NCBI GenBank assembly: GCA_030532905.1
Contig: JAUNKE010000002.1
Coordinates: 22,803 to 86,802, forward strand
DNA length: 64,000 nt
Reading direction: 5' to 3'
Source of the DNA: Peptostreptococcaceae bacterium
GTDB lineage: Bacteria; Bacillota; Clostridia; Peptostreptococcales; Filifactoraceae
The notes beneath the pieces were generated by a model. That model was given only the letters and a program-made list of their open reading frames with translations, had not been told where the DNA came from and did no database searches. This document shows, one piece after another, positions 1 to 64,000 of this stretch (its first letter is position 1; every line of letters begins with the position of its first letter). The translations under genes were made by a program, and so were the position numbers.

Positions 1-60
1 AAAGCTCGATTTGAAAATAGCAATTCAAAAATACGACCTCTACTTTACAAATTTTTTCAA

Positions 61-90
61 AACAAAAGCCTATCTTCCGACAGGCTTTAC
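61..90 (-). terminator. Terminator of the ABC exporter gene
   Basis: Arms AAAGCCTGTC and GATAGGCTTT (one G-T pair) with a four-base loop, followed on the minus strand by TTGTTTT, just beyond the stop codon of the ABC exporter. This is a typical Rho-independent terminator. Confidence 0.7.
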
Positions 91-91
91 T

Positions 92-1714
92 TTAATTTTT
101 ACAAATTTGGCGGATACTTCCTCCCGAAATTTCGATGACCTCATCCATATATCCGGCAAATTCGACATTGTGTTCAATAAAAATACATATCTTGTTTTCC
201 AAAAATCCGATTACACTTTTCAAAATTTCGCGCGCAGTCGTTTTGTCCAGCGAGCTCGTCAATTCATCAAAAATATATAAATCATAATCTTCCCGATAAA
301 TCGCTCGAGCAACCAACAATCGCTTTTGCTCGCCCATCGACAAATCCTTGCCGCCTTCGCCAACAGGAAAATCCCCCTTTAGTTTCACCAAATCCAGCAG
401 ATGAGTAATTTCCAAAATCTTTGCTAACCGTTGCTCATCGACATTTTTTTCAAACAACAAAATATTGTCCCGAATGCTCATGTTGAAGATATATTCGTCC
501 GGCATCATGCAAATTGCTCTCGGTTTTCCTTGCATTCGCTGCCCCTGATAATAATAGCGAACTTCGCCCGATTGCGCGGGATAGAGCCCTGCAATAATTT
601 GAACCAATGTCGTTTTTCCGCTGCCCGTCTTGCCGGCAATCATTTTTTTACATGGCTTGACAAATTCCAAATTCATATTTCTTAAAATCGTTTTTTGATC
701 AAATTCAAAACCGACTTCTTCCAATTCCACCCTATCTACAGAGCATCTCTCGGTATTTTCTTCTTTTCGAATCGAAAGCATTTTATCGATTCGCTTGCAA
801 GATGCCAACAGACGCACAAGCACAAAGTAAAGCTCGTGAAATTCAATCAACGGGTCGGTCAGAATATGATTATACATCAAAATCGCAGTCAAACCGCCAA
901 CTGTCATTGATTTTTCAGATACGAACAGAGAAGACAGGATTAAAATCACTCCGATGGTTATCATAAAAAGACTGCTCAGGTAGAAATAACTCAAAGATTT
1001 CAGCTTGGATTGTTGGAGCACCGTTTCATTTCTCTGATTTATTCCCTGCTCCAAAACTTTTTTATATTCATCGGTCACGCCAAACAATTTGAGTGTAAAA
1101 ATACCGCGAATCCCTTCTTCAAATCGCTTCCACATATTGATTGAATTGATTTTGAGTTGCTCCCCGTTTTGTTGAGATGATTTCTCAATGCCTTTTACAA
1201 TAATCGAAGTAATCAGCCCAAGCGGAATAATTATCAGCGGCATGATTTTGTTGATCGTCAGCATGAAGTACAGTGCAAACAAAAAAGATATACCAGAGAA
1301 TACGATTTTGATAATCGGCAAAACCGAATTTCCCGAAACCAATTCCACATCCTCTATCAGCAGATTGTTCAGCTCGGATGAGGTTAATTTTTTTAAATCA
1401 AGAATTTCAGCGCTCAGCAAATTTCGGAAAAGCTCTTGTTGAAGCTGTATTCCAACTTTTCGTTGCAATTTCTCCGTAGCATATTCCATCCTTGCATAGA
1501 TGCCCGCTCTTAAAATTTGCGCAACTAAGTACAGCATTCCCATCCACAGAATCTGCTGTACATATCGTTCTTCATTTCCGACAGCTTGGTTGACGATGCC
1601 CTCAATCAGTTTAATGGGCGCATTGTTCAAAAATGCCGCCATCAGCACCAAGCAAAGTATCCCGACAATTCTTTTGTCTTGTAATATCGTCCTTTTGTAT
1701 AAATTCTTCAACAT
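92..1714 (-). CDS. ABC exporter half-transporter (membrane domain fused to ATPase)
   Basis: 540 residues. An N-terminal six-helix-type exporter domain (about residues 15-300) is followed by a nucleotide-binding domain (about 325-540). Visible motifs are Walker A GKTGSGKTT (about 361), signature LSMGEQKR (about 458), Walker B LYIFDE (about 479) and a D-loop SSLD. The family moves peptides, lipids or drugs out of the cell and works as a homo- or heterodimer; the substrate cannot be told here. No partner gene is adjacent, although a second half-exporter lies at 8233-9816. The ribosome site (GGTG) is weak. A broken ABC ATPase remnant sits immediately upstream and shares about 60 bases with this gene's signature region. 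Confidence 0.85.
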   Translation of the reverse strand: MLKNLYKRTILQDKRIVGILCLVLMAAFLNNAPIKLIEGIVNQAVGNEERYVQQILWMGMLYLVAQILRAGIYARMEYATEKLQRKVGIQLQQELFRNLLSAEILDLKKLTSSELNNLLIEDVELVSGNSVLPIIKIVFSGISFLFALYFMLTINKIMPLIIIPLGLITSIIVKGIEKSSQQNGEQLKINSINMWKRFEEGIRGIFTLKLFGVTDEYKKVLEQGINQRNETVLQQSKLKSLSYFYLSSLFMITIGVILILSSLFVSEKSMTVGGLTAILMYNHILTDPLIEFHELYFVLVRLLASCKRIDKMLSIRKEENTERCSVDRVELEEVGFEFDQKTILRNMNLEFVKPCKKMIAGKTGSGKTTLVQIIAGLYPAQSGEVRYYYQGQRMQGKPRAICMMPDEYIFNMSIRDNILLFEKNVDEQRLAKILEITHLLDLVKLKGDFPVGEGGKDLSMGEQKRLLVARAIYREDYDLYIFDELTSSLDKTTAREILKSVIGFLENKICIFIEHNVEFAGYMDEVIEISGGSIRQICKN

Positions 1715-1754
1715 ATTTCACCACTATGTACTCCAACGAATGATATTCACGATT

Positions 1755-2017
1755 TCACAATACGATTTCTTTTATTGTACCAAAAAACGACGGCTTTTTC
1801 ATCCGTTTGATTTCTTGAATCATTTCAAAATCCATTCCGCGAATGACGGATTTGGCGGAAAAACTTTTGTGCAAATTTCGTATCGCGAAAAAACTCATAC
1901 TCTCCTCCCATTGTTCGATTTTGCTCGTCGGATTGCTCGATGATTCCGCTTTTGCTCGCCCATCGACAAATCCTTGCCGCCTTCGCCAACGGGAAAATCC
2001 CCTTTTTCTCCCGTCAT
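1755..2017 (-). pseudogene. Relic of ABC transporter ATPase sequence (two fragments)
   Basis: Two small reading frames remain. The upstream one (2017 to 1895) encodes KGDFPVGEGGKDLSMGEQKR, the signature-motif segment of the exporter at 92-1714, then runs out of frame. Its DNA at 1947-2006 nearly matches 321-380 (44 identical bases, then one change, then 11 more). Its TGA overlaps, as ATGA, the ATG of the second frame (1898 to 1755), which has a good GGGAGGAG ribosome site. That frame starts MSFFAIRNLHKSF, the typical start of an ABC ATPase, but ends after 47 codons before any Walker A motif. I read this as debris of a rearranged ABC gene, not a working protein. Confidence 0.65.
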
Positions 2018-2065
2018 TGAGACGATGTTCGATAAACTCTTCTCCGATGATAATTATTTCTTCTA

Positions 2066-2827
2066 TTATATATCATTTTTGGAAAATTTATAAGCGGCGA
2101 TTGCGGCAAATGCTGAAATCCATATTCCAAGAATGAGAACAGCGCCTATCATGCCGGAGTATTCCATGCTGTTTTTTGTCGCTATACCCGAAAGCGTATG
2201 AATGGCGGATGATGGCAAAATCGGAATGATAACGGATTGCAACATTTCAGGAAGCAGTTTTGAAAAAAGCGGAAGAAACAGCACCGACGCGGGCACGACG
2301 ATTCCGCCCGCTGTATTTCTCGCCATAAAACTCGCGCACAGCGCCAGCAAAGAGTAAAAAACAGGCATGACGACACAGCCGGCAACAAATTGTCGAATCG
2401 TATCCGACTCCGGCATCGGCTTATCTAGCGCCGAAATAAGAAGTTTTCCGTTCATCAGCGTAACTAATGCGACAACAATGCCGATTACCAGTGAAATCAA
2501 AAAGAAAATAGCTGCTTTTGCAAAGAAATATTGATTTCTTTTCGGAGCCGCCGACAAATAGGATGCAATGCTCCCCTCCTGAAATTCCCGTCCGATTTGA
2601 ATGGCGACAAAGAGCATCAGTAAAATGCTCACCACATCGACGCCGAGCAAATTTACCGAAATGATTTCCATCGGTTTCAGTTCCGACAGAGTTCTTCCCT
2701 GTGTGAGCGATGTCGTCAACGAGAAGAGCAAACCCGTCAAAATCCCGACCATCGTTGCAAAGACAAGATACCTACGAGAAGATTTGATAAAATAAATCTT
2801 TTGGTATTCCGCGTGAATCATTTTCAT
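2066..2827 (-). CDS. ABC-2 type transporter permease
   Basis: 253 residues with about six hydrophobic segments and the layout of ABC-2 / BcrB-like permeases: an N-terminal helix after about 20 residues, a loop, then five helices to the C terminus. The start overlaps the end of the ATPase gene by four bases (ATGA type), implying translational coupling and a two-component export or multidrug pump. The substrate is unknown; the nearby MerR/TipAS-type regulator suggests drug-responsive efflux (inference). Confidence 0.8.
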   Translation of the reverse strand: MKMIHAEYQKIYFIKSSRRYLVFATMVGILTGLLFSLTTSLTQGRTLSELKPMEIISVNLLGVDVVSILLMLFVAIQIGREFQEGSIASYLSAAPKRNQYFFAKAAIFFLISLVIGIVVALVTLMNGKLLISALDKPMPESDTIRQFVAGCVVMPVFYSLLALCASFMARNTAGGIVVPASVLFLPLFSKLLPEMLQSVIIPILPSSAIHTLSGIATKNSMEYSGMIGAVLILGIWISAFAAIAAYKFSKNDI

Positions 2828-3759
2828 TGTACCGACTCCTTTTTTCCATCCGAAAGATTTGTACCGCGATACTGCGTCCGTCCTTCCACCAGTTCCGCAA
2901 AAAGTTCTTCCAAAGAAGGCTGATGCGTTGCCAACTCATAAATGCGTAATCCTTGCTCAAAAGCTCTGTCTCCTATAAGTTTCGGACTCATCTTCCGAAC
3001 CCGCAGAAGATTTTCCTGCGTCATCTCCACCGAAACACCTTCTGATTTCAACACTTCGTACAGCTTAGGTGTGTTGTCCGTTCGAACTTGAACATAGGAA
3101 CTGAGACTTTCTTCTTGCAATTCTGCCATATTCATATCCGCAATCAATTCACCTTGCGCGAGCAGAACAATGCGCTCGGCAATCTCCTGCACTTCGCTCA
3201 AAAGATGACTGGATATGAGAACCGCCTTTCCTCTCTTTGCCAAATCGCGAAGAATCTTGCGAAGCCAATGAATACCATCGACATCCAGACCGTTAAAGGG
3301 TTCGTCCAAAATAATGGTTTCGGGGTCTCCGATAAGTGCGGCTGCAAGAGCGACACGCTGGCGCATTCCAAAAGAAAATTCTCCGATTATTTTATTCTCG
3401 ACCTCTTTTAAACCGACAAGCGTGAGCACTTCTTCCACCTTTTCTTTTTCCAAACCGGATGTCGATGCCAAAATATGTAGGTACTGTTTCGGGTTCAGGC
3501 GTCTGTCGATTGTATTCGCATCCACCATCGCACCGATTTTTCTCAGAGGCGATTCCAACATCGAATAGACTTTCTCATCCACCGTCACTTTGCCCGCGCT
3601 CGGTATCACCAAGTTTAGAATCATTTTTATCGTCGTCGATTTGCCCGCTCCGTTCGGTCCCAAAAAACCGGTTACGACACCCGGCTGTACCTGAAAACTG
3701 ATGTTGTTGACTGCAATTTTATCCGCATACTTTTTCGTAAGATTGGTGATTCGTATCAT
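2824..3759 (-). CDS. ABC transporter ATP-binding protein (BcrA/NatA type)
   Basis: 311 residues. Motifs in order: Walker A GPNGAGKST (about 35), Q-loop, signature FSFGMRQR (about 128), Walker B TIILDEP (about 148), and the switch histidine in LISSHLLSE. The C-terminal extension of about 90 residues is usual for drug-export ATPases of the BcrA/CcmA type. It supplies ATP hydrolysis for the permease encoded next. It lies 29 bp after the merR-like gene in the same direction, so the three genes probably form one operon. Confidence 0.87.
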   Translation of the reverse strand: MIRITNLTKKYADKIAVNNISFQVQPGVVTGFLGPNGAGKSTTIKMILNLVIPSAGKVTVDEKVYSMLESPLRKIGAMVDANTIDRRLNPKQYLHILASTSGLEKEKVEEVLTLVGLKEVENKIIGEFSFGMRQRVALAAALIGDPETIILDEPFNGLDVDGIHWLRKILRDLAKRGKAVLISSHLLSEVQEIAERIVLLAQGELIADMNMAELQEESLSSYVQVRTDNTPKLYEVLKSEGVSVEMTQENLLRVRKMSPKLIGDRAFEQGLRIYELATHQPSLEELFAELVEGRTQYRGTNLSDGKKESVQ

Positions 3760-3788
3760 TCGAAAATCCTTTCTCTATTCCGCTTTGG

Positions 3789-4541
3789 TCATTTTGCGGA
3801 AAATATTGCAAAGGCATCCTCCATAAATCGTTTTGCCGAATTCAGCATCTCGGAGTTTTTAGGTAACATCCGCTCTTCCAAATTCAGCTCGGATAACTGT
3901 TTTATCAAATCCAAATCCCCGTCGGTAAAGGAGATAATCTCATCCCACCAGCGTCTGACCAAATCCTGCGCTTCTCGACTTGCAGGCGAAAATTTTTCGT
4001 GCAAAAGCACCATCGCTTCAATCAAAATTTCTTTCCATTTGTGATAAAATCGCTGCATCTGCTCCAAATCGTGAAAATGTTGCGAAAGAATGTCCTGCTG
4101 TTTTTCATCCAACATCTGATTCGCCTGTGCAAAAATATCATCTCCGGGCAGCGCGCTGAAAAATTGGAGAAAAAGCATCAGCGGCAGTTCCTTCCCCGCC
4201 TCAACCATATCGGACATAATGCCGAGCGCAACAAAAGAGGTATGAAGATGCTCCATTTTCTGAAGCAACAACAACTGCTGATTTTTGAACACTTCCAACA
4301 ATTCGTCCGGATTCGGCTCAAACAAAAGCTGTTTTTTGATTTGTTCCAATGAAAAGTCCAACGATTTATACAATACGATTTGTTCCAATTGAATCAGATC
4401 CGCCTGCGTGTAGTATCGACGACCGCCCTCCGTTCTTCCGGTGGAGCGAAGTAATCCGATATTATCATAGTGTTGAACCGCCCGAATGGTCAACCCGGCG
4501 GCTGCGGCAATCTCACCGCTTGTATATCTTTTTTCGTCCAT
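3789..4541 (-). CDS. MerR-family transcriptional regulator with TipAS-like effector domain
   Basis: 250 residues. The first 70 form the MerR winged helix (YTSGEIAAAAGLTIRAVQHY, then RTEGGRRYY), followed by a dimerisation helix and a C-terminal helical domain resembling TipAS, which in known members traps peptide antibiotics or drugs. The ribosome site is GGAGG before ATG. It heads an operon with the ABC ATPase and permease, and its promoter has the stretched 19-bp spacer that MerR proteins act on, so it probably activates its own operon when it binds a toxic compound (inference). Confidence 0.87.
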   Translation of the reverse strand: MDEKRYTSGEIAAAAGLTIRAVQHYDNIGLLRSTGRTEGGRRYYTQADLIQLEQIVLYKSLDFSLEQIKKQLLFEPNPDELLEVFKNQQLLLLQKMEHLHTSFVALGIMSDMVEAGKELPLMLFLQFFSALPGDDIFAQANQMLDEKQQDILSQHFHDLEQMQRFYHKWKEILIEAMVLLHEKFSPASREAQDLVRRWWDEIISFTDGDLDLIKQLSELNLEERMLPKNSEMLNSAKRFMEDAFAIFSAK

Positions 4542-4561
4542 GCTGCATCCTCCTTGATTTC

Positions 4562-4592
4562 ATTATAATACATTACGCTACGTCATGAGCAA
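4562..4592 (-). promoter_or_regulatory. MerR-type promoter with 19-bp spacer and operator dyad
   Basis: On the minus strand: -35 TTGCTC, a 19-base spacer, -10 TATAAT. Within the spacer, CATGACG-TAG-CGTAATG is an imperfect dyad. A 19-bp spacer with an operator between the two boxes is the known hallmark of MerR-controlled promoters. It lies just upstream of the merR-like gene, which fits self-activation. Confidence 0.65.
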
Positions 4593-4655
4593 GGATTTCT
4601 TAAAAATTTATTTACACTTTAACTCTCGAAAACTCTTTACGGTGAACTTTTTGTT

Positions 4656-4744
4656 TATAAGACACCCCGTCAAGCAATTATGTTTTGAATTCTTATGCTC
4701 ATTTTTGATTTTAGAATCCAATATTGTTTTTAAATCTAAAAAAC
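4656..4744. repeat. Direct repeat, left copy (89 bp)
   Basis: An 89-bp sequence starting TATAAGACACCCCGTCAAGC and ending AAATCTAAAAAAC. It matches 6719-6807 in the same orientation with five mismatches and no gaps. The pair brackets about 2 kb carrying the Fic gene and a small membrane-protein gene. I recognise no transposase or integrase in between. Confidence 0.85.
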
Positions 4745-4854
4745 AATAAACTGTAGAGAAATCATACTTTTTCCGTTCCGATGGCTCAGCTCGATGGGTT
4801 GCATAACATTAACTGAACAGGAGTGATATATACACAAAAAAGGAAGATAACGCC

Positions 4855-4944
4855 ATGACTGAAAGTGTTAGAAGCTGTATAGACAAGTTGCAGCAAGAAA
4901 ACAGAGAACTAACACAGGGAAAGAAGCAAGAGTTAGAGCTATAA
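4855..4944 (+). CDS. Short ORF of 29 codons, possibly a gene remnant
   Basis: Starts MTESVRSCIDKLQQENREL, a charged probable helix, preceded by AAGGAAG ten bases before the ATG. The same frame is open upstream of the ATG for several codons, so this may be the tail end of a decayed gene. It lies inside the direct-repeat bracket. I do not recognise the family, and it may not be expressed. Confidence 0.25.
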   Translation: MTESVRSCIDKLQQENRELTQGKKQELEL

Positions 4945-5015
4945 AACTAATTGAAAGTATGGTATAATATTACAAATATTGAGTGAAACAAATTGGAAGT
5001 TGTGGGGGTGATTCA

Positions 5016-5240
5016 ATGCCAAAAAAATATACAGATCAGGAAGTCCAAGAATGGTATCAAAAAAATTCTCACAATAATGGTGGATATAATAATCCTGATG
5101 ATTTAAATTTGATTGTTAGAAAAAAGAATACACCATGGAGATATTGTGCCTGGAATCTAAATATGGGAAATCCTAGATCACATATTCTTATAGGATTCGT
5201 TATTGTGATTTCTTTGATCCTAATATGTTTTTTATTTTAG
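5016..5240 (+). CDS. Small membrane protein, DUF5808-like
   Basis: 74 residues from the ATG that follows GGGGGTG; a GTG 33 bases earlier is in frame but lacks a ribosome site. The central part NPDDLNLIVRKK with WNLNMGNPRSH resembles the short DUF5808 motif (NP-D-x-LfV-kr ... xN-GnP) found in small membrane proteins, and the C terminus is one hydrophobic helix (about 55-74). Function unknown. It is AT-rich and sits with the Fic gene between the 89-bp direct repeats, which suggests acquired cargo. Confidence 0.55.
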   Translation: MPKKYTDQEVQEWYQKNSHNNGGYNNPDDLNLIVRKKNTPWRYCAWNLNMGNPRSHILIGFVIVISLILICFLF

Positions 5241-5431
5241 ACAAGCTCTCACAAATCCCAGTTCATCTAAATGAATATAACAATTTGAAAACGGTAAATC
5301 GAAAAGATGAGTTTTTCCGAGGTGCTTTTACCTACAATGCAAGTAATTGATATTAAAAATCGCTTAAATTTTTGAGGTTAATTTTACTCATTTATAAGTG
5401 CTTTTTAGCTCTTTGACTTTTTACCCGGAGT

Positions 5432-6475
5432 CTAAATCTTTACATATTTTGTTGAACGACCACTGCCTACCTGTTTGATCTTTTCATTGTCCTGTAATTC
5501 TTTTAACGCTCGTTCTATTGTCCTTTGCGATATATCCGGGCGAAGAATCAGAATATCTTTTTTAGAAAGTGGCTCTAATGATTTTTGAATAACAGAAAAT
5601 ACTCTTTCCGTTGAAGTCAATTTTTCTTTTCCAATTAAGTTAAATCTGCCATCACATTCTTCATATGCTCTTAAGAAAACCCCCAACATATACTTTATGA
5701 ACGGAAGTTCATCATTTTCTCCGGTATGCCATTTTTCACTGGAGTTCTGTAATTCTTCATAGTAAGAGTCTTTGGTTTCTTCAATGATCATCTCTATACT
5801 GATATACCTTCCAACAAAATAACCGAACTTATAAAGCAAAAGAAGTGTCAGTATCCTGCTCATTCTTCCATTACCGTCATCAAATGGATGAATGCATAAG
5901 AAATCATGTATAAGTGCAGGTATTAAAATTAGCGGTGGAATATTTGCTTTTACTGCTTCCTTGTAAGCCTCCACCATTTCATCAAAGTAGTTTTCCGTTT
6001 CAAAACTGCTTACCGGTTGAAATCGTACTTTTTTATTTCCTAAAGCATCTACTTCTACAATACTGTTATCCATCGTCTTAAATTTCCCCTTGTGATTCGC
6101 ATAAGAATAAGAATATAGCTGATTATGAAGTGTTAAGATGTCATTTTTATTAAATTCTATATAGGCATAATTTTCATGGATAATATCAAGCACATGTCTA
6201 TACCCTGCAATTTCTTCTTCATTTCTGTTTTTAGGTTCTGCTTTTTTATTCATCAGTTCCATTAGTCTTGCATCGTTGGTATAAATTCCTTCAATTGCAT
6301 TGGAAGACTTTGTACTTTGTATTTTAGCAACATTTATCATCTTCTCTAAAATGTCCGGATAATTTTCTACATAAAGTTCCTGCTTCCCCTTATATTCATG
6401 GATCTTTGCAATAGTATGATATATATTAACCGGTAAAAATAGTTCCATAAGTTTTAAATAATCAAATTTCCTCAA
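5432..6475 (-). CDS. Fic-domain protein (AMPylase-type) with C-terminal winged helix
   Basis: About 347 residues from a TTG start at 6475. The Fic core carries the complete active-site motif HPFDDGNGR (about 205-213), where the His deprotonates the target hydroxyl and the following residues bind nucleotide phosphates. The N-terminal segment has SSNAIEGI, matching the inhibitory (S/T)xxxE(G/N) motif, so activity is probably self-inhibited. The last 60 residues look like a winged helix (SQRTIERALKELQ). An upstream in-frame ATG exists at 6502, but AAAGGAGGTG lies inside that extension seven bases before the TTG. Such proteins usually transfer AMP to a protein target; the target is unknown. Two inverted repeats overlap its promoter, which suggests repression by its own DNA-binding domain (inference). 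Confidence 0.87.
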   Translation of the reverse strand: MRKFDYLKLMELFLPVNIYHTIAKIHEYKGKQELYVENYPDILEKMINVAKIQSTKSSNAIEGIYTNDARLMELMNKKAEPKNRNEEEIAGYRHVLDIIHENYAYIEFNKNDILTLHNQLYSYSYANHKGKFKTMDNSIVEVDALGNKKVRFQPVSSFETENYFDEMVEAYKEAVKANIPPLILIPALIHDFLCIHPFDDGNGRMSRILTLLLLYKFGYFVGRYISIEMIIEETKDSYYEELQNSSEKWHTGENDELPFIKYMLGVFLRAYEECDGRFNLIGKEKLTSTERVFSVIQKSLEPLSKKDILILRPDISQRTIERALKELQDNEKIKQVGSGRSTKYVKI

Positions 6476-6490
6476 AACCGCACCTCCTTT

Positions 6491-6556
6491 TTTCATAGCC
6501 ATTATATCATATTTGGCTATGAAATATCCATAATGGCGAGAATAATCTCGCCATTA
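6491..6556 (-). promoter_or_regulatory. fic promoter with two inverted-repeat operators
   Basis: Two perfect dyads lie upstream of the fic gene. TTTCATAGCCA and TGGCTATGAAA (6491-6524, 12-base spacer) enclose the -10 box TATAAT (minus strand). TAATGGCGAGA and TCTCGCCATTA (6531-6556, 4-base spacer) lie just upstream, over or near the -35 region. A related half-dyad, TTGGCGAGATTACCAA, occurs at 6583-6598. The arrangement fits repressor binding around the promoter. Confidence 0.6.
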
Positions 6557-6718
6557 TTTTCATTTTGGCGTATTAAAATTAAAATTGGCGAGATTACCAA
6601 TTATCTTTAATGGCATCCATTTTTCAATGCAAAACCGTGTCGCTTTTTGAAAATTTTTTACCATATTGTTGTTCAAAATTAAAGCATGTTTTGCGCTCAG
6701 CTTAATGAGCAAAGTCTA

Positions 6719-6807
6719 TATAAGACACCCCGTCAAGCAATTATGTTTTGAATTCTGATGCTCGTCTTTGATTTTTGATTCCAATATTGTTTTTAAATCT
6801 AAAAAAC
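6719..6807. repeat. Direct repeat, right copy (89 bp)
   Basis: Right-hand partner of 4656-4744, with 84 of 89 positions identical and the same orientation. Its last bases merge with the T-run side of the terminator for the zinc-ribbon gene at 6872-7312. Confidence 0.85.
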
Positions 6808-6845
6808 CTCCAAAGTATTTGGTTTCTCTTCTCTACTTTGGAGGT
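6800..6845 (-). terminator. Terminator of the zinc-ribbon protein gene
   Basis: Perfect 11-bp arms CCTCCAAAGTA and TACTTTGGAGG, then TTTTTTAG on the minus strand, 27 bp beyond the stop codon. This is a strong Rho-independent terminator. Confidence 0.85.
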
Positions 6846-6871
6846 CATCAGTGTCCTTTTTCCGATTGTTC

Positions 6872-7312
6872 TTATTTCCGCTCGGACATATATTTTTCTA
6901 TTTCTTCGGAGGTCAATTTTCGTACCTGCGTGTCCGCATATTCTCTATACTCTTCGACAATAAAAGCCGGTTTCATGCTTTCACAGGATTTTCCTTTATT
7001 CTTTTTCAAATAGGCTTTCAAATCTTCGACATCTGCAAAAATTTTGTAAGAGCATCTGCCGTTTTCACTTTTTATTTCGTAAATACCGCATGGTTTTTTC
7101 ATGCTGAAATCAGCAGTTCGTAAATATAATTTTGAGATTTCCAATGACTTAAAAGGGAAATTCCACCTTTGCAATCCTCGCTGAGCATCATGCTCAATGC
7201 AAATGCATCGCCCACAGCTTCCACAGATGTACTGCGTATGATTCTCCAAACAATCCAACGGATTTAGTAATGGGGTTATTCTGTTGTTGTCGACATAACA
7301 TTCCAAACACAT
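6872..7312 (-). CDS. Zinc-ribbon-like protein of unknown function
   Basis: 146 residues. The N-terminal part has paired cysteines (MCLEC at 2-5 and CGSCGRCIC at about 30-38) with nearby His, consistent with a small zinc-binding fold. The remainder is a charged alpha/beta domain (SYKIFADVEDLKAYLKKNKG). The start follows AAAGGAGGTG. I do not recognise a named family. It stands alone with its own terminator. Confidence 0.7.
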   Translation of the reverse strand: MCLECYVDNNRITPLLNPLDCLENHTQYICGSCGRCICIEHDAQRGLQRWNFPFKSLEISKLYLRTADFSMKKPCGIYEIKSENGRCSYKIFADVEDLKAYLKKNKGKSCESMKPAFIVEEYREYADTQVRKLTSEEIEKYMSERK

Positions 7313-7502
7313 ACTGCACCTCCTTTTCCAAAGCGAACCACATCCTTATAATATTTATGCCCAGTAGTTGTGTTTCCAAACTTTTTAGAGACATCGCGGT
7401 TTTTCAAGCCGAATGAAACGCAACAAGGCTCATTTCCAATCACAACAGTAAAGCACTCCGGATTTTACTCATTTTCAAACTTTGTGGCAAGCACTTCGGG
7501 TA

Positions 7503-7540
7503 ATATAAAAGGAAGTATCGGCTCTCGCTCCTACTTCCTT
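7503..7540 (-). terminator. Terminator of the GNAT gene
   Basis: Arms GGAAGTA and TACTTCC with a 14-base loop, followed by TTTTATATT on the minus strand, about 30 bp beyond the stop codon. Confidence 0.6.
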
Positions 7541-7571
7541 CTTCCTTCTTCTTCAAGTGTTTTGGACTCAA

Positions 7572-8045
7572 CTAGAATCTGTAAATCATGATATATTCTT
7601 CTTCATTTTCACAAAAAATCTCAAATCCGATTTTCAAATACATTTGTGCTGCGTAATTTGCCTTTTGGACGGATAAAGATGCTTGCTGATACCCCTGCAT
7701 TTTAAGTTCCGTCAGCATTTTTTTCATAAGCTCCGTTCCAATCCCTAAATTTCGATATTCTCTAAGAAGAGATATCGAAAAAGACGGGGTTTCATCATCA
7801 ATATGACCGTAATCATTCATAATTCGAACCCATACCGCACCGATGATTTGCCCTTCGACTTCCGCAACCAAACAATTATCGCCTCTATTCTTCCCGAAGT
7901 TTTTCACATACAATTGCAACTCCGGCAAATGAATTATTTCTCGAGGCAGAGACTCCACTCCTTCCGGTATAAAAATCGCTTCATACAGAAAGTCGTCCAA
8001 AATTTCCACTTCATCCGCTCTTATTTTTCTTATTTTGTAATTCAT
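7572..8045 (-). CDS. GNAT-family N-acetyltransferase
   Basis: 157 residues from the ATG after GGAGGGCT; an upstream in-frame ATG at 8087 has no comparable site. The fold is GNAT, with N-terminal RKIRADEVEILDDFLYEAIF, then the acetyl-CoA loop LREYRNLGIGTELMKKML (about 100-117) and ASLSVQKANYAAQMYLKIGF near the C terminus. It transfers acetyl from acetyl-CoA to an amine; the substrate cannot be predicted. Confidence 0.85.
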   Translation of the reverse strand: MNYKIRKIRADEVEILDDFLYEAIFIPEGVESLPREIIHLPELQLYVKNFGKNRGDNCLVAEVEGQIIGAVWVRIMNDYGHIDDETPSFSISLLREYRNLGIGTELMKKMLTELKMQGYQQASLSVQKANYAAQMYLKIGFEIFCENEEEYIMIYRF

Positions 8046-8232
8046 ATAGCCCTCCGATTTATTATTATAAATCAGTTTGCAATCCACACATAGCTACCTC
8101 CTTACATTTTTCGCTTTTCAAATCACATTTTCCATTTTAAATCCGAGTCCGAATTCTCGATTTCGACTTTTTTATTCAATTTCCTTTTGTTCGCCATTTT
8201 CAATTTGCGTTTCTATTTCCGATTTTTCATTT

Positions 8233-9816
8233 TCAATTTGCCCCTCGACTCATATTCAGCACATTGTCAAAGGATGCCAAATATTCATCGTCATAATCAT
8301 GACTGATGACGATTTTAATCGGCGCATCGAGTTGCTTGATAATTTCCTGTATCTTTTGGGTGTTTTCTTTGTCCAAATTCGCCGTCGGCTCGTCCAAAAT
8401 AATACAATACGGTTTTTCAAGCATTGCCCGTGCGATGGCTATTCGCTGATATTCGCCGGATGAAATAAATTTTCCGCCATGCCCGAGCTCGCTCTTCTCC
8501 AGCATCTCTTTGCCGAATCCGACCTGACTCGCAACCGCCGCCACTTCTTCATCGGTATAATCTCGATACATGCGAATATTTTCTTTCAAGCTGTCGTTGA
8601 TGACATAGGTATTCGCACCGATGTATCGAACCATCTCTGGTATTGAATTGATGTCTATTTCGCGAGCATCCATATTGTCGTACAAAATTTTGCCCTCAAA
8701 GTCAGCATAAAATCCGGCGATGAGTTTTGCCAAGGTACTTTTACCCGAGCCCGATTCCCCGATAATAATGTAGGAATTGTCTTTTTTGAAATGATAATCA
8801 AATCCGTCGAGCACCTGCTTATCGGCTAAACGAAGGGAGACATTTTGAAAAAGAATATCGCCTTGTCGCACCGATTTTCCGCTTTGCTCCGGTCGAATGA
8901 GAAATCCTTCGAGCTTTTCCCGAAGCGGTTTGGTCGAATTCATCAAATTGTTGTTTGTGGATACGACATTGATTGGTGCGACGACAGAGTTTAAGATTTG
9001 CACCGCCGTCATCAAACCGCCGGTAGTGATTTCGCCTCGAATGACAAAATAGGAGCCGACCAAAATACAAAGCAGTTGTACGGAAAAGGAAATCCCGCTT
9101 ACAATATAAGCTACGCCGCCATCGGTGAGCGTTCTTCGAAGTCGGGCATCTTCCAAATCATTATCCTCTTTGTCCATCTTTTGAAACAGTCGCTTGCTGA
9201 CATTGAGCACTTTGAGCGATTCAAATCCCGACAAGATGTTTTCGAGCTCTCTCATGAATTTTTCATTGCCGGCGGAGAAGCGAATTCTGGATTTCTCCTG
9301 AAGTTTCATCAAGAATGACGGGAACAAAATAATAAGCAAAGTCAATCCGATGAATATGAGTGCCATCAACCAATGAATGCTGAACAGCGCACCCAAACTG
9401 ATGAAAAACGCAATGACGGATACGACGGTATCATATTTTCTTTCGATATAATTGTCGTTGATTTCGTTGATATCCTGCGTCAACATATTGTAGTAGAAGG
9501 ACATATCTTTTTCCTGATATTGATAAATCGGCATTTGCGAAAGATTGTTATACACTCTCCCCTTGATGTCGTGCAGAATTTTTTTGGACAACAGCCCGCT
9601 TAAGTAAGAATAGAGAATCCCGAACAATGTGTAAGAAACGATGAACAGAACAATAAGTATAATGAAAAAGGTCAATCGCGACAGACCTCCCTGCGTGATA
9701 TTATCAATCATCTGCCCGATAATATATGCCACCAGCACATTGACCAAAGAAATGACGACGCCAACAAGAATCGTGAGCGCATACAAAAACTTGTGTTTTT
9801 TTAATATCTCCCGCAT
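8233..9816 (-). CDS. ABC exporter half-transporter, second copy
   Basis: 527 residues from the ATG after AAAGGAGGAATT; a start ten codons earlier lacks a ribosome site. Exporter membrane domain (about 1-300), then an ATPase domain with Walker A GESGSGKST (about 348), an unusual signature ISSGEYQR in place of LSGGQ (about 440), Walker B CIILDEP (about 464) and a D-loop ANLD. The divergent signature could mean a heterodimer partner or a specialised exporter. It has its own promoter and no neighbour that reveals the substrate. Confidence 0.85.
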   Translation of the reverse strand: MREILKKHKFLYALTILVGVVISLVNVLVAYIIGQMIDNITQGGLSRLTFFIILIVLFIVSYTLFGILYSYLSGLLSKKILHDIKGRVYNNLSQMPIYQYQEKDMSFYYNMLTQDINEINDNYIERKYDTVVSVIAFFISLGALFSIHWLMALIFIGLTLLIILFPSFLMKLQEKSRIRFSAGNEKFMRELENILSGFESLKVLNVSKRLFQKMDKEDNDLEDARLRRTLTDGGVAYIVSGISFSVQLLCILVGSYFVIRGEITTGGLMTAVQILNSVVAPINVVSTNNNLMNSTKPLREKLEGFLIRPEQSGKSVRQGDILFQNVSLRLADKQVLDGFDYHFKKDNSYIIIGESGSGKSTLAKLIAGFYADFEGKILYDNMDAREIDINSIPEMVRYIGANTYVINDSLKENIRMYRDYTDEEVAAVASQVGFGKEMLEKSELGHGGKFISSGEYQRIAIARAMLEKPYCIILDEPTANLDKENTQKIQEIIKQLDAPIKIVISHDYDDEYLASFDNVLNMSRGAN

Positions 9817-9869
9817 AATTCCTCCTTTGATATGGAAATTCGACAAGTGATTGTTTTTTCTACAAAATA

Positions 9870-9899
9870 ATCATATCATAAACTTTATTTTAATTTCAA
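9870..9899 (-). promoter_or_regulatory. Promoter of the second ABC exporter
   Basis: Minus strand -35 TTGAAA, 18-base spacer, -10 TATGAT, about 50 bp before the ATG. It fits a sigma-A promoter. Confidence 0.5.
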
Positions 9900-10131
9900 G
9901 AAAGTATTTGGACATAAATTTTTTTGAAACTGAGATCTCGCTCATAAAAATCCCAGATACGAAACAAGAGATTTTTCATTTCGGATTATCCTGTAAACCT
10001 ATCAAATATTAAGTAAAATATAATATACACAGCTATCCTCTAACTTTTATCTAAAAGAGACAATTTCAATATTATTAAAACAATGAAAGCTCTCTCAAGA
10101 CACAAAAAAATTATTCAACGAAAAAAAATAC

Positions 10132-10160
10132 TTGACAGTTAAAAATACGCGTGCTATTAT
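10132..10160 (+). promoter_or_regulatory. Promoter of the ArsR-like regulator gene
   Basis: TTGACA, a 17-base spacer, then TATTAT: close to the sigma-A consensus. Transcription would begin near 10167, so the upstream ATG codons at 10132 and 10159 cannot be the start of the protein. Confidence 0.7.
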
Positions 10161-10200
10161 GACGATAATCACATTGACAAAATATTTTATTGGAGGTGAT

Positions 10201-10629
10201 ATTATCAAAGATATATATTATATACATGACCTCGAGCAATTGAAAGCTTTATCCGACCCGTTGCGCGTAAATATATTGACGGCACTTGGAACCACAAAGC
10301 AAAATTCACAACAATTGGCCAACCGACTCAAAATCAATCGTACAAGAATACATTACCATCTAAATATATTGGAAGAAATGGGTTTTATCGAAGTAATCGA
10401 CACCGACCTTGTCAATGGGATTGTTCAAAAATATTATCTTCCGACAGCGCGTGCATTTGTACCCGCACCGGATATTTTTAATGAACTGTTCGGCGACGAA
10501 CCGGTTGCATTTTTCATATCGAAATCTCAAGAACAGGAATTCTTGAAGGAATTTAAAATGCTCTTGAAAAAATATGCCGCCGAGCAAGATGATAAAAATA
10601 GCATTAAATTCAGCTTGTTGAAGATATAA
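10201..10629 (+). CDS. ArsR-type helix-turn-helix regulator, apparent ATT/ATC start
   Basis: 142 residues. An ArsR-like winged helix occupies about residues 8-75: KALSDPLRVNILTALGTT, recognition helix NRLKINRTRIHYHLNILEEM. A C-terminal region of about 60 residues follows. The only strong ribosome site, GGAGGTGAT (10192-10200), is followed directly by ATT ATC AAA, with no ATG, GTG or TTG in frame at proper spacing. Upstream in-frame ATGs lie in the promoter. The start is therefore probably non-AUG; TTG at 10174 (leaderless) or an internal TTG remain alternatives. It is read towards the MFS gene, so it may control that efflux gene (inference). Confidence 0.75.
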   Translation: MIKDIYYIHDLEQLKALSDPLRVNILTALGTTKQNSQQLANRLKINRTRIHYHLNILEEMGFIEVIDTDLVNGIVQKYYLPTARAFVPAPDIFNELFGDEPVAFFISKSQEQEFLKEFKMLLKKYAAEQDDKNSIKFSLLKI

Positions 10630-10749
10630 ATTTTTACGGCTCTTTGGAGTCGTAAAAAAATAAGCAGACCGTCAAATAAATTTTATCGTTCAGTTTTTGT
10701 ATTGCGTTTTGATTTTTTATAAGTATTTTAGAATACGAAGGAGGACATT

Positions 10750-11975
10750 ATGATTCGAAATAAGGATTTTATGCTTTTGTTTTTCGGGAGATTCATAACA
10801 AATTTCGGTGACAGCATTTATTTGATTGCGACAATGTCTCTTGTGTTTTCCCTAAGCGGTTCCACTTTTTACACCGGACTGGCGTTATTTTTAACATCAT
10901 CGATGGCTATTTTTCAGGTCATTCTGTCACCGATGCTCGACCGAATCAATATGAAAAAGTTTTTAATTATATCTCAGGTACTTCAAGGCGTTTTGCTGCT
11001 AATTATTCCTTATCTGCAAGTGAGCGGTCGTCTGAATGTGTACCATGTCTTAATTATCATGCCGATTATAAGCCTAATCAACCAATTGGTATATCCCGGC
11101 CAGTTGGCGTTGTTGCCCAAAATAATCGAGCCGTCCGATTTGGTCAAAGCAAACTCATTATTTTCAATTTCTTATCAGGGAAGCGATGCCGTCTTTAACG
11201 CACTGAGCGGATTTATTATCTCCGTTTTCGGTTTTGTTTCCGCATATTATATTGATAGTGCCACATTTTTTATAAATGCCATGCTGTTTGTTTTTCTTTC
11301 GAAAATTATAAGCAAAAGAAATGTCACTCAGAATTGCAAGCCTACAATAAAAAGTCATTTTGACGAATTAAAAAGCGGTCTTGCGCTTTGGAAAAATTCT
11401 ATGTTGAAAGCACTCTTGGCGGGGATTATATTGATTAACTTTTCGGCGACGGCAATTTTTGCAACACTTCCCGAATTCTCATCCGATTACAGATATTACG
11501 GAATTCTGTTGAGCGCATCCGGTGTCGGCGTTTTGCTCGGTGCTGTAATTTCCAATTTTGATTTTATCAAGAAAAAAAGATTGGGCATACTGTATATCCT
11601 ATTCATCGTTACTACCGCTACATGTTGGATTATCATGTCGCTGACAAGTTTGGAAACTACGATTGGAAAACCATTGCCTTTTTGACATTTTTGATAGGTT
11701 GGATATTGATAGGAGTGCTTAATATCTACTCTCAAACGATGGTACAAATGGTTGTTCCTTCGGATAAAATCAATGTGCCTTTGTCATCGATGATTGGAAT
11801 ATCCGTAGCACTGGCACCGCTCGGCGCATTGAGTGCGGGTTTTATCAGCAGATACTTTACGGCAAAATCGATAATCGTCTTTGCCGCCGGATTGATTTTG
11901 ATGATCGGCATTTATTGGTTTTTTAATAATAATGTTAGAAGTATAGAGAGTTTAGAAGTAATTGGAGGTAATTAA
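10750..11975 (+). pseudogene. MFS efflux transporter, interrupted by a frameshift
   Basis: Two overlapping frames make up one MFS protein of about 408 residues. The first (10750-11685) covers the N-terminal helices and ends after SLETTIGKPLPF. The second, in another frame up to 11975, continues AFLTFLIGWILIGVLNIYSQ through the last helices. One extra A in the run at 11667-11670 would join them smoothly. The family (macrolide-efflux-like MFS) exports drugs by proton exchange. The start follows GAAGGAGG. Either the gene is broken, truncating the last third, or the base is a sequencing error. Confidence 0.75.
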
Positions 11976-11977
11976 AG

Positions 11978-12505
11978 ATGAGTAACATAGTTTCTTTGCG
12001 TAGAGCCACATTAGATGATGTTAATTTTTTAAAAGTAATTTATAATGACAAAACTATCCAAAACCTTTCTTTAAATGTAGACGCCTGTAAAATAGAAGAA
12101 AAAGAGATTATCAATACCCTTAATTACTTTAGAGAAAATAGTCTTGATTTTTTTGTCATAACAAAAAATACAATTGAAATTGGAATCGCTTTAATTTATG
12201 AAATAAATCTTAAAAATAATTTTGTGATGGCAGGGATAGCTTTGGCTGAAAACTATAGAGGAAAAAATATTTCTCATGAAATAATACAAATACTAACCAA
12301 ACACATATTAAACAACTATAAAATTACTTTTTTATGCGGAGAAGTCTATTCAAACAACAACGCTTCTCTAAGGCTAGTTGAAAAACTCGGCTTTATACGT
12401 GATGACTCCAAAACTAAACTTATTAATATGAATGGAATCCAGATATATAGTTATGTCTACAATAAGCATATTAATGATTCTTTACAAATAAAAATTGTAA
12501 ATTAA
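11978..12505 (+). CDS. GNAT-family acetyltransferase (RimJ/RimL-like)
   Basis: 175 residues. GNAT features: N-terminal LRRATLDDVNFLKVIY; acetyl-CoA segment GIALAENYRGKNISHEIIQI (about 85-104); C-terminal VYSNNNASLRLVEKLGFIRD typical of RimJ/RimL-type enzymes. The ribosome site GGAGG lies in the last codons of the MFS gene, two bases before this start, so they are co-transcribed. The gene is clearly more AT-rich than its neighbours, suggesting a different origin. Substrate unknown. Confidence 0.83.
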   Translation: MSNIVSLRRATLDDVNFLKVIYNDKTIQNLSLNVDACKIEEKEIINTLNYFRENSLDFFVITKNTIEIGIALIYEINLKNNFVMAGIALAENYRGKNISHEIIQILTKHILNNYKITFLCGEVYSNNNASLRLVEKLGFIRDDSKTKLINMNGIQIYSYVYNKHINDSLQIKIVN

Positions 12506-12558
12506 CAAAATAAGTACCAAGTAAACTTACATTATCTGATTTTTTAGGAGGTGTCGTT

Positions 12559-12591
12559 ATGAAAAGACAGATTATAATTATCGTGACATGA
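12559..12591 (+). other. Ten-codon ORF with strong ribosome site, likely gene remnant
   Basis: TAGGAGGTG is followed by ATG and MKRQIIIIVT before TGA. The hydrophobic start looks like the first strand of an alpha/beta protein, and the DNA after the stop contains no open frame of note. I read it as the start of a decayed gene, but a short peptide or leader is not excluded. Confidence 0.25.
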
Positions 12592-12735
12592 ATAATCAAA
12601 CCTAATTCAAATATTAACCGATGTATTCTCTAAAATATCGGAGAACAACAAAAGTTTTAATTTCCTAAATTGCAATAGCAAATTTTCCTTTCAATATAAA
12701 TTCTCATTTACGATTTGTGATTTCATTTTCATAAC

Positions 12736-12778
12736 AAAAAACCGGCTTTAAGAAATTTGCTTCTCAAAGTCGGTTTTG
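12736..12778 (-). terminator. Terminator of the YwlG-like gene
   Basis: Arms AAAACCGACTTT and AAAGCCGGTTTT around a loop of about 15 bases, followed by TTTTTTG on the minus strand, 14 bp beyond the stop codon. Confidence 0.75.
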
Positions 12779-12791
12779 CTTTTTCTACATT

Positions 12792-13331
12792 TTATTTGTA
12801 AACCGCCCTTTCTCCGCCGATTAGTTTCGGTCGTGAGCGTAATGCGGTCAGATGCGCTTCGCCAATCGATTTGGTTTGCAATCTCACCGGTACTTGCACA
12901 AATTTGACATGCATTCCGATGGATGTGTCGCCGATGTCCAATCCGGCTTTGGCGGTAATTTTTTCAACCACGACCGGCTCGTCAAATAGCTTGTATGCCG
13001 AAGTTGCCGCTCCGCCGCCCGCTTTCATCTGCGGAATGACGGTGACTTCTTCCAGTTGATATTGCTTCGCGGTCTTTTTCTCCACGACGAGGGCGCGGTT
13101 CAGATGCTCGCAGCATTGTACGGCAAGCAGTATTTTGTGCTTATCCAATATTTCTTTGAGCGTTTTTATAACGGTCTCGCCAATTTCCATATTGGAATTT
13201 TTACCGATGGTGCCGCCTTGAATTTCGCTGGTGCTGCATCCGACAACAAAAATATCATTTTCTTCCAAATTCGCAAGGCTCAATAATTCTTCGGTCGCCT
13301 TAGTCAGTTGTTCACGAATCATTTCTTTCAT
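12792..13331 (-). CDS. ywlG: TIGR01440/UPF0340 family protein (YwlG-like)
   Basis: 179 residues, the usual full length. Recognisable segments are VVGCSTSEIQGGTIGKNSN (about 29-47), VQCCEHLNRALVVE (about 70-83) and AGLDIGDTSIGMHVKFVQVP near the C terminus. The family is widespread in Firmicutes, has an alpha/beta fold and no settled function. The gene has its own terminator and no operon partner here. Confidence 0.9.
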   Translation of the reverse strand: MKEMIREQLTKATEELLSLANLEENDIFVVGCSTSEIQGGTIGKNSNMEIGETVIKTLKEILDKHKILLAVQCCEHLNRALVVEKKTAKQYQLEEVTVIPQMKAGGGAATSAYKLFDEPVVVEKITAKAGLDIGDTSIGMHVKFVQVPVRLQTKSIGEAHLTALRSRPKLIGGERAVYK

Positions 13332-13420
13332 CGCATCCTCCCTTAAAATTCAATTCTCTTCCTTTATTATATGACTATCCGAAGAGAATGTCCAGCGCAA
13401 GCGCGAGGCAAAATTTGCTT

Positions 13421-13453
13421 AAAAAAATCCACCAGCCTAGCGACTGATGGATT
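13421..13453 (-). terminator. Terminator of the SLH-protein operon
   Basis: Arms AATCCATCAG and CTGGTGGATT (one G-T pair) with an eight-base loop, followed by TTTTT on the minus strand, just beyond the SLH gene stop. Confidence 0.75.
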
Positions 13454-13458
13454 GTTGT

Positions 13459-15147
13459 TTATCTGTAGAATGCTATTCTTGTTGCTTCAAAAGTGTTGAT
13501 TCCTTCAAAACCGTTGATGATGACATTGTCATTTTTGGACAAACTGTCAACGGATTTCGGACGATTGGTAAGCTGGTCTATAATTTCAGCATTTCTCAAA
13601 ATAATAACCTTCACTTCTTTGCCGTCCGCTTTTTTGACATAGATAATATCATCGCGAAGATTCAAATCGCTAATCACACCGGTAATTACGGTTCCTCTCG
13701 CTTCACCGTAAAGGGTGATGTCCAAAATTTCATTGCTGTTTGCATAGATGTCCGCTTCATGTCCGACGGAAATAGAGGATAATCCTACTTTTTTGTTGTT
13801 CAAATATGCAGTGGATGCCGCCGTAAATTCCATCGTGTAGTTGTTGCCTTTTTCATCGGTGATGATGATGGATGCCGTTCCGTTGGAATAGCTTGTGATT
13901 CCTTTGATAACCACATTTTTGAGTGTTCGTCGAACGGTTTTCGCTTCAACGGAAACTACGAGTGAGTTTTGAATTTTCGCACTCACGCTGTCGCCGGCAA
14001 TCAAATCCAATGCTCTTGCGCTCTTTCCGTTTTTGGTAAAGGTTGCGTTGTTGGCAAATCGATATTCTTCAACCACATTGCCGTTTCGAATTTTAATCAG
14101 GTTCGCATCAACGCTCACCACTTCGCCGAGCAAATCTTTGTTGACATTCGTTTTGTTGACGGTCACCGCTTCCACTCCTTTGAGGGTGGTTCCTTCGGTG
14201 TAAAGTTTGACACCGTAACCTTCTTTCAGAGATTGTGCATCCGCTGCTCTTCCGTCCAAGCTGATGACAACACCGTTGGTTCGATTCGTGTAGGAAGTAA
14301 GATTGCCCGCCTTGTCGGTGATAATCAAAATGATGTTGAAGTTGTCGATTGAAATCTGTTTAATCGTTCCTTCCACCACCGTACCGCTCGGCATCGTAAC
14401 GACGCCCGGCTGCTGCGGTTTAGTCGGCTGTTGCGGTTGCTGAGGTTGTTGCGGTTGCGTAGTCGGCACCGCGCCCTTCGCTACTTGCGAATGCGGATAA
14501 GAAACCGAAAGCATCTTCGCCACTTCTCCTCTGGTCACCGATTTGAGCGGATTGAATTCGCCTGTCGTTACAACAACTCCTTTTTTACCGAGTATGTCGA
14601 TAAAAGGAACGGCTTGTTTCGGAATATTTTTCGCATCTTTGTACGAAACGACCGCCGCATTGCTCATCTCTTTGTCCCAACCGAGCGCGCGTACAAGATA
14701 CACGCTGAACTCATAGCGCTGTGCTTCTTTTTGCGCCTTGGTCTGCTTGTTCATAAATTCTTTCAGATAAGCTTCGGAATACCATCCGTTTTCCAATCCG
14801 AATACCACTGCGGATTTTGCAAAATCCGGAATGATATGCTCTTTCATTTTCGCTTCCCATTTCGCTTTGTTCGCTTCATAGGTCGCCTTTACCGTCTGAA
14901 CGGGAAACAATCTTGAGATAAATACCACCGATTCGATTCTCGTGACCGGCTTGTTTGGTTTGAATGTGCCGTCGGAATATCCGCCGACAAGATTTTTGCT
15001 TGAAATATCCGTTACATAAGGCAAGCTCCAATGGTCTTTGCCTTTTGCATCTTTCATATCCTTAAAAGTTGCTGCAAAAGATAGTGTCGAATTGGATGCA
15101 ATCATCATCGCCAATAGGATTGATAGCGTCTTTTTATTTGCTTTCAT
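13459..15147 (-). CDS. Secreted S-layer-homology domain protein
   Basis: 562 residues. Signal peptide (residues 1-25, ending LSFA), then SLH repeats (about 27-225; motifs LVGGYSDGTFKPNKPVTRIE and EFNPLKSVTRGEVAKML). A Gln/Pro linker of QQP repeats follows (about 230-247), then about 310 residues of beta-rich repeats (about 255-562) with recurring GTVITGVISDL- and VISLDGRAADAQSL-like strands. SLH domains hold proteins on the cell wall through pyruvylated polysaccharide; the C-terminal part is probably the displayed domain. It lies 21 bp after the stalk-domain gene and is co-transcribed with it. Confidence 0.85.
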   Translation of the reverse strand: MKANKKTLSILLAMMIASNSTLSFAATFKDMKDAKGKDHWSLPYVTDISSKNLVGGYSDGTFKPNKPVTRIESVVFISRLFPVQTVKATYEANKAKWEAKMKEHIIPDFAKSAVVFGLENGWYSEAYLKEFMNKQTKAQKEAQRYEFSVYLVRALGWDKEMSNAAVVSYKDAKNIPKQAVPFIDILGKKGVVVTTGEFNPLKSVTRGEVAKMLSVSYPHSQVAKGAVPTTQPQQPQQPQQPTKPQQPGVVTMPSGTVVEGTIKQISIDNFNIILIITDKAGNLTSYTNRTNGVVISLDGRAADAQSLKEGYGVKLYTEGTTLKGVEAVTVNKTNVNKDLLGEVVSVDANLIKIRNGNVVEEYRFANNATFTKNGKSARALDLIAGDSVSAKIQNSLVVSVEAKTVRRTLKNVVIKGITSYSNGTASIIITDEKGNNYTMEFTAASTAYLNNKKVGLSSISVGHEADIYANSNEILDITLYGEARGTVITGVISDLNLRDDIIYVKKADGKEVKVIILRNAEIIDQLTNRPKSVDSLSKNDNVIINGFEGINTFEATRIAFYR

Positions 15148-15168
15148 ATCTCCTCCTTTGTGTACCCC

Positions 15169-16014
15169 TTAATATACACTTGCAAATTGTTCATAGGTGA
15201 TGGATGTCATCGCCAAAGTTTTGGATGCATCCGATCCTTTTAATATATAATAGGTCGCTCCGGAATATGTGGTCGTGCTCATCACATAGCTGCCGCCCAA
15301 CATATTGGAAGTAATACTAACCGATGTTCCTGAAATATTGTAGCTTGCTTTTTCGGTCTTGCCGGTTGAAATATTTTTGATGTCGAGTGAGAAGTCGCTG
15401 TTGAACTGTGCAACGATTTTTTCTTTCTTCATATTATTCATTGCAAAAGTTCCCCAAATCTCGCTGTTTTTCGCTCCCGTATCTTTCGGCGGCGCAATTC
15501 CGGTTTTCGGCGGTTGCTGCGGTGTTCCCGGATTGGTTCCCGGTGTGTCGATTGGGAAAAGTCCGTTTGACATCGTAATGTTTACGGTATAGCTCGGCGC
15601 TCCGACCCAAGCGGTCTGCCCGCCCATCTGCTTGGTCACAAATGAAAGCGGAACCATCATCGAGCTTCCCATAATAATCGGTGCATTGTCCATTTGAACC
15701 GCAACGCCGTCCACCTTTGCGTTTTTGCTGTTTTTTGTCAGCTCCACGACCGTACCGTCTTTCGTTCCTTTTGCCGTACTCGTTTTAGCGTCCCATTTGA
15801 TATCTTTCTCCGGTACGCCGATTGCCAGGAACAATGACTTGAATGGAATCAGCACTCGACCGGTTTTCGCATCAAGCACTGCCGGATGCCCGACGATTTG
15901 CATTTTGTTTCCATCTACATTCACGGTAATATTGTCTTTTGAACTCGCATACGACGGCAACATCGTTCCGATTGTCAAAACTCCCGCCATCAGTATGCTG
16001 AAAAATCTCTTCAT
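15169..16014 (-). CDS. Secreted protein with copper-amine-oxidase-type stalk domain
   Basis: 281 residues from the ATG nine bases after TTGGAGG; an in-frame TTG overlapping that site is unlikely. Signal peptide MKRFFSILMAGVLTIG to about residue 23. A stalk domain follows (about 28-145) with GRVLIPFKSLFLAIGVPEKD and SSMMVPLSFVTKQMGGQTAW. Then come a Pro/Thr linker (about 150-175) and a C-terminal beta domain of about 100 residues. Stalk domains (PF07833) lack catalytic residues and serve as extracellular modules. It precedes the SLH gene, so both are envelope proteins. Confidence 0.8.
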   Translation of the reverse strand: MKRFFSILMAGVLTIGTMLPSYASSKDNITVNVDGNKMQIVGHPAVLDAKTGRVLIPFKSLFLAIGVPEKDIKWDAKTSTAKGTKDGTVVELTKNSKNAKVDGVAVQMDNAPIIMGSSMMVPLSFVTKQMGGQTAWVGAPSYTVNITMSNGLFPIDTPGTNPGTPQQPPKTGIAPPKDTGAKNSEIWGTFAMNNMKKEKIVAQFNSDFSLDIKNISTGKTEKASYNISGTSVSITSNMLGGSYVMSTTTYSGATYYILKGSDASKTLAMTSITYEQFASVY

Positions 16015-16054
16015 TATTATATCCTCCAATGATCATATTAAAATTCATACGGGT

Positions 16055-16063
16055 ATTATACCA
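16055..16063 (-). promoter_or_regulatory. Extended -10 element for the stalk-SLH operon
   Basis: Minus strand TGGTATAAT: a perfect -10 with the extended TGn motif, about 40 bp before the ATG. No clear -35 is seen at 17 bp. Confidence 0.5.
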
Positions 16064-16381
16064 AAATTTTGTAACGAAAATATGACAAGACAATTACAAA
16101 TGCAAATTTATTTGTAGGAATTTGCAAAGTTTTGTCGGTTTTTTCTTATTCAAAGGTATCGTATCCGATTTTTGTCAACGCTCTCTTTTGTTTTCTTAAA
16201 ATAAATCCGTAGAATTCACTGCAAAAGTTATTTGTTGAATCAAAACCCTTTAAATTCAAGAATATCACAAAAGTGAGTGGTGGTCAATAGTTGCGCGTAT
16301 GGAATCCGTTGAAAAACTGTCACTTTACATTTTCAATCAGCAGGCGATTCCAAAAATCGACATGGTTTTTTACGGCGACTT
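16064..16381. other. Gap without a supported gene
   Basis: AT-rich DNA between the stalk-SLH operon and the lipoprotein gene. An open frame of about 70 codons on the plus strand (16299-16520) overlaps the lipoprotein gene antisense and has no ribosome site. I see no RNA gene or repeat. Confidence 0.5.
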
Positions 16382-16924
16382 CTATTTCGGAACATCCGCG
16401 CTCAATATCACTTTCTTGCCCGTCACCACATCGCTCATTGCGATAATTTCAATTTGCAACTTATTTTCCGATGTCAGCACGAAGGCTTCTTCACAATCAT
16501 GCAATGTTTCTTGGGGCTGAATTTCTTTTCCCGAATGTTCATGACGAACACCATCCATGATTAAAGCGGGGTCGAGCTCTTTTTCGTCCTGAAAAACTTG
16601 AATCAATAGTGCAAAGAGCGTACTTGTCGGCTCCTTCGTTTTATTGGTGAAGGAGTAATTGACGACCACCGCCGGATTTCCTTCGTCATCCTCGACTTTT
16701 CGCAGTGAATTTATCGTGACGGCATATTCTCCCTCTCCAATCAAAAATTCTTCCCCGAGATGAACAGTTGTAATCAAATTTTTGTCTTTCTCATTTTCAC
16801 TCGGTTTTGTAACTTGGGCTGAATTTTTCGGCTCGCTCGATTGCTCCGCGCTTTTATTTTTTGCACAAGCCGTCGAAAAAATGCAAATGACAAATACAAA
16901 TAAAATCGCCGTTATCTTTTTCAT
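16382..16924 (-). CDS. DUF5067-like lipoprotein
   Basis: 180 residues from the ATG after AAGGAAAGGAGAAGT. Signal peptide with lipobox FSTAC (acylated Cys about 20), a Ser/Glu/Lys linker (about 22-50), then a beta-sandwich domain with VVNYSFTNKTKEPTS and ELDPALIMDG. This matches the DUF5067/DUF4352 type in secreted Firmicute lipoproteins of unknown function. It is transcribed away from rpsT. No operon partner. Confidence 0.7.
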   Translation of the reverse strand: MKKITAILFVFVICIFSTACAKNKSAEQSSEPKNSAQVTKPSENEKDKNLITTVHLGEEFLIGEGEYAVTINSLRKVEDDEGNPAVVVNYSFTNKTKEPTSTLFALLIQVFQDEKELDPALIMDGVRHEHSGKEIQPQETLHDCEEAFVLTSENKLQIEIIAMSDVVTGKKVILSADVPK

Positions 16925-17084
16925 ACTTCTCCTTTCCTTTTTAAGCAATGCTTTTCCACATTTTCAAATTCTTGTCATTTTTCGTTATAGCGATATAAAT
17001 GTCGCTTTTCAGCTGATATTTTTTCAAATTCTCCGCACGAATTTTGCTTTTCAAAGTTTCTTTTTCATTTTCATAAGATTTTTG

Positions 17085-17113
17085 TTTACACTTTCCTAAA
17101 ACTGTGATATACT
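17085..17113 (+). promoter_or_regulatory. Promoter of rpsT
   Basis: TTTACA, a 17-base spacer, TATACT, about 45 bp before the start codon. A good sigma-A match. Confidence 0.65.
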
Positions 17114-17159
17114 CATATACGTTATTAATGTCCATTACAAAAACAAGGAGGTGAACGCG

Positions 17160-17423
17160 TTGGCAAATATTAAGTCCGCTAAGAAAAGAATTCTTGTGAC
17201 TGCAAAGAAAACCGCTGTAAATCGTATGAGAAAGTCTCAGGTTAAAACTGCTATCAGAAGATTTGACGAAGCATTGGCAGCAGGCAACAAGGAGCTTGCA
17301 CAAACTACTTTCCAGTATGCACAAAAGAAAATCATGCAGCTTGCGTCAAAAGGAACTATCCACAAGAATGCAGCAGCAAGAAAAATTTCAAGACTATCAG
17401 CAAAGTTGAACGCAGCGAAGTAG
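17160..17423 (+). CDS. rpsT: 30S ribosomal protein S20
   Basis: 87 residues, family length. MANIKSAKKRI at the start and GTIHKNAAARKISRL near the end are diagnostic. S20 is a three-helix protein binding 16S rRNA in the body of the small subunit. The TTG at 17160 is chosen because AAGGAGGTG lies six bases upstream; a GTG at 17151 overlaps the ribosome site. It sits tail to tail with holA, the common Firmicute neighbourhood, and shares a bidirectional terminator. Confidence 0.97.
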   Translation: MANIKSAKKRILVTAKKTAVNRMRKSQVKTAIRRFDEALAAGNKELAQTTFQYAQKKIMQLASKGTIHKNAAARKISRLSAKLNAAK

Positions 17424-17454
17424 TACTTATAACATCTGTTATATCCCATGAAAA

Positions 17455-17485
17455 CAACCATAGTATGCACTATGGTTTTTGTTTT
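17455..17485. terminator. Bidirectional terminator between rpsT and holA
   Basis: Perfect arms AACCATAGT and ACTATGGTT with an ATGC loop, flanked by AAAAC and TTTTTGTTTT, so it can stop transcripts from both sides. It overlaps the holA stop codon. Confidence 0.85.
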
Positions 17486-18528
17486 GCCTTTTCTTCGACG
17501 ATGTCAAAGATTTTCATCAATGCCAATTCGCCATAGACTTTCTCATCCAGCCATCCCGCCTTCATTTTGAAATCGACTTCGACAATCTTATCGATAATGT
17601 CAATCAGCTTCGCCCGACCCAATTTGCGCAACAAAGAGCTTGCGCTTCGAACGGCATAAGGACTTTTTTTGAGTTCTCTCGCCGCATCGTCGGCACTGTA
17701 ACCCTGTTCAAAATAGTAGCTCGCTTTGACCGCTGTGGAAAAAATCTTTCCGATGGTCACCATAATTTTGATATTCGGCTCGCCTTTTTGTCGCAGTCCG
17801 TAGAAATGGCGAAAAGCCTCTCTTTTATTTCCCGCCGCAATGGCATCAATCATCCGAAAAATATCGCCGTCCGCTTTTTCCTCAAACAGTTCGTAAATAT
17901 CATCGGGCTCAACTTTTCCGTATTCACGGTGGAAGGATTCCAACTTGCTGAGCATCGTGTCGATGGCAAAGAGATTGACCTTGGATTCTTTTTGAAGATA
18001 GCCCGAGACCTGTATAAAAAGCGTCAGCACCTCTTTGGAAATCATATTTTTTCCGATGCTTTTTTCGAGTCGCTCCATAATAAAATCCAGCAAATCTTTT
18101 TGACTCAACCGATCAAAGCTGAGCAACTCCATCTTTTTGCCATAGTCCTTTATCAGTTTTGCATTGCCCGCCTTCGCCATATTTTCATTGGACAAAATCA
18201 ATACGGTGTCCTCGCTCAAGTCGGTAATTTTCTCTTCAAACTCCTGCAATTCTTTTTTGCTCCAAGTATTGCTCTCGACGGCAAAATTGAAATTCTTGAT
18301 ATGCACGATTTTTTTACTGTCCATCATCGGCACCGAATCGAGCTTGAGCATGCAATCGGAATAGGACAATTCCTTCTGCTCCATCTCGATGCAGTTGAAC
18401 ATCACAAAATCCGGCGCAAGACTTTTTTTCAAATAATCCAAAGCATAGAGGATTAAATAATTTTCTTCGCCGATAAATATAAATTTATGTTTACTCGATA
18501 ATAACTTTTGAAGCTCTTTGTGGTTCAT
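17470..18528 (-). CDS. holA: DNA polymerase III delta subunit
   Basis: 352 residues, normal length. N-terminal FIFIGEENYLILYALDYLKK, then the AAA+-like fold with LILSNENMAKAGNAKLIKDY, and the C-terminal all-helical domain with FRHFYGLRQKGEPNIKIMVT. Delta opens the beta sliding clamp inside the clamp loader. Its start overlaps the end of comEC by 38 bases, the order typical of Firmicutes. Confidence 0.93.
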   Translation of the reverse strand: MNHKELQKLLSSKHKFIFIGEENYLILYALDYLKKSLAPDFVMFNCIEMEQKELSYSDCMLKLDSVPMMDSKKIVHIKNFNFAVESNTWSKKELQEFEEKITDLSEDTVLILSNENMAKAGNAKLIKDYGKKMELLSFDRLSQKDLLDFIMERLEKSIGKNMISKEVLTLFIQVSGYLQKESKVNLFAIDTMLSKLESFHREYGKVEPDDIYELFEEKADGDIFRMIDAIAAGNKREAFRHFYGLRQKGEPNIKIMVTIGKIFSTAVKASYYFEQGYSADDAARELKKSPYAVRSASSLLRKLGRAKLIDIIDKIVEVDFKMKAGWLDEKVYGELALMKIFDIVEEKAKQKP

Positions 18529-19816
18529 ACCTGTTCTCCTTGATTTTGTGTCGCTCCCAAATAAGATGAATGGAAAAAATCATCACATATATTATACACA
18601 ATTGTTTTGCATCGATAAATACTTCATCGACAAATGCATAAGGAATTTGTGCAAAAAAATCATTGAGCTCGCCCAAAGCATGAATCAGCAATCGAACGCT
18701 CGCAATCAATCCCGCATCGACGGTATAAAAAATCGGCAGCAGCGTTGCGCAAAAATGAACGAACAGCGATATCATCGACAGACCCATGATGAAGGAAATC
18801 AACACGACGATCAAAAGATTTGCGGGAACGGCGACAAGCGACATCCGCCCGAAGTAGAAGAGTCCCAAAGGCGCTGTCAAAATTTGTGCCGAAATCGTAA
18901 CGAGTGCGGCTTGCGCTACTTTGTTGTGCGCCCAACGGGTCGAAGATAACAAACCGATGAGCATCGGATAAAAGAGCGCAATCGAAAAGACGCCGGCAAA
19001 CGAAAGTACAAAACCCGCATCATAGAGATAGTACGGATTCCACGCGAGCAAAACGGATGCGCACATGCAGGCGCTCGCAAACAAATTGTAGCGCTCATTT
19101 TTCAAGAAAGATATGTAGAAGATTATAAAGAACAATACCGCTCGAATAATCGACGGTCGAAGTCCCGTCAGAAAGGCGTAAAAAATCAGCAGCGCGCTCG
19201 CGAGCAAGCCGCGGTTTTTGATGCCCGTCTTGGCAAACAACATATTGACGCCCACCGCGATAATGCCCACATGAAATCCACTGAGCGCAAGCACATGAGA
19301 AGTTCCGCTCTTTGCAAATTGCTCAAATATCTCCTGCGAAATTTCCGAGCGCTCACCATAGACCAGCGCTTGAACCAGCGGCGCGTCCTTGCCGTACATC
19401 GCGGAAATTTTACGCTCCATATAGGAAATCAAATCCTGACGAAGCGTATAAAAATTATAGTTCTTCTCCATCAGCTCCACTTTTTTCGCCTTGACGAAAT
19501 AAGCGACTCCTTTGGACATCATATATCGGCTGTAAGACAAAGCACGCTTTTTTTCGACGGAAGTTGCAACATCGCTGATTCTACCGGAATAGGAGATGAT
19601 ATCCCCCGCGCGAATTTCGCCGAGGTTGCCGTAGAATACGATTTTGGCATTCTTGGTCAAAAGCTCACTGCGATATCCTTTTTGCCGAATAGCCAACACC
19701 ATCGCCTGTGCATTGTGGACATCTTGCTCAACGCTCGGCATTTTTGAAAAAGAGAGCACAAAAAAGGAGGCGATGAGCACAGAAAGCAACACGATGAGTG
19801 AAAGCTGTCTTGTCAT
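18491..19816 (-). CDS. comEC: ComEC/Rec2-family DNA uptake channel, membrane part only
   Basis: 441 residues. An N-terminal segment of about 130 residues resembles the OB-like DUF4131 region, followed by the competence domain with about eight helices and the typical LVQALVYGERSEI, SGTSHVLALSGFHVGII and LRPSIIRAVLFF motifs. ComEC carries single-stranded DNA across the membrane during transformation. The usual C-terminal metallo-beta-lactamase domain is absent; a secreted protein of that type is encoded at 22324-23190, so the functions are split. The gene lies 15 bp after the Eis-like gene. Confidence 0.85.
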   Translation of the reverse strand: MTRQLSLIVLLSVLIASFFVLSFSKMPSVEQDVHNAQAMVLAIRQKGYRSELLTKNAKIVFYGNLGEIRAGDIISYSGRISDVATSVEKKRALSYSRYMMSKGVAYFVKAKKVELMEKNYNFYTLRQDLISYMERKISAMYGKDAPLVQALVYGERSEISQEIFEQFAKSGTSHVLALSGFHVGIIAVGVNMLFAKTGIKNRGLLASALLIFYAFLTGLRPSIIRAVLFFIIFYISFLKNERYNLFASACMCASVLLAWNPYYLYDAGFVLSFAGVFSIALFYPMLIGLLSSTRWAHNKVAQAALVTISAQILTAPLGLFYFGRMSLVAVPANLLIVVLISFIMGLSMISLFVHFCATLLPIFYTVDAGLIASVRLLIHALGELNDFFAQIPYAFVDEVFIDAKQLCIIYVMIFSIHLIWERHKIKENRYEPQRASKVIIE

Positions 19817-19831
19817 ACATCCTCCTATTCT

Positions 19832-21118
19832 CTATACATAATCATTTACATAGCTCTTCGCCGATTTGGAGCCGAAGATGCGCTCGAAAAATTCAATATC
19901 GCCTTCGCCCTCCGAAATTTTCACCTTGCCCATACGAACCAGTTCCGACAAAGTCAGCGCTTTGGTATAAAGCTGCGCCAATTCCGCCACCGACATCGAG
20001 AGTCGAAGCAGCGGTAAATCCGCGGACGGTTTGTTCGCGCTCACTTCCTTTTTCTCCGGCTTGCGAATGATGTCGATGATTTTTTGATTTTTGCAAATCA
20101 CGATAATATTGTTCTCGTGAATATAGTCGTCGTTGATTTCAATCGCGTATTTCGTACTCTCGTCAAAATCTTTGCGTTTGCATCCGAAAATCTCGGTTTT
20201 ATACAAAATCATATCCAAAATGCGCTCCGCATTGATGACGCGCCCCATCATAAATGGTCTTACGCGATGCTCAATCTGATTGTCGAAATCCGTCAGCAGT
20301 TGAAACTCCATCGGCTGCGGCGTGGTGATGTTGACGCGTTTGAATTGCGTCGCATGATTTTTAACAAGTCCCATCAAGGCATAAAAAGCATTTTTGTCAT
20401 AAAACGCCATCTCCACCACAGTACCGACGCCGTCCTTCGCTTTGGAAAGCAACATCACATATCCGCGAGGAAATTTTCCGTCATACACGACAAAAAATTC
20501 GCCATGCTCCACCGACAATTCCGCCATTCGATTTTTCCAATAGCGTGAGTTACGGCTGATATAGCTGTGATTACAAGATACGACATCATAATATATTTCA
20601 CTGAGTTGATGCAAATCGCGCTCCGCCGTTTCGATGGCGCTCACATCCAGTCGCCGAATCGCATAATCGGTTCTCGGCACATCGATTCGATTGATATCCA
20701 TAGTAAAGTCATGCTTTTGGAAACAGTTTGCGTATCCGTACTTTGTGTAGATATTCGTATCAATCGGCATCAAAATCGAAAAATCCTCTCCGTTTTGATA
20801 CTGCATATTCAAAGTGTATTTGAGTAAATCCGTCATATAGCCCAGCCCTCTGGATTCCGGCTGAACACTTACCCCCACGACATATTTTACTTCACTGATA
20901 ATATCCCCCACAACCAAATTGTATGGATTTAACTGAAGCGCAGCCTCCAGTCGTCCATCGCAAAACAATCCAACGGCATTTTCCGGTGAAAAGCGGTTGG
21001 TAAAATAATACTCATCAAATTCTTTTGTCGAGTCCGAAAAGCTATACTTCCAGAGATCCACCACCTGATGTTTATCTCTGTTCAGCATCGTTCGTATATC
21101 CACTTTCTTACTCTGCAT
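19832..21118 (-). CDS. Eis-like GNAT acetyltransferase
   Basis: 428 residues, about the usual Eis length. An N-terminal GNAT domain (about 5-150) with acetyl-CoA loop SVQPESRGLGYMTDLLKYTL (about 82-101), a second GNAT-like domain, and a C-terminal SCP2-like domain. Eis proteins acetylate amines, in some cases aminoglycosides; the substrate here is unknown. It lies 12 bp after the DUF2156 gene and 15 bp before comEC, in one operon. Confidence 0.82.
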   Translation of the reverse strand: MQSKKVDIRTMLNRDKHQVVDLWKYSFSDSTKEFDEYYFTNRFSPENAVGLFCDGRLEAALQLNPYNLVVGDIISEVKYVVGVSVQPESRGLGYMTDLLKYTLNMQYQNGEDFSILMPIDTNIYTKYGYANCFQKHDFTMDINRIDVPRTDYAIRRLDVSAIETAERDLHQLSEIYYDVVSCNHSYISRNSRYWKNRMAELSVEHGEFFVVYDGKFPRGYVMLLSKAKDGVGTVVEMAFYDKNAFYALMGLVKNHATQFKRVNITTPQPMEFQLLTDFDNQIEHRVRPFMMGRVINAERILDMILYKTEIFGCKRKDFDESTKYAIEINDDYIHENNIIVICKNQKIIDIIRKPEKKEVSANKPSADLPLLRLSMSVAELAQLYTKALTLSELVRMGKVKISEGEGDIEFFERIFGSKSAKSYVNDYV

Positions 21119-21130
21119 TTCACCCTCCAG

Positions 21131-22042
21131 CTATTTTTCAAACATCGCATACTTATCGACAAGCTTTAACGGCTTGTACGAAAGTTTTGCTGCTCTAAGC
21201 CCCTCAATTCCTAAATCATCTTCCCGATTGACAAATTCCACATCCGGAAACTCTTTTTCCAAGAAGAATTTGTTAATCGCCGTATATAAACCCCGAATAT
21301 CCGGATTGGCTTTTTCGATATGAATCAAAGCCATATCGGGATTGAGATAATCGCCGAAGGTGAAAGCCTCCAATTGATTATCGATATAAATCCCGCCCAC
21401 TTTTATTTTACTGAACTTTGCATAATTCCGAAAAACTTTTTTGATGGCAAGACTCTCTCCAATCAAATTTTGGTCTTTCTCGCGCGAAAAAGCCCACTTC
21501 TCCGCCAATTTTATACAATCGTCAAAATCATTGCGTTCCAATCTTTTGTAAATAAAGCGCTCCCCGTATTCTTTCAAAAAAGCATTCAAATGATTCTTCT
21601 TCGAATGCATCTTGCGTCCCGCCAAAGTTCTCAATTTTTCCGCTTCGTAAATATAGTCCGAATCGTCCCGACTCGTCTCCCAAGTAAATCGGTTCGGATA
21701 GAGTGCGTTGATTTTGTCCAACACTTCGAGCGTTACCGCCTTAAATTCCATTTTTTGTCCCACGACTTGAAAAGTCTCGTCAATATATTTCATGGCATCT
21801 TCGAAATGCTCCTCTTTGCAATAAGGCTGAATTGCAAAAAGCTCTCCATCTTTTACACCGAAGACCACCATAAAATTTTCCGTCGTTGTAAAATGGAAGT
21901 CATATACCGTCTGCCACATATACAATGTTATGAAATTATACTCACATGCCTCATAATTGACCAGTTTGAAAAAAGGTCCCATCTCCTGTAAAGAATCCGA
22001 GCTGATCGGCCTGAGTTTTGAAAGTTCATCAAATAAGCTAAT
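21131..22042 (-). CDS. DUF2156 (PG lysyltransferase C-terminal-like) protein, apparent ATT start
   Basis: About 303 residues if initiated at ATT 22042. The double-GNAT-like DUF2156 domain shows EYNFITLYMWQTVYDFHF near the N terminus, MHSKKNHLNAFLKEYG mid-protein and GLYTAINKFFLEKEFPDVEF then NREDDLGIEGLRAAKLSYKP at the C terminus. The family transfers aminoacyl groups or has unknown acyltransfer roles. The only strong ribosome site, GGAGG at 22054-22050, is seven bases before an in-frame ATT; the first in-frame ATG (21982) has no good site and would remove about 20 residues, leaving the protein shorter than its relatives' N terminus. First gene of the operon with the Eis-like gene, comEC and holA. 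Confidence 0.75.
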   Translation of the reverse strand: MSLFDELSKLRPISSDSLQEMGPFFKLVNYEACEYNFITLYMWQTVYDFHFTTTENFMVVFGVKDGELFAIQPYCKEEHFEDAMKYIDETFQVVGQKMEFKAVTLEVLDKINALYPNRFTWETSRDDSDYIYEAEKLRTLAGRKMHSKKNHLNAFLKEYGERFIYKRLERNDFDDCIKLAEKWAFSREKDQNLIGESLAIKKVFRNYAKFSKIKVGGIYIDNQLEAFTFGDYLNPDMALIHIEKANPDIRGLYTAINKFFLEKEFPDVEFVNREDDLGIEGLRAAKLSYKPLKLVDKYAMFEK

Positions 22043-22279
22043 ACTATCGCCTCCATTCCTACCTATTATATATTATTTCGGCGGAACTTTCAATTGAACT
22101 TTATGATAAGATAGTAAAGTTATTCAAATGATATCCTTCAAACATTTCATTTTTATTCAAAACGGTTGTTCTGTATTTATATCGACTGTTACAATCATAA
22201 GCTAAGAAGCAAGCGCCTTTTATTCGAAATTCTTTTTCAAATTATTATTGGATAAATTCGGTCGAAATACATTTAGATA

Positions 22280-22308
22280 TTGAAACAAATTCATAAATGC
22301 AATATACT
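22280..22308 (+). promoter_or_regulatory. Promoter of the ComEC-like hydrolase gene
   Basis: TTGAAA, a 17-base spacer, TATACT. The transcript would start only about ten bases before the ATG at 22324, at the ribosome site GGAGG, giving a very short leader. Confidence 0.5.
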
Positions 22309-22323
22309 AAAGATGGAGGTTTC

Positions 22324-23190
22324 ATGAAAAAAGGATTATTATTACTGGTTATCATACTCATTTTGTCGGGGGCATCTTTCGCGGGATTTCGAAAGCGCAA
22401 TCGTCTGCCTCAGGAATTGGAAGTTCATTTTATCGATATCGGGCAGGGTGATTCGATGCTCGTTCGTACAGTCGGCGGCAAAAATATGCTGATTGATGCG
22501 GGTAGCGGCAAGGAATCGGACAAGCTCATCGACTATCTGAAAGTGGAAGGCATCAAAAAATTGGATGTGGTCATCGCCACTCATCCCGACGAAGACCATA
22601 TCGGCGGAATGGCGAGGGTGATTAAGGATTTTGAAATCGGCTCGTTCTACATGCCCAACCGAGTCCACAACACCGCCAGCTTTGAGCAGATGCTTCTCAA
22701 TTTGAAGGACAAAAAAGTGGAAGTGCTGCCTGCTCATGCGGGAGAGAAAATTCCTTTCGACCCCGATGTCGAACTGTTGGTGCTGAACCCGGACAAAAGA
22801 GAATATATCAACAACAACTCGTACTCCATCGTGACAAAACTTACTTATCAAAACAATTCTTTTTTGTTCACGGGAGATATTGATGCGGTGAATGAATACA
22901 ATTTGCTCTCGGATTATTATGAGCAGCTCGATTCGGATGTGCTTAAAATTGCGCATCACGGCAGCTCGAGCTCGAGTTCTCCGGATTTTATCAAAGCGGT
23001 CTCTCCTGCCGCGGGCGTCATTTCCTGCGGGCGAGACAACAATTACGGGCATCCGCATGCGGAAGTGCTCAAGCGATTGAAGGGTTTCGGCATCCCGATC
23101 TATCGTACCGATGAGCAGGGAAGCATCGTCTTTTATTCCGACGGGCAGAATATCGAGGTAAATTCATCCACCACGGGAAGCTATGAATAA
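22324..23190 (+). CDS. Secreted ComEC-type metallo-beta-lactamase-fold hydrolase
   Basis: 288 residues from the ATG five bases after GGAGG. Signal anchor/peptide (about 3-20), then a complete metallo-beta-lactamase fold. DIGQGDSMLV starts it; ATHPDEDHIGG supplies the HxDxDH metal ligands; FTGDID and KIAHHGS carry further ligands; YGHPHAEVL closes it. This is the domain normally at the C terminus of ComEC, where it is thought to degrade one DNA strand. Here it is separate and divergent from comEC, with DUF3006 21 bp downstream. It may act as the outside nuclease for the channel (inference). Confidence 0.87.
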   Translation: MKKGLLLLVIILILSGASFAGFRKRNRLPQELEVHFIDIGQGDSMLVRTVGGKNMLIDAGSGKESDKLIDYLKVEGIKKLDVVIATHPDEDHIGGMARVIKDFEIGSFYMPNRVHNTASFEQMLLNLKDKKVEVLPAHAGEKIPFDPDVELLVLNPDKREYINNNSYSIVTKLTYQNNSFLFTGDIDAVNEYNLLSDYYEQLDSDVLKIAHHGSSSSSSPDFIKAVSPAAGVISCGRDNNYGHPHAEVLKRLKGFGIPIYRTDEQGSIVFYSDGQNIEVNSSTTGSYE

Positions 23191-23211
23191 TTTTGAGAAA
23201 CGGGAGGAGTT

Positions 23212-23547
23212 ATGGTTCGAGGAATCGTTGACCGAATCGAGGGCAAGTACGCGGTGGTCGAGTTCAATCCGCCATTGGTACAGCCCTTTTGTGCAGATAT
23301 TTTGATGGATAATTTCAAATGCAAAGTGCATGCGGGCGACATCATCCATATCTATTCCATCAACGGAGTGGATTTGACGGACGATTCCCGCTGCGTCTAT
23401 AAGGACATCAACAAAGCGGATGTGCTGAGAAAATTTTTGGAGCCGCTTCGACAGCTTGCGGATTGTCGCATCGAAGTGGACATCAAAGAAACCGGCGAGC
23501 GAAGTGAGCAGATGAAATCACTTATCAGCTCCCTGTTCAACAAATAA
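23212..23547 (+). CDS. DUF3006 protein
   Basis: 111 residues. GIVDRIEGKYAVVEFNP at the start is the DUF3006 signature, a small beta domain usually encoded next to ComEC-type hydrolases. The C-terminal 40 residues are helical and charged. Good ribosome site GGGAGGAG. Role unknown; the constant pairing suggests it binds or regulates the hydrolase (inference). Confidence 0.8.
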   Translation: MVRGIVDRIEGKYAVVEFNPPLVQPFCADILMDNFKCKVHAGDIIHIYSINGVDLTDDSRCVYKDINKADVLRKFLEPLRQLADCRIEVDIKETGERSEQMKSLISSLFNK

Positions 23548-23591
23548 AAAACGCGACCCTGATTAGAAAATCTAAAAAGGGTCGCTTTTTT
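23546..23591. terminator. Bidirectional terminator between DUF3006 and the TRAP operon
   Basis: Arms GCGACCCT and AGGGTCGC flanked by AAAAAA and TTTTTT, around a loop of about 17 bases. It serves both converging transcripts. Confidence 0.85.
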
Positions 23592-25560
23592 ATGCAGAAA
23601 CTTTCTTATATTTTATCATTTGGAAAACCGTCAGCAATCCGATGATGCCGATGCCGATAAAATCGGTCATGCCGCTCGGGTCGATGAGCATCAGCCCGCC
23701 GCCTATAAAAAGGATGCGCTCGACGGTATTGGTTTTCACCTTGAGCCATCCGGTCATCCCCGCCGAGATTCCAATCATTCCCACCAACGCGGTGATGATG
23801 ATTCGAAGCATCAGCAGCGGCGTCGCGTCAATCCAAATCAACGCGGGATTCAGCACGAAGATATAAGGAATGATGAATGCCGCAATCGCCAATTTGGTCG
23901 CCTGCACTCCCGCCTGAAACGGATTCCCTTTAGCAATCGCCGAGCCCGCATAGGCGGCGAGAGCAACGGGTGGTGTAATATCCGCCAATATGCCGAAGTA
24001 GAATGCAAAAAGATGTGCCGCCAGCGCCGGAACGCCCAACTGCATGACAATCGGCGCCGCAATCGTCGAAGTGATAAGATAGTTCGCCGTCGTCGGAACG
24101 CCCATGCCGAGCACTAAGGAGGTAATCATCGTAAAGAACAGCGTCAGAATAATATTTCCGCCCGCCGCATCGACCAGCCCGCCGCCCAATTTGAGTCCGA
24201 GTCCGGTCAATGTAACCACGCCGACGATGATTCCCGCCACGCCGCAAGCACAGGATACGCCCAAAATATTTCTTGCCCCGTTGACGAGTGCATCCACCAA
24301 GTCGCGCAAAGGCACATGCGTGTTCTTACGCAAATACGGCGCAACGATGGCGGATAAAATTCCGCCGAAAGCCGCATAGGTCGGCGTCTTGTCCATCGCG
24401 AGCAAAGCAATGATGACCACGAGCGGCAAGACCAAATGACCGCGCTCCTTAAAAATCGGAAGCAGCTTCGGCAGTTTTTCTTTCGGCAAGCCGACCAAGC
24501 CGAGCTTTCGCGCTTCCAAATGAATCATAATCCATATTCCCGTAAAGTATAAGATGGCGGGAATGATTGCCGCCTTTGCAACATCCAGATAAGGCACGCC
24601 GACCGCATCCGCAATCAAAAATGCAGCCGCGCCCATAATCGGCGGCATGATTTGTCCGCCGGTCGATGCCGCGGCTTCAACCGCTGCCGCAAATTCCGGT
24701 TTGTAACCCAGCGACTTCATCAGCGGAATTGTAAAGGAGCCCGTCGAAACGGTATTGGAAACCGAAGAACCCGAAATCGTTCCCTGTAAAGCCGATGTGA
24801 GCACCGCTACTTTTGCCGGTCCGCCCGCCGCCCAACCGGCGATGGCATTTGCCGCATCGATGAAAAATTCGCCGATTCCCGTTTTCTCCAAAAAAGCGCC
24901 GAACAGAATGAACAGAAAAATATAGGTTGCCGCCGTTCCAATCGGCAATCCGATAATTCCTTCCGTTGTATAAAAAAGATGCGTCGCAATCCGCTCCACC
25001 GAATATCCGCGATGGGTCAACAGACCTGGCATATATTTTCCGAAATACGCATAGAGCACAAAAATCGTTGCGATGACGACAATCGGCAAACCGACCACAC
25101 GCCGACAGGCTTCCATGACGAGCAGCGCACCGATGACGCCCACAATCACATCGACTCGATTATACATGCCCGAGCGATTCACAAGCGCATCGAAGTTCAG
25201 ATTATAATACGCGACGATGCCGAAAAAAGTCGCGGCAAACAGAAAATCCATCCAAGCGATTTTATTGCGCTCGCTCTTTGCTCTCGCCGGAAAAAGTAAG
25301 TACACCAACACGATGACAAAACCGATATGTGTCATCCGCAAAAGCTGTGCCGGCATCGTTCCGGTCGCCGCCGTATACATTTGAAACAGCGTAAAGCAAA
25401 GTAAAATTGCCGTCACGAAATATTTCCAAAATCCTTCCAGCTTTCGATAAGAGGATTCCTTATCCAGTTTTTGAATCAGCTCCTCCCTCTCCTTCTCCGA
25501 AAGCTGTCCTTCAAACGACTCCAAATGCAATTTATTATCTCTCAATCCGTTCTTATTCAT
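23590..25560 (-). CDS. TRAP transporter fused permease, TAXI type
   Basis: 656 residues with many hydrophobic helices. The small (DctQ-like) and large (DctM-like) permease parts are fused, as in 4TM/12TM TAXI systems. DctM motifs are visible at SGSSVSNTVSTGSFTIPLMK and AASTGGQIMPPIMGAAAFLI, and GMGVPTTANYLIT further on. It imports a carboxylate-type solute driven by an ion gradient. The start overlaps the DUF1850 gene by eight bases, and the operon also holds the binding lipoprotein. Confidence 0.92.
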   Translation of the reverse strand: MNKNGLRDNKLHLESFEGQLSEKEREELIQKLDKESSYRKLEGFWKYFVTAILLCFTLFQMYTAATGTMPAQLLRMTHIGFVIVLVYLLFPARAKSERNKIAWMDFLFAATFFGIVAYYNLNFDALVNRSGMYNRVDVIVGVIGALLVMEACRRVVGLPIVVIATIFVLYAYFGKYMPGLLTHRGYSVERIATHLFYTTEGIIGLPIGTAATYIFLFILFGAFLEKTGIGEFFIDAANAIAGWAAGGPAKVAVLTSALQGTISGSSVSNTVSTGSFTIPLMKSLGYKPEFAAAVEAAASTGGQIMPPIMGAAAFLIADAVGVPYLDVAKAAIIPAILYFTGIWIMIHLEARKLGLVGLPKEKLPKLLPIFKERGHLVLPLVVIIALLAMDKTPTYAAFGGILSAIVAPYLRKNTHVPLRDLVDALVNGARNILGVSCACGVAGIIVGVVTLTGLGLKLGGGLVDAAGGNIILTLFFTMITSLVLGMGVPTTANYLITSTIAAPIVMQLGVPALAAHLFAFYFGILADITPPVALAAYAGSAIAKGNPFQAGVQATKLAIAAFIIPYIFVLNPALIWIDATPLLMLRIIITALVGMIGISAGMTGWLKVKTNTVERILFIGGGLMLIDPSGMTDFIGIGIIGLLTVFQMIKYKKVSA

Positions 25561-26086
25561 ACAGACTCCTTCCGATTACATAGCTCCAATAATCAAATAA
25601 ACGGATATTCTCAATTGAAATGCTGAGCATTTTTTCATCCAAGCGCTCGAACATTTTCATTTCCCAATCGCCGTATCGAAACAGATGCCCCGAACTTCCG
25701 CTCGATTGATAAGTCACCCTGCTCATCCGTCGATTGTCAAAATCAATTCGCAGCATGCCCTTTTCTTCCCGCATGCTCATATTCTGCTCCAAAGTATCGA
25801 GCATTCCCGCACCGTAGCTCTCAAACCATCCGACTTTCAGCGCCAAACTCCCATCGGAATTTATTCGGTAACGCTCAATCACGCGCCCCTTGTTGACCGA
25901 ATGAATAAATTCCACTTCAAAGAAATCTTGGCGAATCGGAATCACAAATCTTTTTTCTCCATCCTGATTTCGAAAGCAAATGCCCTTGCCGAAAGGGAGA
26001 AGGCTCAGTAGAAATGAAAATAGCAAAACAGACAGGGCAAATAGCCCCATCCGTTTTCTCTTGCTGAATTTTTTACCGCTTAACAT
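25553..26086 (-). CDS. DUF1850 protein of the TAXI-TRAP operon
   Basis: 177 residues. One N-terminal membrane helix (about 10-32), then an extracellular beta domain with FEVEFIHSVNKGRVIERYRI and GWFESYGAGML, the DUF1850 pattern. This family is nearly always encoded between the TAXI binding protein and the fused permease, as here (no gap on one side, eight-base overlap on the other). Its role in transport is not established. Confidence 0.83.
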   Translation of the reverse strand: MLSGKKFSKRKRMGLFALSVLLFSFLLSLLPFGKGICFRNQDGEKRFVIPIRQDFFEVEFIHSVNKGRVIERYRINSDGSLALKVGWFESYGAGMLDTLEQNMSMREEKGMLRIDFDNRRMSRVTYQSSGSSGHLFRYGDWEMKMFERLDEKMLSISIENIRLFDYWSYVIGRSLYE

Positions 26087-27106
26087 CTATGAAACTTCCA
26101 ATCCGGATTCGACAAAGAATTTTTTCGCGCCCGGATGCAAAGGTACGGTCACGCCGTCAATCGCTTCTTCCAATTTGAATTCTTTTCCTTTTGCATGCGC
26201 ACTTCCAAGCTCATCCAAACTTTCGTACAATGCCTTCGTAAACAGATAGACTTCCTCTTCCTTCAAATCTTCCCGACAGATAATGATGGCGCGAACGCCG
26301 ATCGTGCTGACATCCTCCGATGTCTTATACACATCCTTCGGGATGATGATATTGGTGTAGAAAGGATATTGTTCAATGAGAGCCTTCGCCTCGTCGCCGT
26401 CTATATTGAGCAATTTGAGCGAGCGGGTGAGTGCCAGCTCAGTTATCGCCGTATTCGGAACGCCCGCCGTAACGAAGAATGCATCGATGGCGCCGTCCTT
26501 GAATGCGCCCGCACTTTCTTTGAACGACAGTCGGTTCACCTTGATATCCTCCACGGACAAACCGTAAGCATCGAGCACCTGAATCGCATTCGCTTCGACA
26601 CCGGAGCCCGCATCACCGATGGATACATTTTTCCCTTTCAAATCGGCAATCGTATTGATTCCGCTGTCGGCGGCAACCACGACCTGCACCACTTCCGGAT
26701 AAATCGATGCGACCGTCGCCAATCCGGAAACCGATGCATCAAAAAGCACTTCTCCTTTTTGAGCATAATCCGCAACATCGTTTTGAACGATGGCGAAATC
26801 CGCTTCCCCTTTGGATATGAGTACGATATTTTCTTTGGACGCGCCGCTTGAGTTGACCGAGATGTTGAATCCGGCGTCCGAATTCTTTTTGTTTACAATC
26901 GATGCGATGGCACCGCCTAAAGGATAGTATGTCCCCGAAGTTCCTCCGGTTACAAATACATAGTCGCCGTTATTCGTCAGAGCCTGCGACGGCTTATTCT
27001 CTCCCTCATTCGTGTTTTGAGCGTTTTGGTTTCCACATCCGCTTGCCGACAAACCCAGCAGGAGCGCAAGCGTAAAAGCAAATCCTTTTTTCAAAAAAAA
27101 TTTCAT
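26087..27106 (-). CDS. TAXI-family TRAP solute-binding lipoprotein
   Basis: 339 residues from the ATG after GAAAGGAG; the in-frame extension of 36 codons upstream is unlikely. Lipobox LGLSASGC, then the TAXI domain with FVTGGTSGTYYPLGGAIASI, the binding region NVSIGDAGSGVEANAIQVLD and the C-terminal PLHPGAKKFFVESG. It captures a solute outside the membrane and hands it to the fused permease; TAXI proteins bind carboxylates such as glutamate or similar. First gene of the operon. Confidence 0.92.
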   Translation of the reverse strand: MKFFLKKGFAFTLALLLGLSASGCGNQNAQNTNEGENKPSQALTNNGDYVFVTGGTSGTYYPLGGAIASIVNKKNSDAGFNISVNSSGASKENIVLISKGEADFAIVQNDVADYAQKGEVLFDASVSGLATVASIYPEVVQVVVAADSGINTIADLKGKNVSIGDAGSGVEANAIQVLDAYGLSVEDIKVNRLSFKESAGAFKDGAIDAFFVTAGVPNTAITELALTRSLKLLNIDGDEAKALIEQYPFYTNIIIPKDVYKTSEDVSTIGVRAIIICREDLKEEEVYLFTKALYESLDELGSAHAKGKEFKLEEAIDGVTVPLHPGAKKFFVESGLEVS

Positions 27107-27354
27107 AAAAACTCCTTTCGTCCAAAAGCTTCTCCCGTTAACACGAACCACCCCGAAAATGAAAGTTCTTTTTATTTTCATTTCATTATTAGAATAAGGG
27201 TAACACAATTCCAATGATAATTCAACTTATTTTGTCATTTTTCTGCAACTTAAAATTAAACTCCTGCATTTTTTCTTTCTTGAAAAACAATTTCGATGCA
27301 AGATTACCAAATTGCTTTTCATTTTCGAGCTGCAGAATATGAAATGAGTTTTTT

Positions 27355-27392
27355 CGCTCAAAAAAACGAGATACCGAAGCATCCCGTTTCTA
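27355..27392 (-). terminator. Terminator of the YfbR-like gene
   Basis: Arms AAACGGGAT and ATCTCGTTT (one G-T pair) with an eight-base loop and a following T run on the minus strand, directly after the stop codon. Confidence 0.75.
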
Positions 27393-27394
27393 AA

Positions 27395-27988
27395 TCATTT
27401 ATCCTGAATATTGCCTTGCTGAATATTTTCTTCCACTTTTTCCAGCAGAAAGTCATAAATCGGCCGACTGTATTTTGAAATCGGCTCCATGCGTTTGAGC
27501 AACTGCGATTTGGTGACGCCGTACTCTCGCCATGTCCCGCCCGTACCCGAATAGATATTCGTCATAATCGGCTGCAATCTGTCCATCGCATTGGCAAAAA
27601 TCGCGTCTTCGCTCTTCATCTCGTCAAATTCATACCAGAGTTCGCTCACGATTTTCGCATTTTCCGAGCTGAGTTTGGATTTGATTTGCTCCATCGCCAT
27701 CATCTCCCGCTCTTTTTTGTCCTCATTCCCATTTGTATCGTATGCAAAAGTGTCGCCCGCATAGATTTCGACAATATCATGCACCAGCAACATTTTGATT
27801 ACTTTTTCCACATGGATTTTGCTGCGAATATGCTCATCGGCATACTTGTCCAACAGCAATGCCATAATCGAAATATGCCAGGAATGCTCCGCGTCATTCT
27901 CCCGACGCTCCAATCCGATTACCTTAGTGCGTCGCAGCACCGACTTCATCTTTTCCAATTCTATTACAAATTCCAAATCTTTCAGCAA
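27395..27988 (-). CDS. HD-domain nucleotidase, YfbR-like
   Basis: 197 residues from a TTG five bases after GGAGG. HD-domain metal ligands: RRENDAEHSWHISIMALLL (first His), then KMLLVHDIVEIYAGDTFAYD (HD pair) and a later Asp in FANAMDRLQP. This matches the YfbR / HDDC2 family, which removes phosphate from deoxynucleoside 5'-monophosphates. It has its own promoter and terminator. Confidence 0.85.
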   Translation of the reverse strand: MLKDLEFVIELEKMKSVLRRTKVIGLERRENDAEHSWHISIMALLLDKYADEHIRSKIHVEKVIKMLLVHDIVEIYAGDTFAYDTNGNEDKKEREMMAMEQIKSKLSSENAKIVSELWYEFDEMKSEDAIFANAMDRLQPIMTNIYSGTGGTWREYGVTKSQLLKRMEPISKYSRPIYDFLLEKVEENIQQGNIQDK

Positions 27989-28078
27989 ACCAACCTCCGT
28001 CGTTCATTTCATAAAGTCGTCCGAAATCGATGATGTTTCCACGCAAAATGATTTGTAAAACAATTTCGGAACATCCAT

Positions 28079-28087
28079 ATTATACCA
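28079..28087 (-). promoter_or_regulatory. Extended -10 promoter of the YfbR-like gene
   Basis: Minus strand TGGTATAAT, a perfect -10 with the TGn extension, about 90 bp before the TTG start. The -35 match is poor. Confidence 0.45.
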
Positions 28088-28139
28088 CAGCGGATTGATT
28101 CACACGAAGATTTTTTCCAACAAGCGATGGTTTTCACGA

Positions 28140-29210
28140 TTATTCGGAAGCGATTTCGTAGAAAAATTTCGCTATCACGCCGGCGGTCGCCCGAATGCTG
28201 AGCGGAATCAAATACGATGCAATACAATCGCATGCCTTGTCGGTCAAGTCGTTGTTCATATCTCTGTCCATCGAAATATATTTCAGCGGATTGAAAATGT
28301 AGTAGCGTTGCCAACGATACGGTCGCCCCTTGCCTTTACCGTCCACATTGTCGCTGTCGTACATTCGCGCCGTTTCTCCGACGCGCAAAAAATATTGACG
28401 CAGAGACCAATCGGAATCAAAAATCATCCCATCCTCTTCTTTCGAGCACCATCGCTTCGGCAATTCTTTGCGTTTGGCATATTCATCGCCTGCAAAATCC
28501 GGCAAATCCGCAGACTTGTCCAATACTTCCGCCACATAATCTTCGTAATCGTCATCGTCTATCGCGGTATTGTATTTGATTTCGGCATTTTTTATTATCG
28601 TTCCGACAATCGAATAGCCGATATGAGCGTCGCCATGCACATGGGCGGGCGTTCCGACATCCGCAAGCAGATGACATACTCTGCCGAGGTTGACCAGCGC
28701 GCGCTCATGCTCTCCGTCGCGATACTGTTTTTTGATGATCTCCCAATATTCATCCGCCCGCTCCGGCGCCGAGCGGAATTTCACCAATATCTCATCGCCT
28801 TTTATCAAGGAAACGAAGGTGTCCGCTATTTTTTGCTCCGCCAAGTTGACGGCATCGGGCAGCAGATTGTCCCAGCCGAACACTTCTCCGATAATTTGAC
28901 GAAAGTAGCTCGTTCGAATAATCAGCCCGTCGGTAAGCTCCGGACTCCAAAAATGCTCCACCCAGTGCAGATATTTTATTTGATGCGACTTCAGCGCCTT
29001 CTCCAAAACCGGATTGTCAATCACAGGACTTTGCACATCGGATTCCACTTTTCCGTCGTCCTCAACTATCGAGCCGAACATAATCAAATCCAGATAGGTT
29101 TTTCCCTGATATTCTCCGGTTGACACCACCGAGTCCAAATAGTTTTTTATCTCCTGTGGACATTTGCCGTAGCTTTCTTTTACGATCAATGGATGAACTC
29201 TTGTACGCAT
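28140..29210 (-). CDS. Zinc-dependent phospholipase C-like protein
   Basis: 356 residues from the ATG after AGGGGGCGCT; an earlier in-frame start lacks a site. The centre has ALVNLGRVCHLLADVGTPAH then VHGDAH (about 195-220), which resembles the His/Asp metal-binding helix of the zinc-dependent phospholipase C / S1-P1 nuclease fold. Further His residues (LHWVEHFW) lie earlier. No signal peptide is seen, which is unusual for this fold, so the substrate may be intracellular or export non-classical. Function uncertain. Confidence 0.6.
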   Translation of the reverse strand: MRTRVHPLIVKESYGKCPQEIKNYLDSVVSTGEYQGKTYLDLIMFGSIVEDDGKVESDVQSPVIDNPVLEKALKSHQIKYLHWVEHFWSPELTDGLIIRTSYFRQIIGEVFGWDNLLPDAVNLAEQKIADTFVSLIKGDEILVKFRSAPERADEYWEIIKKQYRDGEHERALVNLGRVCHLLADVGTPAHVHGDAHIGYSIVGTIIKNAEIKYNTAIDDDDYEDYVAEVLDKSADLPDFAGDEYAKRKELPKRWCSKEEDGMIFDSDWSLRQYFLRVGETARMYDSDNVDGKGKGRPYRWQRYYIFNPLKYISMDRDMNNDLTDKACDCIASYLIPLSIRATAGVIAKFFYEIASE

Positions 29211-29287
29211 AGCGCCCCCTTTCTCTAAGAACATCATAGCATGAGCGCATTTTTTCGTAATGGCCCAAAAAGACCATTTTGAGCATA

Positions 29288-29450
29288 TAATACTAAAACC
29301 TATTAAAAGACAGAGTTATCAGCAATTTGTATTTTGAATAACTGTTCTTTGTTTCTCACTTTGTAGGGAACGGTGACCCCACCGTTCCGCCGTTCCATAG
29401 GAACGGAAAAAGAATAATTTTTCTGTAGTGTATTAGGTATTAGTATAAAA
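29288..29450. mobile_element. MITE-like element, copy A
   Basis: About 163 bp with no coding capacity. Terminal inverted repeats TAATACTAAAACCTA and (reverse strand) TTATACTAATACCTA match at 13 of 15 positions. The centre holds two strong hairpins, GGAACGGTG-ACCC-CACCGTTCC and CCGTTCC-ATA-GGAACGG. A near-identical copy lies in the opposite orientation at 60520-60683. This fits a miniature inverted-repeat transposable element, moved by a transposase not in the window. Confidence 0.75.
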
Positions 29451-29492
29451 AATGGGTGACAGCTCCCACTTGCTGTGTTATTTCATAAAACC

Positions 29493-29540
29493 CCACAAAA
29501 AAAGCAAAACGATTTGCTCTTTCAAACAAAATGTTTTGCA
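29493..29540 (-). terminator. Probable terminator of the flagellar/chemotaxis operon
   Basis: Arms GCAAAAC and GTTTTGC with a loop of about 22 bases, followed on the minus strand by TTTTTTTG. It lies about 160 bp beyond cheW, the last gene of the cluster. Confidence 0.6.
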
Positions 29541-29699
29541 CTTTTACGGTACGGTCGGTTATTCTCGATACTCGTTTTCAAAAACGAATTGATGATTCAA
29601 AACCTTTTTTAATTTTCAAAACAGCGAATGCGGTTTAATGCCATTTTGCATCGCAAAGCTTTATTTGGACAACAAGCTATCCGTATCCACAAACGATGA

Positions 29700-30173
29700 T
29701 TATTGCTCCGGAATAATGTCGTCGATGATTTCTTCCAAATCCAAAATGCTGATGAGTCTTCCTTCATGTGCCGTCACGCCCTTTGTGATGCGTTGGTTGT
29801 CTCCTCCGACCGATTTGTCGGCTTGCTGGATATTGGCTTGGTTCACATGTACGATTCCTTTGACGGAATTCACTCGGTATGCGATATTCATTCCGTCATA
29901 TTCGGTCAGGATAAAAAGGTCTTTTTCATTTTTCTCAATCTCTTTGTTATGAATGAACGACGGCAATGAAATTACCGTATAGAGAATGTCACGCGGTTTG
30001 AAAAGCCCTTCGACCATCGGATGAGATAATGCGGCGGGTGTCACTTCCTGCACCGTCATGATTTCCCGCACATTGGCAACATCGATGCCGAATGCCTCGC
30101 TTCCTATGGTGAATTCCATAATTTCGATAATGGTTTTGTCAAGATTTTGCTCTGTTTTTGTATTATGTTTCAT
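29700..30173 (-). CDS. cheW: CheW-domain chemotaxis adaptor
   Basis: 157 residues, a single CheW domain: IIEIMEFTIGSEAFGIDVAN, VREIMTVQEVTPAALSHPMV, then GRLISILDLEEIIDD at the end. CheW couples receptors to the CheA kinase. The sequence style (EFGIDVxxVREI, HPxVEGxxxPRD) is like the N-terminal part of CheV, but no receiver domain follows. Separated from cheD by about 100 bp, it may be the last gene of the operon. cheA is not in the window. Confidence 0.87.
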   Translation of the reverse strand: MKHNTKTEQNLDKTIIEIMEFTIGSEAFGIDVANVREIMTVQEVTPAALSHPMVEGLFKPRDILYTVISLPSFIHNKEIEKNEKDLFILTEYDGMNIAYRVNSVKGIVHVNQANIQQADKSVGGDNQRITKGVTAHEGRLISILDLEEIIDDIIPEQ

Positions 30174-30272
30174 ATTGCCTCCTTGCGCTCGATGGTTTCT
30201 TATGTCTTTTGTTTCGATTTTTTTGAATTGCGATTTCGATTTTGAAAATCGACTTTTGACTTTCGATGTATT

Positions 30273-30755
30273 TTAGAAATTGATTTCCGGTTTGCCGAAT
30301 ACTTTTATCTTCGCCATGCCGGTTTCAACATCGAAAAGCATCGTTCGTGCGTAGTTCGCACCGGTATCTTCCTTGAGCAAACGGACTCGCTCCATGGAAA
30401 GAATCTGTTTGACGGCTCGAGCATTTCGCTCTCCGATATTTCCCAATGCGGAAGTATCCGGAATGTCGAACATTTTTGCTCCGCCTGCAATTTTCGCCAC
30501 CATTCTCGATCGCATTGCACCGAAAGCTTCCATTTTTCTCAATGTTTCCCGTATTCCGCTATCCGCATATTTGAACAAGTTGTCGATATTTCCCTTCGGC
30601 GCTTCGGGCAACATGATATGCACCATCGCACCGAGCTTTATCATCGGGTCATAAAGACAAACGCCGATACACGAACCCAGTGCATAGGTTATAATCGTTC
30701 CCGTCGCTCTTGCCTGTTTCATATCGGCAATTCCGACGATATATTGTTTATTCAT
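30273..30755 (-). CDS. cheD: Chemoreceptor glutamine deamidase CheD
   Basis: 160 residues. Active-site Cys in YALGSCIGVCLYD (about 30), His in GAMVHIMLPEA (about 46) and Thr near the C terminus form the known triad. CheD deamidates chemoreceptors and binds CheC in the Bacillus-type adaptation system. The start overlaps the end of cheC by eight bases. Confidence 0.93.
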   Translation of the reverse strand: MNKQYIVGIADMKQARATGTIITYALGSCIGVCLYDPMIKLGAMVHIMLPEAPKGNIDNLFKYADSGIRETLRKMEAFGAMRSRMVAKIAGGAKMFDIPDTSALGNIGERNARAVKQILSMERVRLLKEDTGANYARTMLFDVETGMAKIKVFGKPEINF

Positions 30756-31374
30756 GCTTTATGCCCAGCTTTTGAAACAGATAGTTGAGCGATTGGAGAT
30801 CCGGAAGCAGAATCAGATTGCTTTCCATCTCCTGATCGTCCATCGAAAGCTTTCCTCCTATGGTCAGTATCTTGTTGGATTCATAGCCGTACTCAACCAT
30901 CGGCACCGCCAAAATGCCGCCGAGCATATTGATGGAAATTCCGGGTACGGATAATGTGGTTGAAATATTCGCAAGCGATGTAATCGCGTTCATATACGAT
31001 GAAATGATGATGTTGCCCACTTCGATGATTGCGGAAATTTCCATTTCGTTGAGCTGAAAGTAATTGTCGATTTTTTCCGCCAACACGCCTTGCAGCATCG
31101 TGTTCATCGCATCCAACTCCTGCGTGTAAAGCATGATGCCGTTGACTTCTCCTCCGATTCGGCTCATGACGCCGGCTACGATTTTTTCCGGCCCGCCCAT
31201 TTTGTTGATGGCTTCGTTGTAGCCGAGCACCGAAACTTCCGGCATGGACATAATGATTTTTTTGTTTAACATGGTCGAGAGAGCAGTTGCGGCATTGCCT
31301 GTCCCGATACTTCCTATCTCTCGTAGAACATCAAGCTCCATTGAATTCATTTGCTCATAATTTGTTATACTCAT
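30748..31374 (-). CDS. cheC: CheY-P phosphatase CheC
   Basis: 208 residues with two copies of the CheC active-site pattern: LDVLREIGSIGTGNAATALS (about 14-33) and EMEISAIIEVGNIIISSYMN (about 105-124), each with the Glu and Asn that dephosphorylate CheY-P. It partners with CheD, encoded directly after it. It lies one base after flgG. Confidence 0.92.
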   Translation of the reverse strand: MSITNYEQMNSMELDVLREIGSIGTGNAATALSTMLNKKIIMSMPEVSVLGYNEAINKMGGPEKIVAGVMSRIGGEVNGIMLYTQELDAMNTMLQGVLAEKIDNYFQLNEMEISAIIEVGNIIISSYMNAITSLANISTTLSVPGISINMLGGILAVPMVEYGYESNKILTIGGKLSMDDQEMESNLILLPDLQSLNYLFQKLGIKHE

Positions 31375-31375
31375 C

Positions 31376-32131
31376 TTAACCTCTCAGTGAATTTATTATC
31401 CCTTCGACCTCGTCCGAAGTGGTGACCATTCGTAATGCAAATTGATATGCTCTTTGAGTTTCTATCATTTTGGAAACTTCTTTGGCAAAATCAACATTGG
31501 ATGTTTCGGTCGCTCCTCTTTGCAAACCGACTTCCACCAATTTCGGCGTTCCGTTTTTCGCCACCGGCATGACACGGTTTCCACCCAAGCTTTGCATATC
31601 GTTGTAATTGTCGAATTGGTAAATTGCTATTTTTTGCTCCAATTCCTGTTCGAGTTCTTCCTTTCCCTCGACCTTTTCCGGATCTTGTATATCCTGTTTA
31701 ATTTCAATCGGTTGGTTGTCTTTTCCGAGCACGAGATAGCCGTCCTTGGTCGCCAGCATAAATTTATCATCGCTTTGCTTGGACAAAATAAAGCTGCCGT
31801 CTCTCGTGTAGCTGATTTCATTTCCATTCGGCGCTTTCAATGCAAAAAGCCCGTCTCCCACAATGGCGAAATCCCACGGACTGTCGGTGGTACGCAACGC
31901 TCCCCCGCTCATGTCCATATCGGTTTTTTCAATTTTGACGCCGACGCCCGTTTTTAATTTCGTGTTGGCGTTTTTTGCCGCATTCATATTGCTGTAAATC
32001 AAATTGGAAAAAGTGCTCGATTTACTCTTGTAACCATCCGTATTGATGTTGGCTATATTGTTTGCGATGATGTCCAATTTATCCTGCTGGCTCATCGCGC
32101 CAACCGCTCCCGTGTAAAATGATAAGTTCAT
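31376..32131 (-). CDS. flgG: Flagellar distal rod protein (FlgG/FlhP type)
   Basis: 251 residues. N-terminal rod motif SQQDKLDIIANNIANINTDG and C-terminal coil EVSKMIETQRAYQFALRMVT are typical of the FlgE/F/G axial family. Paired with the next rod gene upstream, as flhO-flhP in Bacillus. Which of the two is FlgF and which FlgG cannot be fixed from sequence alone. Start after AGGAGAGAAA. Confidence 0.8.
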   Translation of the reverse strand: MNLSFYTGAVGAMSQQDKLDIIANNIANINTDGYKSKSSTFSNLIYSNMNAAKNANTKLKTGVGVKIEKTDMDMSGGALRTTDSPWDFAIVGDGLFALKAPNGNEISYTRDGSFILSKQSDDKFMLATKDGYLVLGKDNQPIEIKQDIQDPEKVEGKEELEQELEQKIAIYQFDNYNDMQSLGGNRVMPVAKNGTPKLVEVGLQRGATETSNVDFAKEVSKMIETQRAYQFALRMVTTSDEVEGIINSLRG

Positions 32132-32139
32132 TTTCTCTC

Positions 32140-32883
32140 CTATAATCTGCCGATTTCCGTGGTGGCCTTTGCCATCAATTGATCATATATCTTGATGATT
32201 TGAGCCGCACTTTGAATCGCGCGTTGGCTCGTCATCATGGATGTCATTTCAGATACCATCGATACATTGGAACGCTCCAATGTTTTGTGAATGATTCCGC
32301 CGTTCACGACTTTGGCGCCGCCTCCGACAAACATTCCCGACGGTGTTTTTTGTAGATTGTCGTAGTTGTCAAAATCGACGACCTTGATTTCGCCGAGCAG
32401 ATTGTCCTGCATATCGCGAATACTTCCGTCGCTATCGACTGTGATTTTGTCGGTATTTAGCGCAATGGGTCCTGACTGCCCCATTACTCTTCCAATCCCT
32501 GGTAGCGCTAAATATCCTTGCTCGTCAATGATAAAGCTTCCGTTGCGTGTGTATTGCACCGCCCCCTGTGTTTGAATTTCGAAGAATCCTTTTTGGCTCA
32601 ATGCCATGTCCAACGGGTTGCCGGTTTCTTCAAACGCTCCTTGCTCATGACTGACAAGCGTTTCCGTGGCTGAACGTATTTTTGAAGTATTGCTCAGTTG
32701 CTGATTTGTATTTTTTCCTTTATTATCCGCTCGATACAGCATTTCATCTTTGAAAGATGTCGATACCATCGTATCTTTTTTATAGCCGGGTGACGAAATG
32801 TTCACCATATTATTACTGATTACATTTAGGTTTCTGTTCTGTGTCAGTATCCCCGATGTCAAATTGTAAAGTCCTTGTAGCAT
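32140..32883 (-). CDS. flgF: Flagellar rod protein (FlgF/FlhO type)
   Basis: 247 residues. N-terminal QNRNLNVISNNMVNISSPGY and C-terminal SMVSEMTSMMTSQRAIQSAA mark the flagellar axial family. The middle carries the FlgG-like beta domain (VQYTRNGSFIIDEQGYLALP). It lies nine bases before flgG and is probably the proximal or distal rod subunit. Confidence 0.8.
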   Translation of the reverse strand: MLQGLYNLTSGILTQNRNLNVISNNMVNISSPGYKKDTMVSTSFKDEMLYRADNKGKNTNQQLSNTSKIRSATETLVSHEQGAFEETGNPLDMALSQKGFFEIQTQGAVQYTRNGSFIIDEQGYLALPGIGRVMGQSGPIALNTDKITVDSDGSIRDMQDNLLGEIKVVDFDNYDNLQKTPSGMFVGGGAKVVNGGIIHKTLERSNVSMVSEMTSMMTSQRAIQSAAQIIKIYDQLMAKATTEIGRL

Positions 32884-32920
32884 ACCTCTCCTCCCTAGAG
32901 CGTCCCCCTGCTCTATGCCG

Positions 32921-33700
32921 TTAGTGCTGAATATATTCCTTCATTGAGCCTCTCAGCTTTTTGATTGCCGCCGCGTGAATTTGCGAAATTCTCGGTTCGC
33001 TCACATTTAATATCGACGCAATTTCTTTCATGCTAAGATTTTCATGATAATACATATTGATTACTGAGCGCTCTCTGTCGCGTAAATGACTCAAGCTTTT
33101 TTTCAAATTTTCATCAAGCTCGCTGTCAAGCAATACGCTCTCCGGCGAACGATCCATTTCTAATGATGAAACTTTTTTGAAGTCCGCGATTTCTCCCGCT
33201 TCTTCCATAATGGTGTCCAATGACAAAAATCCGAAAATATTATTTTTTGATGTTTGCTCCCAATATTTTTGAATGCTCAATCCCATAAAGTTTGCCACTT
33301 CATCCGCGGTCGGCGTCTTGCCGGTCTGTGCATAAAGCATTTCAGTTGCCGCATTGATGTCTTTGTTCGCTTTTCGAATGCTGCGTGGCACCCAATCCTG
33401 CTTTCTCGCAAGGTCGATTATCAGACCTCGAATACGCTTTGAGATATAGGTTTCAAACTTTACATTTTTGTCGAGATCGAATTTGTCGATCGCCTTCATG
33501 ACAGCGATAACCCCTTCATTCACAATGTCATCGATCTGTGTAAAACTGATATACACATCTCTCATCTGATGAGCAATCACACGGATTGTATCGACATATC
33601 TCAATACAATTGCCTGTTTGATTTCTTCATCTTTTGTTAATTTGTACTCCATTAATAGTTCTTCGTTACTTTTGAATTCCATTTCATTGTAGTAAGCCAT
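32921..33700 (-). CDS. fliA: Flagellar sigma factor sigma-28 (FliA/SigD)
   Basis: 259 residues from the ATG after GGGGAGAAAAAA; a start ten codons earlier is less likely. Sigma region 2 (FTQIDDIVNEGVIAVMKAID), region 3 and region 4 (LSMKEIASILNVSEPRISQI) are present without region 1, as in the WhiG/FliA/SigD group. It directs late flagellar and chemotaxis genes. It comes directly after flhA with only a 130-bp gap and no flhF or flhG between. Confidence 0.92.
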   Translation of the reverse strand: MAYYNEMEFKSNEELLMEYKLTKDEEIKQAIVLRYVDTIRVIAHQMRDVYISFTQIDDIVNEGVIAVMKAIDKFDLDKNVKFETYISKRIRGLIIDLARKQDWVPRSIRKANKDINAATEMLYAQTGKTPTADEVANFMGLSIQKYWEQTSKNNIFGFLSLDTIMEEAGEIADFKKVSSLEMDRSPESVLLDSELDENLKKSLSHLRDRERSVINMYYHENLSMKEIASILNVSEPRISQIHAAAIKKLRGSMKEYIQH

Positions 33701-33830
33701 TTTTTTCTCCCCATAATTGTGCCGCTTCAAGGTCTGTTGAACATCCCCGTTGGTATTATTTCCTTACAAAACCGTCGGGCTGAATCCGTTGAATCAGCGT
33801 TTTTTAGACTTCGGTTTTCCCGAAGCGTTG

Positions 33831-35888
33831 TTAACTTTCTATATTACCAATCGCCTGAATCTGAACATTGTTTGCAATTTCATTGAAAGACAGTACATAC
33901 ACATTCGGGTAGAACTGCTCGATGAGTCTTGCAAAATACACTCTCACAACATGACTTGTCAGGATAATCGGACGCTGTGAAAGCTCGGCAAATTTCTTGA
34001 GCTGTTCAGCTAGTTGCGTGATGATGCTCTGCAACAGGTCCGGACTCAGTGCCAGATAAATTCCCTGCTCGCTTCTTGATAAGGAGCTCACAATGGTTTT
34101 TTCCAGCTCGGCATCCAATGTGACCACTCGCATTTGACCACCTTCGCAGAACCTTCTTGTGATGGTTCGCTTGAGCGCCACTCGGATATTTTCGGTTATA
34201 GTGTCGATGTCATTTGTTGTCGCACTGGTGTCAATAATGCTCTCCAGTATGCTCCCCATATCCTTGATCGGTACGCCCTCTTTAAGCAGATTGGATAATA
34301 CCTTTTGAAAATTCGCGTATGACATGATGTCCGGGAATACTTCTTCCACAAGCTGCGGCTGAAGCTGCTTGGTGTTTTCAATCACCTGCATAATCTCCGC
34401 GCGTGTCAACAATTCATGCGCATACTTTTTAACCGTTTCAGACAGATGCGTGACGATGACGGAAAGCGGGTCGATGACCGTATAGCCGTATATTTCCGCC
34501 ATTTCCTTTTTGTCCGCCGTAATCCATTTCCCCGGTATCCCATACGCCGGTTCAATGGTTTCGATGCCGTCGATCGGTGTGACCGGTGTCGATGGTTCGA
34601 GTGCAAGATAGTAATCCGTAAGAATTTCCCCTCTTGCGATTTCTTCCCCCTTAATGTTGATGACATATTGGTTGGTGTTGAGTGCGGAACTGTCGCGCAA
34701 TCGGATGGACGGGATGACAAATCCCATATCCTGTGCGTATTGCCGTCTGAAAATAACAATTCGATTGATGAGTTTGCCGCCGCTTTCTTCATCCACCAAA
34801 GGAATCAGACTGTATCCGAATTCCATTTCAATCGGCTCAATATTGAGCAGCGGATAGATATTGTTGATATCTTTGAAATGAGCATTCTCATCAATAGGTC
34901 CATCGTCCACCGCCGGAAGCATTTCTTCCTGTGCCAGCTGCTCTTGCATCGCGGAGCGTTTTTTCACCGTCAGTCCCAATCCGATCAGCGCTGCTGAAAT
35001 TAAACCGAGCTGAATATGCGGTGTCCCCGGCATCAATGCAATTACGCCCATCAGTCCGCCCGCGATAATGAGTGCGGTAGGCTGCGCCATGAATTGCTTG
35101 CTGACATCCTTATTGAGCGAGCCGTCGGAGACCGCTCGAGTTACAATCATACCGGTTGCCGTCGAAATGAGCAGCGCCGGTATCTGTGATACCAATCCGT
35201 CACCAATGGTTGCGATGGAATATATTTGTAAGACTTCTCCAAAAGAAAGTCCCGATTGAACCAATCCGATGACGGTTCCCGCAATAAAGTTGATTAAGGT
35301 GATGATGATGGACATCACGGCGTCCCCTTTTACAATCTTGGTGGCACCGTCCATCGCACCGTAAAAATCGGCTTCCTTTTGAATTTTATATCGTCTGTTT
35401 CTTGCTTCTTCTTCCGTAATGAGTCCGGAGCTCAAATCCGCATCGATTGCCATCTGTTTTCCCGGCATCGCATCGAGTGTAAATCGCGCCGCGACTTCCG
35501 CAACTCGCTCGGCACCTTTCGTGATGACGATGAATTGCACGAGTACGATAATCAGGAAGATGATTACCCCGACAATGATATTGCCCTGCAGTACAAAACT
35601 ACCGAAGGCTTTGATGACCGCTCCCGCCTCACCTTGTTTTGTTAAAATCAATCTCGTCGATGAAATATTCAAACCCAGCCGCAGCAATGTCGTAATGAGC
35701 AAGAGCGACGGAAAAATTGAAAACTCCAGCGACTCTTTGATATTCATCGTAATGAGAAGTATCACCAATGAAATGGAGATGTTTAAGATAAACATGACAT
35801 CCAGTGCAAAGGGACTTAGCGGAATCACCAACAGTAGTACAATAACGACTACGAATAATGAGATTCCGTTGCTCAATAGCCTTTTCAT
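33831..35888 (-). CDS. flhA: Flagellar export gate protein FlhA
   Basis: 685 residues, normal length. About eight N-terminal helices with the FHIPEP-type region (RFTLDAMPGKQMAIDADLSS at about 145-164), then a large cytoplasmic domain (about 350-685). FlhA forms the nonameric ring of the export gate that receives substrates and chaperones. It lies 25 bp after flhB. Confidence 0.96.
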   Translation of the reverse strand: MKRLLSNGISLFVVVIVLLLVIPLSPFALDVMFILNISISLVILLITMNIKESLEFSIFPSLLLITTLLRLGLNISSTRLILTKQGEAGAVIKAFGSFVLQGNIIVGVIIFLIIVLVQFIVITKGAERVAEVAARFTLDAMPGKQMAIDADLSSGLITEEEARNRRYKIQKEADFYGAMDGATKIVKGDAVMSIIITLINFIAGTVIGLVQSGLSFGEVLQIYSIATIGDGLVSQIPALLISTATGMIVTRAVSDGSLNKDVSKQFMAQPTALIIAGGLMGVIALMPGTPHIQLGLISAALIGLGLTVKKRSAMQEQLAQEEMLPAVDDGPIDENAHFKDINNIYPLLNIEPIEMEFGYSLIPLVDEESGGKLINRIVIFRRQYAQDMGFVIPSIRLRDSSALNTNQYVINIKGEEIARGEILTDYYLALEPSTPVTPIDGIETIEPAYGIPGKWITADKKEMAEIYGYTVIDPLSVIVTHLSETVKKYAHELLTRAEIMQVIENTKQLQPQLVEEVFPDIMSYANFQKVLSNLLKEGVPIKDMGSILESIIDTSATTNDIDTITENIRVALKRTITRRFCEGGQMRVVTLDAELEKTIVSSLSRSEQGIYLALSPDLLQSIITQLAEQLKKFAELSQRPIILTSHVVRVYFARLIEQFYPNVYVLSFNEIANNVQIQAIGNIES

Positions 35889-35913
35889 AAAATCTCCCTA
35901 CTACCCCAAACCT

Positions 35914-36969
35914 TTATCGCTTTTCCAAATCCAGTATCTTTACCAGAATTTCCGCAATCTCACCGTAATGCTCCACCGGAATCTCCGCTCCGATTTCGGT
36001 TTGCGCAAACAGCGAGCGTGCGAGCGGTTTGTTTTCCAAAACCTTGACGCCGGATTCTTCCGCCACTTTTATAATTCGAAGTGCCAGACTGTCCTGCCCT
36101 TTTGCAAGTACAATCGGTGCCGAACTTTTTTCCGGGTCATATTTGAGTGCTACCGCAAAATGCGTCGGGTTTTTGATAACGACATCGGCATCCGGTACGG
36201 CCTGCATCATTCGAGACATTGCCATACGACGCTGCATATCCTTGATTTTCCCCTTGATTTGCGGATCACCTTCCGTTTGTTTGTATTCTTCCTTAATTTC
36301 CTGCTTCGACATTTTTATCTGTCGCTCGTAATCCCACCATTGATAGAGATAATCGCCGGCGGAAATCACTACAAACACCACCGATATCGTATAGACCAAA
36401 CCCATCACCGTGCCGATCATGTAGTTGGTTGCACTCGATACGGGCATTTGCATGGTTCGCGTAATCGGAACCAATCGCTTGGCAATGAACTGATAAACAA
36501 TCGCCGCAAGAATACTGATTTTCAATAAATTTTTTGTAAGCTCCACCCAGTTTTTGAGTGCAAACAATCGTTGAACTCCCTGAATGGGATTTAATTTGCT
36601 GAACTTCGGTTTGAATGCTTCCGTCGAAAACAGCAATCGGGTCTGCGCCATCGTTGCGATGATTGCAACGCTCCCTGAAATAATCAATATCGGAAATGCC
36701 GTTTTTGCAAAAGCGATTACGAAGTCTTCCGTAACAATCCGAGCATAATCCTTATCCACCTTGCTGACCGTCGCCATCAACGAAAAATATCTCGTCATAA
36801 AGCTTCCGATGCTTGTGCCGATAAAAGGCGATAACAATCTCAGTGCGCTGAATACCCCCAGCAGAGAACAAGCTATCACGACATCACGACTCATCATGAC
36901 ATGACCCTTTTTCCGCTCATCCCGCCTCTTCTTGGGGGTGGCTTTTTCGGTTTTGGAATCCGCCGCCAT
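35914..36969 (-). CDS. flhB: Flagellar export apparatus protein FlhB
   Basis: 351 residues. Four membrane helices (about 25-210), then the cytoplasmic domain with the self-cleavage motif NPTH (DVVIKNPTHFAVALKY). FlhB switches export from rod/hook to filament substrates. The start is nine bases after fliR. Confidence 0.96.
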   Translation of the reverse strand: MAADSKTEKATPKKRRDERKKGHVMMSRDVVIACSLLGVFSALRLLSPFIGTSIGSFMTRYFSLMATVSKVDKDYARIVTEDFVIAFAKTAFPILIISGSVAIIATMAQTRLLFSTEAFKPKFSKLNPIQGVQRLFALKNWVELTKNLLKISILAAIVYQFIAKRLVPITRTMQMPVSSATNYMIGTVMGLVYTISVVFVVISAGDYLYQWWDYERQIKMSKQEIKEEYKQTEGDPQIKGKIKDMQRRMAMSRMMQAVPDADVVIKNPTHFAVALKYDPEKSSAPIVLAKGQDSLALRIIKVAEESGVKVLENKPLARSLFAQTEIGAEIPVEHYGEIAEILVKILDLEKR

Positions 36970-36978
36970 AGCTCTCCT

Positions 36979-37737
36979 TTACATCAACGACACCACCGTT
37001 TGAAGTTGTTCCACCATATTCAGCACCAGCTCTTTGATAAAATCGCCCATCGGTGCAATCAAAAATACGATGGCTATCAAACCGATCAATATCTTGGTCT
37101 GAATATTGACTGCAAAAATATTGATTTGCGGTATCGTCTTCATCAAAATTCCTACCCCTGCCTCTCCCACCAGTTCCAGTGCTATCACCGGAAAGGCAAG
37201 CTGTACGCCCAGCAATGTGCATTCTGCAAAAAGCTTCAGGATATGTGCGCTTGCGTCCGCGGAAAGACTCAATGTTCCGTAGGGCACTATTTTTCTTAAA
37301 TCAATCAGCAATTGAAACAAAGCATGATGCCCGTCCATCACAAAAAAGATGAGCATGAACATGATGTTGAGTATCGTTGCCGATAATGCGATGGAGCTGT
37401 TGGATTGCATATCGTAGATGGTCGCCATCGAAAGTCCCATTTGAAAATCGATGATGCCGCCCGCCAACACGATGATGTATTGAAAAAGCGAAACGATGAA
37501 TCCAATCAGATATCCCAGCACAAATTCTTTAAGCAAAAGTACCACATATTCCAGCAGGCTGCCGACTTCAATCGTCTCCTGATGAGGCATGGTGAACAAA
37601 AAAATGCTCAGCCCCATAATCAGTCCCGCCTTCACTAAATTGGGAATGCCTCGTCGTCCGAAAATCGGATTGACCAGGACAAATCCCGAGACTCTCATCG
37701 ATATCAGAGTCCAAAGAAGAATGTCCGTTTGTCCCAT
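36979..37737 (-). CDS. fliR: Flagellar export protein FliR
   Basis: 252 residues with about six helices and the FliR pattern RVSGFVLVNPIFGRRGIPNL near the N terminus. It forms the core export channel with FliP and FliQ. Lies eight bases after fliQ. Confidence 0.95.
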   Translation of the reverse strand: MGQTDILLWTLISMRVSGFVLVNPIFGRRGIPNLVKAGLIMGLSIFLFTMPHQETIEVGSLLEYVVLLLKEFVLGYLIGFIVSLFQYIIVLAGGIIDFQMGLSMATIYDMQSNSSIALSATILNIMFMLIFFVMDGHHALFQLLIDLRKIVPYGTLSLSADASAHILKLFAECTLLGVQLAFPVIALELVGEAGVGILMKTIPQINIFAVNIQTKILIGLIAIVFLIAPMGDFIKELVLNMVEQLQTVVSLM

Positions 37738-37745
37738 ACATCCTC

Positions 37746-38006
37746 CTATTTGAGCATCAAGTCGAAAATCTCATGACTGAAACCTTGCAGCAGTTCCAGC
37801 ATCGCTCCTCCCGTCAACAGTAAAACCGCTGCAATGAGAATGAGCTTCGGAACGAAGGTCAAGGTCTGCTCATTGATTTGCGTCGCTGCTTGCAAAATGG
37901 AAATGAGAACGCCGATTCCCATGGACAAAAGCAAAATCGGTGCCGCCAGTTTAACGGCAACCATCGCCGCCGATTGCATGATGCCGATTACTTCCGAATT
38001 CGTCAT
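37746..38006 (-). CDS. fliQ: Flagellar export protein FliQ
   Basis: 86 residues, two helices, with GVLISILQAATQINEQTLTF typical of FliQ. Part of the FliPQR channel. Eleven bases after fliP. Confidence 0.95.
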   Translation of the reverse strand: MTNSEVIGIMQSAAMVAVKLAAPILLLSMGIGVLISILQAATQINEQTLTFVPKLILIAAVLLLTGGAMLELLQGFSHEIFDLMLK

Positions 38007-38017
38007 ATCGCGCCTCC

Positions 38018-38671
38018 TTAATTAAAACTCCGCATGAGAGTTGAAAAGAGAAGATTCCATCCATCCAGCGTGACGAAGAGCAATATCTTAAACGGCAACG
38101 AAATCATCGCCGGCGGTAACATAATCATCCCCATTGACATCAGCGTACTGGATACGACAATGTCAATCAACAAAAACGGAATGAAAAGTAAAAATCCCAT
38201 GATGAATGCTCTCTTGAGCTCCGATGTCATAAATGCCGGAATGACCACACGCATCGGAATATCATCCGGATTTTCCGGCGTGCTTTGACCGCTTGCCGAC
38301 ATATACATATCGAGCGTGTTGACTTCCGTTTGCTTCAGCATAAAATTTCGAAGCGGTTTTTGCGCCCGCTCGAATGCCTGCTTTTGTGTAATCGTCCCCG
38401 CCTTGTACGGCTCATACGCATTTTTCGTAATGTCGTCCGTTACCGGTGCCATGATGAAAAGCGTCAGAAAGATTGCGATTCCCACCAACACCATATTGGG
38501 CGGTGTCTGCTGAATTCCCAAAGCATTTCGCAAAAACGAAAGTATGATGATGATTCTTGTAAAACTGGTCATCATTACCAGTAAGGATGGCAGGAGTGAC
38601 ACGGATGTCAGGAGAAATAAAATCTCCAGCGTCTCCACTCCGTCCCCGTTTATATTGATCAATGCATCCAT
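38018..38671 (-). CDS. fliP: Flagellar export protein FliP
   Basis: 217 residues. Core motifs SFTRIIIILSFLRNALGIQQ and PFKILLFVTLDGWNLL are those of FliP. No clear cleavable signal peptide is seen; the length fits Firmicute FliPs that lack the N-terminal extension. Central subunit of the export channel. Confidence 0.95.
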   Translation of the reverse strand: MDALININGDGVETLEILFLLTSVSLLPSLLVMMTSFTRIIIILSFLRNALGIQQTPPNMVLVGIAIFLTLFIMAPVTDDITKNAYEPYKAGTITQKQAFERAQKPLRNFMLKQTEVNTLDMYMSASGQSTPENPDDIPMRVVIPAFMTSELKRAFIMGFLLFIPFLLIDIVVSSTLMSMGMIMLPPAMISLPFKILLFVTLDGWNLLFSTLMRSFN

Positions 38672-38688
38672 AACTACCCCACTGTGAG

Positions 38689-39024
38689 CTACTTTTTGCT
38701 CAACTTGTTAAATATCTCCGAGAATTTTTGCTGCAAGGGTTCCGGCGGACTGTCCGCCATCATCGCCTGCACATCTTCCTCATTCAGCTCCGCCAAATTC
38801 GAAATTCCGCCCTGCGTGATACCCAGCAAAAATTGTCTTTCTCCGATGCGCACCGCCGCAATCGCCTTATCCTGTCCGACCGCCATGCTGTCCAGCAATC
38901 GAATATGCTTTGCGCTGCTCTGTCTCGCGGTTGCGCCACCCAAGAACTTGCTTGCCAAATAGGCAAGATATAAAATACCAATGAGGATGACGATGGAAAG
39001 CAACAATGGAAATGTTCCCTGCAT
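38689..39024 (-). CDS. fliO: FliO-family flagellar biosynthesis protein
   Basis: 111 residues: one N-terminal helix (about 5-27), then the SH3-like FliO domain (HIRLLDSMAVGQDKAIAAVR, RQFLLGITQGG). FliO assists assembly of FliP. Four bases after fliY. Confidence 0.85.
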   Translation of the reverse strand: MQGTFPLLLSIVILIGILYLAYLASKFLGGATARQSSAKHIRLLDSMAVGQDKAIAAVRIGERQFLLGITQGGISNLAELNEEDVQAMMADSPPEPLQQKFSEIFNKLSKK

Positions 39025-39028
39025 CTTT

Positions 39029-40282
39029 CTATCCTTTCCCTAACACCTCGGTAACTCGTATTCCGAAATTATCATGAACAACGACCACATCGCCTCTTGC
39101 GATGCAACGATTGTTCGCATAAACTTCCACCTGGTCGCCCGCCATCTTATCCAATACGATGAGCGATCCCTGCGTGATTTCCAAAATTTCCTTAATCGGT
39201 TTTTTGGTTCGTCCAATCTCAACCGATACCACCAACGGAACATCCATCAGCATATCCACATTTTCCTGCTTCGGTACACCGGTCAGCGTATCGTTGATTC
39301 GCTGCGTCTCTCTGACCTCGATTACTCGCGGCTCCAATGCGCCGCTTGGAACAAAGTTGGAGCTCGAAGCACTCTGCGGAGTCGAAGGTTGACTTACTGC
39401 GGCAGGTGTTGTATTTTCCACAACCGGTGCTGCATTCGCCGGAGTCTCCTGAGTCTCGCGAAGCATTTTCTCAATCTCTTCCTGACTGAGCATGCCGCCC
39501 GATGAAGCCGGTTCCGATATTTTCTCCGTCTGCTGCGCTCCGGCAAGCATCGCTTCGATTTCATCTTGACTGAGTGACTTGCTTTCATTTGACTCATTCA
39601 TCATCGCTTCAATCTGCTCCTGACTGAGCGATGCGGATTCGGATTTCGTCTCAACCGGTTGCGCCGGCATATCGTCTCCACCCATATTCATTTCCTGCAT
39701 AAAGGTTGCCACCATATCTTTGACCAAGTGAATCGGCATGACATTCATAAATTCACTTTTGAGCTTGCCCTCGATGGACAGGTCAAATTCAATTACTACA
39801 AAATTGGATGATACCTCGAAATGTTTTTCTTTAAAATCTTCGGCATCTTTTACTTCAAAGGTTGTCGGTGTCGAAATATTTATCATTCTCCCCATCAGTT
39901 CCGACAGCGCGGTGGATGATGCTCCCATCATCTGATTCATCACTTCGCGTACGGCGCTGAGAGATATTTCGTCCAGTTCAAAGTTTTCGTCTTCTATCTC
40001 TGTCCCCATCAACATCTCAAGGATGACTTTAATGTCTTCTCGCTTGAGAATCATAATGTTGTTTCCTGTAATCCCTTGCACATAATCAATCGTGACTGCG
40101 ATTGCAGGCTCCAGATTCTTAAACTCAAACTCTTCATAGGATTCTACCCTAACCCTCGGCACAGTGATATCCACCCTTGCATTCAGCATATTGGATACCG
40201 CCGTTGCAGACGAGCCCAGGCTGATATTGACTATCTCGCCTATCGCGTCAATCTCTATTGAGCTTAGAATTTCATGGTTCAT
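39029..40282 (-). CDS. fliY: Flagellar switch/CheY-P phosphatase FliY with three CheY-binding-like repeats
   Basis: 417 residues. The CheC-like domain (about 1-195) keeps both active sites in the D/S-x3-E-x2-N-x21/22-P form: D12-E16-N19-P41 and S109-E113-N116-P139. The C terminus (about 340-417) is a FliN/SpoA domain (KPIKEILEITQGSLIVLDKM). The linker holds three repeats, LSQEQIEAMM (219), LSQDEIEAML (237) and LSQEEIEKML (265), which resemble the CheY-P docking peptide seen once at the N terminus of FliM and of Bacillus FliY. The N terminus here lacks a clear copy. FliY sits in the C ring and dephosphorylates CheY-P. Confidence 0.93.
   Translation of the reverse strand: MNHEILSSIEIDAIGEIVNISLGSSATAVSNMLNARVDITVPRVRVESYEEFEFKNLEPAIAVTIDYVQGITGNNIMILKREDIKVILEMLMGTEIEDENFELDEISLSAVREVMNQMMGASSTALSELMGRMINISTPTTFEVKDAEDFKEKHFEVSSNFVVIEFDLSIEGKLKSEFMNVMPIHLVKDMVATFMQEMNMGGDDMPAQPVETKSESASLSQEQIEAMMNESNESKSLSQDEIEAMLAGAQQTEKISEPASSGGMLSQEEIEKMLRETQETPANAAPVVENTTPAAVSQPSTPQSASSSNFVPSGALEPRVIEVRETQRINDTLTGVPKQENVDMLMDVPLVVSVEIGRTKKPIKEILEITQGSLIVLDKMAGDQVEVYANNRCIARGDVVVVHDNFGIRVTEVLGKG
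39461..39628 (-). repeat. Triple LSQxxIExM peptide repeat coded in fliY
   Basis: Encodes FliY residues 219-274, with three copies of L-S-Q-(E/D)-(E/Q)-I-E-(A/K)-M at 219, 237 and 265. The spacing is irregular (18 then 28 residues), so it is a motif repeat rather than an exact DNA tandem. Confidence 0.85.
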
Positions 40283-40300
40283 TTTTTCCTCCCCCTTGGG

Positions 40301-40735
40301 TTACTTGCCGACTTCCAATGCTTTTTGCGCCATCAATTTCATCGTGTTGAAGACGGTGACATTCGCATCGTATGAGCGCGATGCGGACATCGCATCGATG
40401 GTCTCTTTGACGAGCTCGACATTGGGCATCATCACATATCCGTTTTCGTCGGCATCCGGATGCTCCGGATTATATACCGGCTTGAAATCTCTTTCATCTT
40501 CAACAATTTCTTCCACATGGACGCCGCCTTTTGCTTTTTGCATCTTGCTGCTGAGCACTTTTCTGAAAGTGTCCTGTTCATTGGGTCGAAGGACGACCAT
40601 CTTTCTTCGATAAGGTCCACCGCCCTCGGTTCGGGTGGTATCGATATTGGCGATGTTCTCCGAGATTATGTCCAATCGCTGTCTTTGTGCCGTCAATGCG
40701 GATGCACTGATATTTAGCGAGCTGAGAAATGACAT
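40301..40735 (-). CDS. flgC: Flagellar proximal rod protein FlgC (displaced)
   Basis: 144 residues. ISASALTAQRQRLDIISENI and IANIDTT near the start, PNVELVKETIDAMSASRSYD near the end are diagnostic for FlgC. It forms the proximal rod with FlgB. In nearly all fla/che operons it follows flgB directly; here flgB is followed by fliE, and flgC lies between cheY and fliY about 12 kb away. Confidence 0.93.
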   Translation of the reverse strand: MSFLSSLNISASALTAQRQRLDIISENIANIDTTRTEGGGPYRRKMVVLRPNEQDTFRKVLSSKMQKAKGGVHVEEIVEDERDFKPVYNPEHPDADENGYVMMPNVELVKETIDAMSASRSYDANVTVFNTMKLMAQKALEVGK

Positions 40736-40743
40736 AAGTCCTC

Positions 40744-41103
40744 CTATCCAAGCAATTGTTCTACGGTTTTAATAATACGATCCGGTTTGAACGGTTTTAC
40801 AATAAAGTCCTTTGCTCCGGATTTGATAGCGTCGATTACCATCGCCTCCTGTCCCATCGCGGAACACATTACGATTTGCGCCTGCGGATTTTGACTGCGA
40901 ATCGCTTTGAGCGCTTCCAAGCCGTCCATATTCGGCATCGTAATATCCATAATGACAAGATCCGGCTTCACTTCATTGTACATTTCCACCGCTTGAGCTC
41001 CGTCGCCCGCTTCATATAAATCCGAATATCCATTTTTTGTCAGCGTATCCTTTACCATCATTCTCATAAACGCCGCATCATCCACTACTAATATTTTTGC
41101 CAT
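40744..41103 (-). CDS. cheY: Chemotaxis response regulator CheY
   Basis: 119 residues, a single receiver domain. The acidic pair (VDD, about 8), phospho-acceptor Asp in PDLVIMDITMPNMDG (about 52), Thr/Ser in MCSAMGQ and Lys in DFIVKPF (about 104) are present. Phosphorylated CheY binds FliM/FliY to change rotation. It lies 12 bp after the fliN-like gene and 8 bp before flgC. Confidence 0.95.
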   Translation of the reverse strand: MAKILVVDDAAFMRMMVKDTLTKNGYSDLYEAGDGAQAVEMYNEVKPDLVIMDITMPNMDGLEALKAIRSQNPQAQIVMCSAMGQEAMVIDAIKSGAKDFIVKPFKPDRIIKTVEQLLG

Positions 41104-41115
41104 TTTTCCTCTCCT

Positions 41116-41349
41116 TTAGATTAACTCTCTTATTTTTATTCCTAAACTGTCATCTACCACGATAATATCTCCTCTTGCAATCAATCGGTTGTTCGCAAAT
41201 ATATCCACGGTGTCGCCTGCATATTTGTCGAGCACAACCAATGTTCCGTCGCCGAATTCGAGGATTTCTTCAATTGTACTTTTCACACTGCCGATTTCGA
41301 TGGACAGTTCGACCATCTCATCTAAAAATCCTATTTTTCTTTCCTTCAT
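41116..41349 (-). CDS. fliN: Short FliN-type switch protein (SpoA domain only)
   Basis: 77 residues consisting of the SpoA core: VELSIEIGSVKSTIEEILEF and VDIFANNRLIARGDIIVVDD. Close in pattern to the C-terminal domain of FliY encoded two genes on. FliN builds the base of the C ring. With FliM and FliY also present, the C ring probably has both FliN and FliY, as in some clostridia. Ten bases after fliM. Confidence 0.88.
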   Translation of the reverse strand: MKERKIGFLDEMVELSIEIGSVKSTIEEILEFGDGTLVVLDKYAGDTVDIFANNRLIARGDIIVVDDSLGIKIRELI

Positions 41350-41359
41350 TCATCCACCC

Positions 41360-42370
41360 CTACTGGTCTATCATTCGGTTGATTTTAACCGCCATATTCT
41401 TTTTGTGAACACCCAGTTTTCCGGTAAAACGCTCTTTCTCGTCGATGAATAAGAACACATCGGAGTCTTTCGGTCTGTTCAGATTGATTATGTCGCCCAC
41501 CTTGAGCTCATACGCATCGCCGAGCAATATTTTGGAGCTGCCCATGCGTACTTTTATTTCCAATGAGCTGCCGCGAAGCGCTTCCATAATCACCGCTTCC
41601 TCTTCGCTGTTTAAGCGTTGACCTTGACTTTCCTTCAACATCTTTTCGTATTCCGAGAAGATGCCCGACAAGGTGCTTCCCGGTATGCAGATGCTGAGTT
41701 TCCCCTGCGTCGCACCAAGCTGAATATTGATGACGACGATGACCACCGTCTCATCCGCTCCGATGAGCTGCACCATACTCGGATTTTTTTCCAGCCTTGT
41801 AAAATTAAAATCCACATTGGTGAATGTTCCCCAAGCATCTTTCAGATTTCTTACAATGTGCACATACAATGCTTCAAAGAGTGACAGTTCCACATCTGTA
41901 TATTTATACTGAAAAGGTACTTCCACATCGGAACCGTCGCCACCCCCGATCATCATGTCAATCATCGCCAATGTAAGTTGCGTTGAAACATTCATCAGGA
42001 TGGGTGAAGACTTCTTGTTGTCGATTAGTCCCACGCCCACTACCCCGAGCACGTCATTTTCGCCCAATGCATTTGAAAACTCATAATATCTTTGCTCCTC
42101 GATACCGATTACTTCGACATCGCAGCTCGTGCGAAAGATTCCGTTGAGTTTGGAAGACAACATTCTTGCGTAGTTGTCATACACATTGTCGAGCAATTTG
42201 AGTTTATCTCTTGTAAACTTCTTCGGACTGTAAAAATTATACTTCCGATATTCTTCCTGCTCGATGGGTTTTACTTCCTCAACCGGCGCCTGCTCCTGTG
42301 ATTCATCGCCACCGGCAAGCATTGAGTTTAACAGCATGTCTATCTGACTTTGGGACAATACTTCTGACAT
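41360..42370 (-). CDS. fliM: Flagellar motor switch protein FliM
   Basis: 336 residues. N-terminal CheY-P docking peptide EVLSQSQIDMLL (3-14), then a Glu-rich linker, the CheC-like middle domain (about 45-230) with GGGDGSDVEVP, and a C-terminal SpoA domain. It is the central C-ring protein that turns CheY-P binding into a change of rotation. Start after GGAGGTG. Confidence 0.95.
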   Translation of the reverse strand: MSEVLSQSQIDMLLNSMLAGGDESQEQAPVEEVKPIEQEEYRKYNFYSPKKFTRDKLKLLDNVYDNYARMLSSKLNGIFRTSCDVEVIGIEEQRYYEFSNALGENDVLGVVGVGLIDNKKSSPILMNVSTQLTLAMIDMMIGGGDGSDVEVPFQYKYTDVELSLFEALYVHIVRNLKDAWGTFTNVDFNFTRLEKNPSMVQLIGADETVVIVVINIQLGATQGKLSICIPGSTLSGIFSEYEKMLKESQGQRLNSEEEAVIMEALRGSSLEIKVRMGSSKILLGDAYELKVGDIINLNRPKDSDVFLFIDEKERFTGKLGVHKKNMAVKINRMIDQ

Positions 42371-42382
42371 TTTTTCACCTCC

Positions 42383-43150
42383 TTAGCCTTGTTGATAAGC
42401 TTCTTTATAGTATTCATCCAGTGCTTTCACCACTGCCCCGCTCTCCGTGATGAGAATCTCTACCCTTCGGTTCTTCGCTCGATTTTCCGCCGTGTCGAAA
42501 GGGCTGACCGGTCTGAACTGACCGTAGGAGCTTGAAACCAGTTTGGCAGGGTCGATTACATTCTTCCCCTGAATATAAACGAGCACTTCGGTCGCTCGGT
42601 TCGACGATAGAAAACGGTCAAAATGAACATCGTTGATTTGGTTCGGCGATGCTTGAGAAGTATGTCCCAGCACCTGAATCTCTTGGATGACATCGCCCGC
42701 TTTCCCGATAACCGAGGTGAATATATCCAACACATCTTTGCCCTCCGGCAACAGTTGGTAGCTGTCTCCGCTAAAAAATACATTGTTTCTGAAAGTGACG
42801 AAGGCAAAACCGTCGCCTTTTCTTATCTCAACATCGGACTGCAAATTTTGGTCGGCTATCTCTTTGGAAAGTACAAAGTACAAAGTTTCCAAAGAATCAA
42901 TCTCCGTATTTGCCGTCACATCGGTGGAATCAAATTTTGATTCGTCCGCAGGCTCTCCGGTGATAATCTGCGCAACTTCCTTTCCCGCATCGGGATTAAA
43001 ACTTTTTACAACAATCGCCCACTTCGCCGCGTCAACCGAACTGATGGAGTAAAGCAGTACAAAAAAGCACAGCAGCAATGTTACCATGTCCGAGTAGGTT
43101 GCCAGCCAAGCCGCACCGCCTCCCGAACTTTCTCTCCTTCGTCTTTTCAT
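42383..43150 (-). CDS. motB: Flagellar stator protein MotB
   Basis: 255 residues. One membrane helix with the proton-binding Asp in TYSDMVTLLLCFFVLLYS (about 19-36), then the OmpA-like peptidoglycan-binding domain (about 125-250; GHTSQASPNQINDVHFDRFL, NRRVEILI). Anchors the stator to the wall. Ten bases after motA. Confidence 0.94.
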   Translation of the reverse strand: MKRRRRESSGGGAAWLATYSDMVTLLLCFFVLLYSISSVDAAKWAIVVKSFNPDAGKEVAQIITGEPADESKFDSTDVTANTEIDSLETLYFVLSKEIADQNLQSDVEIRKGDGFAFVTFRNNVFFSGDSYQLLPEGKDVLDIFTSVIGKAGDVIQEIQVLGHTSQASPNQINDVHFDRFLSSNRATEVLVYIQGKNVIDPAKLVSSSYGQFRPVSPFDTAENRAKNRRVEILITESGAVVKALDEYYKEAYQQG

Positions 43151-43160
43151 AGCTCACTCC

Positions 43161-43955
43161 TTAGGCTTTGTCGGCTGCCGGTTCTCCGGCATCCTTCTTA
43201 CGCTTGCTGAATGCCAGATAGGTTTGCAATTTCTCTCGCAGGAATTTCGGATTGTCGCCCGATTGAATCGAAAGCACGCCTTCGATAACAATATTTTTGT
43301 AGAGCAATTCCTGCTCATTTCGCTGTTTCAACTTTTTTGCCAATGGCGCAAAAATCAGGTTTGCAAGTACGGTTCCATAGAAAGTGGTAATCAATGCGAC
43401 CGACATATCCTGTCCGATCGTACTTTCGCCACCGCCCGACGGGTCCATATTCTTCAGCATGTTGATAAGTCCAATCAGGGTTCCGACCATACCGAATGCC
43501 GGCGATATCGCCTCCCCCGTATCATAGAGTGCAACGGATTTGGCATGACGATCATCCAAATAAGCCAACTCTTCGGTGAGTATCTCTTTGATTTTTTCCG
43601 AATCGGGCACATCGACAATCATCATCAGAGAGCTTTTGAAAAAGGGTTCGGTAATCTCATTGGATTTTTCTTCTAATGAAAGCAAGCCGTTTTTTCTCGC
43701 AATCTGCGCCAGCTCCACCATCTTTTCAATGCACTCGTTGGGGTCATATCCCTTTCCGTTTAGAATAATCTTGATATGTTTAGGAATTTCCTTGAATGTA
43801 CTTAGGGGAAAGCTTGCAATCAATCCTGCCAGCGTACCACCGATTACGATGACGATACTCGGAATGTCGATGAAGTTTTTGATATTTTGAAATTGAATTC
43901 CGTTGATAATCAGTATCGTACCAAGTAGTATTCCTATTATGGTTGAAATATCCAT
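43161..43955 (-). CDS. motA: Flagellar stator protein MotA
   Basis: 264 residues with four helices and the MotA pattern AFGMVGTLIGLINMLKNMDP and TTFYGTVLANLIFAPLAKKL. Forms the proton channel with MotB. It lies 11 bp after flbD. Confidence 0.95.
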   Translation of the reverse strand: MDISTIIGILLGTILIINGIQFQNIKNFIDIPSIVIVIGGTLAGLIASFPLSTFKEIPKHIKIILNGKGYDPNECIEKMVELAQIARKNGLLSLEEKSNEITEPFFKSSLMMIVDVPDSEKIKEILTEELAYLDDRHAKSVALYDTGEAISPAFGMVGTLIGLINMLKNMDPSGGGESTIGQDMSVALITTFYGTVLANLIFAPLAKKLKQRNEQELLYKNIVIEGVLSIQSGDNPKFLREKLQTYLAFSKRKKDAGEPAADKA

Positions 43956-43966
43956 TTTCCCTCCAA

Positions 43967-44155
43967 TTAAGTTCTTTTGTTTACCTTTTGTTTATGCTCT
44001 ACGATTTTGTCAATTATCTCGTCAAGGCTTTCTTTGACGATGTAGAACTCTTTGTTAATCAGCGTGATTTTGGATTCAGGAATAATATCAATTGTAACGA
44101 TGTGGTTGCAGTTGAGTGCAAAACGCTCGTCATTCAGCTTTGTCAGCTTAATCAT
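43967..44155 (-). CDS. flbD: FlbD-family flagellar protein
   Basis: 62 residues: MIKLTKLNDERFALNCNHIV at the start is the FlbD/SwrD signature. In Bacillus the homologue (SwrD) raises stator power for swarming. Its place between flgE and motA is the usual one. Confidence 0.9.
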   Translation of the reverse strand: MIKLTKLNDERFALNCNHIVTIDIIPESKITLINKEFYIVKESLDEIIDKIVEHKQKVNKRT

Positions 44156-44196
44156 TTCTTTCCCCTTTCCATCAAGGGAGATTGCTCTCCCTTTTT

Positions 44197-45135
44197 TTAT
44201 CTCTTAATAGACATGATCTCTTCCAGCATTTGGTCGGATACGGTGATGATTCTCGTATTCGCTTGGAATCCCCTTTGAGTCGTAATCATATCTGAAAACT
44301 CTCTCGCCAAGTCCACATTCGCCATCTCCAAACCGTTGGACATCACCTGTCCGGTTCCGCCTTGCCCCGCTTCAAAGGCTCTTACTTTTCCGACATTCTT
44401 TAACGCCTTATAGTATGGTCCCTGACTTTTTTCAAGCGCATTGGCATTCGGCACATTCGCGATCGCAATCTTTCCGATAACTACCGACTTGTTGGTGGTC
44501 GCATCGATTCCAAGAACGCTACCGTTGCTGTCGATACTGATGCTCGCCACATTCAATCGCTCCGTCGCTTCCGCATCGTAATTTCCTGTTTTGTTTTGAA
44601 TTCGAATCGGTTTCAATTGCTCTAAATTAGGAGCAAAAGGATCGGTCGCCGTATTTTCATTGACGAATCCGTACACGACATATCCGTTCGAATCTACCAG
44701 ATATCCTTCTCCATCGAGTTTGAAATCTCCCACTCTGGATAAAAACAATTTGTCGATTTCGCCCTTATCATTATCGGTTGCATTTTTGACATGACCTGCT
44801 TGCCCGACGGTATCTTTTTTACCGACCATGAAAAGTCCCTGTCCGTCAATCATGACATCCGTCGGCGAATCGGTCGGTGCGTAAGAACCTGCCGTAAAGA
44901 GCAAATCCACCGATGCAATCTGTGAGCCGTATCCGACCTGAGATGCATTCTTTCCCCCGAATGTTTTGGAACCGTTGCTGGAACCTGACATTGTTTGATA
45001 AATGGATTCTTTGAAAGTCGCTCTTGCCGCTTTAAATCCATAGGTGTTGACATTCGCGATATTGTTACCGATTACATCCATCTTTGATTGATGCGATCTT
45101 AATCCGGATACTCCGGAAAACATTGATTTAATCAT
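44197..45135 (-). CDS. flgE: Flagellar hook protein FlgE
   Basis: 312 residues from the ATG after AGAGAGGGATAAT; the in-frame extension of 17 codons lacks a site. N-terminal MFSGVSGLRSHQSKMDVIGN and C-terminal NVDLAREFSDMITTQRGFQA are FlgE family ends. It is shorter than enterobacterial hook proteins but normal for Firmicutes. It follows flgD and the TIGR02530 gene, where the hook gene is expected. Confidence 0.92.
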   Translation of the reverse strand: MIKSMFSGVSGLRSHQSKMDVIGNNIANVNTYGFKAARATFKESIYQTMSGSSNGSKTFGGKNASQVGYGSQIASVDLLFTAGSYAPTDSPTDVMIDGQGLFMVGKKDTVGQAGHVKNATDNDKGEIDKLFLSRVGDFKLDGEGYLVDSNGYVVYGFVNENTATDPFAPNLEQLKPIRIQNKTGNYDAEATERLNVASISIDSNGSVLGIDATTNKSVVIGKIAIANVPNANALEKSQGPYYKALKNVGKVRAFEAGQGGTGQVMSNGLEMANVDLAREFSDMITTQRGFQANTRIITVSDQMLEEIMSIKR

Positions 45136-45205
45136 ATTATCCCTCTCTGCTGTCTTAGGTGGAGCGTACCGGTCCGCACACTCCATAGCCTCCTTCGCGG
45201 TCCGG

Positions 45206-45562
45206 CTATATCATGACAGCTCCATCTATATTTGTAAAAATATTATTTTTCATTTCCATGGTGTCCATGGAAGTTATCACTGTGCTGTTGGTCACATTGA
45301 CGACAAAAGCGCCTTGCTTGCCGATAACGACAACATCTTTTATCCCCTTCGCTCTCGCTTTGTCAACGGCCGAACTGATATCACGCACCAAGCTGTTTTC
45401 AATCGGAATTCCTCTTTGTGCAGCGCGCTCCATCGCATGTTTTGAGAATCGAACTTCCCTGTTCTCCAATTTCTCATTTAATAATTTTGAAAAACTGTTC
45501 TCTTTGCTTTGCTGAAGAATTCGATTTTGGATCTGATGATTGTTCAGTGCGTTAATTTTCAT
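45206..45562 (-). CDS. Flagellar operon protein of TIGR02530 family
   Basis: 118 residues from the ATG just after the flgD stop; an in-frame start 12 codons earlier would overlap flgD. Motifs FSKHAMERAAQRGIPIENSL and ISSAVDKARAKGIKDVVVIG match the TIGR02530 family, always found between flgD and flgE in Firmicutes. Function not established. Confidence 0.85.
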   Translation of the reverse strand: MKINALNNHQIQNRILQQSKENSFSKLLNEKLENREVRFSKHAMERAAQRGIPIENSLVRDISSAVDKARAKGIKDVVVIGKQGAFVVNVTNSTVITSMDTMEMKNNIFTNIDGAVMI

Positions 45563-45566
45563 CTGG

Positions 45567-46298
45567 TTAATTTCCAACGGTATCACTTCCTTCGACAATA
45601 TTCCCCTCTGTCTCCGGTTTTTCCCCTACTTGTTCGGAACCATCTACCGGTGGTTTGTCTTCCACTTTGTTTTCCGGCGGTTGGTTTTCTCCGTTTTCTT
45701 CTCCGACCGGTGCGAACGGATTGTATCCCAACTTTCTTTCCAAATCCGACATCGGTTTCGGTCCGTTTTCTCCTAAATGTGCGGTTTTTGAACCGATTTC
45801 TCCGTTTGCTTTTTTCCCGCCTTTGATTTCATTTCCTTTTTCGTCCACGCGAATTGCATTTTCGGAATCCGGCAATTCACCGACCGCCATAATTTGACTC
45901 AGATTATAGCTTTTTCCTCCGACGAAAATAACCTGCTTTCCATTATACAGTCCGGCTCCCGTTACCTTACCAATCAATTGCTGAACTTTATTGTCCTCAT
46001 CAATCTGTGCCAGTGTAACTTCTTTTCCCACCAACGAAGCGCTGTATGTGGTTGCCGCTACATCCGTCATCGTCGTCATCGCTTGCATAGTTGCCATCTG
46101 TGCCATCTGCGCCATCATTTCGGATTCGTTCAGCGGACTGTTCATGTCCTGATTTCTGAGCTGCGCCGCCATCAACTTTAGAAAGTCATTGAGCTCGAGC
46201 GTCGTCTTGGTATTCGATTTGCTGTTTTGTTTTATCTTTCCGACTTCGGATGTCTTCGCATAATCTTTCCCATAGTTGCCCATCAATTCTACTGCCAT
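45567..46298 (-). CDS. flgD: Flagellar hook cap scaffold protein FlgD
   Basis: 243 residues. The export/cap region LELNDFLKLMAAQLRNQDMN (about 34-53) and SLVGKEVTLAQIDEDN (about 89-104) are typical. FlgD caps the growing hook. The last 80 residues are a Pro/Glu-rich tail not usual for the family, probably disordered. Confidence 0.9.
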   Translation of the reverse strand: MAVELMGNYGKDYAKTSEVGKIKQNSKSNTKTTLELNDFLKLMAAQLRNQDMNSPLNESEMMAQMAQMATMQAMTTMTDVAATTYSASLVGKEVTLAQIDEDNKVQQLIGKVTGAGLYNGKQVIFVGGKSYNLSQIMAVGELPDSENAIRVDEKGNEIKGGKKANGEIGSKTAHLGENGPKPMSDLERKLGYNPFAPVGEENGENQPPENKVEDKPPVDGSEQVGEKPETEGNIVEGSDTVGN

Positions 46299-46315
46299 AG
46301 TTCTCCTTTCCTGAA

Positions 46316-47521
46316 TTATCCAATCGCAAAACCTTGTTCTTTCAAAGTCTGCTTCATCTGATGGATGAATTCATCGCTTTTTCTTTGTTCCTGTTTTTGA
46401 TTATTCTGCTGTCGTCCCTGACCTTCGCCTCCCTGCTGCTGCAAATAATCATCGCTTCCCTGCTCGGCGAGCTGCACATTGACAGTCGTCGTTTTGCCGC
46501 CGTGGATATTTTCACTCAGATGGTCGATGTGCTTTTCCATCAGCTCCATCGTCTTTTTGCTGCTGAAATGCATTTCCAACGCCGTCTCTCCTTTGTTGAA
46601 ACTTACCTTGACCAAAATTTTTCCCAAATTTTTCGGGTCAAGCTCAATCTCATAGCTTTTTTCATCGGTTTGGATGATTTGAATTTTTTCATTCAGCTCT
46701 TCGACCAATTTCGGTGCCAATTGCTCCGGCTCCGCTACTTTGATATAAATTTTTTCCGTTTCCGGCATTTCGCTTCCTTGCGGTGATATGATCGGCTGAT
46801 AAATTTCTTTTTTGAATTCCTTTTCAAAAGTGATTTCGACTTCCTTGCCGGTCGCCGTTTTGATTTCTTTTTTCAAATCGGCAATACTCGCTTCCTTGCT
46901 TATCGTCTTGATTTCCGGTTTCAACATCAGTGCATTGTCAAGCTTCTTTTGTAAATCGGTATCGCTTGCAATTCGCTCATGCTTTGCCGCCGCATCCCTG
47001 CGCTCGCTTCCTTGCGTCATTTGACTCTGTGCCGTTTGCCATCCTGTTACGATTGGCACGACTTCCCTGTCTATATTTTCATCCTTGACTTCCACTTCCC
47101 TGTGTGATTTGTCATCCTTGACCTCGACTTCCCTGTCCGCGTCCTTGCTTTTGACTTCCCTGTCTACATTCTCATCCTTGACAGTCGCATCCTTGCTTAA
47201 TGAAATGACTTCCTTGCCTATTTTGTCATCCTTTACCTTGACTTCCCTGTCCGCATCCTTGCTCTCGACTTCCCTGTCTACATTCTCATCCTTGACAGTC
47301 GCATCCTTGCTCTCGACTTCCTTGTCCGTATCGTCATCCTTGACTGCGGCTTCCTTGCTCTTTGCCTCCTTGCTCATTTCTTTGGTTGCATCCTTGCGCC
47401 CTACATTTGCTTCCCTGCCTGCTTCAATCGCCTGCATCATATCCCTAAACTTCGTGTTTGCTTCCCTGCTAACCGTTTTGTTTTGCGTCTGCAGATTCAT
47501 CATTTTGTCCGTTATCTTCAT
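46316..47521 (-). CDS. fliK: Flagellar hook-length control protein FliK with charged repeat region
   Basis: 401 residues from the ATG after GAAAGGAGGTGAGAAG. The C-terminal FliK domain (about 250-370) shows YEIELDPKNLGKILVKVSFN and ALEMHFSSKKTMELMEKHID. The N-terminal third is low complexity: a block of about 38 residues beginning SKDATVKDENVDREV (71 and 109) is repeated, rich in Lys, Asp and Glu. FliK measures the hook and triggers the export switch at FlhB. The repeats may set ruler length (inference). Confidence 0.85.
   Translation of the reverse strand: MKITDKMMNLQTQNKTVSREANTKFRDMMQAIEAGREANVGRKDATKEMSKEAKSKEAAVKDDDTDKEVESKDATVKDENVDREVESKDADREVKVKDDKIGKEVISLSKDATVKDENVDREVKSKDADREVEVKDDKSHREVEVKDENIDREVVPIVTGWQTAQSQMTQGSERRDAAAKHERIASDTDLQKKLDNALMLKPEIKTISKEASIADLKKEIKTATGKEVEITFEKEFKKEIYQPIISPQGSEMPETEKIYIKVAEPEQLAPKLVEELNEKIQIIQTDEKSYEIELDPKNLGKILVKVSFNKGETALEMHFSSKKTMELMEKHIDHLSENIHGGKTTTVNVQLAEQGSDDYLQQQGGEGQGRQQNNQKQEQRKSDEFIHQMKQTLKEQGFAIG
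47057..47362 (-). repeat. Tandem repeats coding the charged region of FliK
   Basis: A unit of about 114 bp (38 codons) occurs a little over twice (starting at FliK residues 71 and 109), with partial copies on both sides. Recurring short words such as CATCCTTG and ACTTCCCTG (plus strand) encode K-D-A and R-E-V. Confidence 0.75.
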
Positions 47522-47550
47522 CTTCTCACCTCCTTTCAATCAACTTTCTA

Positions 47551-47991
47551 TTAATTTGAGAGCATTTTGTTTGAAACAAATTCCTCAATAAATAGCTCTT
47601 GGCTTTTTTGCTCCAATTTGCTGTATTCTTTTTGCTTCTTTTCTTTAAGTCTTTCGATTGTGGAAGTTTCCATCTTCGCTTCAACCACTTCGGAGCGTTT
47701 GAGTTCTTCAAATTTTTTCAGCTCGTCCAATCGGTCATTTTCTTTTTTGATTCGCTCCCCTAAAAATTTCATATACGATTCAAATCCGATCGCCTCAATC
47801 GCCGTCAAGCCGTGAATGCTTCTTTCTCTGAACTTGACATTGCATTCGCTGAATTCTTTTTGCAACTTGACGATGATTTCTTCCTGCTCCTTCACCGCAT
47901 TGATTGCTTTTCCATGCTCGCCCTGTTTGCTGTCGAGTATTCTTTCTTTATATCCGAGTACGGTGTCCAACGGAAAAATAAACTTTTTCAT
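47551..47991 (-). CDS. fliJ: Flagellar export chaperone FliJ
   Basis: 146 residues from MKKFIFPLDTVLGYKERILD, an N terminus typical of FliJ; the rest is a long coiled coil. FliJ is the stalk inside the FliI ATPase ring. A start four codons earlier is possible. Confidence 0.85.
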   Translation of the reverse strand: MKKFIFPLDTVLGYKERILDSKQGEHGKAINAVKEQEEIIVKLQKEFSECNVKFRERSIHGLTAIEAIGFESYMKFLGERIKKENDRLDELKKFEELKRSEVVEAKMETSTIERLKEKKQKEYSKLEQKSQELFIEEFVSNKMLSN

Positions 47992-48034
47992 TTTTATCCC
48001 CATTCTATGATTTAATCATAACTAATATATAATT

Positions 48035-49339
48035 CTAATCCCCTAAAATATCAGCGAGCATTTCGAGCGTCTGCTGCATCGTAAAGCTCTCGCTGACCCC
48101 TTGCTTTAAAAAGCTGTTGATTTTATCAATTTTTGAAATGGCATCATCCAATTTCGGATTGCTGCCGGATTTATATGCTCCGATGGAAATCAAATCCAAA
48201 TTCTTTTCGTAGATGGATGAGATATCTCTCAGTTTGGATGCGAGCATCTGATGCTCTTTGTCGGCGATGGTGCTCATCAATCGCGATATGCTCGCGTTGA
48301 TGTCGATTGCCGGGAAGTGATTTTCATTTGCCAATCGTCTTGACAAAACGATATGCCCGTCGAGTATTCCTCGCACGATATCGGCAATCGGCTCATTGGT
48401 GTCATCCCCTTCAACCAAAACCGTATATACGCCGGTGATGGAGCCGTTTTCAAATTTCCCCGAGCGCTCCAGAAGCTTCGGCATTTCTGCGTAGATGGAA
48501 GGAGTATATCCTCTCGCAATCGGCGGCTCGCCAATCGCCAATCCGATTTCCCGCTGTGCCATCGCAAATCGAGTGAGCGAGTCCATCATCAGAAGAACAT
48601 CTTTTCCTTGGTCTTTGAAATATTCGGCAATCGCGGTTGCAACCATCGGGCATTTGAGTCGAAGCATCGCCGGCTGGTCGGATGTCGCTACCACGAGTAT
48701 CGACCTCGCCAAGCCTTCAGGTCCCAAGTCCTTTTCGATGAATTCCCGAACCTCACGCCCCCGCTCTCCGACGAGTGCAATCACATTGATGTCCGCCTTT
48801 ACATTTTTGGCAATCATTCCCAAGAGTGTACTTTTTCCAACTCCGGAGCCTGCAAAAATTCCGACCCTCTGTCCTTTTCCGATGGTCAAAATCCCGTCGA
48901 TGGCTTTGACTCCGAACTCCAATTTCTCCTGAATGGGCGGTCTGGTCAGCGGATTGGTATATTTGCTGTCTACATAGCGATGTCCTTCCGCCTTGAAGCT
49001 CACGCCGACATCGATGGGATTTCCCATCGCGTCAATCACTTTTCCTTTCAGCCCTTCGCCAACCGGAATCTTCAATCGGTTTCCGGTGTTGCGAATAAAA
49101 CTTCCGGATGAGATTCCGCTGATATTTTCATACGGCATCAGCAGAATTTTATTTTCTTTAAATCCGACGACTTCGGCGGGAATATGTTTGTCCATACTCT
49201 CGGAATATATCATTCCGATATCGCCGATGGTCGCTTTGTCACCCGATGCCTCAATCGCCATGCCGACGATGTTTTCGATTTTCCCGATATGACTTACGGT
49301 TTCGATATTGGCAATTCGTTTGATGATATCTTTATACAT
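48035..49339 (-). CDS. fliI: Flagellar export ATPase FliI
   Basis: 434 residues. Walker A AGSGVGKST (about 164-172), Walker B VLLMMDSLTRFAMA (about 249), and the type III ATPase signature PPIARGYTPSIYAEMPKLLE. Powers unfolding and release of export substrates. Seven bases after fliH. Confidence 0.96.
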   Translation of the reverse strand: MYKDIIKRIANIETVSHIGKIENIVGMAIEASGDKATIGDIGMIYSESMDKHIPAEVVGFKENKILLMPYENISGISSGSFIRNTGNRLKIPVGEGLKGKVIDAMGNPIDVGVSFKAEGHRYVDSKYTNPLTRPPIQEKLEFGVKAIDGILTIGKGQRVGIFAGSGVGKSTLLGMIAKNVKADINVIALVGERGREVREFIEKDLGPEGLARSILVVATSDQPAMLRLKCPMVATAIAEYFKDQGKDVLLMMDSLTRFAMAQREIGLAIGEPPIARGYTPSIYAEMPKLLERSGKFENGSITGVYTVLVEGDDTNEPIADIVRGILDGHIVLSRRLANENHFPAIDINASISRLMSTIADKEHQMLASKLRDISSIYEKNLDLISIGAYKSGSNPKLDDAISKIDKINSFLKQGVSESFTMQQTLEMLADILGD

Positions 49340-49346
49340 AATGCAC

Positions 49347-50117
49347 CTAAATTCGTCCGGAGCTTAGGATTTCTCGAATATTTGCAATCTGTGTGTTCGC
49401 ACTTGCATCGAGCACCTTGTCCGGCAATTCGATGATGCAGGTTCCCGCCACTTCGCCTTCCATCACAATAATTTTGATATGGTCGGACAGATAGGAAATT
49501 TCTTCCAACAAGTTGGTGTCGCCTTGCACCATTAGCTGTGAATCCGTTTTTGAAATATAGATTTTCGCCCACTCTCTGCTCTGCATTCCTTCCGTTGCCG
49601 AAAGTATCATTCGCTTGATGATATCGCCGCTCGACTTGAGACTGACATGAACGACTTTTTCCGCCACCGAAATGGCGATGTCTTTCAAATCCTCTTGATA
49701 TCGGTTGAGAATGTCCTGTTTTTTCTCTTCGGTATGCTCAAGAATTCTTTTCAAATCGCTCAAAAGCTCATTGCTCTCTCGTCGTACCTGTCGTGTTCCT
49801 TCTTGCAGGGCTTCTTCAAATCCTTTATCCGAGCCGTCGCTGTAGCCTTTTTGATATCCCGCTTCATAACCTTGCTTACTCGCTTCATCCTTGAGCTCCT
49901 GCGCCACAATTTCGGCATCTTGCAGGATGATTTCCGCCTGCTCTTCCAATTTTTTGATTTCATCCAGCAATCGTTGCTTTTTCTCGGAGAGCTCTTCCAT
50001 ACCGTATTCTTCGGTTTCTTCGACCTCGACCTTTTCTTCAATGTCATCAAAACCTTGCAACACATCGTAGCTGATGATATGGGCGTCGGTATTTGCTTTT
50101 TTTATCAGATTAAACAA
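49347..50117 (-). CDS. fliH: Flagellar assembly protein FliH
   Basis: About 256 residues from a TTG (MFNLIKKANTD) eight bases after AAAGGA, the usual FliH N terminus; a GTG six codons earlier (50135) is possible. A long Glu-rich coiled coil (about 40-130) includes the GxxxG-like region QGYEAGYQKGYSDGSDKGFE (about 99-118). The C-terminal ATPase-binding domain follows. FliH restrains FliI. Start overlaps fliG. Confidence 0.85.
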   Translation of the reverse strand: MFNLIKKANTDAHIISYDVLQGFDDIEEKVEVEETEEYGMEELSEKKQRLLDEIKKLEEQAEIILQDAEIVAQELKDEASKQGYEAGYQKGYSDGSDKGFEEALQEGTRQVRRESNELLSDLKRILEHTEEKKQDILNRYQEDLKDIAISVAEKVVHVSLKSSGDIIKRMILSATEGMQSREWAKIYISKTDSQLMVQGDTNLLEEISYLSDHIKIIVMEGEVAGTCIIELPDKVLDASANTQIANIREILSSGRI

Positions 50118-51111
50118 TGATATCGTCCTTTCCACCTTTGGAAATCACAATCTGTCCTTCTTCTTCCAATCGTCTGATGACCGCTACCACACGCTGTTGT
50201 GCTTCTTCGACATCCTTTAGGCGTAAGTTGGTTGTAATTTCCAGCTCGTCCTTGATATTCTCCGCCATTCGACTGGACATATTGGCAAAGATGAGCGCGT
50301 TGACTTCCGGATTGGAGCCTTTGAGTGCATATACCAAATCCTTGACTTCGCACTCTCGAACAAATATCTGAATGGATCGTGCGTCCAAGTTGATGATGTC
50401 CTCGAATACGAACATTTTCTTTCGAATCGTATCCGCCAATTCGTGATCCCGCTCTCCCAATTCATCAAAGATATATCGCTCGTTGCTTCGGTCGATATTG
50501 TTCATTACATCGGCGATAAAGTCGATTCCGCCGATTCTTGTGTAATCCGATGTCAGCACCGATGAGAATCGCTTCTTCAATTCACTTTCGACAATTTTAA
50601 TCGCCTCCGGTGATGCACTCTCCATTTTGGCAATTCGCTCGACAACCTCAATTTTTTTGGTCTCCGGCAATTCCGCAATGACCGCCGCGGTGTTGCGTGC
50701 ATCCACATAGGATAGCACTAGTGCAATAACCTGTGGTCTTTCATGCTGCAATACGGAGAACAGGTTTTTGCTGTCCGCCTTACGAATATAATCGAAGGAT
50801 TTTATTTTCAAACTCTTGGTCGCTTTGTCGAGCAACTGATTTGCGGTCTGCTCATCAAAAGCGGATTCCAATACCGTTCTTGCATATTCCATTCCGCCTT
50901 CGGTCACGACCTTTTGTGTCAAACACATTTTGTAAAAATCGTCCAACACTTCTTCGGTGTCCTCGACCGACACATATCCCAGCTTCGCAATCTCAATCGT
51001 CAGCTGCTCAATGTCGTCTTCGGAAAGGTATTTGTAGATTTTGGATGCTTTATCCACGCCGAGCGAGACGATGACCGCCGCCGCTCTTTGCGGTGCCGAT
51101 AATTTATTCAT
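50110..51111 (-). CDS. fliG: Flagellar motor switch protein FliG
   Basis: 333 residues in three domains. N-terminal QRAAAVIVSLGVDKASKIYK; middle HERPQVIALVLSYV (variant of the EHPQ motif) binding FliM; C-terminal charged torque helix NMSSRMAENIKDELEITTNL. It couples stators to rotation. Overlaps fliF by eight bases. Confidence 0.95.
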   Translation of the reverse strand: MNKLSAPQRAAAVIVSLGVDKASKIYKYLSEDDIEQLTIEIAKLGYVSVEDTEEVLDDFYKMCLTQKVVTEGGMEYARTVLESAFDEQTANQLLDKATKSLKIKSFDYIRKADSKNLFSVLQHERPQVIALVLSYVDARNTAAVIAELPETKKIEVVERIAKMESASPEAIKIVESELKKRFSSVLTSDYTRIGGIDFIADVMNNIDRSNERYIFDELGERDHELADTIRKKMFVFEDIINLDARSIQIFVRECEVKDLVYALKGSNPEVNALIFANMSSRMAENIKDELEITTNLRLKDVEEAQQRVVAVIRRLEEEGQIVISKGGKDDIIV

Positions 51112-52771
51112 CTTCGCCCTCCCCTCTTAGCCATGAACGAAGCAGCTGCGCCGAAATTTCCGGATTGTCCATTGCAAAGTCTCGAATATTATTTCGAAGC
51201 TCCAATGTTTTTTCATTTTTGATGCTGATAATCTCCGGCTCCGCTTCCTGCTCATTTTCATAAACCACTCTCGGTTGAGAACCGACTTGCAGTGCCGCCA
51301 TTTTCTTTTTACGCTTTTTGCGAAGAATAACGGACACGATGATGGTCATCAACAAAGCGAATATGAATGCCGCCGCTCCGCCGATAATCCATATCTTATA
51401 CTGGTCTAAAGGACTCTGAGGCTCCGGAGGTGCTACCTGTTCCGCATTCGGATCGTAGAATGAACCGGTGACCACCGTAATTTTGCTCGTCTGATTTTCT
51501 TTGGCAATCCCTGCCGCATTTCCGACCAGATTGATGACATCTTCTTTGGCGATTCCCGGACTGCCGTTGGTGTTGAGCGATACTGAAATCATCATGTCCT
51601 CTATAATTCCGCTATCCACCTGAGTCTGCTCTTTGATTTGATTCACCAGATAGTCGATATCGTTTTGATTGATGATGTGTTGCTCATTTCCGTTGATATT
51701 GATGGAGCCGTAAATCGGCACATCCGCATTGGATTCCGTTCCCGCGACGCCTCCCTGCTGCTTCGGGTCTCTCGTTACTTCCTGATTGATGGATTCACGA
51801 GACGGAATTCCTCTGAGATTTGTCTTTTCTTTATTCTCTTGATTTTCTTCATTCGCCTGATTTTGTTCGCCTTCCGCTTGCGGAGTTTTTTGTTGTTCTT
51901 CCTTTTGAAGCTCCGGCAACGAGTAGTTGATGGTTTCGCGAATTTTTTTGTTCATATCCACTTTCGCTTTTACAGATACTCGCACATTGTCTTCGCCGTA
52001 GAAAGGAGACAATACATTGATAACTTTCGACTTCACCGAGTTTTCAATTTGCGTTTCAAACTCGGAGCGAAGTTTTGCCAACTCCGATTGCAATGAATCC
52101 TTTTGCGAAACATCATTGCCTTCGCCGTCCAACACCGCCACATTCGCGATGTCCAGCTGCGGAATACTTTTGGAGACCAGTCGCTGAATTCCTTTCACCT
52201 GCTCCGGTGTCGGAGAACCCTTGTCATTCATAATGACGACAACCGATGCGCTCGCCTGCGTTTTCTGGTTCGCATCCAGCACATATCGTCTGTCCTCGCC
52301 CAGCGCAATCGTTACTTTGGCATCCTTCACGCCGTCGAACAATCGAATGGTGGCTCCGATTCGGTCTTGAAGTTCAAATAATTTATAATTATTTTTTTCA
52401 AAATCCGTTGTCATTAAATCAATATTGTTTTTGAATATATCGTAGGTGAATCCGCTCTTTGGATACCCTTCATATACCAGTTCCGCTTTGATGCGCTCTT
52501 CTTCTTTGGAATCTACCAAGATTTTTCCGCCATCCTGATATTTATAACTGACCCCCTTGGACTGTAACTTTCCGATAATCTCGCTCGCTTCCTGCTCGTT
52601 CAGTCCGGTGAATAGAACATTGTAGGCCACTTTGTTGAGATAGACTGCAGTACCGACCGATATCAAAACAATCAGCAGAATCAGCGCTGCGATTTGTTTT
52701 TTTCGTTTGCTACTGATGCCGTCAAGCACATCCTTTGCTTTGTCCAAATAAAACTTGACCTTTTCATTCAC
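51104..52771 (-). CDS. fliF: Flagellar MS-ring protein FliF
   Basis: 555 residues. Two membrane helices (about 26-44 and 450-470) flank the ring-building domains; the NVLFTGLNEQEASEIIGKLQ motif follows the first. The C-terminal tail NPEISAQLLRSWLRG binds FliG. It forms the base ring in the membrane. Confidence 0.95.
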   Translation of the reverse strand: MNEKVKFYLDKAKDVLDGISSKRKKQIAALILLIVLISVGTAVYLNKVAYNVLFTGLNEQEASEIIGKLQSKGVSYKYQDGGKILVDSKEEERIKAELVYEGYPKSGFTYDIFKNNIDLMTTDFEKNNYKLFELQDRIGATIRLFDGVKDAKVTIALGEDRRYVLDANQKTQASASVVVIMNDKGSPTPEQVKGIQRLVSKSIPQLDIANVAVLDGEGNDVSQKDSLQSELAKLRSEFETQIENSVKSKVINVLSPFYGEDNVRVSVKAKVDMNKKIRETINYSLPELQKEEQQKTPQAEGEQNQANEENQENKEKTNLRGIPSRESINQEVTRDPKQQGGVAGTESNADVPIYGSININGNEQHIINQNDIDYLVNQIKEQTQVDSGIIEDMMISVSLNTNGSPGIAKEDVINLVGNAAGIAKENQTSKITVVTGSFYDPNAEQVAPPEPQSPLDQYKIWIIGGAAAFIFALLMTIIVSVILRKKRKKKMAALQVGSQPRVVYENEQEAEPEIISIKNEKTLELRNNIRDFAMDNPEISAQLLRSWLRGEGEDE

Positions 52772-52792
52772 AATTAACTACCCCTTGTCAAC

Positions 52793-53095
52793 TTATAGAT
52801 TTATTCTCATCATCTCATTATATGCTTCCATTGCTTTGTTTCTCAGTTGCACCATCAAATCGATGGACAGTTGGGCTTTGGTCGATGCAATCGTCAGATT
52901 GTGAAGATCGTCGCTTTGGCCGCTTGCCAGCAGATATTGTTCCATCTGCAATTCCTTATCCGTCTGTTTTACATTTTCAATCGCCTGTCGAAAAACATCT
53001 TCAAACATCGAGCCGCTTTTTTCCGCTTCCTGCGCTTTCCCGATTTTGTCAAGCTGCCCGATTGACTCCACCGCATGCATTGGTTTAATAAACAT
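52793..53095 (-). CDS. fliE: Flagellar hook-basal body protein FliE
   Basis: 100 residues; MFEDVFRQAIENVKQTDKEL and the C-terminal STKAQLSIDLMVQLRNKAME match FliE. It links the MS ring to the rod. It directly follows flgB, where flgC would normally stand. Confidence 0.92.
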   Translation of the reverse strand: MFIKPMHAVESIGQLDKIGKAQEAEKSGSMFEDVFRQAIENVKQTDKELQMEQYLLASGQSDDLHNLTIASTKAQLSIDLMVQLRNKAMEAYNEMMRINL

Positions 53096-53106
53096 CGTCC
53101 GCCTCC

Positions 53107-53493
53107 TTACTGACCTTTGATAACACTTCGTATTCTCATGAACTCATCATTGATTGCCCGAAGCGCATATTGATATTGTAATCCCGTTCTTGCCAGCTCC
53201 GCATATTCGGCGTCCGGACTTACATTGTTGCCGTCCATTCGATTGGAGCCTGAATTGTTTTCTTCAACTTCCATGTTGATTCGATCAATCGCCCGACTGT
53301 AATTTTTTGCATTTTTCTTTTTACCGACATTCTCGATTTGGCTCTGAACGCTTTCTTCAAAGGTCAACAGCTTCGCCTTGTAATTCGGTGTGTCCTGATT
53401 GGCAATATTATTGGCGATGATGCCTTGTCTTTTCCAAAGAAAATCCAATGTCTTTTGCGTTAACTTGATGCTGTTGTTAAAAATACTTTTCAT
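53107..53493 (-). CDS. flgB: Flagellar proximal rod protein FlgB
   Basis: 128 residues: SIKLTQKTLDFLWKRQGIIA and NNIANQDTPNYKAK near the start and ARTGLQYQYALRAINDEFMR at the end are FlgB features. First rod gene; flgC, its usual neighbour, is elsewhere (40301-40735). Confidence 0.94.
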   Translation of the reverse strand: MKSIFNNSIKLTQKTLDFLWKRQGIIANNIANQDTPNYKAKLLTFEESVQSQIENVGKKKNAKNYSRAIDRINMEVEENNSGSNRMDGNNVSPDAEYAELARTGLQYQYALRAINDEFMRIRSVIKGQ

Positions 53494-53501
53494 AACTCCC
53501 C

Positions 53502-54128
53502 CTATCGAACTTTCGTACGATGCACTTTAATCTGTAACTGATACACCGCTTTTCGTATTTTACTTTCTTCCTGAAGAGACAAGTCCACGAATCGACATCC
53601 GTATTTTAGAAGCCTTCCCATTTTTTCCCGTCTAAGTATCTTTATATTTGGCTCGAATCCAATCTCCGAAATTTTCGTGTCCACCTTTAAGATTTCTCCG
53701 ACTTCGAAAGTTTCTTTTGCGGTAAAGCCGATACCCCCACTGCTTATGTCCATCATTCTTGCTTCAATGGTTTTTTCTTCTTCATCTCTCTTACATTTTA
53801 TTTCTATGATGCGCGAATAATCGATTTTGATATCTTCTTTCAACTCATCGCTGATATTTCGAAGCGAAAACAAAAAGATTTTATTGCCTTCGATTCTGTC
53901 GACCAACGCACTATAGACTTCTTCGTAATTAACTTTCGATTCAATCCGGATGGTGCCGACCACTTCTTCCTTTTTTATAAAATCCGACACCGAGAAAACC
54001 GAAATCTTTTCTCCGATGTAATCCAGATTTCCAATCGCAATCTTTGAATTGTTACTGCCGAACGCTTCAAAGTTTCTTGACATATCTTCCGTATTATTGT
54101 CAAAAATATTGCTCACATCTCCCTTCAA
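53502..54128 (-). CDS. PilZ-domain protein, YcgR-like, with altered c-di-GMP motif
   Basis: 208 residues from a TTG seven bases after AAAGGG; an earlier TTG (54167) lacks a site, and GTG 54119 or ATG 54083 are alternatives. An N-terminal YcgR-type flagellar brake domain is followed by a PilZ domain with the DISSGGIGF motif. The first Arg of the RxxxR half is replaced (KIDYSRI), so c-di-GMP binding may be weak or lost. First gene of the flagellar operon; YcgR proteins slow the motor through FliG or MotA. Confidence 0.75.
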   Translation of the reverse strand: MKGDVSNIFDNNTEDMSRNFEAFGSNNSKIAIGNLDYIGEKISVFSVSDFIKKEEVVGTIRIESKVNYEEVYSALVDRIEGNKIFLFSLRNISDELKEDIKIDYSRIIEIKCKRDEEEKTIEARMMDISSGGIGFTAKETFEVGEILKVDTKISEIGFEPNIKILRREKMGRLLKYGCRFVDLSLQEESKIRKAVYQLQIKVHRTKVR

Positions 54129-54236
54129 ACAACAACCCTTTGTAGTTATATTTTGATTAGTATTCAAAATGTACTTTTCTATTTCGTAATCATTTTATAA
54201 CTCTTAACTTATAAAAAAATAACCGCGAGGTCCACT

Positions 54237-54267
54237 AAAAATTAGTAACCTGCGATTACTAATTTTT
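54237..54267 (-). terminator. Terminator of mnmG
   Basis: Perfect 12-bp arms AAAAATTAGTAA and TTACTAATTTTT with a seven-base loop, nine bases after the mnmG stop. The arms supply the T run. It separates mnmG from the flagellar operon. Confidence 0.8.
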
Positions 54268-54275
54268 ATAGCCAA

Positions 54276-56177
54276 TTATTCATAATCTTCCATTGTTGGC
54301 GCATTGCTTTTGTTATATGCTTGCAAAAATACGAGAAGCACCGAAATATCCGCCGGCGAAACTCCTGAAATTCGGCTCGCCTGTCCGATATTGATCGGTC
54401 GGACTTCATCCAGCTTTTGTTTTGCTTCCAATCGCAAGCCGGAAATCAGATTATAATCGAAGTCCTTCGGAATTTTTCTTTTCTCCAATTTGTTAAAGGC
54501 TTCGACCTGTTGAATCTGCTTTTTGATATAGCCTTCGTATTTGACTTGAATCTGACATTGTTCTTCCACTTGAAAGTTGAGTGAGCCGTCATATTTGCCG
54601 AGCTCTTTCAGCAAATCGTAACTCGCTTCCGGTCTTTTGAGAAAATCATACAGCGTCATCGTGCGTCCGAGCGGCGCCAAATTTCTTTCTTCCAAAAACT
54701 CATCCGCTTCGGAAGGTTTGATTTTTTCATTTTTAAGACGCTCCATCTCAAGCTCAATTTGCTCTTTCTTCTGAAGAAAAGCCTCATATCTTTCGTCACT
54801 CACCAAACCGATTTCTCTCCCCAGCTGTGTCAATCGAAGATCCGCATTGTCCTGTCGTAGCAAAAGTCGATATTCCGCTCGCGATGTCATCATCCGATAC
54901 GGCTCATTCGTTCCTTTGGTAACCAAATCGTCAATCAACACGCCGATATATGCGGTTGCACGATCCAAAACAATCGGCTCCAAACCGTCGATACTTCGAG
55001 CGGCATTGACGGCAGCCATCAAACCTTGCGCAGCGGCTTCTTCATAACCGCTTGTTCCATTAAACTGACCCGCGCTGTAAAGATTTTCCACCGAAGTGAC
55101 TTTCAGCGACAATTCCAAATGCATCGGGTCGATGCAATCATATTCAATCGCATACGCCGGACGCATCAGCTGCGCATTCTCCAATCCGATTACCGTATGA
55201 TACATTTTTAATTGAACCTCATACGGAAGCGAAGAAGAAAAACCCTGTATATAATATTCTTTCGTGTCCAGCCCTTCCGGCTCCACAAAGAATTGGTGAG
55301 TTGCTTTATCCGGGAATCGAACGACCTTATCTTCAATCGACGGACAGTAGCGCGGCCCTCTTGAATCAATCATACCGCCATACACCGCCGAGCGAGCGAG
55401 ATTTTGTCGAATTACCGAATGGGTATCCTCTCTGGTTCTTGTCAGATAGCATACAACCTGCTCCTTATCCTTAATTTCTTCCGTCATAAAAGAAAAAGGA
55501 ACAATTTTTTCATCACCGTATTGAATTTCCATCTGTGAAAAATCAATACTGTCTCCATGAACTCGCGCCGGAGTTCCGGTTTTGAACTTCCGAAGCGGAA
55601 GCTCCAATTCGTGTAAACTTTTTGAAAGAAATTGCGCACTCGGCTGTCCGAGCGGCCCCGATGGGAAATTGACCTCCCCCATATAGATTCTTCCTTCCAG
55701 AAAAACACCGGTACAAAGAATTACTTTTTTTGCATAGTATTCGCAAAGTTGTAAAGTTCGTACGCCTTTTACCACCCTGTCGTCATGGATAAGCTCCGTC
55801 ACTTCATCCATCACCATCTGTAAATTTTCCTGGTGCTCAAGCACCTTCTTCATTTCTATATGATAAAGATTTTTATCAGCTTGCGCTCTTACCGATTGTA
55901 CCGCCGGCCCTTTGGATGCATTTAATGTTCGCGACTGAATAAATGTCTTGTCGATATTTATTCCCATTTGGCCACCCAAGGCGTCCAATTCGCGAACCAG
56001 TTGGCTCTTGCCTGTCCCACCGATTGCCGGATTGCATGGCATATGTGCAATCGTGTCCAGGCTCAGCGTAATCAGAAGTGTTTTTTTACCAAGTCGAGCC
56101 GATGCCAGCGCAGCCTCACAGCCCGCGTGCCCCGCACCCACGACAATGATATCATAACTTCCCGCGTTGAAATACAT
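54276..56177 (-). CDS. mnmG: tRNA uridine-34 carboxymethylaminomethyl-modifying enzyme MnmG
   Basis: 633 residues, full length. FAD-binding [20 protein letters not shown] (about 10-29), then [20 protein letters not shown], the [20 protein letters not shown] motif and the helical C terminus ending [12 protein letters not shown]. With MnmE it adds the cmnm5 group to uridine 34 of certain tRNAs, using FAD and methylene-THF. It has its own terminator. Confidence 0.97.
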
Positions 56178-56917
56178 ATTTACTCTTTCTATCGATACTT
56201 TTTAAGAAGATTTCTTAAATCAAAATTCATTTTTTATTGTTTCACAAGATTAGTATACCACATTTTTCGCTTTCGTCAACATATTTTTTTACAATTTGTA
56301 ACTTTTATTTTTGAAGTTCGTAATTCCGTTATCGTAACCGTTACGACTGTTTCACAGTTGAGTTTTACTGTTTACAACCATTCCAAAGAATTTTATGACA
56401 GTTACAAAATCATTATTCTCGGAGAAAACTTTCGTGGAACATTTTTTTCTTGAAATTTTTTTCGAGAAATTCGTTTCCAATTTTGAATTTCATTTTTCGT
56501 TTCATCCGGCGCGGTTGACATCCCATTTGAATTAAAAGTTTTTGCCGATATTACTCTTGAAACTCGTCATTATTCCCAATTACGAATTAAAAAGCTCATT
56601 GCTATCAATCTTGTTTACAAACTTCGATTGCTGTTACAGTCTTTTCTACCCTATACATATCTCTTCGTTTTCGAATCGACCTTCCGGTCTCGAATGAAAA
56701 GCTGTGTTTTCTTAGCGCGATTCTTTCTATCCGTTTCCAAATAAAATTCTCGATTTACTTTTTCTCTACCCCGCAAAATCCTGCTCGATTTTAATTCACA
56801 AATTGCTTTTGCTTAATTTCTTGACATTTCCTCTCGGTAACTGTACTATATACATAGCACACAAAAAATCTTTCTCAATAATATTTCGATATGAAATAAA
56901 AATTCCTTATATTTTTC
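56178..56917. other. Long AT-rich gap without a supported gene
   Basis: No frame with a ribosome site and no RNA gene is recognised. It contains an inverted repeat CGTAACCGTTACG near 56332 and several poly-T tracts but no clear promoter for either flanking gene. Confidence 0.45.
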
Positions 56918-57195
56918 TATATAATAGGAAGCTTTTTTGCAAAGTAATTTTTTATTATTACCATAGCGATTTCTTAGTCCTATAATAAGGAAGCTTTTTT
57001 ATAAAGATTGTGTGCATCTCATAATAATATGTTTTCGAGTCCTTCTCAATAGAAGTTGTTCTCAAAACATTTTTAATATGAATTTATGACGAATGTTTTG
57101 CCCTATATAAAAGGAAGTTTTTGCGAAAGATATTTTCACATACTGCATGGAAAATATTTTCATTTCCTATATAATGGAAACTTTTGAAAATGCGT
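56918..57195. repeat. Degenerate array of about 62-bp period, CRISPR-like in spacing
   Basis: Five related blocks of about 26-28 bases begin at 56918, 56980, 57042, 57103 and 57167: CTATATAATAGGAAGCTTTT, CTATAATAAGGAAGCTTTTT, CTTCTCAATAGAAGTTGTTC, CTATATAAAAGGAAGTTTTT and CTATATAATGGAAACTTTTG. Spacing is close to 62 throughout, with unrelated sequence of about 34 bases between blocks. Dimensions fit a decayed CRISPR array, but the repeats differ strongly from one another and no cas gene is present. Confidence 0.5.
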
Positions 57196-57479
57196 TGTCC
57201 CTATAAGTCGTTTTAAGATTCGGCTTCAAGCCGTAACGAAAAAATGGACAAAAAATTTGCAAGCTACTGCTTGCAACAAATTTTCTACAACCAAACATTC
57301 TTATTATAACCATATTATCGATTCTCAAACAATAAAATTTGATTTGTATTTTTATTTTTACCCCGTATCGTTATAAAGTGGTGAGAGCAAAGAGTTCAGC
57401 ACAAAAAACTTTTGAGAACGATAAAAATATGCGGATATTCGACGAAAGAAATGATGAACGATACAAAGAAAGGATATTT

Positions 57480-58283
57480 ATGATCAGATGTAACAATATC
57501 AGCAAAGAGTTTGAGCGACAAATTCCCAGAGAGAAGAAAAAAACGGGTTTTTCGCTGTTTGGAAAAAAGGGAAAGACCAAAGAGAATTTTTATGCGATAC
57601 AAAATATCGGATTTGAAGCCAAAGACGGCGAGATTCTCGGGATATTGGGTCCCAACGGCGCCGGAAAAACAACCCTGCTCCGAATTTTGAGCAATGTGAT
57701 GACCGCAAGCGGCGGCGAGGTGGAGATTTCAACCAAAGAAAATCTCATCGCGCAAGATTCGCAGACCGCGCGCCGAAACATCGGCTATCTTTCCGCCAAC
57801 ACGAAACTGTTTAAGCACATCACTCCTAGAGAGTTGATGCAGATGGTTGGAAAATTGTACGGCTATGAAGAATCGCAAATCGACGAGCGCTCCGAGGAAA
57901 TCATAAAGCTTTTGGATATGAGTGCTTTTGCAGATAATAAAATCGACAAACTTTCGACCGGTCAGATGCAGCGCTCCAATATCGCTCGCTGCCTGATGCA
58001 TGACCCGCTGAACTATATTTTTGACGAGCCGACTTTGGGACTGGATGTCATCGCCAGCCGCGCCATCATCGAATTTATGAAAAACGAGCGCAACCGCGGC
58101 AAAGCCATTCTGTATTCGACTCATTATATGGAAGAGGCGGAATATCTCTGCGACAAAATATTGATGATTCATCAAGGAAAAATCATCTCATACGGAACAC
58201 CGGATGAAATCAAAGCACTTTCCGACACAAGCAATCTTCGTGATGCATTCATAGTTTTATCCGAGAAAAGCGAGGAGGCATAA
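57480..58283 (+). CDS. ABC transporter ATP-binding protein, NatA type
   Basis: 267 residues from the ATG after AAAGGATATTT; an in-frame extension of 47 codons lacks a site. Walker A GPNGAGKTT (about 61-69), signature LSTGQMQR (about 160), Walker B NYIFDEPTLGLDV (about 178) and switch His in YSTHYMEEA. The layout is like NatA, the ATPase of a sodium exporter. Its stop overlaps the next start by one base (TAATG). Confidence 0.87.
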   Translation: MIRCNNISKEFERQIPREKKKTGFSLFGKKGKTKENFYAIQNIGFEAKDGEILGILGPNGAGKTTLLRILSNVMTASGGEVEISTKENLIAQDSQTARRNIGYLSANTKLFKHITPRELMQMVGKLYGYEESQIDERSEEIIKLLDMSAFADNKIDKLSTGQMQRSNIARCLMHDPLNYIFDEPTLGLDVIASRAIIEFMKNERNRGKAILYSTHYMEEAEYLCDKILMIHQGKIISYGTPDEIKALSDTSNLRDAFIVLSEKSEEA

Positions 58284-60505
58284 TGAACAAAAGAACAATC
58301 CTGACATTATACAAAAACGAAATGCTCGCCATTTTGCGTGATAAAAAGACGGTTTTTATGAATATTTTCATTCCCGTCATTCTCTATCCGCTGATTACGA
58401 TTTTGGCATCGCAAATCATGATGTCCGTACAGAGCTCGCTCAATGAGCAGACCTATCAAATCGCAATTGTTGCGGACAAAAAAGTAACTGCGACTTTTAA
58501 GGACATTCTTTCCGCTACGATGGCGGACGAAAAAACGGATTCTTCATCTAATAAAAAAGAAGATAGCAAGAAGGATTCCAAAATCGAAAATAAAAAAGAT
58601 ATCGTGCCGGGCGAAATGCCTTCGCAGATGGCAATGAATTCCGATGAACTTCATATTGAGATTGTCGATTCCGAAAATCCGAGCCAAGATTTGAAAGACA
58701 AAAATATCGATGCCTATATCGAAGTAAAAAATTCGAGCGGCGAAAATCCGATTTACAAAATCAATTTCGTTTCCTCCAATGTCAATTCGAGCACCGTATC
58801 CGATTATATACAGGAACGATTGGGCGATTATAAAGAAGAACTTCGAATCGAAAAGTTGCAGGAGCTCGGTGTGGAATATGACAAAATTTGGAATCTCATC
58901 GACATCGAGGAAGTCAACCATGCCACCAAAGAGCAATCCATCGGCAGCGTGCTCGGCGGAATCATCCCGCTTCTTCTTATTATGGGATTGGTCAACGGGG
59001 CATCGCACACCGCCATCGACACAACCGCCGGCGAAAAAGAGCGCGGTACGCTGGAAACCACTTTTTCATTCCCGGTCACTCGTAAAGAAATCATTACCGG
59101 CAAATTTTCAGCCGTAGCGACAATGGCAAGCATATCCGTTTTGCTCAATTTCCTTTCCATCGGACTGATGGGCGCCTACATGTATTCGCTCGTCAATATG
59201 ATGGCGCCGGACAAGTCGGCTATGCAAATCAATTTGACAAGCTTCCTGCCCGCTGTACTCATTATGTTTTTGTGCGTCGTGCTGTTCGCGATTTTTATAT
59301 CCGCGATCACTTTGGCAATTTTTTCAAGCGCACAAAATCCGAAAGAAGCGGGGCTGTATGCGACGCCGATTATGCTGATTACCATCTTGGTTTCCTATAT
59401 CGGATTCATACCGAATCTTGACCTGAGCCTATATACCGCGGTCATTCCAATCGTCAATGTCGTTCTGCTCATAAAATCGATTCTGATTTTTGAATACGAC
59501 ATCGCACTGATCGGCATCGTACTTGCCAGCAATATGGCATTCGGATTTCTCTCCGTCGCGCTGATGTATAAAATGTTTGAGCGCGAGGACATTCTCTTCG
59601 GCGAGGACAGCAAGTTCTTCCGAATCTTCGAATCCAGAGACAATATCAAAGCCGGCGGATTGCCGACAATCAGCGAAGCCGTCTTCTTGCTCACCATCGG
59701 CTTTATGGCGCTGATTTTCGTAGGCTCCTTCTTCCAATTAAAATTCGGATTTTGGGGACTGCTCAGCATCCAAATAAGCATACTCGCTTTGGCAATCGGC
59801 TACGCACTCTATGCAAAATTTGACATCAAAAAGATGTTCCCCGTCAAAATGCCGCGTTTCGCACATGTGGTCGGCTCCATCTTTTTGTGGCTCGGTACCT
59901 TGTTCTTCGTGATATTGATTTCGGCGGGACTGCAAAAAATCTTTCCGGAGAGTTTTGAATCCATCGAAATGATTGAAGAATTGTTCCGAGGTAAAAGTCT
60001 TCTGTCTTTAATAATCGTTGTCGCGATTGCACCGGCAATCTGTGAAGAAGTTTTCTTCCGCGGTTTTATGTACTCTGCATTTCGTCAAAAAATGCGACCG
60101 TATATCGCCATGCTCATCGTTTCGGTTTTCTTTGGAATCTACCACATGAGCTTAATCAAATTCTTTACAACCGCCATTTTGGGATTTGCGCTCAACTATT
60201 CGATGCACAAATCCGGCAGCATATTGACATCGAGCCTGATGCATTTCTTGAACAACAGCGTCTCCGTTTTGCTGCTATATTATCAGGACAAATTGATGAA
60301 GACTCTCCAAATGCCGCAGCAGGATATGTCTCCGGAAATGATCGAGGCACAACTGATGGCGCAAACCAATCCGGCGATGATTATCATTTCGATTATAATC
60401 GCACTGGTATTTATTCTGAGCTTCGTCGGCGCCGGCGTGATACTGCTCAACCTTCAACCGAAAAAGGCACTTGCTCGACCAACGGACGAAAACGCTCAAT
60501 CATAA
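58283..60505 (+). CDS. NatB-like ABC permease fused to a CPBP intramembrane protease
   Basis: 740 residues. An N-terminal ABC-2 permease (about 1-400) has the first helix at 25-45. A large extracytoplasmic domain (about 50-225) carries a Lys/Asp/Ser-rich insert. Helices follow from about 230. The C-terminal 250 residues form a CPBP (CAAX-protease-type) domain with EEVFFRG (EExxxR; Glu pair about 590), YHMS and HFLNNSV metal-ligand motifs. The fusion suggests coupling of export to membrane proteolysis or immunity. NatB exports sodium in Bacillus; the substrate here is unproved. Confidence 0.83.
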   Translation: MNKRTILTLYKNEMLAILRDKKTVFMNIFIPVILYPLITILASQIMMSVQSSLNEQTYQIAIVADKKVTATFKDILSATMADEKTDSSSNKKEDSKKDSKIENKKDIVPGEMPSQMAMNSDELHIEIVDSENPSQDLKDKNIDAYIEVKNSSGENPIYKINFVSSNVNSSTVSDYIQERLGDYKEELRIEKLQELGVEYDKIWNLIDIEEVNHATKEQSIGSVLGGIIPLLLIMGLVNGASHTAIDTTAGEKERGTLETTFSFPVTRKEIITGKFSAVATMASISVLLNFLSIGLMGAYMYSLVNMMAPDKSAMQINLTSFLPAVLIMFLCVVLFAIFISAITLAIFSSAQNPKEAGLYATPIMLITILVSYIGFIPNLDLSLYTAVIPIVNVVLLIKSILIFEYDIALIGIVLASNMAFGFLSVALMYKMFEREDILFGEDSKFFRIFESRDNIKAGGLPTISEAVFLLTIGFMALIFVGSFFQLKFGFWGLLSIQISILALAIGYALYAKFDIKKMFPVKMPRFAHVVGSIFLWLGTLFFVILISAGLQKIFPESFESIEMIEELFRGKSLLSLIIVVAIAPAICEEVFFRGFMYSAFRQKMRPYIAMLIVSVFFGIYHMSLIKFFTTAILGFALNYSMHKSGSILTSSLMHFLNNSVSVLLLYYQDKLMKTLQMPQQDMSPEMIEAQLMAQTNPAMIIISIIIALVFILSFVGAGVILLNLQPKKALARPTDENAQS

Positions 60506-60519
60506 GGCAACAGTTATAA

Positions 60520-60683
60520 TTTTATGCTAATACCTAATACACTACAGAAAAATTATTCTTTTTCCGTTCCTATGGAACGGCGGAACGGTGGGGTCACCGC
60601 TCCCTACAAGGTGAAAAACAAATAACAGTTATTCAAAATACAAATTGTTGATAACTCTGTTTTTTTGATAGGTTTTAGTATTA
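60520..60683. mobile_element. MITE-like element, copy B (inverted)
   Basis: Reverse-oriented copy of the element at 29288-29450, about 164 bp with few differences. It carries the same terminal repeats and central hairpins; one arm has a G in place of A, which still pairs as G-U on the strand of copy A. It lies 14 bases after the NatB-CPBP stop codon. Confidence 0.75.
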
Positions 60684-60688
60684 CAATT

Positions 60689-60722
60689 GAAAGGACAGCC
60701 CGAGATGGACTGTCCTTTTTGT
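60689..60722. terminator. Terminator shared by natAB and the stalk-domain gene
   Basis: Arms AAAGGACAG and CTGTCCTTT around a loop of about 11 bases, followed by TTTTTGTT on the plus strand. It lies between converging genes and just beyond the MITE-like copy. Confidence 0.75.
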
Positions 60723-60736
60723 TATTTATGATGATG

Positions 60737-62218
60737 TTATTTTTCAATTGAAACGGTTTTTGTCGCCGCATCCCATGTCAGACTTGCTTGCAATCCGATT
60801 CCCGAGAATGCTTTTTGAATATCTCTAAGCGGTAGCAATACGCGACCGTCTTTCGAAATAACCTCTCCGGAAAGAGCCACTTTTTGACCGTTAACCGTCA
60901 TCATTTTTTGTCCAAGTGTCAACTGTACTTTTCCTGTTCCCTGATAGATGAAAGTTGCGGTCTTTGTTTTTTGGTCATATTTTACTTCCACGCCCAGCAA
61001 TTCGGAAATCACTCGCGCCGGCAATACGGTACGACCTTGATGAACTATCGGTGCCACATCCATCATTTTTTGACTTGGTGCTCCATTTGCCATCACGGTG
61101 TAAGCTTTTTTACCGATAGTAAGTTTGGTTGAAATCTTGTTGCTGACATTCGGAGTCAAAGGTTGTTGTGCTTGCGGCACTTTGTTGTCCTTTATTTCTT
61201 CCTTCTTCTTGTCGTCCTGCTTATTCTTGTCGTCTTTTTTATCATCTTTCTTATCATCCTTAGAGCCGCCTGAAGGACCATCCGGTCTTACCGGTGAACG
61301 ATGACTTCCACCGCCGGTGCTTCCGCCTCCACCGGAGCCACCACCCTTATCATCTTTTTTCTCCGCTTCTCTGGTTACTTGAAGCTCATAGAATTTCTCC
61401 GTATTATCCAATAATCTCACTTTCAGGAAAACGGAAACCGTCTTGCCCTCTTCCAAATCTTGTTTTCGGGTATCCTTTGTAAAAGCCTTATCCGAGAACA
61501 TTGCAATATCTCCCAGTTCTTTCCCTTCAAAGTCCTTGCTGTCCGCCTCAAGACTCAAATTCGCTTTTTTCGTCTTGATGGCAACGACTTTCGGATTCTC
61601 CTTGGTTGCATCCGCCGCCTTCAAATCGATTTCGACACCTAAAACGCTTAGTTTCTCTTCTTTTTTGTCGTCATCTTTTGCTTTTTCTCTCTCAAAAATC
61701 ACTTTATAATAGACTTCATCGTCTTTTACATCGTCCTTGTCTTCCTCCGTCTTGATGAAAACTTCCGCTGTTTTTCCCGCTTCTGCCGGAATCATAATCT
61801 TTCTATCTTTTTCCTGTTCTTCTTTGTCCAATTCTTTTTCAAAAGCTGCATCTTTATAAACAGTTAGTTTGTAGCCGGCTTTGGCTTTAACATTCGAAGA
61901 TGTAAATTCCTTTTCTCCATCACTTTTAACTTTAAATGTAATAATTTTCGGCTTTGCCTTATCCGTTCCGACAGTATCTCCCGAAAGCATCGATTTTAGA
62001 ATCGGCTTCCCGAATATGTCCGCAATTTTTTCATCCGCATTTTCTTCCGCTGCCGGTAAAATCGGTTGGTTCAAATCATTCTGCAATACGCCTATAAGAT
62101 AATTTTCTTCAAATAAGGAATTTCTCTGCGCAAAGGCGGTTATACTTCCCGTCTGGATTGTCATCATCGTCATAATACCTGCTGTTGTCAATGCTAGAGT
62201 TTTTTTGATTCTGTTCAT
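60737..62218 (-). CDS. Secreted protein with charged linker and copper-amine-oxidase-type stalk domain
   Basis: 493 residues. Signal peptide (about 1-30, ending ITAFA). Two beta repeats (about 90-290) share the pattern KxxxITFKVKSDGEKEFTSS and VFxKxxxxD. A Gly-Ser/Lys-Asp linker (about 290-350; KKDDKKDDKK) precedes a C-terminal stalk domain with VLPARVISELLGVEVKYD and GRVLLPLRDIQKAFSGIG. Stalk domains are extracellular modules. Start after AAGGAGAGAGTGA. Role unknown; probably cell-surface. Confidence 0.8.
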   Translation of the reverse strand: MNRIKKTLALTTAGIMTMMTIQTGSITAFAQRNSLFEENYLIGVLQNDLNQPILPAAEENADEKIADIFGKPILKSMLSGDTVGTDKAKPKIITFKVKSDGEKEFTSSNVKAKAGYKLTVYKDAAFEKELDKEEQEKDRKIMIPAEAGKTAEVFIKTEEDKDDVKDDEVYYKVIFEREKAKDDDKKEEKLSVLGVEIDLKAADATKENPKVVAIKTKKANLSLEADSKDFEGKELGDIAMFSDKAFTKDTRKQDLEEGKTVSVFLKVRLLDNTEKFYELQVTREAEKKDDKGGGSGGGGSTGGGSHRSPVRPDGPSGGSKDDKKDDKKDDKNKQDDKKKEEIKDNKVPQAQQPLTPNVSNKISTKLTIGKKAYTVMANGAPSQKMMDVAPIVHQGRTVLPARVISELLGVEVKYDQKTKTATFIYQGTGKVQLTLGQKMMTVNGQKVALSGEVISKDGRVLLPLRDIQKAFSGIGLQASLTWDAATKTVSIEK

Positions 62219-62229
62219 TTCACTCTCTC

Positions 62230-62311
62230 CTTTTTATAAATAGATTGGTGACCTTTTTCTTCTCATCCCTCTTTTATAAATTGATTGGTGATCTTCCTTC
62301 TTCTCATCCCT
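62230..62311. repeat. Tandem 41-bp duplication upstream of the stalk-domain gene
   Basis: Two units of 41 bases, 62230-62270 and 62271-62311, share CTTTTTATAAAT-GATTGGTGA and end TTCTTCTCATCCCT, with a few differences. It lies in the untranslated leader, directly before the ribosome site region. Confidence 0.8.
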
Positions 62312-62442
62312 CTACGCCTAATAGATTAACATAAACTTTCGGGGATTTTTTCAAAATTGATGTAAGATATATGTATGATTTATGCAAATCTTTTGTGTGA
62401 ATTGTTTCGTTTAGATTACCATTTATTTTCTTTTTGATGACG

Positions 62443-62475
62443 CAAAAAAACAAACAACTTGCGAAAACAAGTTGT
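62443..62475 (-). terminator. Terminator of the AlkZ-like gene
   Basis: Perfect arms ACAACTTG and CAAGTTGT with a six-base loop, followed by TTGTTTTTTT on the minus strand. About 110 bp beyond the AlkZ-like gene stop. Confidence 0.8.
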
Positions 62476-62583
62476 CGTATGAATTACAGAAGTTCGAGAT
62501 AAAAAACGGATGGTCAATTTCAATTTGTAAAAAGAATTTAGGACTCGAAAGTACGATTCAAATTTAATCGAAAAAAGATTCCC

Positions 62584-63609
62584 TTACTCTTCCAATAATA
62601 CTTCCAACACTTCCGGAAACTGCTCGATTGCTGTCGCCTGCATCCGTCGTACATCTTTTTTTCTTATATTTACAAAAGGACAGATATATATTTTATCCTT
62701 TTCTTTTCGCCAAGTCGCCACCAATTCTCCACTCAGCATCACGACCGGTTTTACAATACCTGTCATCGTGTAGATATCTCTAATATATTTCGAATCAAAA
62801 AAAGGATTTTCTTTTTTCTCAAATGCCAATAAGAGCGCATCAAAGCCGGCAACAAAAAGAACTTCCGGAATATTACCCGTCTCCAATTCCCCCAGATAGT
62901 ATCGGGTTGTTCCCTCCACTTCCACCGTTTTTAAATCCAACTTTTTCATCCAACCTTCGACAATGCTTTTATTCTCCTTAAAATAATATCGGGCATCCGC
63001 CAAAGACACCGGCCCGAAACCCGAAAAATATCGCCGAGCAATCTCCAGCTCCGCCCTTTCCTTATCCCAAGGCGTATATTCTTCCAGTAAGCCGAAAGTT
63101 TTTTCTCCATATTCCTGATAAATTTTCCCGACGGAAATTAAAGAAGCGATAATGCCGCCCCATGCATTAAATAAAGAAAGCTCCTTTTCTTTCGATAGCC
63201 GATTTCTTCGACAAAGTTCTTTCAAATCATCTCGACTTTTATTTCCACTTTGCAATGCTTCGAGAATTAAATCGGCATAATAGTTTTTCTCCTTCGCTGA
63301 AACTTTTCCATCTCTAGAAGGCAGATGCAAACTTGGTTTCAAATAATTACGCCCCTCGTATAAGTAGAGCGGAATTTCCTCTTTCAAATAAGCATGCATC
63401 GTTCCGCGAATAGACCATTGACGAACCAAGTCCAAGCTCCAAGACTTCGAAAACTCATCCTCGTTCATTCGTGTCAAAAATCCCACATGCGCATAAGACT
63501 GAAACTGCGCCTGCACTCCATTATGCTGTTGGCAAATTTGATAGGCGGTCATCGGCTCGACGAAGCCCATTTTTTTCAATACTATTGCTTTCCAGTCCGT
63601 TACTTTCAT
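62584..63609 (-). CDS. Winged-helix AlkZ/YcaQ-like protein (HTH_42 family)
   Basis: 341 residues from the ATG after AAGGAGAAATT; an in-frame extension of 21 codons is unlikely. Tandem winged helices and a beta domain resemble the HTH_42 (AlkZ) family. Near residue 30 the sequence VQAQFQS contains QxQ, the catalytic motif of AlkZ DNA glycosylases, and RGTMHAY matches the conserved region after it. If active it would excise bulky or cross-linked bases. It could instead be a family member of unknown function. Confidence 0.65.
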   Translation of the reverse strand: MKVTDWKAIVLKKMGFVEPMTAYQICQQHNGVQAQFQSYAHVGFLTRMNEDEFSKSWSLDLVRQWSIRGTMHAYLKEEIPLYLYEGRNYLKPSLHLPSRDGKVSAKEKNYYADLILEALQSGNKSRDDLKELCRRNRLSKEKELSLFNAWGGIIASLISVGKIYQEYGEKTFGLLEEYTPWDKERAELEIARRYFSGFGPVSLADARYYFKENKSIVEGWMKKLDLKTVEVEGTTRYYLGELETGNIPEVLFVAGFDALLLAFEKKENPFFDSKYIRDIYTMTGIVKPVVMLSGELVATWRKEKDKIYICPFVNIRKKDVRRMQATAIEQFPEVLEVLLEE

Positions 63610-63719
63610 AATTTCTCCTTCTTGCGTCACTGTTACACAGTTCCTAAATCCAAAGACAAGTTTTGCTGTCATTTTTCGTTTTGACTTTCCATTTGTTGTC
63701 AGTCACAATGATAGGTGAG

Positions 63720-63971
63720 CTAATCCGAATCGAATCCGGTTACTTTTTTCAAATCGAGAGGCTGTCCGTTGGGCAGTCTTATCTCTTGCAATTCCTCTAA
63801 GGACAGATTCTCCAAAAAAATACAATATTCATTAGGGTATCCACCGACAAATTCCATCTTCGGCATCCCGATTTGACTTGGCGCAGTAATCCATAAGCAC
63901 CATTTATTATTTCCCCAAAATCTTGTTAAGGTCAAAATCTCATCTTTAAAGATTACATCGATATCTTTCAT
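63720..63971 (-). CDS. Small protein of unknown function
   Basis: 83 residues, rich in Trp/Phe and acidic residues (LTRFWGNNKWCLWITAPSQI, then NEYCIFLENLSLEELQEIRL). I recognise no family. It has no visible signal peptide or helix of membrane type. The ribosome site would lie at about 63980. It ends about 110 bp before the AlkZ-like gene and may be co-transcribed with it. Confidence 0.5.
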   Translation of the reverse strand: MKDIDVIFKDEILTLTRFWGNNKWCLWITAPSQIGMPKMEFVGGYPNEYCIFLENLSLEELQEIRLPNGQPLDLKKVTGFDSD

Positions 63972-64000
63972 ACATACTCGCTTTTCTTGTGATTATCGGT

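Follow-up and report, generated by a model that had tools for sequence, protein, structure and literature searches.

Candidate CheY-P docking peptides, relocated and multiplied, in the FliY linker of a clade of Clostridia

The FliY protein examined here carries three short peptides in its linker that are likely to be CheY-P docking helices of the FliM/FliY 'EIDALL' kind, relocated and multiplied within the protein. The EIDALL motif of FliM and FliY is a CheY-P site and serves as the first step of a two-step binding (PMC9126983), in which FliM captures CheY-P with a peptide tether and then with its middle domain (PMC9126983, PMC7355467). This kind of docking peptide is itself already known; what is new is the relocated, multi-copy arrangement in the linker, and linker-copy FliYs are a widespread trait of a gut-type clade of Clostridia, not of one genome. 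The DNA analysed (the window) is a stretch of 64,000 nt from a Peptostreptococcaceae bacterium (GCA_030532905.1, contig JAUNKE010000002.1, positions 22,803-86,802 of the forward strand), the draft genome of which is 2.48 Mb. The features of its fliY gene are as follows.

39029..40282, minus strand: fliY, 417 aa, with a CheC-like phosphatase domain (residues ~1-200), a disordered linker (~201-335) and a SpoA/FliN domain (~341-414)
39935..40237, minus strand: stretch of FliY bounded by its two phosphatase active-site E-x-x-N motifs (E16/N19 to E113/N116), from alignment
39599..39628, minus strand: docking-like peptide 1, LSQEQIEAMM (FliY residues 219-228), from motif match and matrix; AF2 helix 221-228
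39545..39574, minus strand: docking-like peptide 2, LSQDEIEAML (FliY residues 237-246), from motif match and matrix; AF2 helix 239-247
39461..39490, minus strand: docking-like peptide 3, LSQEEIEKML (FliY residues 265-274), from motif match and matrix; AF2 helix 267-275

The protein is assigned as FliY: it matches NCBIfam NF005995 at 306 bits (cut-off 218), contains two Pfam CheC matches and one to FliMN_C, and combines a CheC-like domain bearing two E-x-x-N sites with a C-terminal SpoA domain. In a Foldseek search with the AF2 model, the best PDB match was Thermotoga maritima FliY (4hyn; E 3.2e-19, 38% identity). Both E-x-x-N motifs are invariant in a 32-row alignment (A2), and this conservation suggests that the protein is a predicted CheY-P phosphatase. 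A plasmid search with the fliY gene gave no match, and a PDB sequence search with the linker returned only unrelated helical-protein noise.

The three linker peptides lie exactly where the first-pass annotation had placed them (39461-39628, between the CheC/CheX-like and SpoA domains), and their resemblance to known docking peptides is well above chance. Against a matrix trained only on N-terminal FliM and FliY copies (117 and 123 sequences), they score 19.2, 15.9 and 15.8, the top three segments of the whole protein; among 20,000 shuffles of the linker the maximum was 17.1, and none gave three segments at or above 15.8. With a FliM-only matrix the margin is smaller, the copies ranking first, second and fourth in FliY at 16.5, 12.4 and 11.0 against a 99th percentile of 9.4. 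Across 221 FliYs, real linkers contain 0.71 hits each and shuffled ones about 0.004. This above-chance match to the N-terminal copies is what is expected of a docking peptide of the FliM_N/FliY_N type. No other predicted ORF of the window apart from FliM matches even the loose motif, and no other protein of the same genome carries a matching linker. The earlier claim that FliY lacks the usual N-terminal copy also holds, since the N-terminal EIDALL feature, which marks the Bacillus sub-type only, was sought and is absent. A segment at residues 6-15 (LSSIEIDAIG; 40238-40267, minus strand) is EIDALL-like and scores 10.7-11.4, the higher value with the FliM-only matrix; we rejected LSSIEIDAI (residues 6-14) as an N-terminal docking copy and left it out of the copy count because it forms the first helix of the CheC domain and runs into the active-site E16.

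The gene belongs to a minus-strand flagellar and chemotaxis cluster that comprises motor genes, fliM, a short fliN-like ORF, cheY, a flgC-like ORF, fliY, fliO, fliP and more export genes, together with a fliA/whiG-type sigma factor, cheC and cheD/cheW-like ORFs, some of them assigned by profile search and the rest by reading. The neighbours that matter here are as follows.

41360..42370, minus strand: fliM, with a single N-terminal peptide LSQSQIDMLL (residues 5-14), from profile and motif match
41116..41349, minus strand: short SpoA-only FliN-like protein, 77 aa (TIGR02480, E 4.2e-21, 74.6 bits, below the cut-off of 84.05)
40744..41103, minus strand: cheY, a single receiver domain, between fliM and fliY (Pfam Response_reg, E 1.2e-33)
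40301..40735, minus strand: flgC-like (rod protein) ORF between cheY and fliY, also present in two congeners, from sequence reading
30748..31374, minus strand: cheC, a free CheY-P phosphatase (NF041093, E 1.5e-44, below the curated cut-off)

FliM thus keeps one docking peptide, beginning at residue 5, as had been noted at first reading.

A survey of copy number across FliY homologues, which the first-pass annotation had called for, shows that the arrangement is not a quirk of one genome. Among the 221 FliYs, a sample in which the window's kind is over-represented and a few loci are duplicates, 124 have the N-terminal peptide only, 76 have linker copies only (one to five), 21 have neither and none has both. 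Two congeners (L004 and L005) have two and three linker copies, the sister genus (L006, genome G003) has none, and the remaining FliYs of the family and order have a single copy, at the N terminus, with an empty linker. An alignment of the four nearest FliYs, used to scan the genomes of GTDB species, recovered 80 FliYs at about 45% full-length identity, mostly labelled Lachnospiraceae, Oscillospiraceae, Anaerotignum and relatives, and most of these carry one to five linker copies and no N-terminal one. Strict counts miss variants such as MSQEEIERMM. In a FliY tree built without the linker and the N terminus, the N-less FliYs to which that of the window belongs cluster as a single group (SH-aLRT 99). 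Five changes of the linker label are needed on this tree, and the copies must therefore have disappeared (or returned) repeatedly; G003 and Mediterraneibacter/Muricomes-like species are examples. A docking copy is found at neither place in the FliYs of L006, L090, L099, L108, L122 and L124, where the FliM peptide and CheA are kept. Loss of chemotaxis was rejected as a cause of zero-copy FliYs, as every zero-copy genome tested has CheA. The first-pass annotation had held that absence from close relatives without effect would count against docking; the absence was found, in the sister genus and in others. CheA and the FliM peptide are retained in these relatives, so chemotaxis in general can do without the copies.

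An AF2 run on a 32-sequence FliY alignment gave pLDDT values mostly above 90 in the CheC-like domain and mostly below 50 in the linker, with three separate helices at residues 221-228, 239-247 and 267-275, where pLDDT rises to about 65. The short helix on a disordered tether that characterizes docking peptides is thus present in the AF2 prediction. Each linker peptide would dock, as a short helix, on the alpha4-beta5-alpha5 face of CheY-P, and several CheY-P would be tethered per FliY subunit, between the phosphatase domain and the ring-forming SpoA domain. Such tethers would raise the CheY-P concentration at the C ring, which would feed the second, weaker site in the FliM middle domain as well as the phosphatase sites of FliY, so that the signal is buffered and its turnover sped. 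With three tethers and two phosphatase sites on each ring-anchored FliY, CheY-P occupancy near the switch would be higher and hydrolysis there faster; going by its domains and peptides, each motor subunit FliY could probably hold several CheY-P beside its own phosphatase.

The proposal made at first reading, that a tandem docking linker concentrates CheY-P next to the phosphatase sites, draws support from peptide similarity, selection on contact positions, isolated AF2 helices, retained phosphatase residues and the absence of FlhF and FlhG. CheY-P binding, its stoichiometry and any influence on switching behaviour are inferred. As to the accompanying idea of a changed response, a steeper curve is possible and not implied, because independent tethers raise local concentration without cooperativity. 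Counting against docking, FliY of T. maritima does not have a raised affinity for activated CheY (PMC7355467), and a generic amphipathic binding helix would show the same conservation. A sub-case of docking is that the copies bind CheY-P mainly to feed the FliY phosphatase, perhaps acting as a signal sink or speeding the signal up instead of serving as switch input. The copies flank the CheC-like domain with its two invariant E-x-x-N motifs, and FliM keeps its own docking peptide (dialect LSQSQIDALL) in nearly all linker-type genomes in which FliM was found; the genome also encodes a free CheC, however, and we regard this emphasis on the phosphatase as possible but somewhat doubtful.

How the motifs change between species bears most directly on function. 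Over 30 independent species pairs, amino-acid difference per site was 0.113 in the motifs, 0.373 in the spacers and 0.086 in the folded domains, at similar synonymous change, and the motif was slower than the spacer in 25 of 26 pairs (p about 8e-7). Since the relaxed pattern used for counting fixes several positions, conservation was measured in partner sequences that had not been chosen by the pattern. By this comparison of sequences, the linker motifs are under purifying selection, evolving at about one third of the spacer rate. In the E. coli complex, FliM residues L6, Q8, I11, D12 and L14 touch CheY (PMC3774744, Table 3), and these correspond to linker motif positions 1, 3, 6, 7 and 9. Q3 and I6 never changed (0/95 and 0/94), the acid at position 7 changed in 4/94 and S2 in 5/95, against 27/94 at the non-contact position 8; changes at positions 1, 9 and 10 are almost all exchanges of Leu and Met, and most positions flanking the motif changed in 30-55%. 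The CheY-contact positions are thus conserved as in a docking peptide, with the acid at position 7 kept, usually as Glu. Glu in fact replaces Asp there in 130 of 160 linker copies, Lys or Arg is common at position 8, and K119 of E. coli CheY, the partner of FliM D12, is Thr in the CheY of the window. With Glu at position 7 and Thr for K119, the CheY contacts must differ in detail from those of E. coli.

The same positions speak to the suggestion that something other than CheY is the partner of the linker helices, perhaps a C-ring or export protein or the SpoA or phosphatase domain of FliY itself, an EIDALL-like helix having been recruited for assembly and not for signalling. The linker dialect, SQEEIE(K/R/A), does differ from the FliM dialect of the same genomes, SQSQIDAL, and zero-copy lineages stay equipped for chemotaxis. 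Yet in the E. coli complex the FliM residues equivalent to the unchanging Q3 and I6 and to the conserved acid 7 touch CheY, and the genome holds no second protein with a matching linker; we consider a non-CheY partner unlikely.

Copies lie a median of 32 aa apart, separated by spacers rich in P, A, Q, S and G. They are 0.89 identical within a protein and 0.67 between proteins (permutation mean 0.66), and this greater likeness within proteins implies repeated tandem duplication. Concerted evolution of whole arrays is seen in L141, L112 and L079, where odd residues are shared among copies (LTPDEIAAMV three times, MSQEEMDALM three times and MSQEEIKAML twice, respectively). One could argue from the near-regular spacing, the near-identity within proteins and the drift of copy number from zero to five that repeat slippage in a low-complexity linker produced the copies incidentally and that they persist without any function. 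We think this very improbable, as recent duplication cannot explain conservation between species, and the threefold slower change of the motifs, with 25 of 26 pairs agreeing on the direction, refutes it unless an alignment artefact is responsible.

The distribution of FlhF and FlhG follows that of the N-terminal copy closely. FlhF and the FliY N-terminal copy are both present in 90 cases and both absent in 47, with one exception in each direction (G204 keeps the copy and has no FlhF; G258 has lost the copy and has FlhF). Among 80 other Clostridia with FliY, FlhF exceeded the cut-off in 75; it was absent from all 45 genomes tested with an N-less FliY, linker-copy carriers included, and gave no match at the family cut-off in G000-G003. 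No FlhG orthologue was found in G000-G003 or in eight further linker-type or N-less genomes, only MinD-like matches at about 33%. In B. subtilis FlhG has FliY as a partner, and in polar flagellates it interacts with the N terminus of FliM (PMC12826062), so the peptides might have been FlhG-docking sites serving flagellar number and placement, an idea that the lack of FlhF and FlhG in the genomes tested for them largely refutes, making FlhG an extremely improbable partner. CheY-P is the likeliest one, because FlhF and FlhG are missing from those genomes, 49 of 50 related genomes tested have CheA and cheY lies in the same cluster. FlhF loss as a proven cause of N-terminal copy loss was rejected, with two independent tree contrasts only and no significance. 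It is nonetheless tempting to speculate, and we do so with a little less than even confidence, that this clade turned a single FliY CheY-P tether into a tunable multivalent array of zero to five copies evolving fast by tandem duplication, the N-terminal copy possibly having been freed by loss of FlhF/FlhG, and that copy number could dial CheY-P occupancy and dephosphorylation at the switch.

Related systems share parts of this arrangement. Bacillus-type FliY is orthologous, with a CheC-like phosphatase, a SpoA domain and the same kind of docking peptide, but its peptide is single and N-terminal with none in the linker, and surveyed Clostridia of that type nearly always have FlhF. The FliM_N peptide is likewise a 10-residue helix with the same contact positions on a disordered tether; unlike the linker copies, it is single, N-terminal, of the dialect SQSQIDALL, and joined to the FliG-binding middle domain. 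T. maritima FliY shares the phosphatase-domain fold, whereas the matched PDB chains cover that domain only, and the sources consulted describe no tandem linker copies for this FliY. CheC and CheX phosphatases share the CheC-type E-x-x-N active-site motifs and are, in contrast, free proteins lacking a SpoA domain or docking linker. Our search of an open-access library found no published description of tandem docking peptides in a FliY linker. Linker-type FliYs contradict the general statement that, in all motile bacteria, the EIDALL motif used by FliY is N-terminal (PMC9126983), and they link motif position to the presence of FlhF/FlhG. How ultrasensitive switching arises from weak CheY-P binding is still debated, and the tether is normally fixed at a single copy per subunit. 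Orthologous FliYs with 0, 1, 2, 3, 4 and 5 copies offer a natural graded series, and because these are phosphatase-bearing switch proteins, models of avidity and local concentration become directly testable.

The 77-aa SpoA-only FliN-like protein encoded between fliM and cheY was found in the window's genus only, among 77 loci of at least 8 kb. In species that possess it, the C ring would contain a separate mini-FliN in addition to FliM and FliY.
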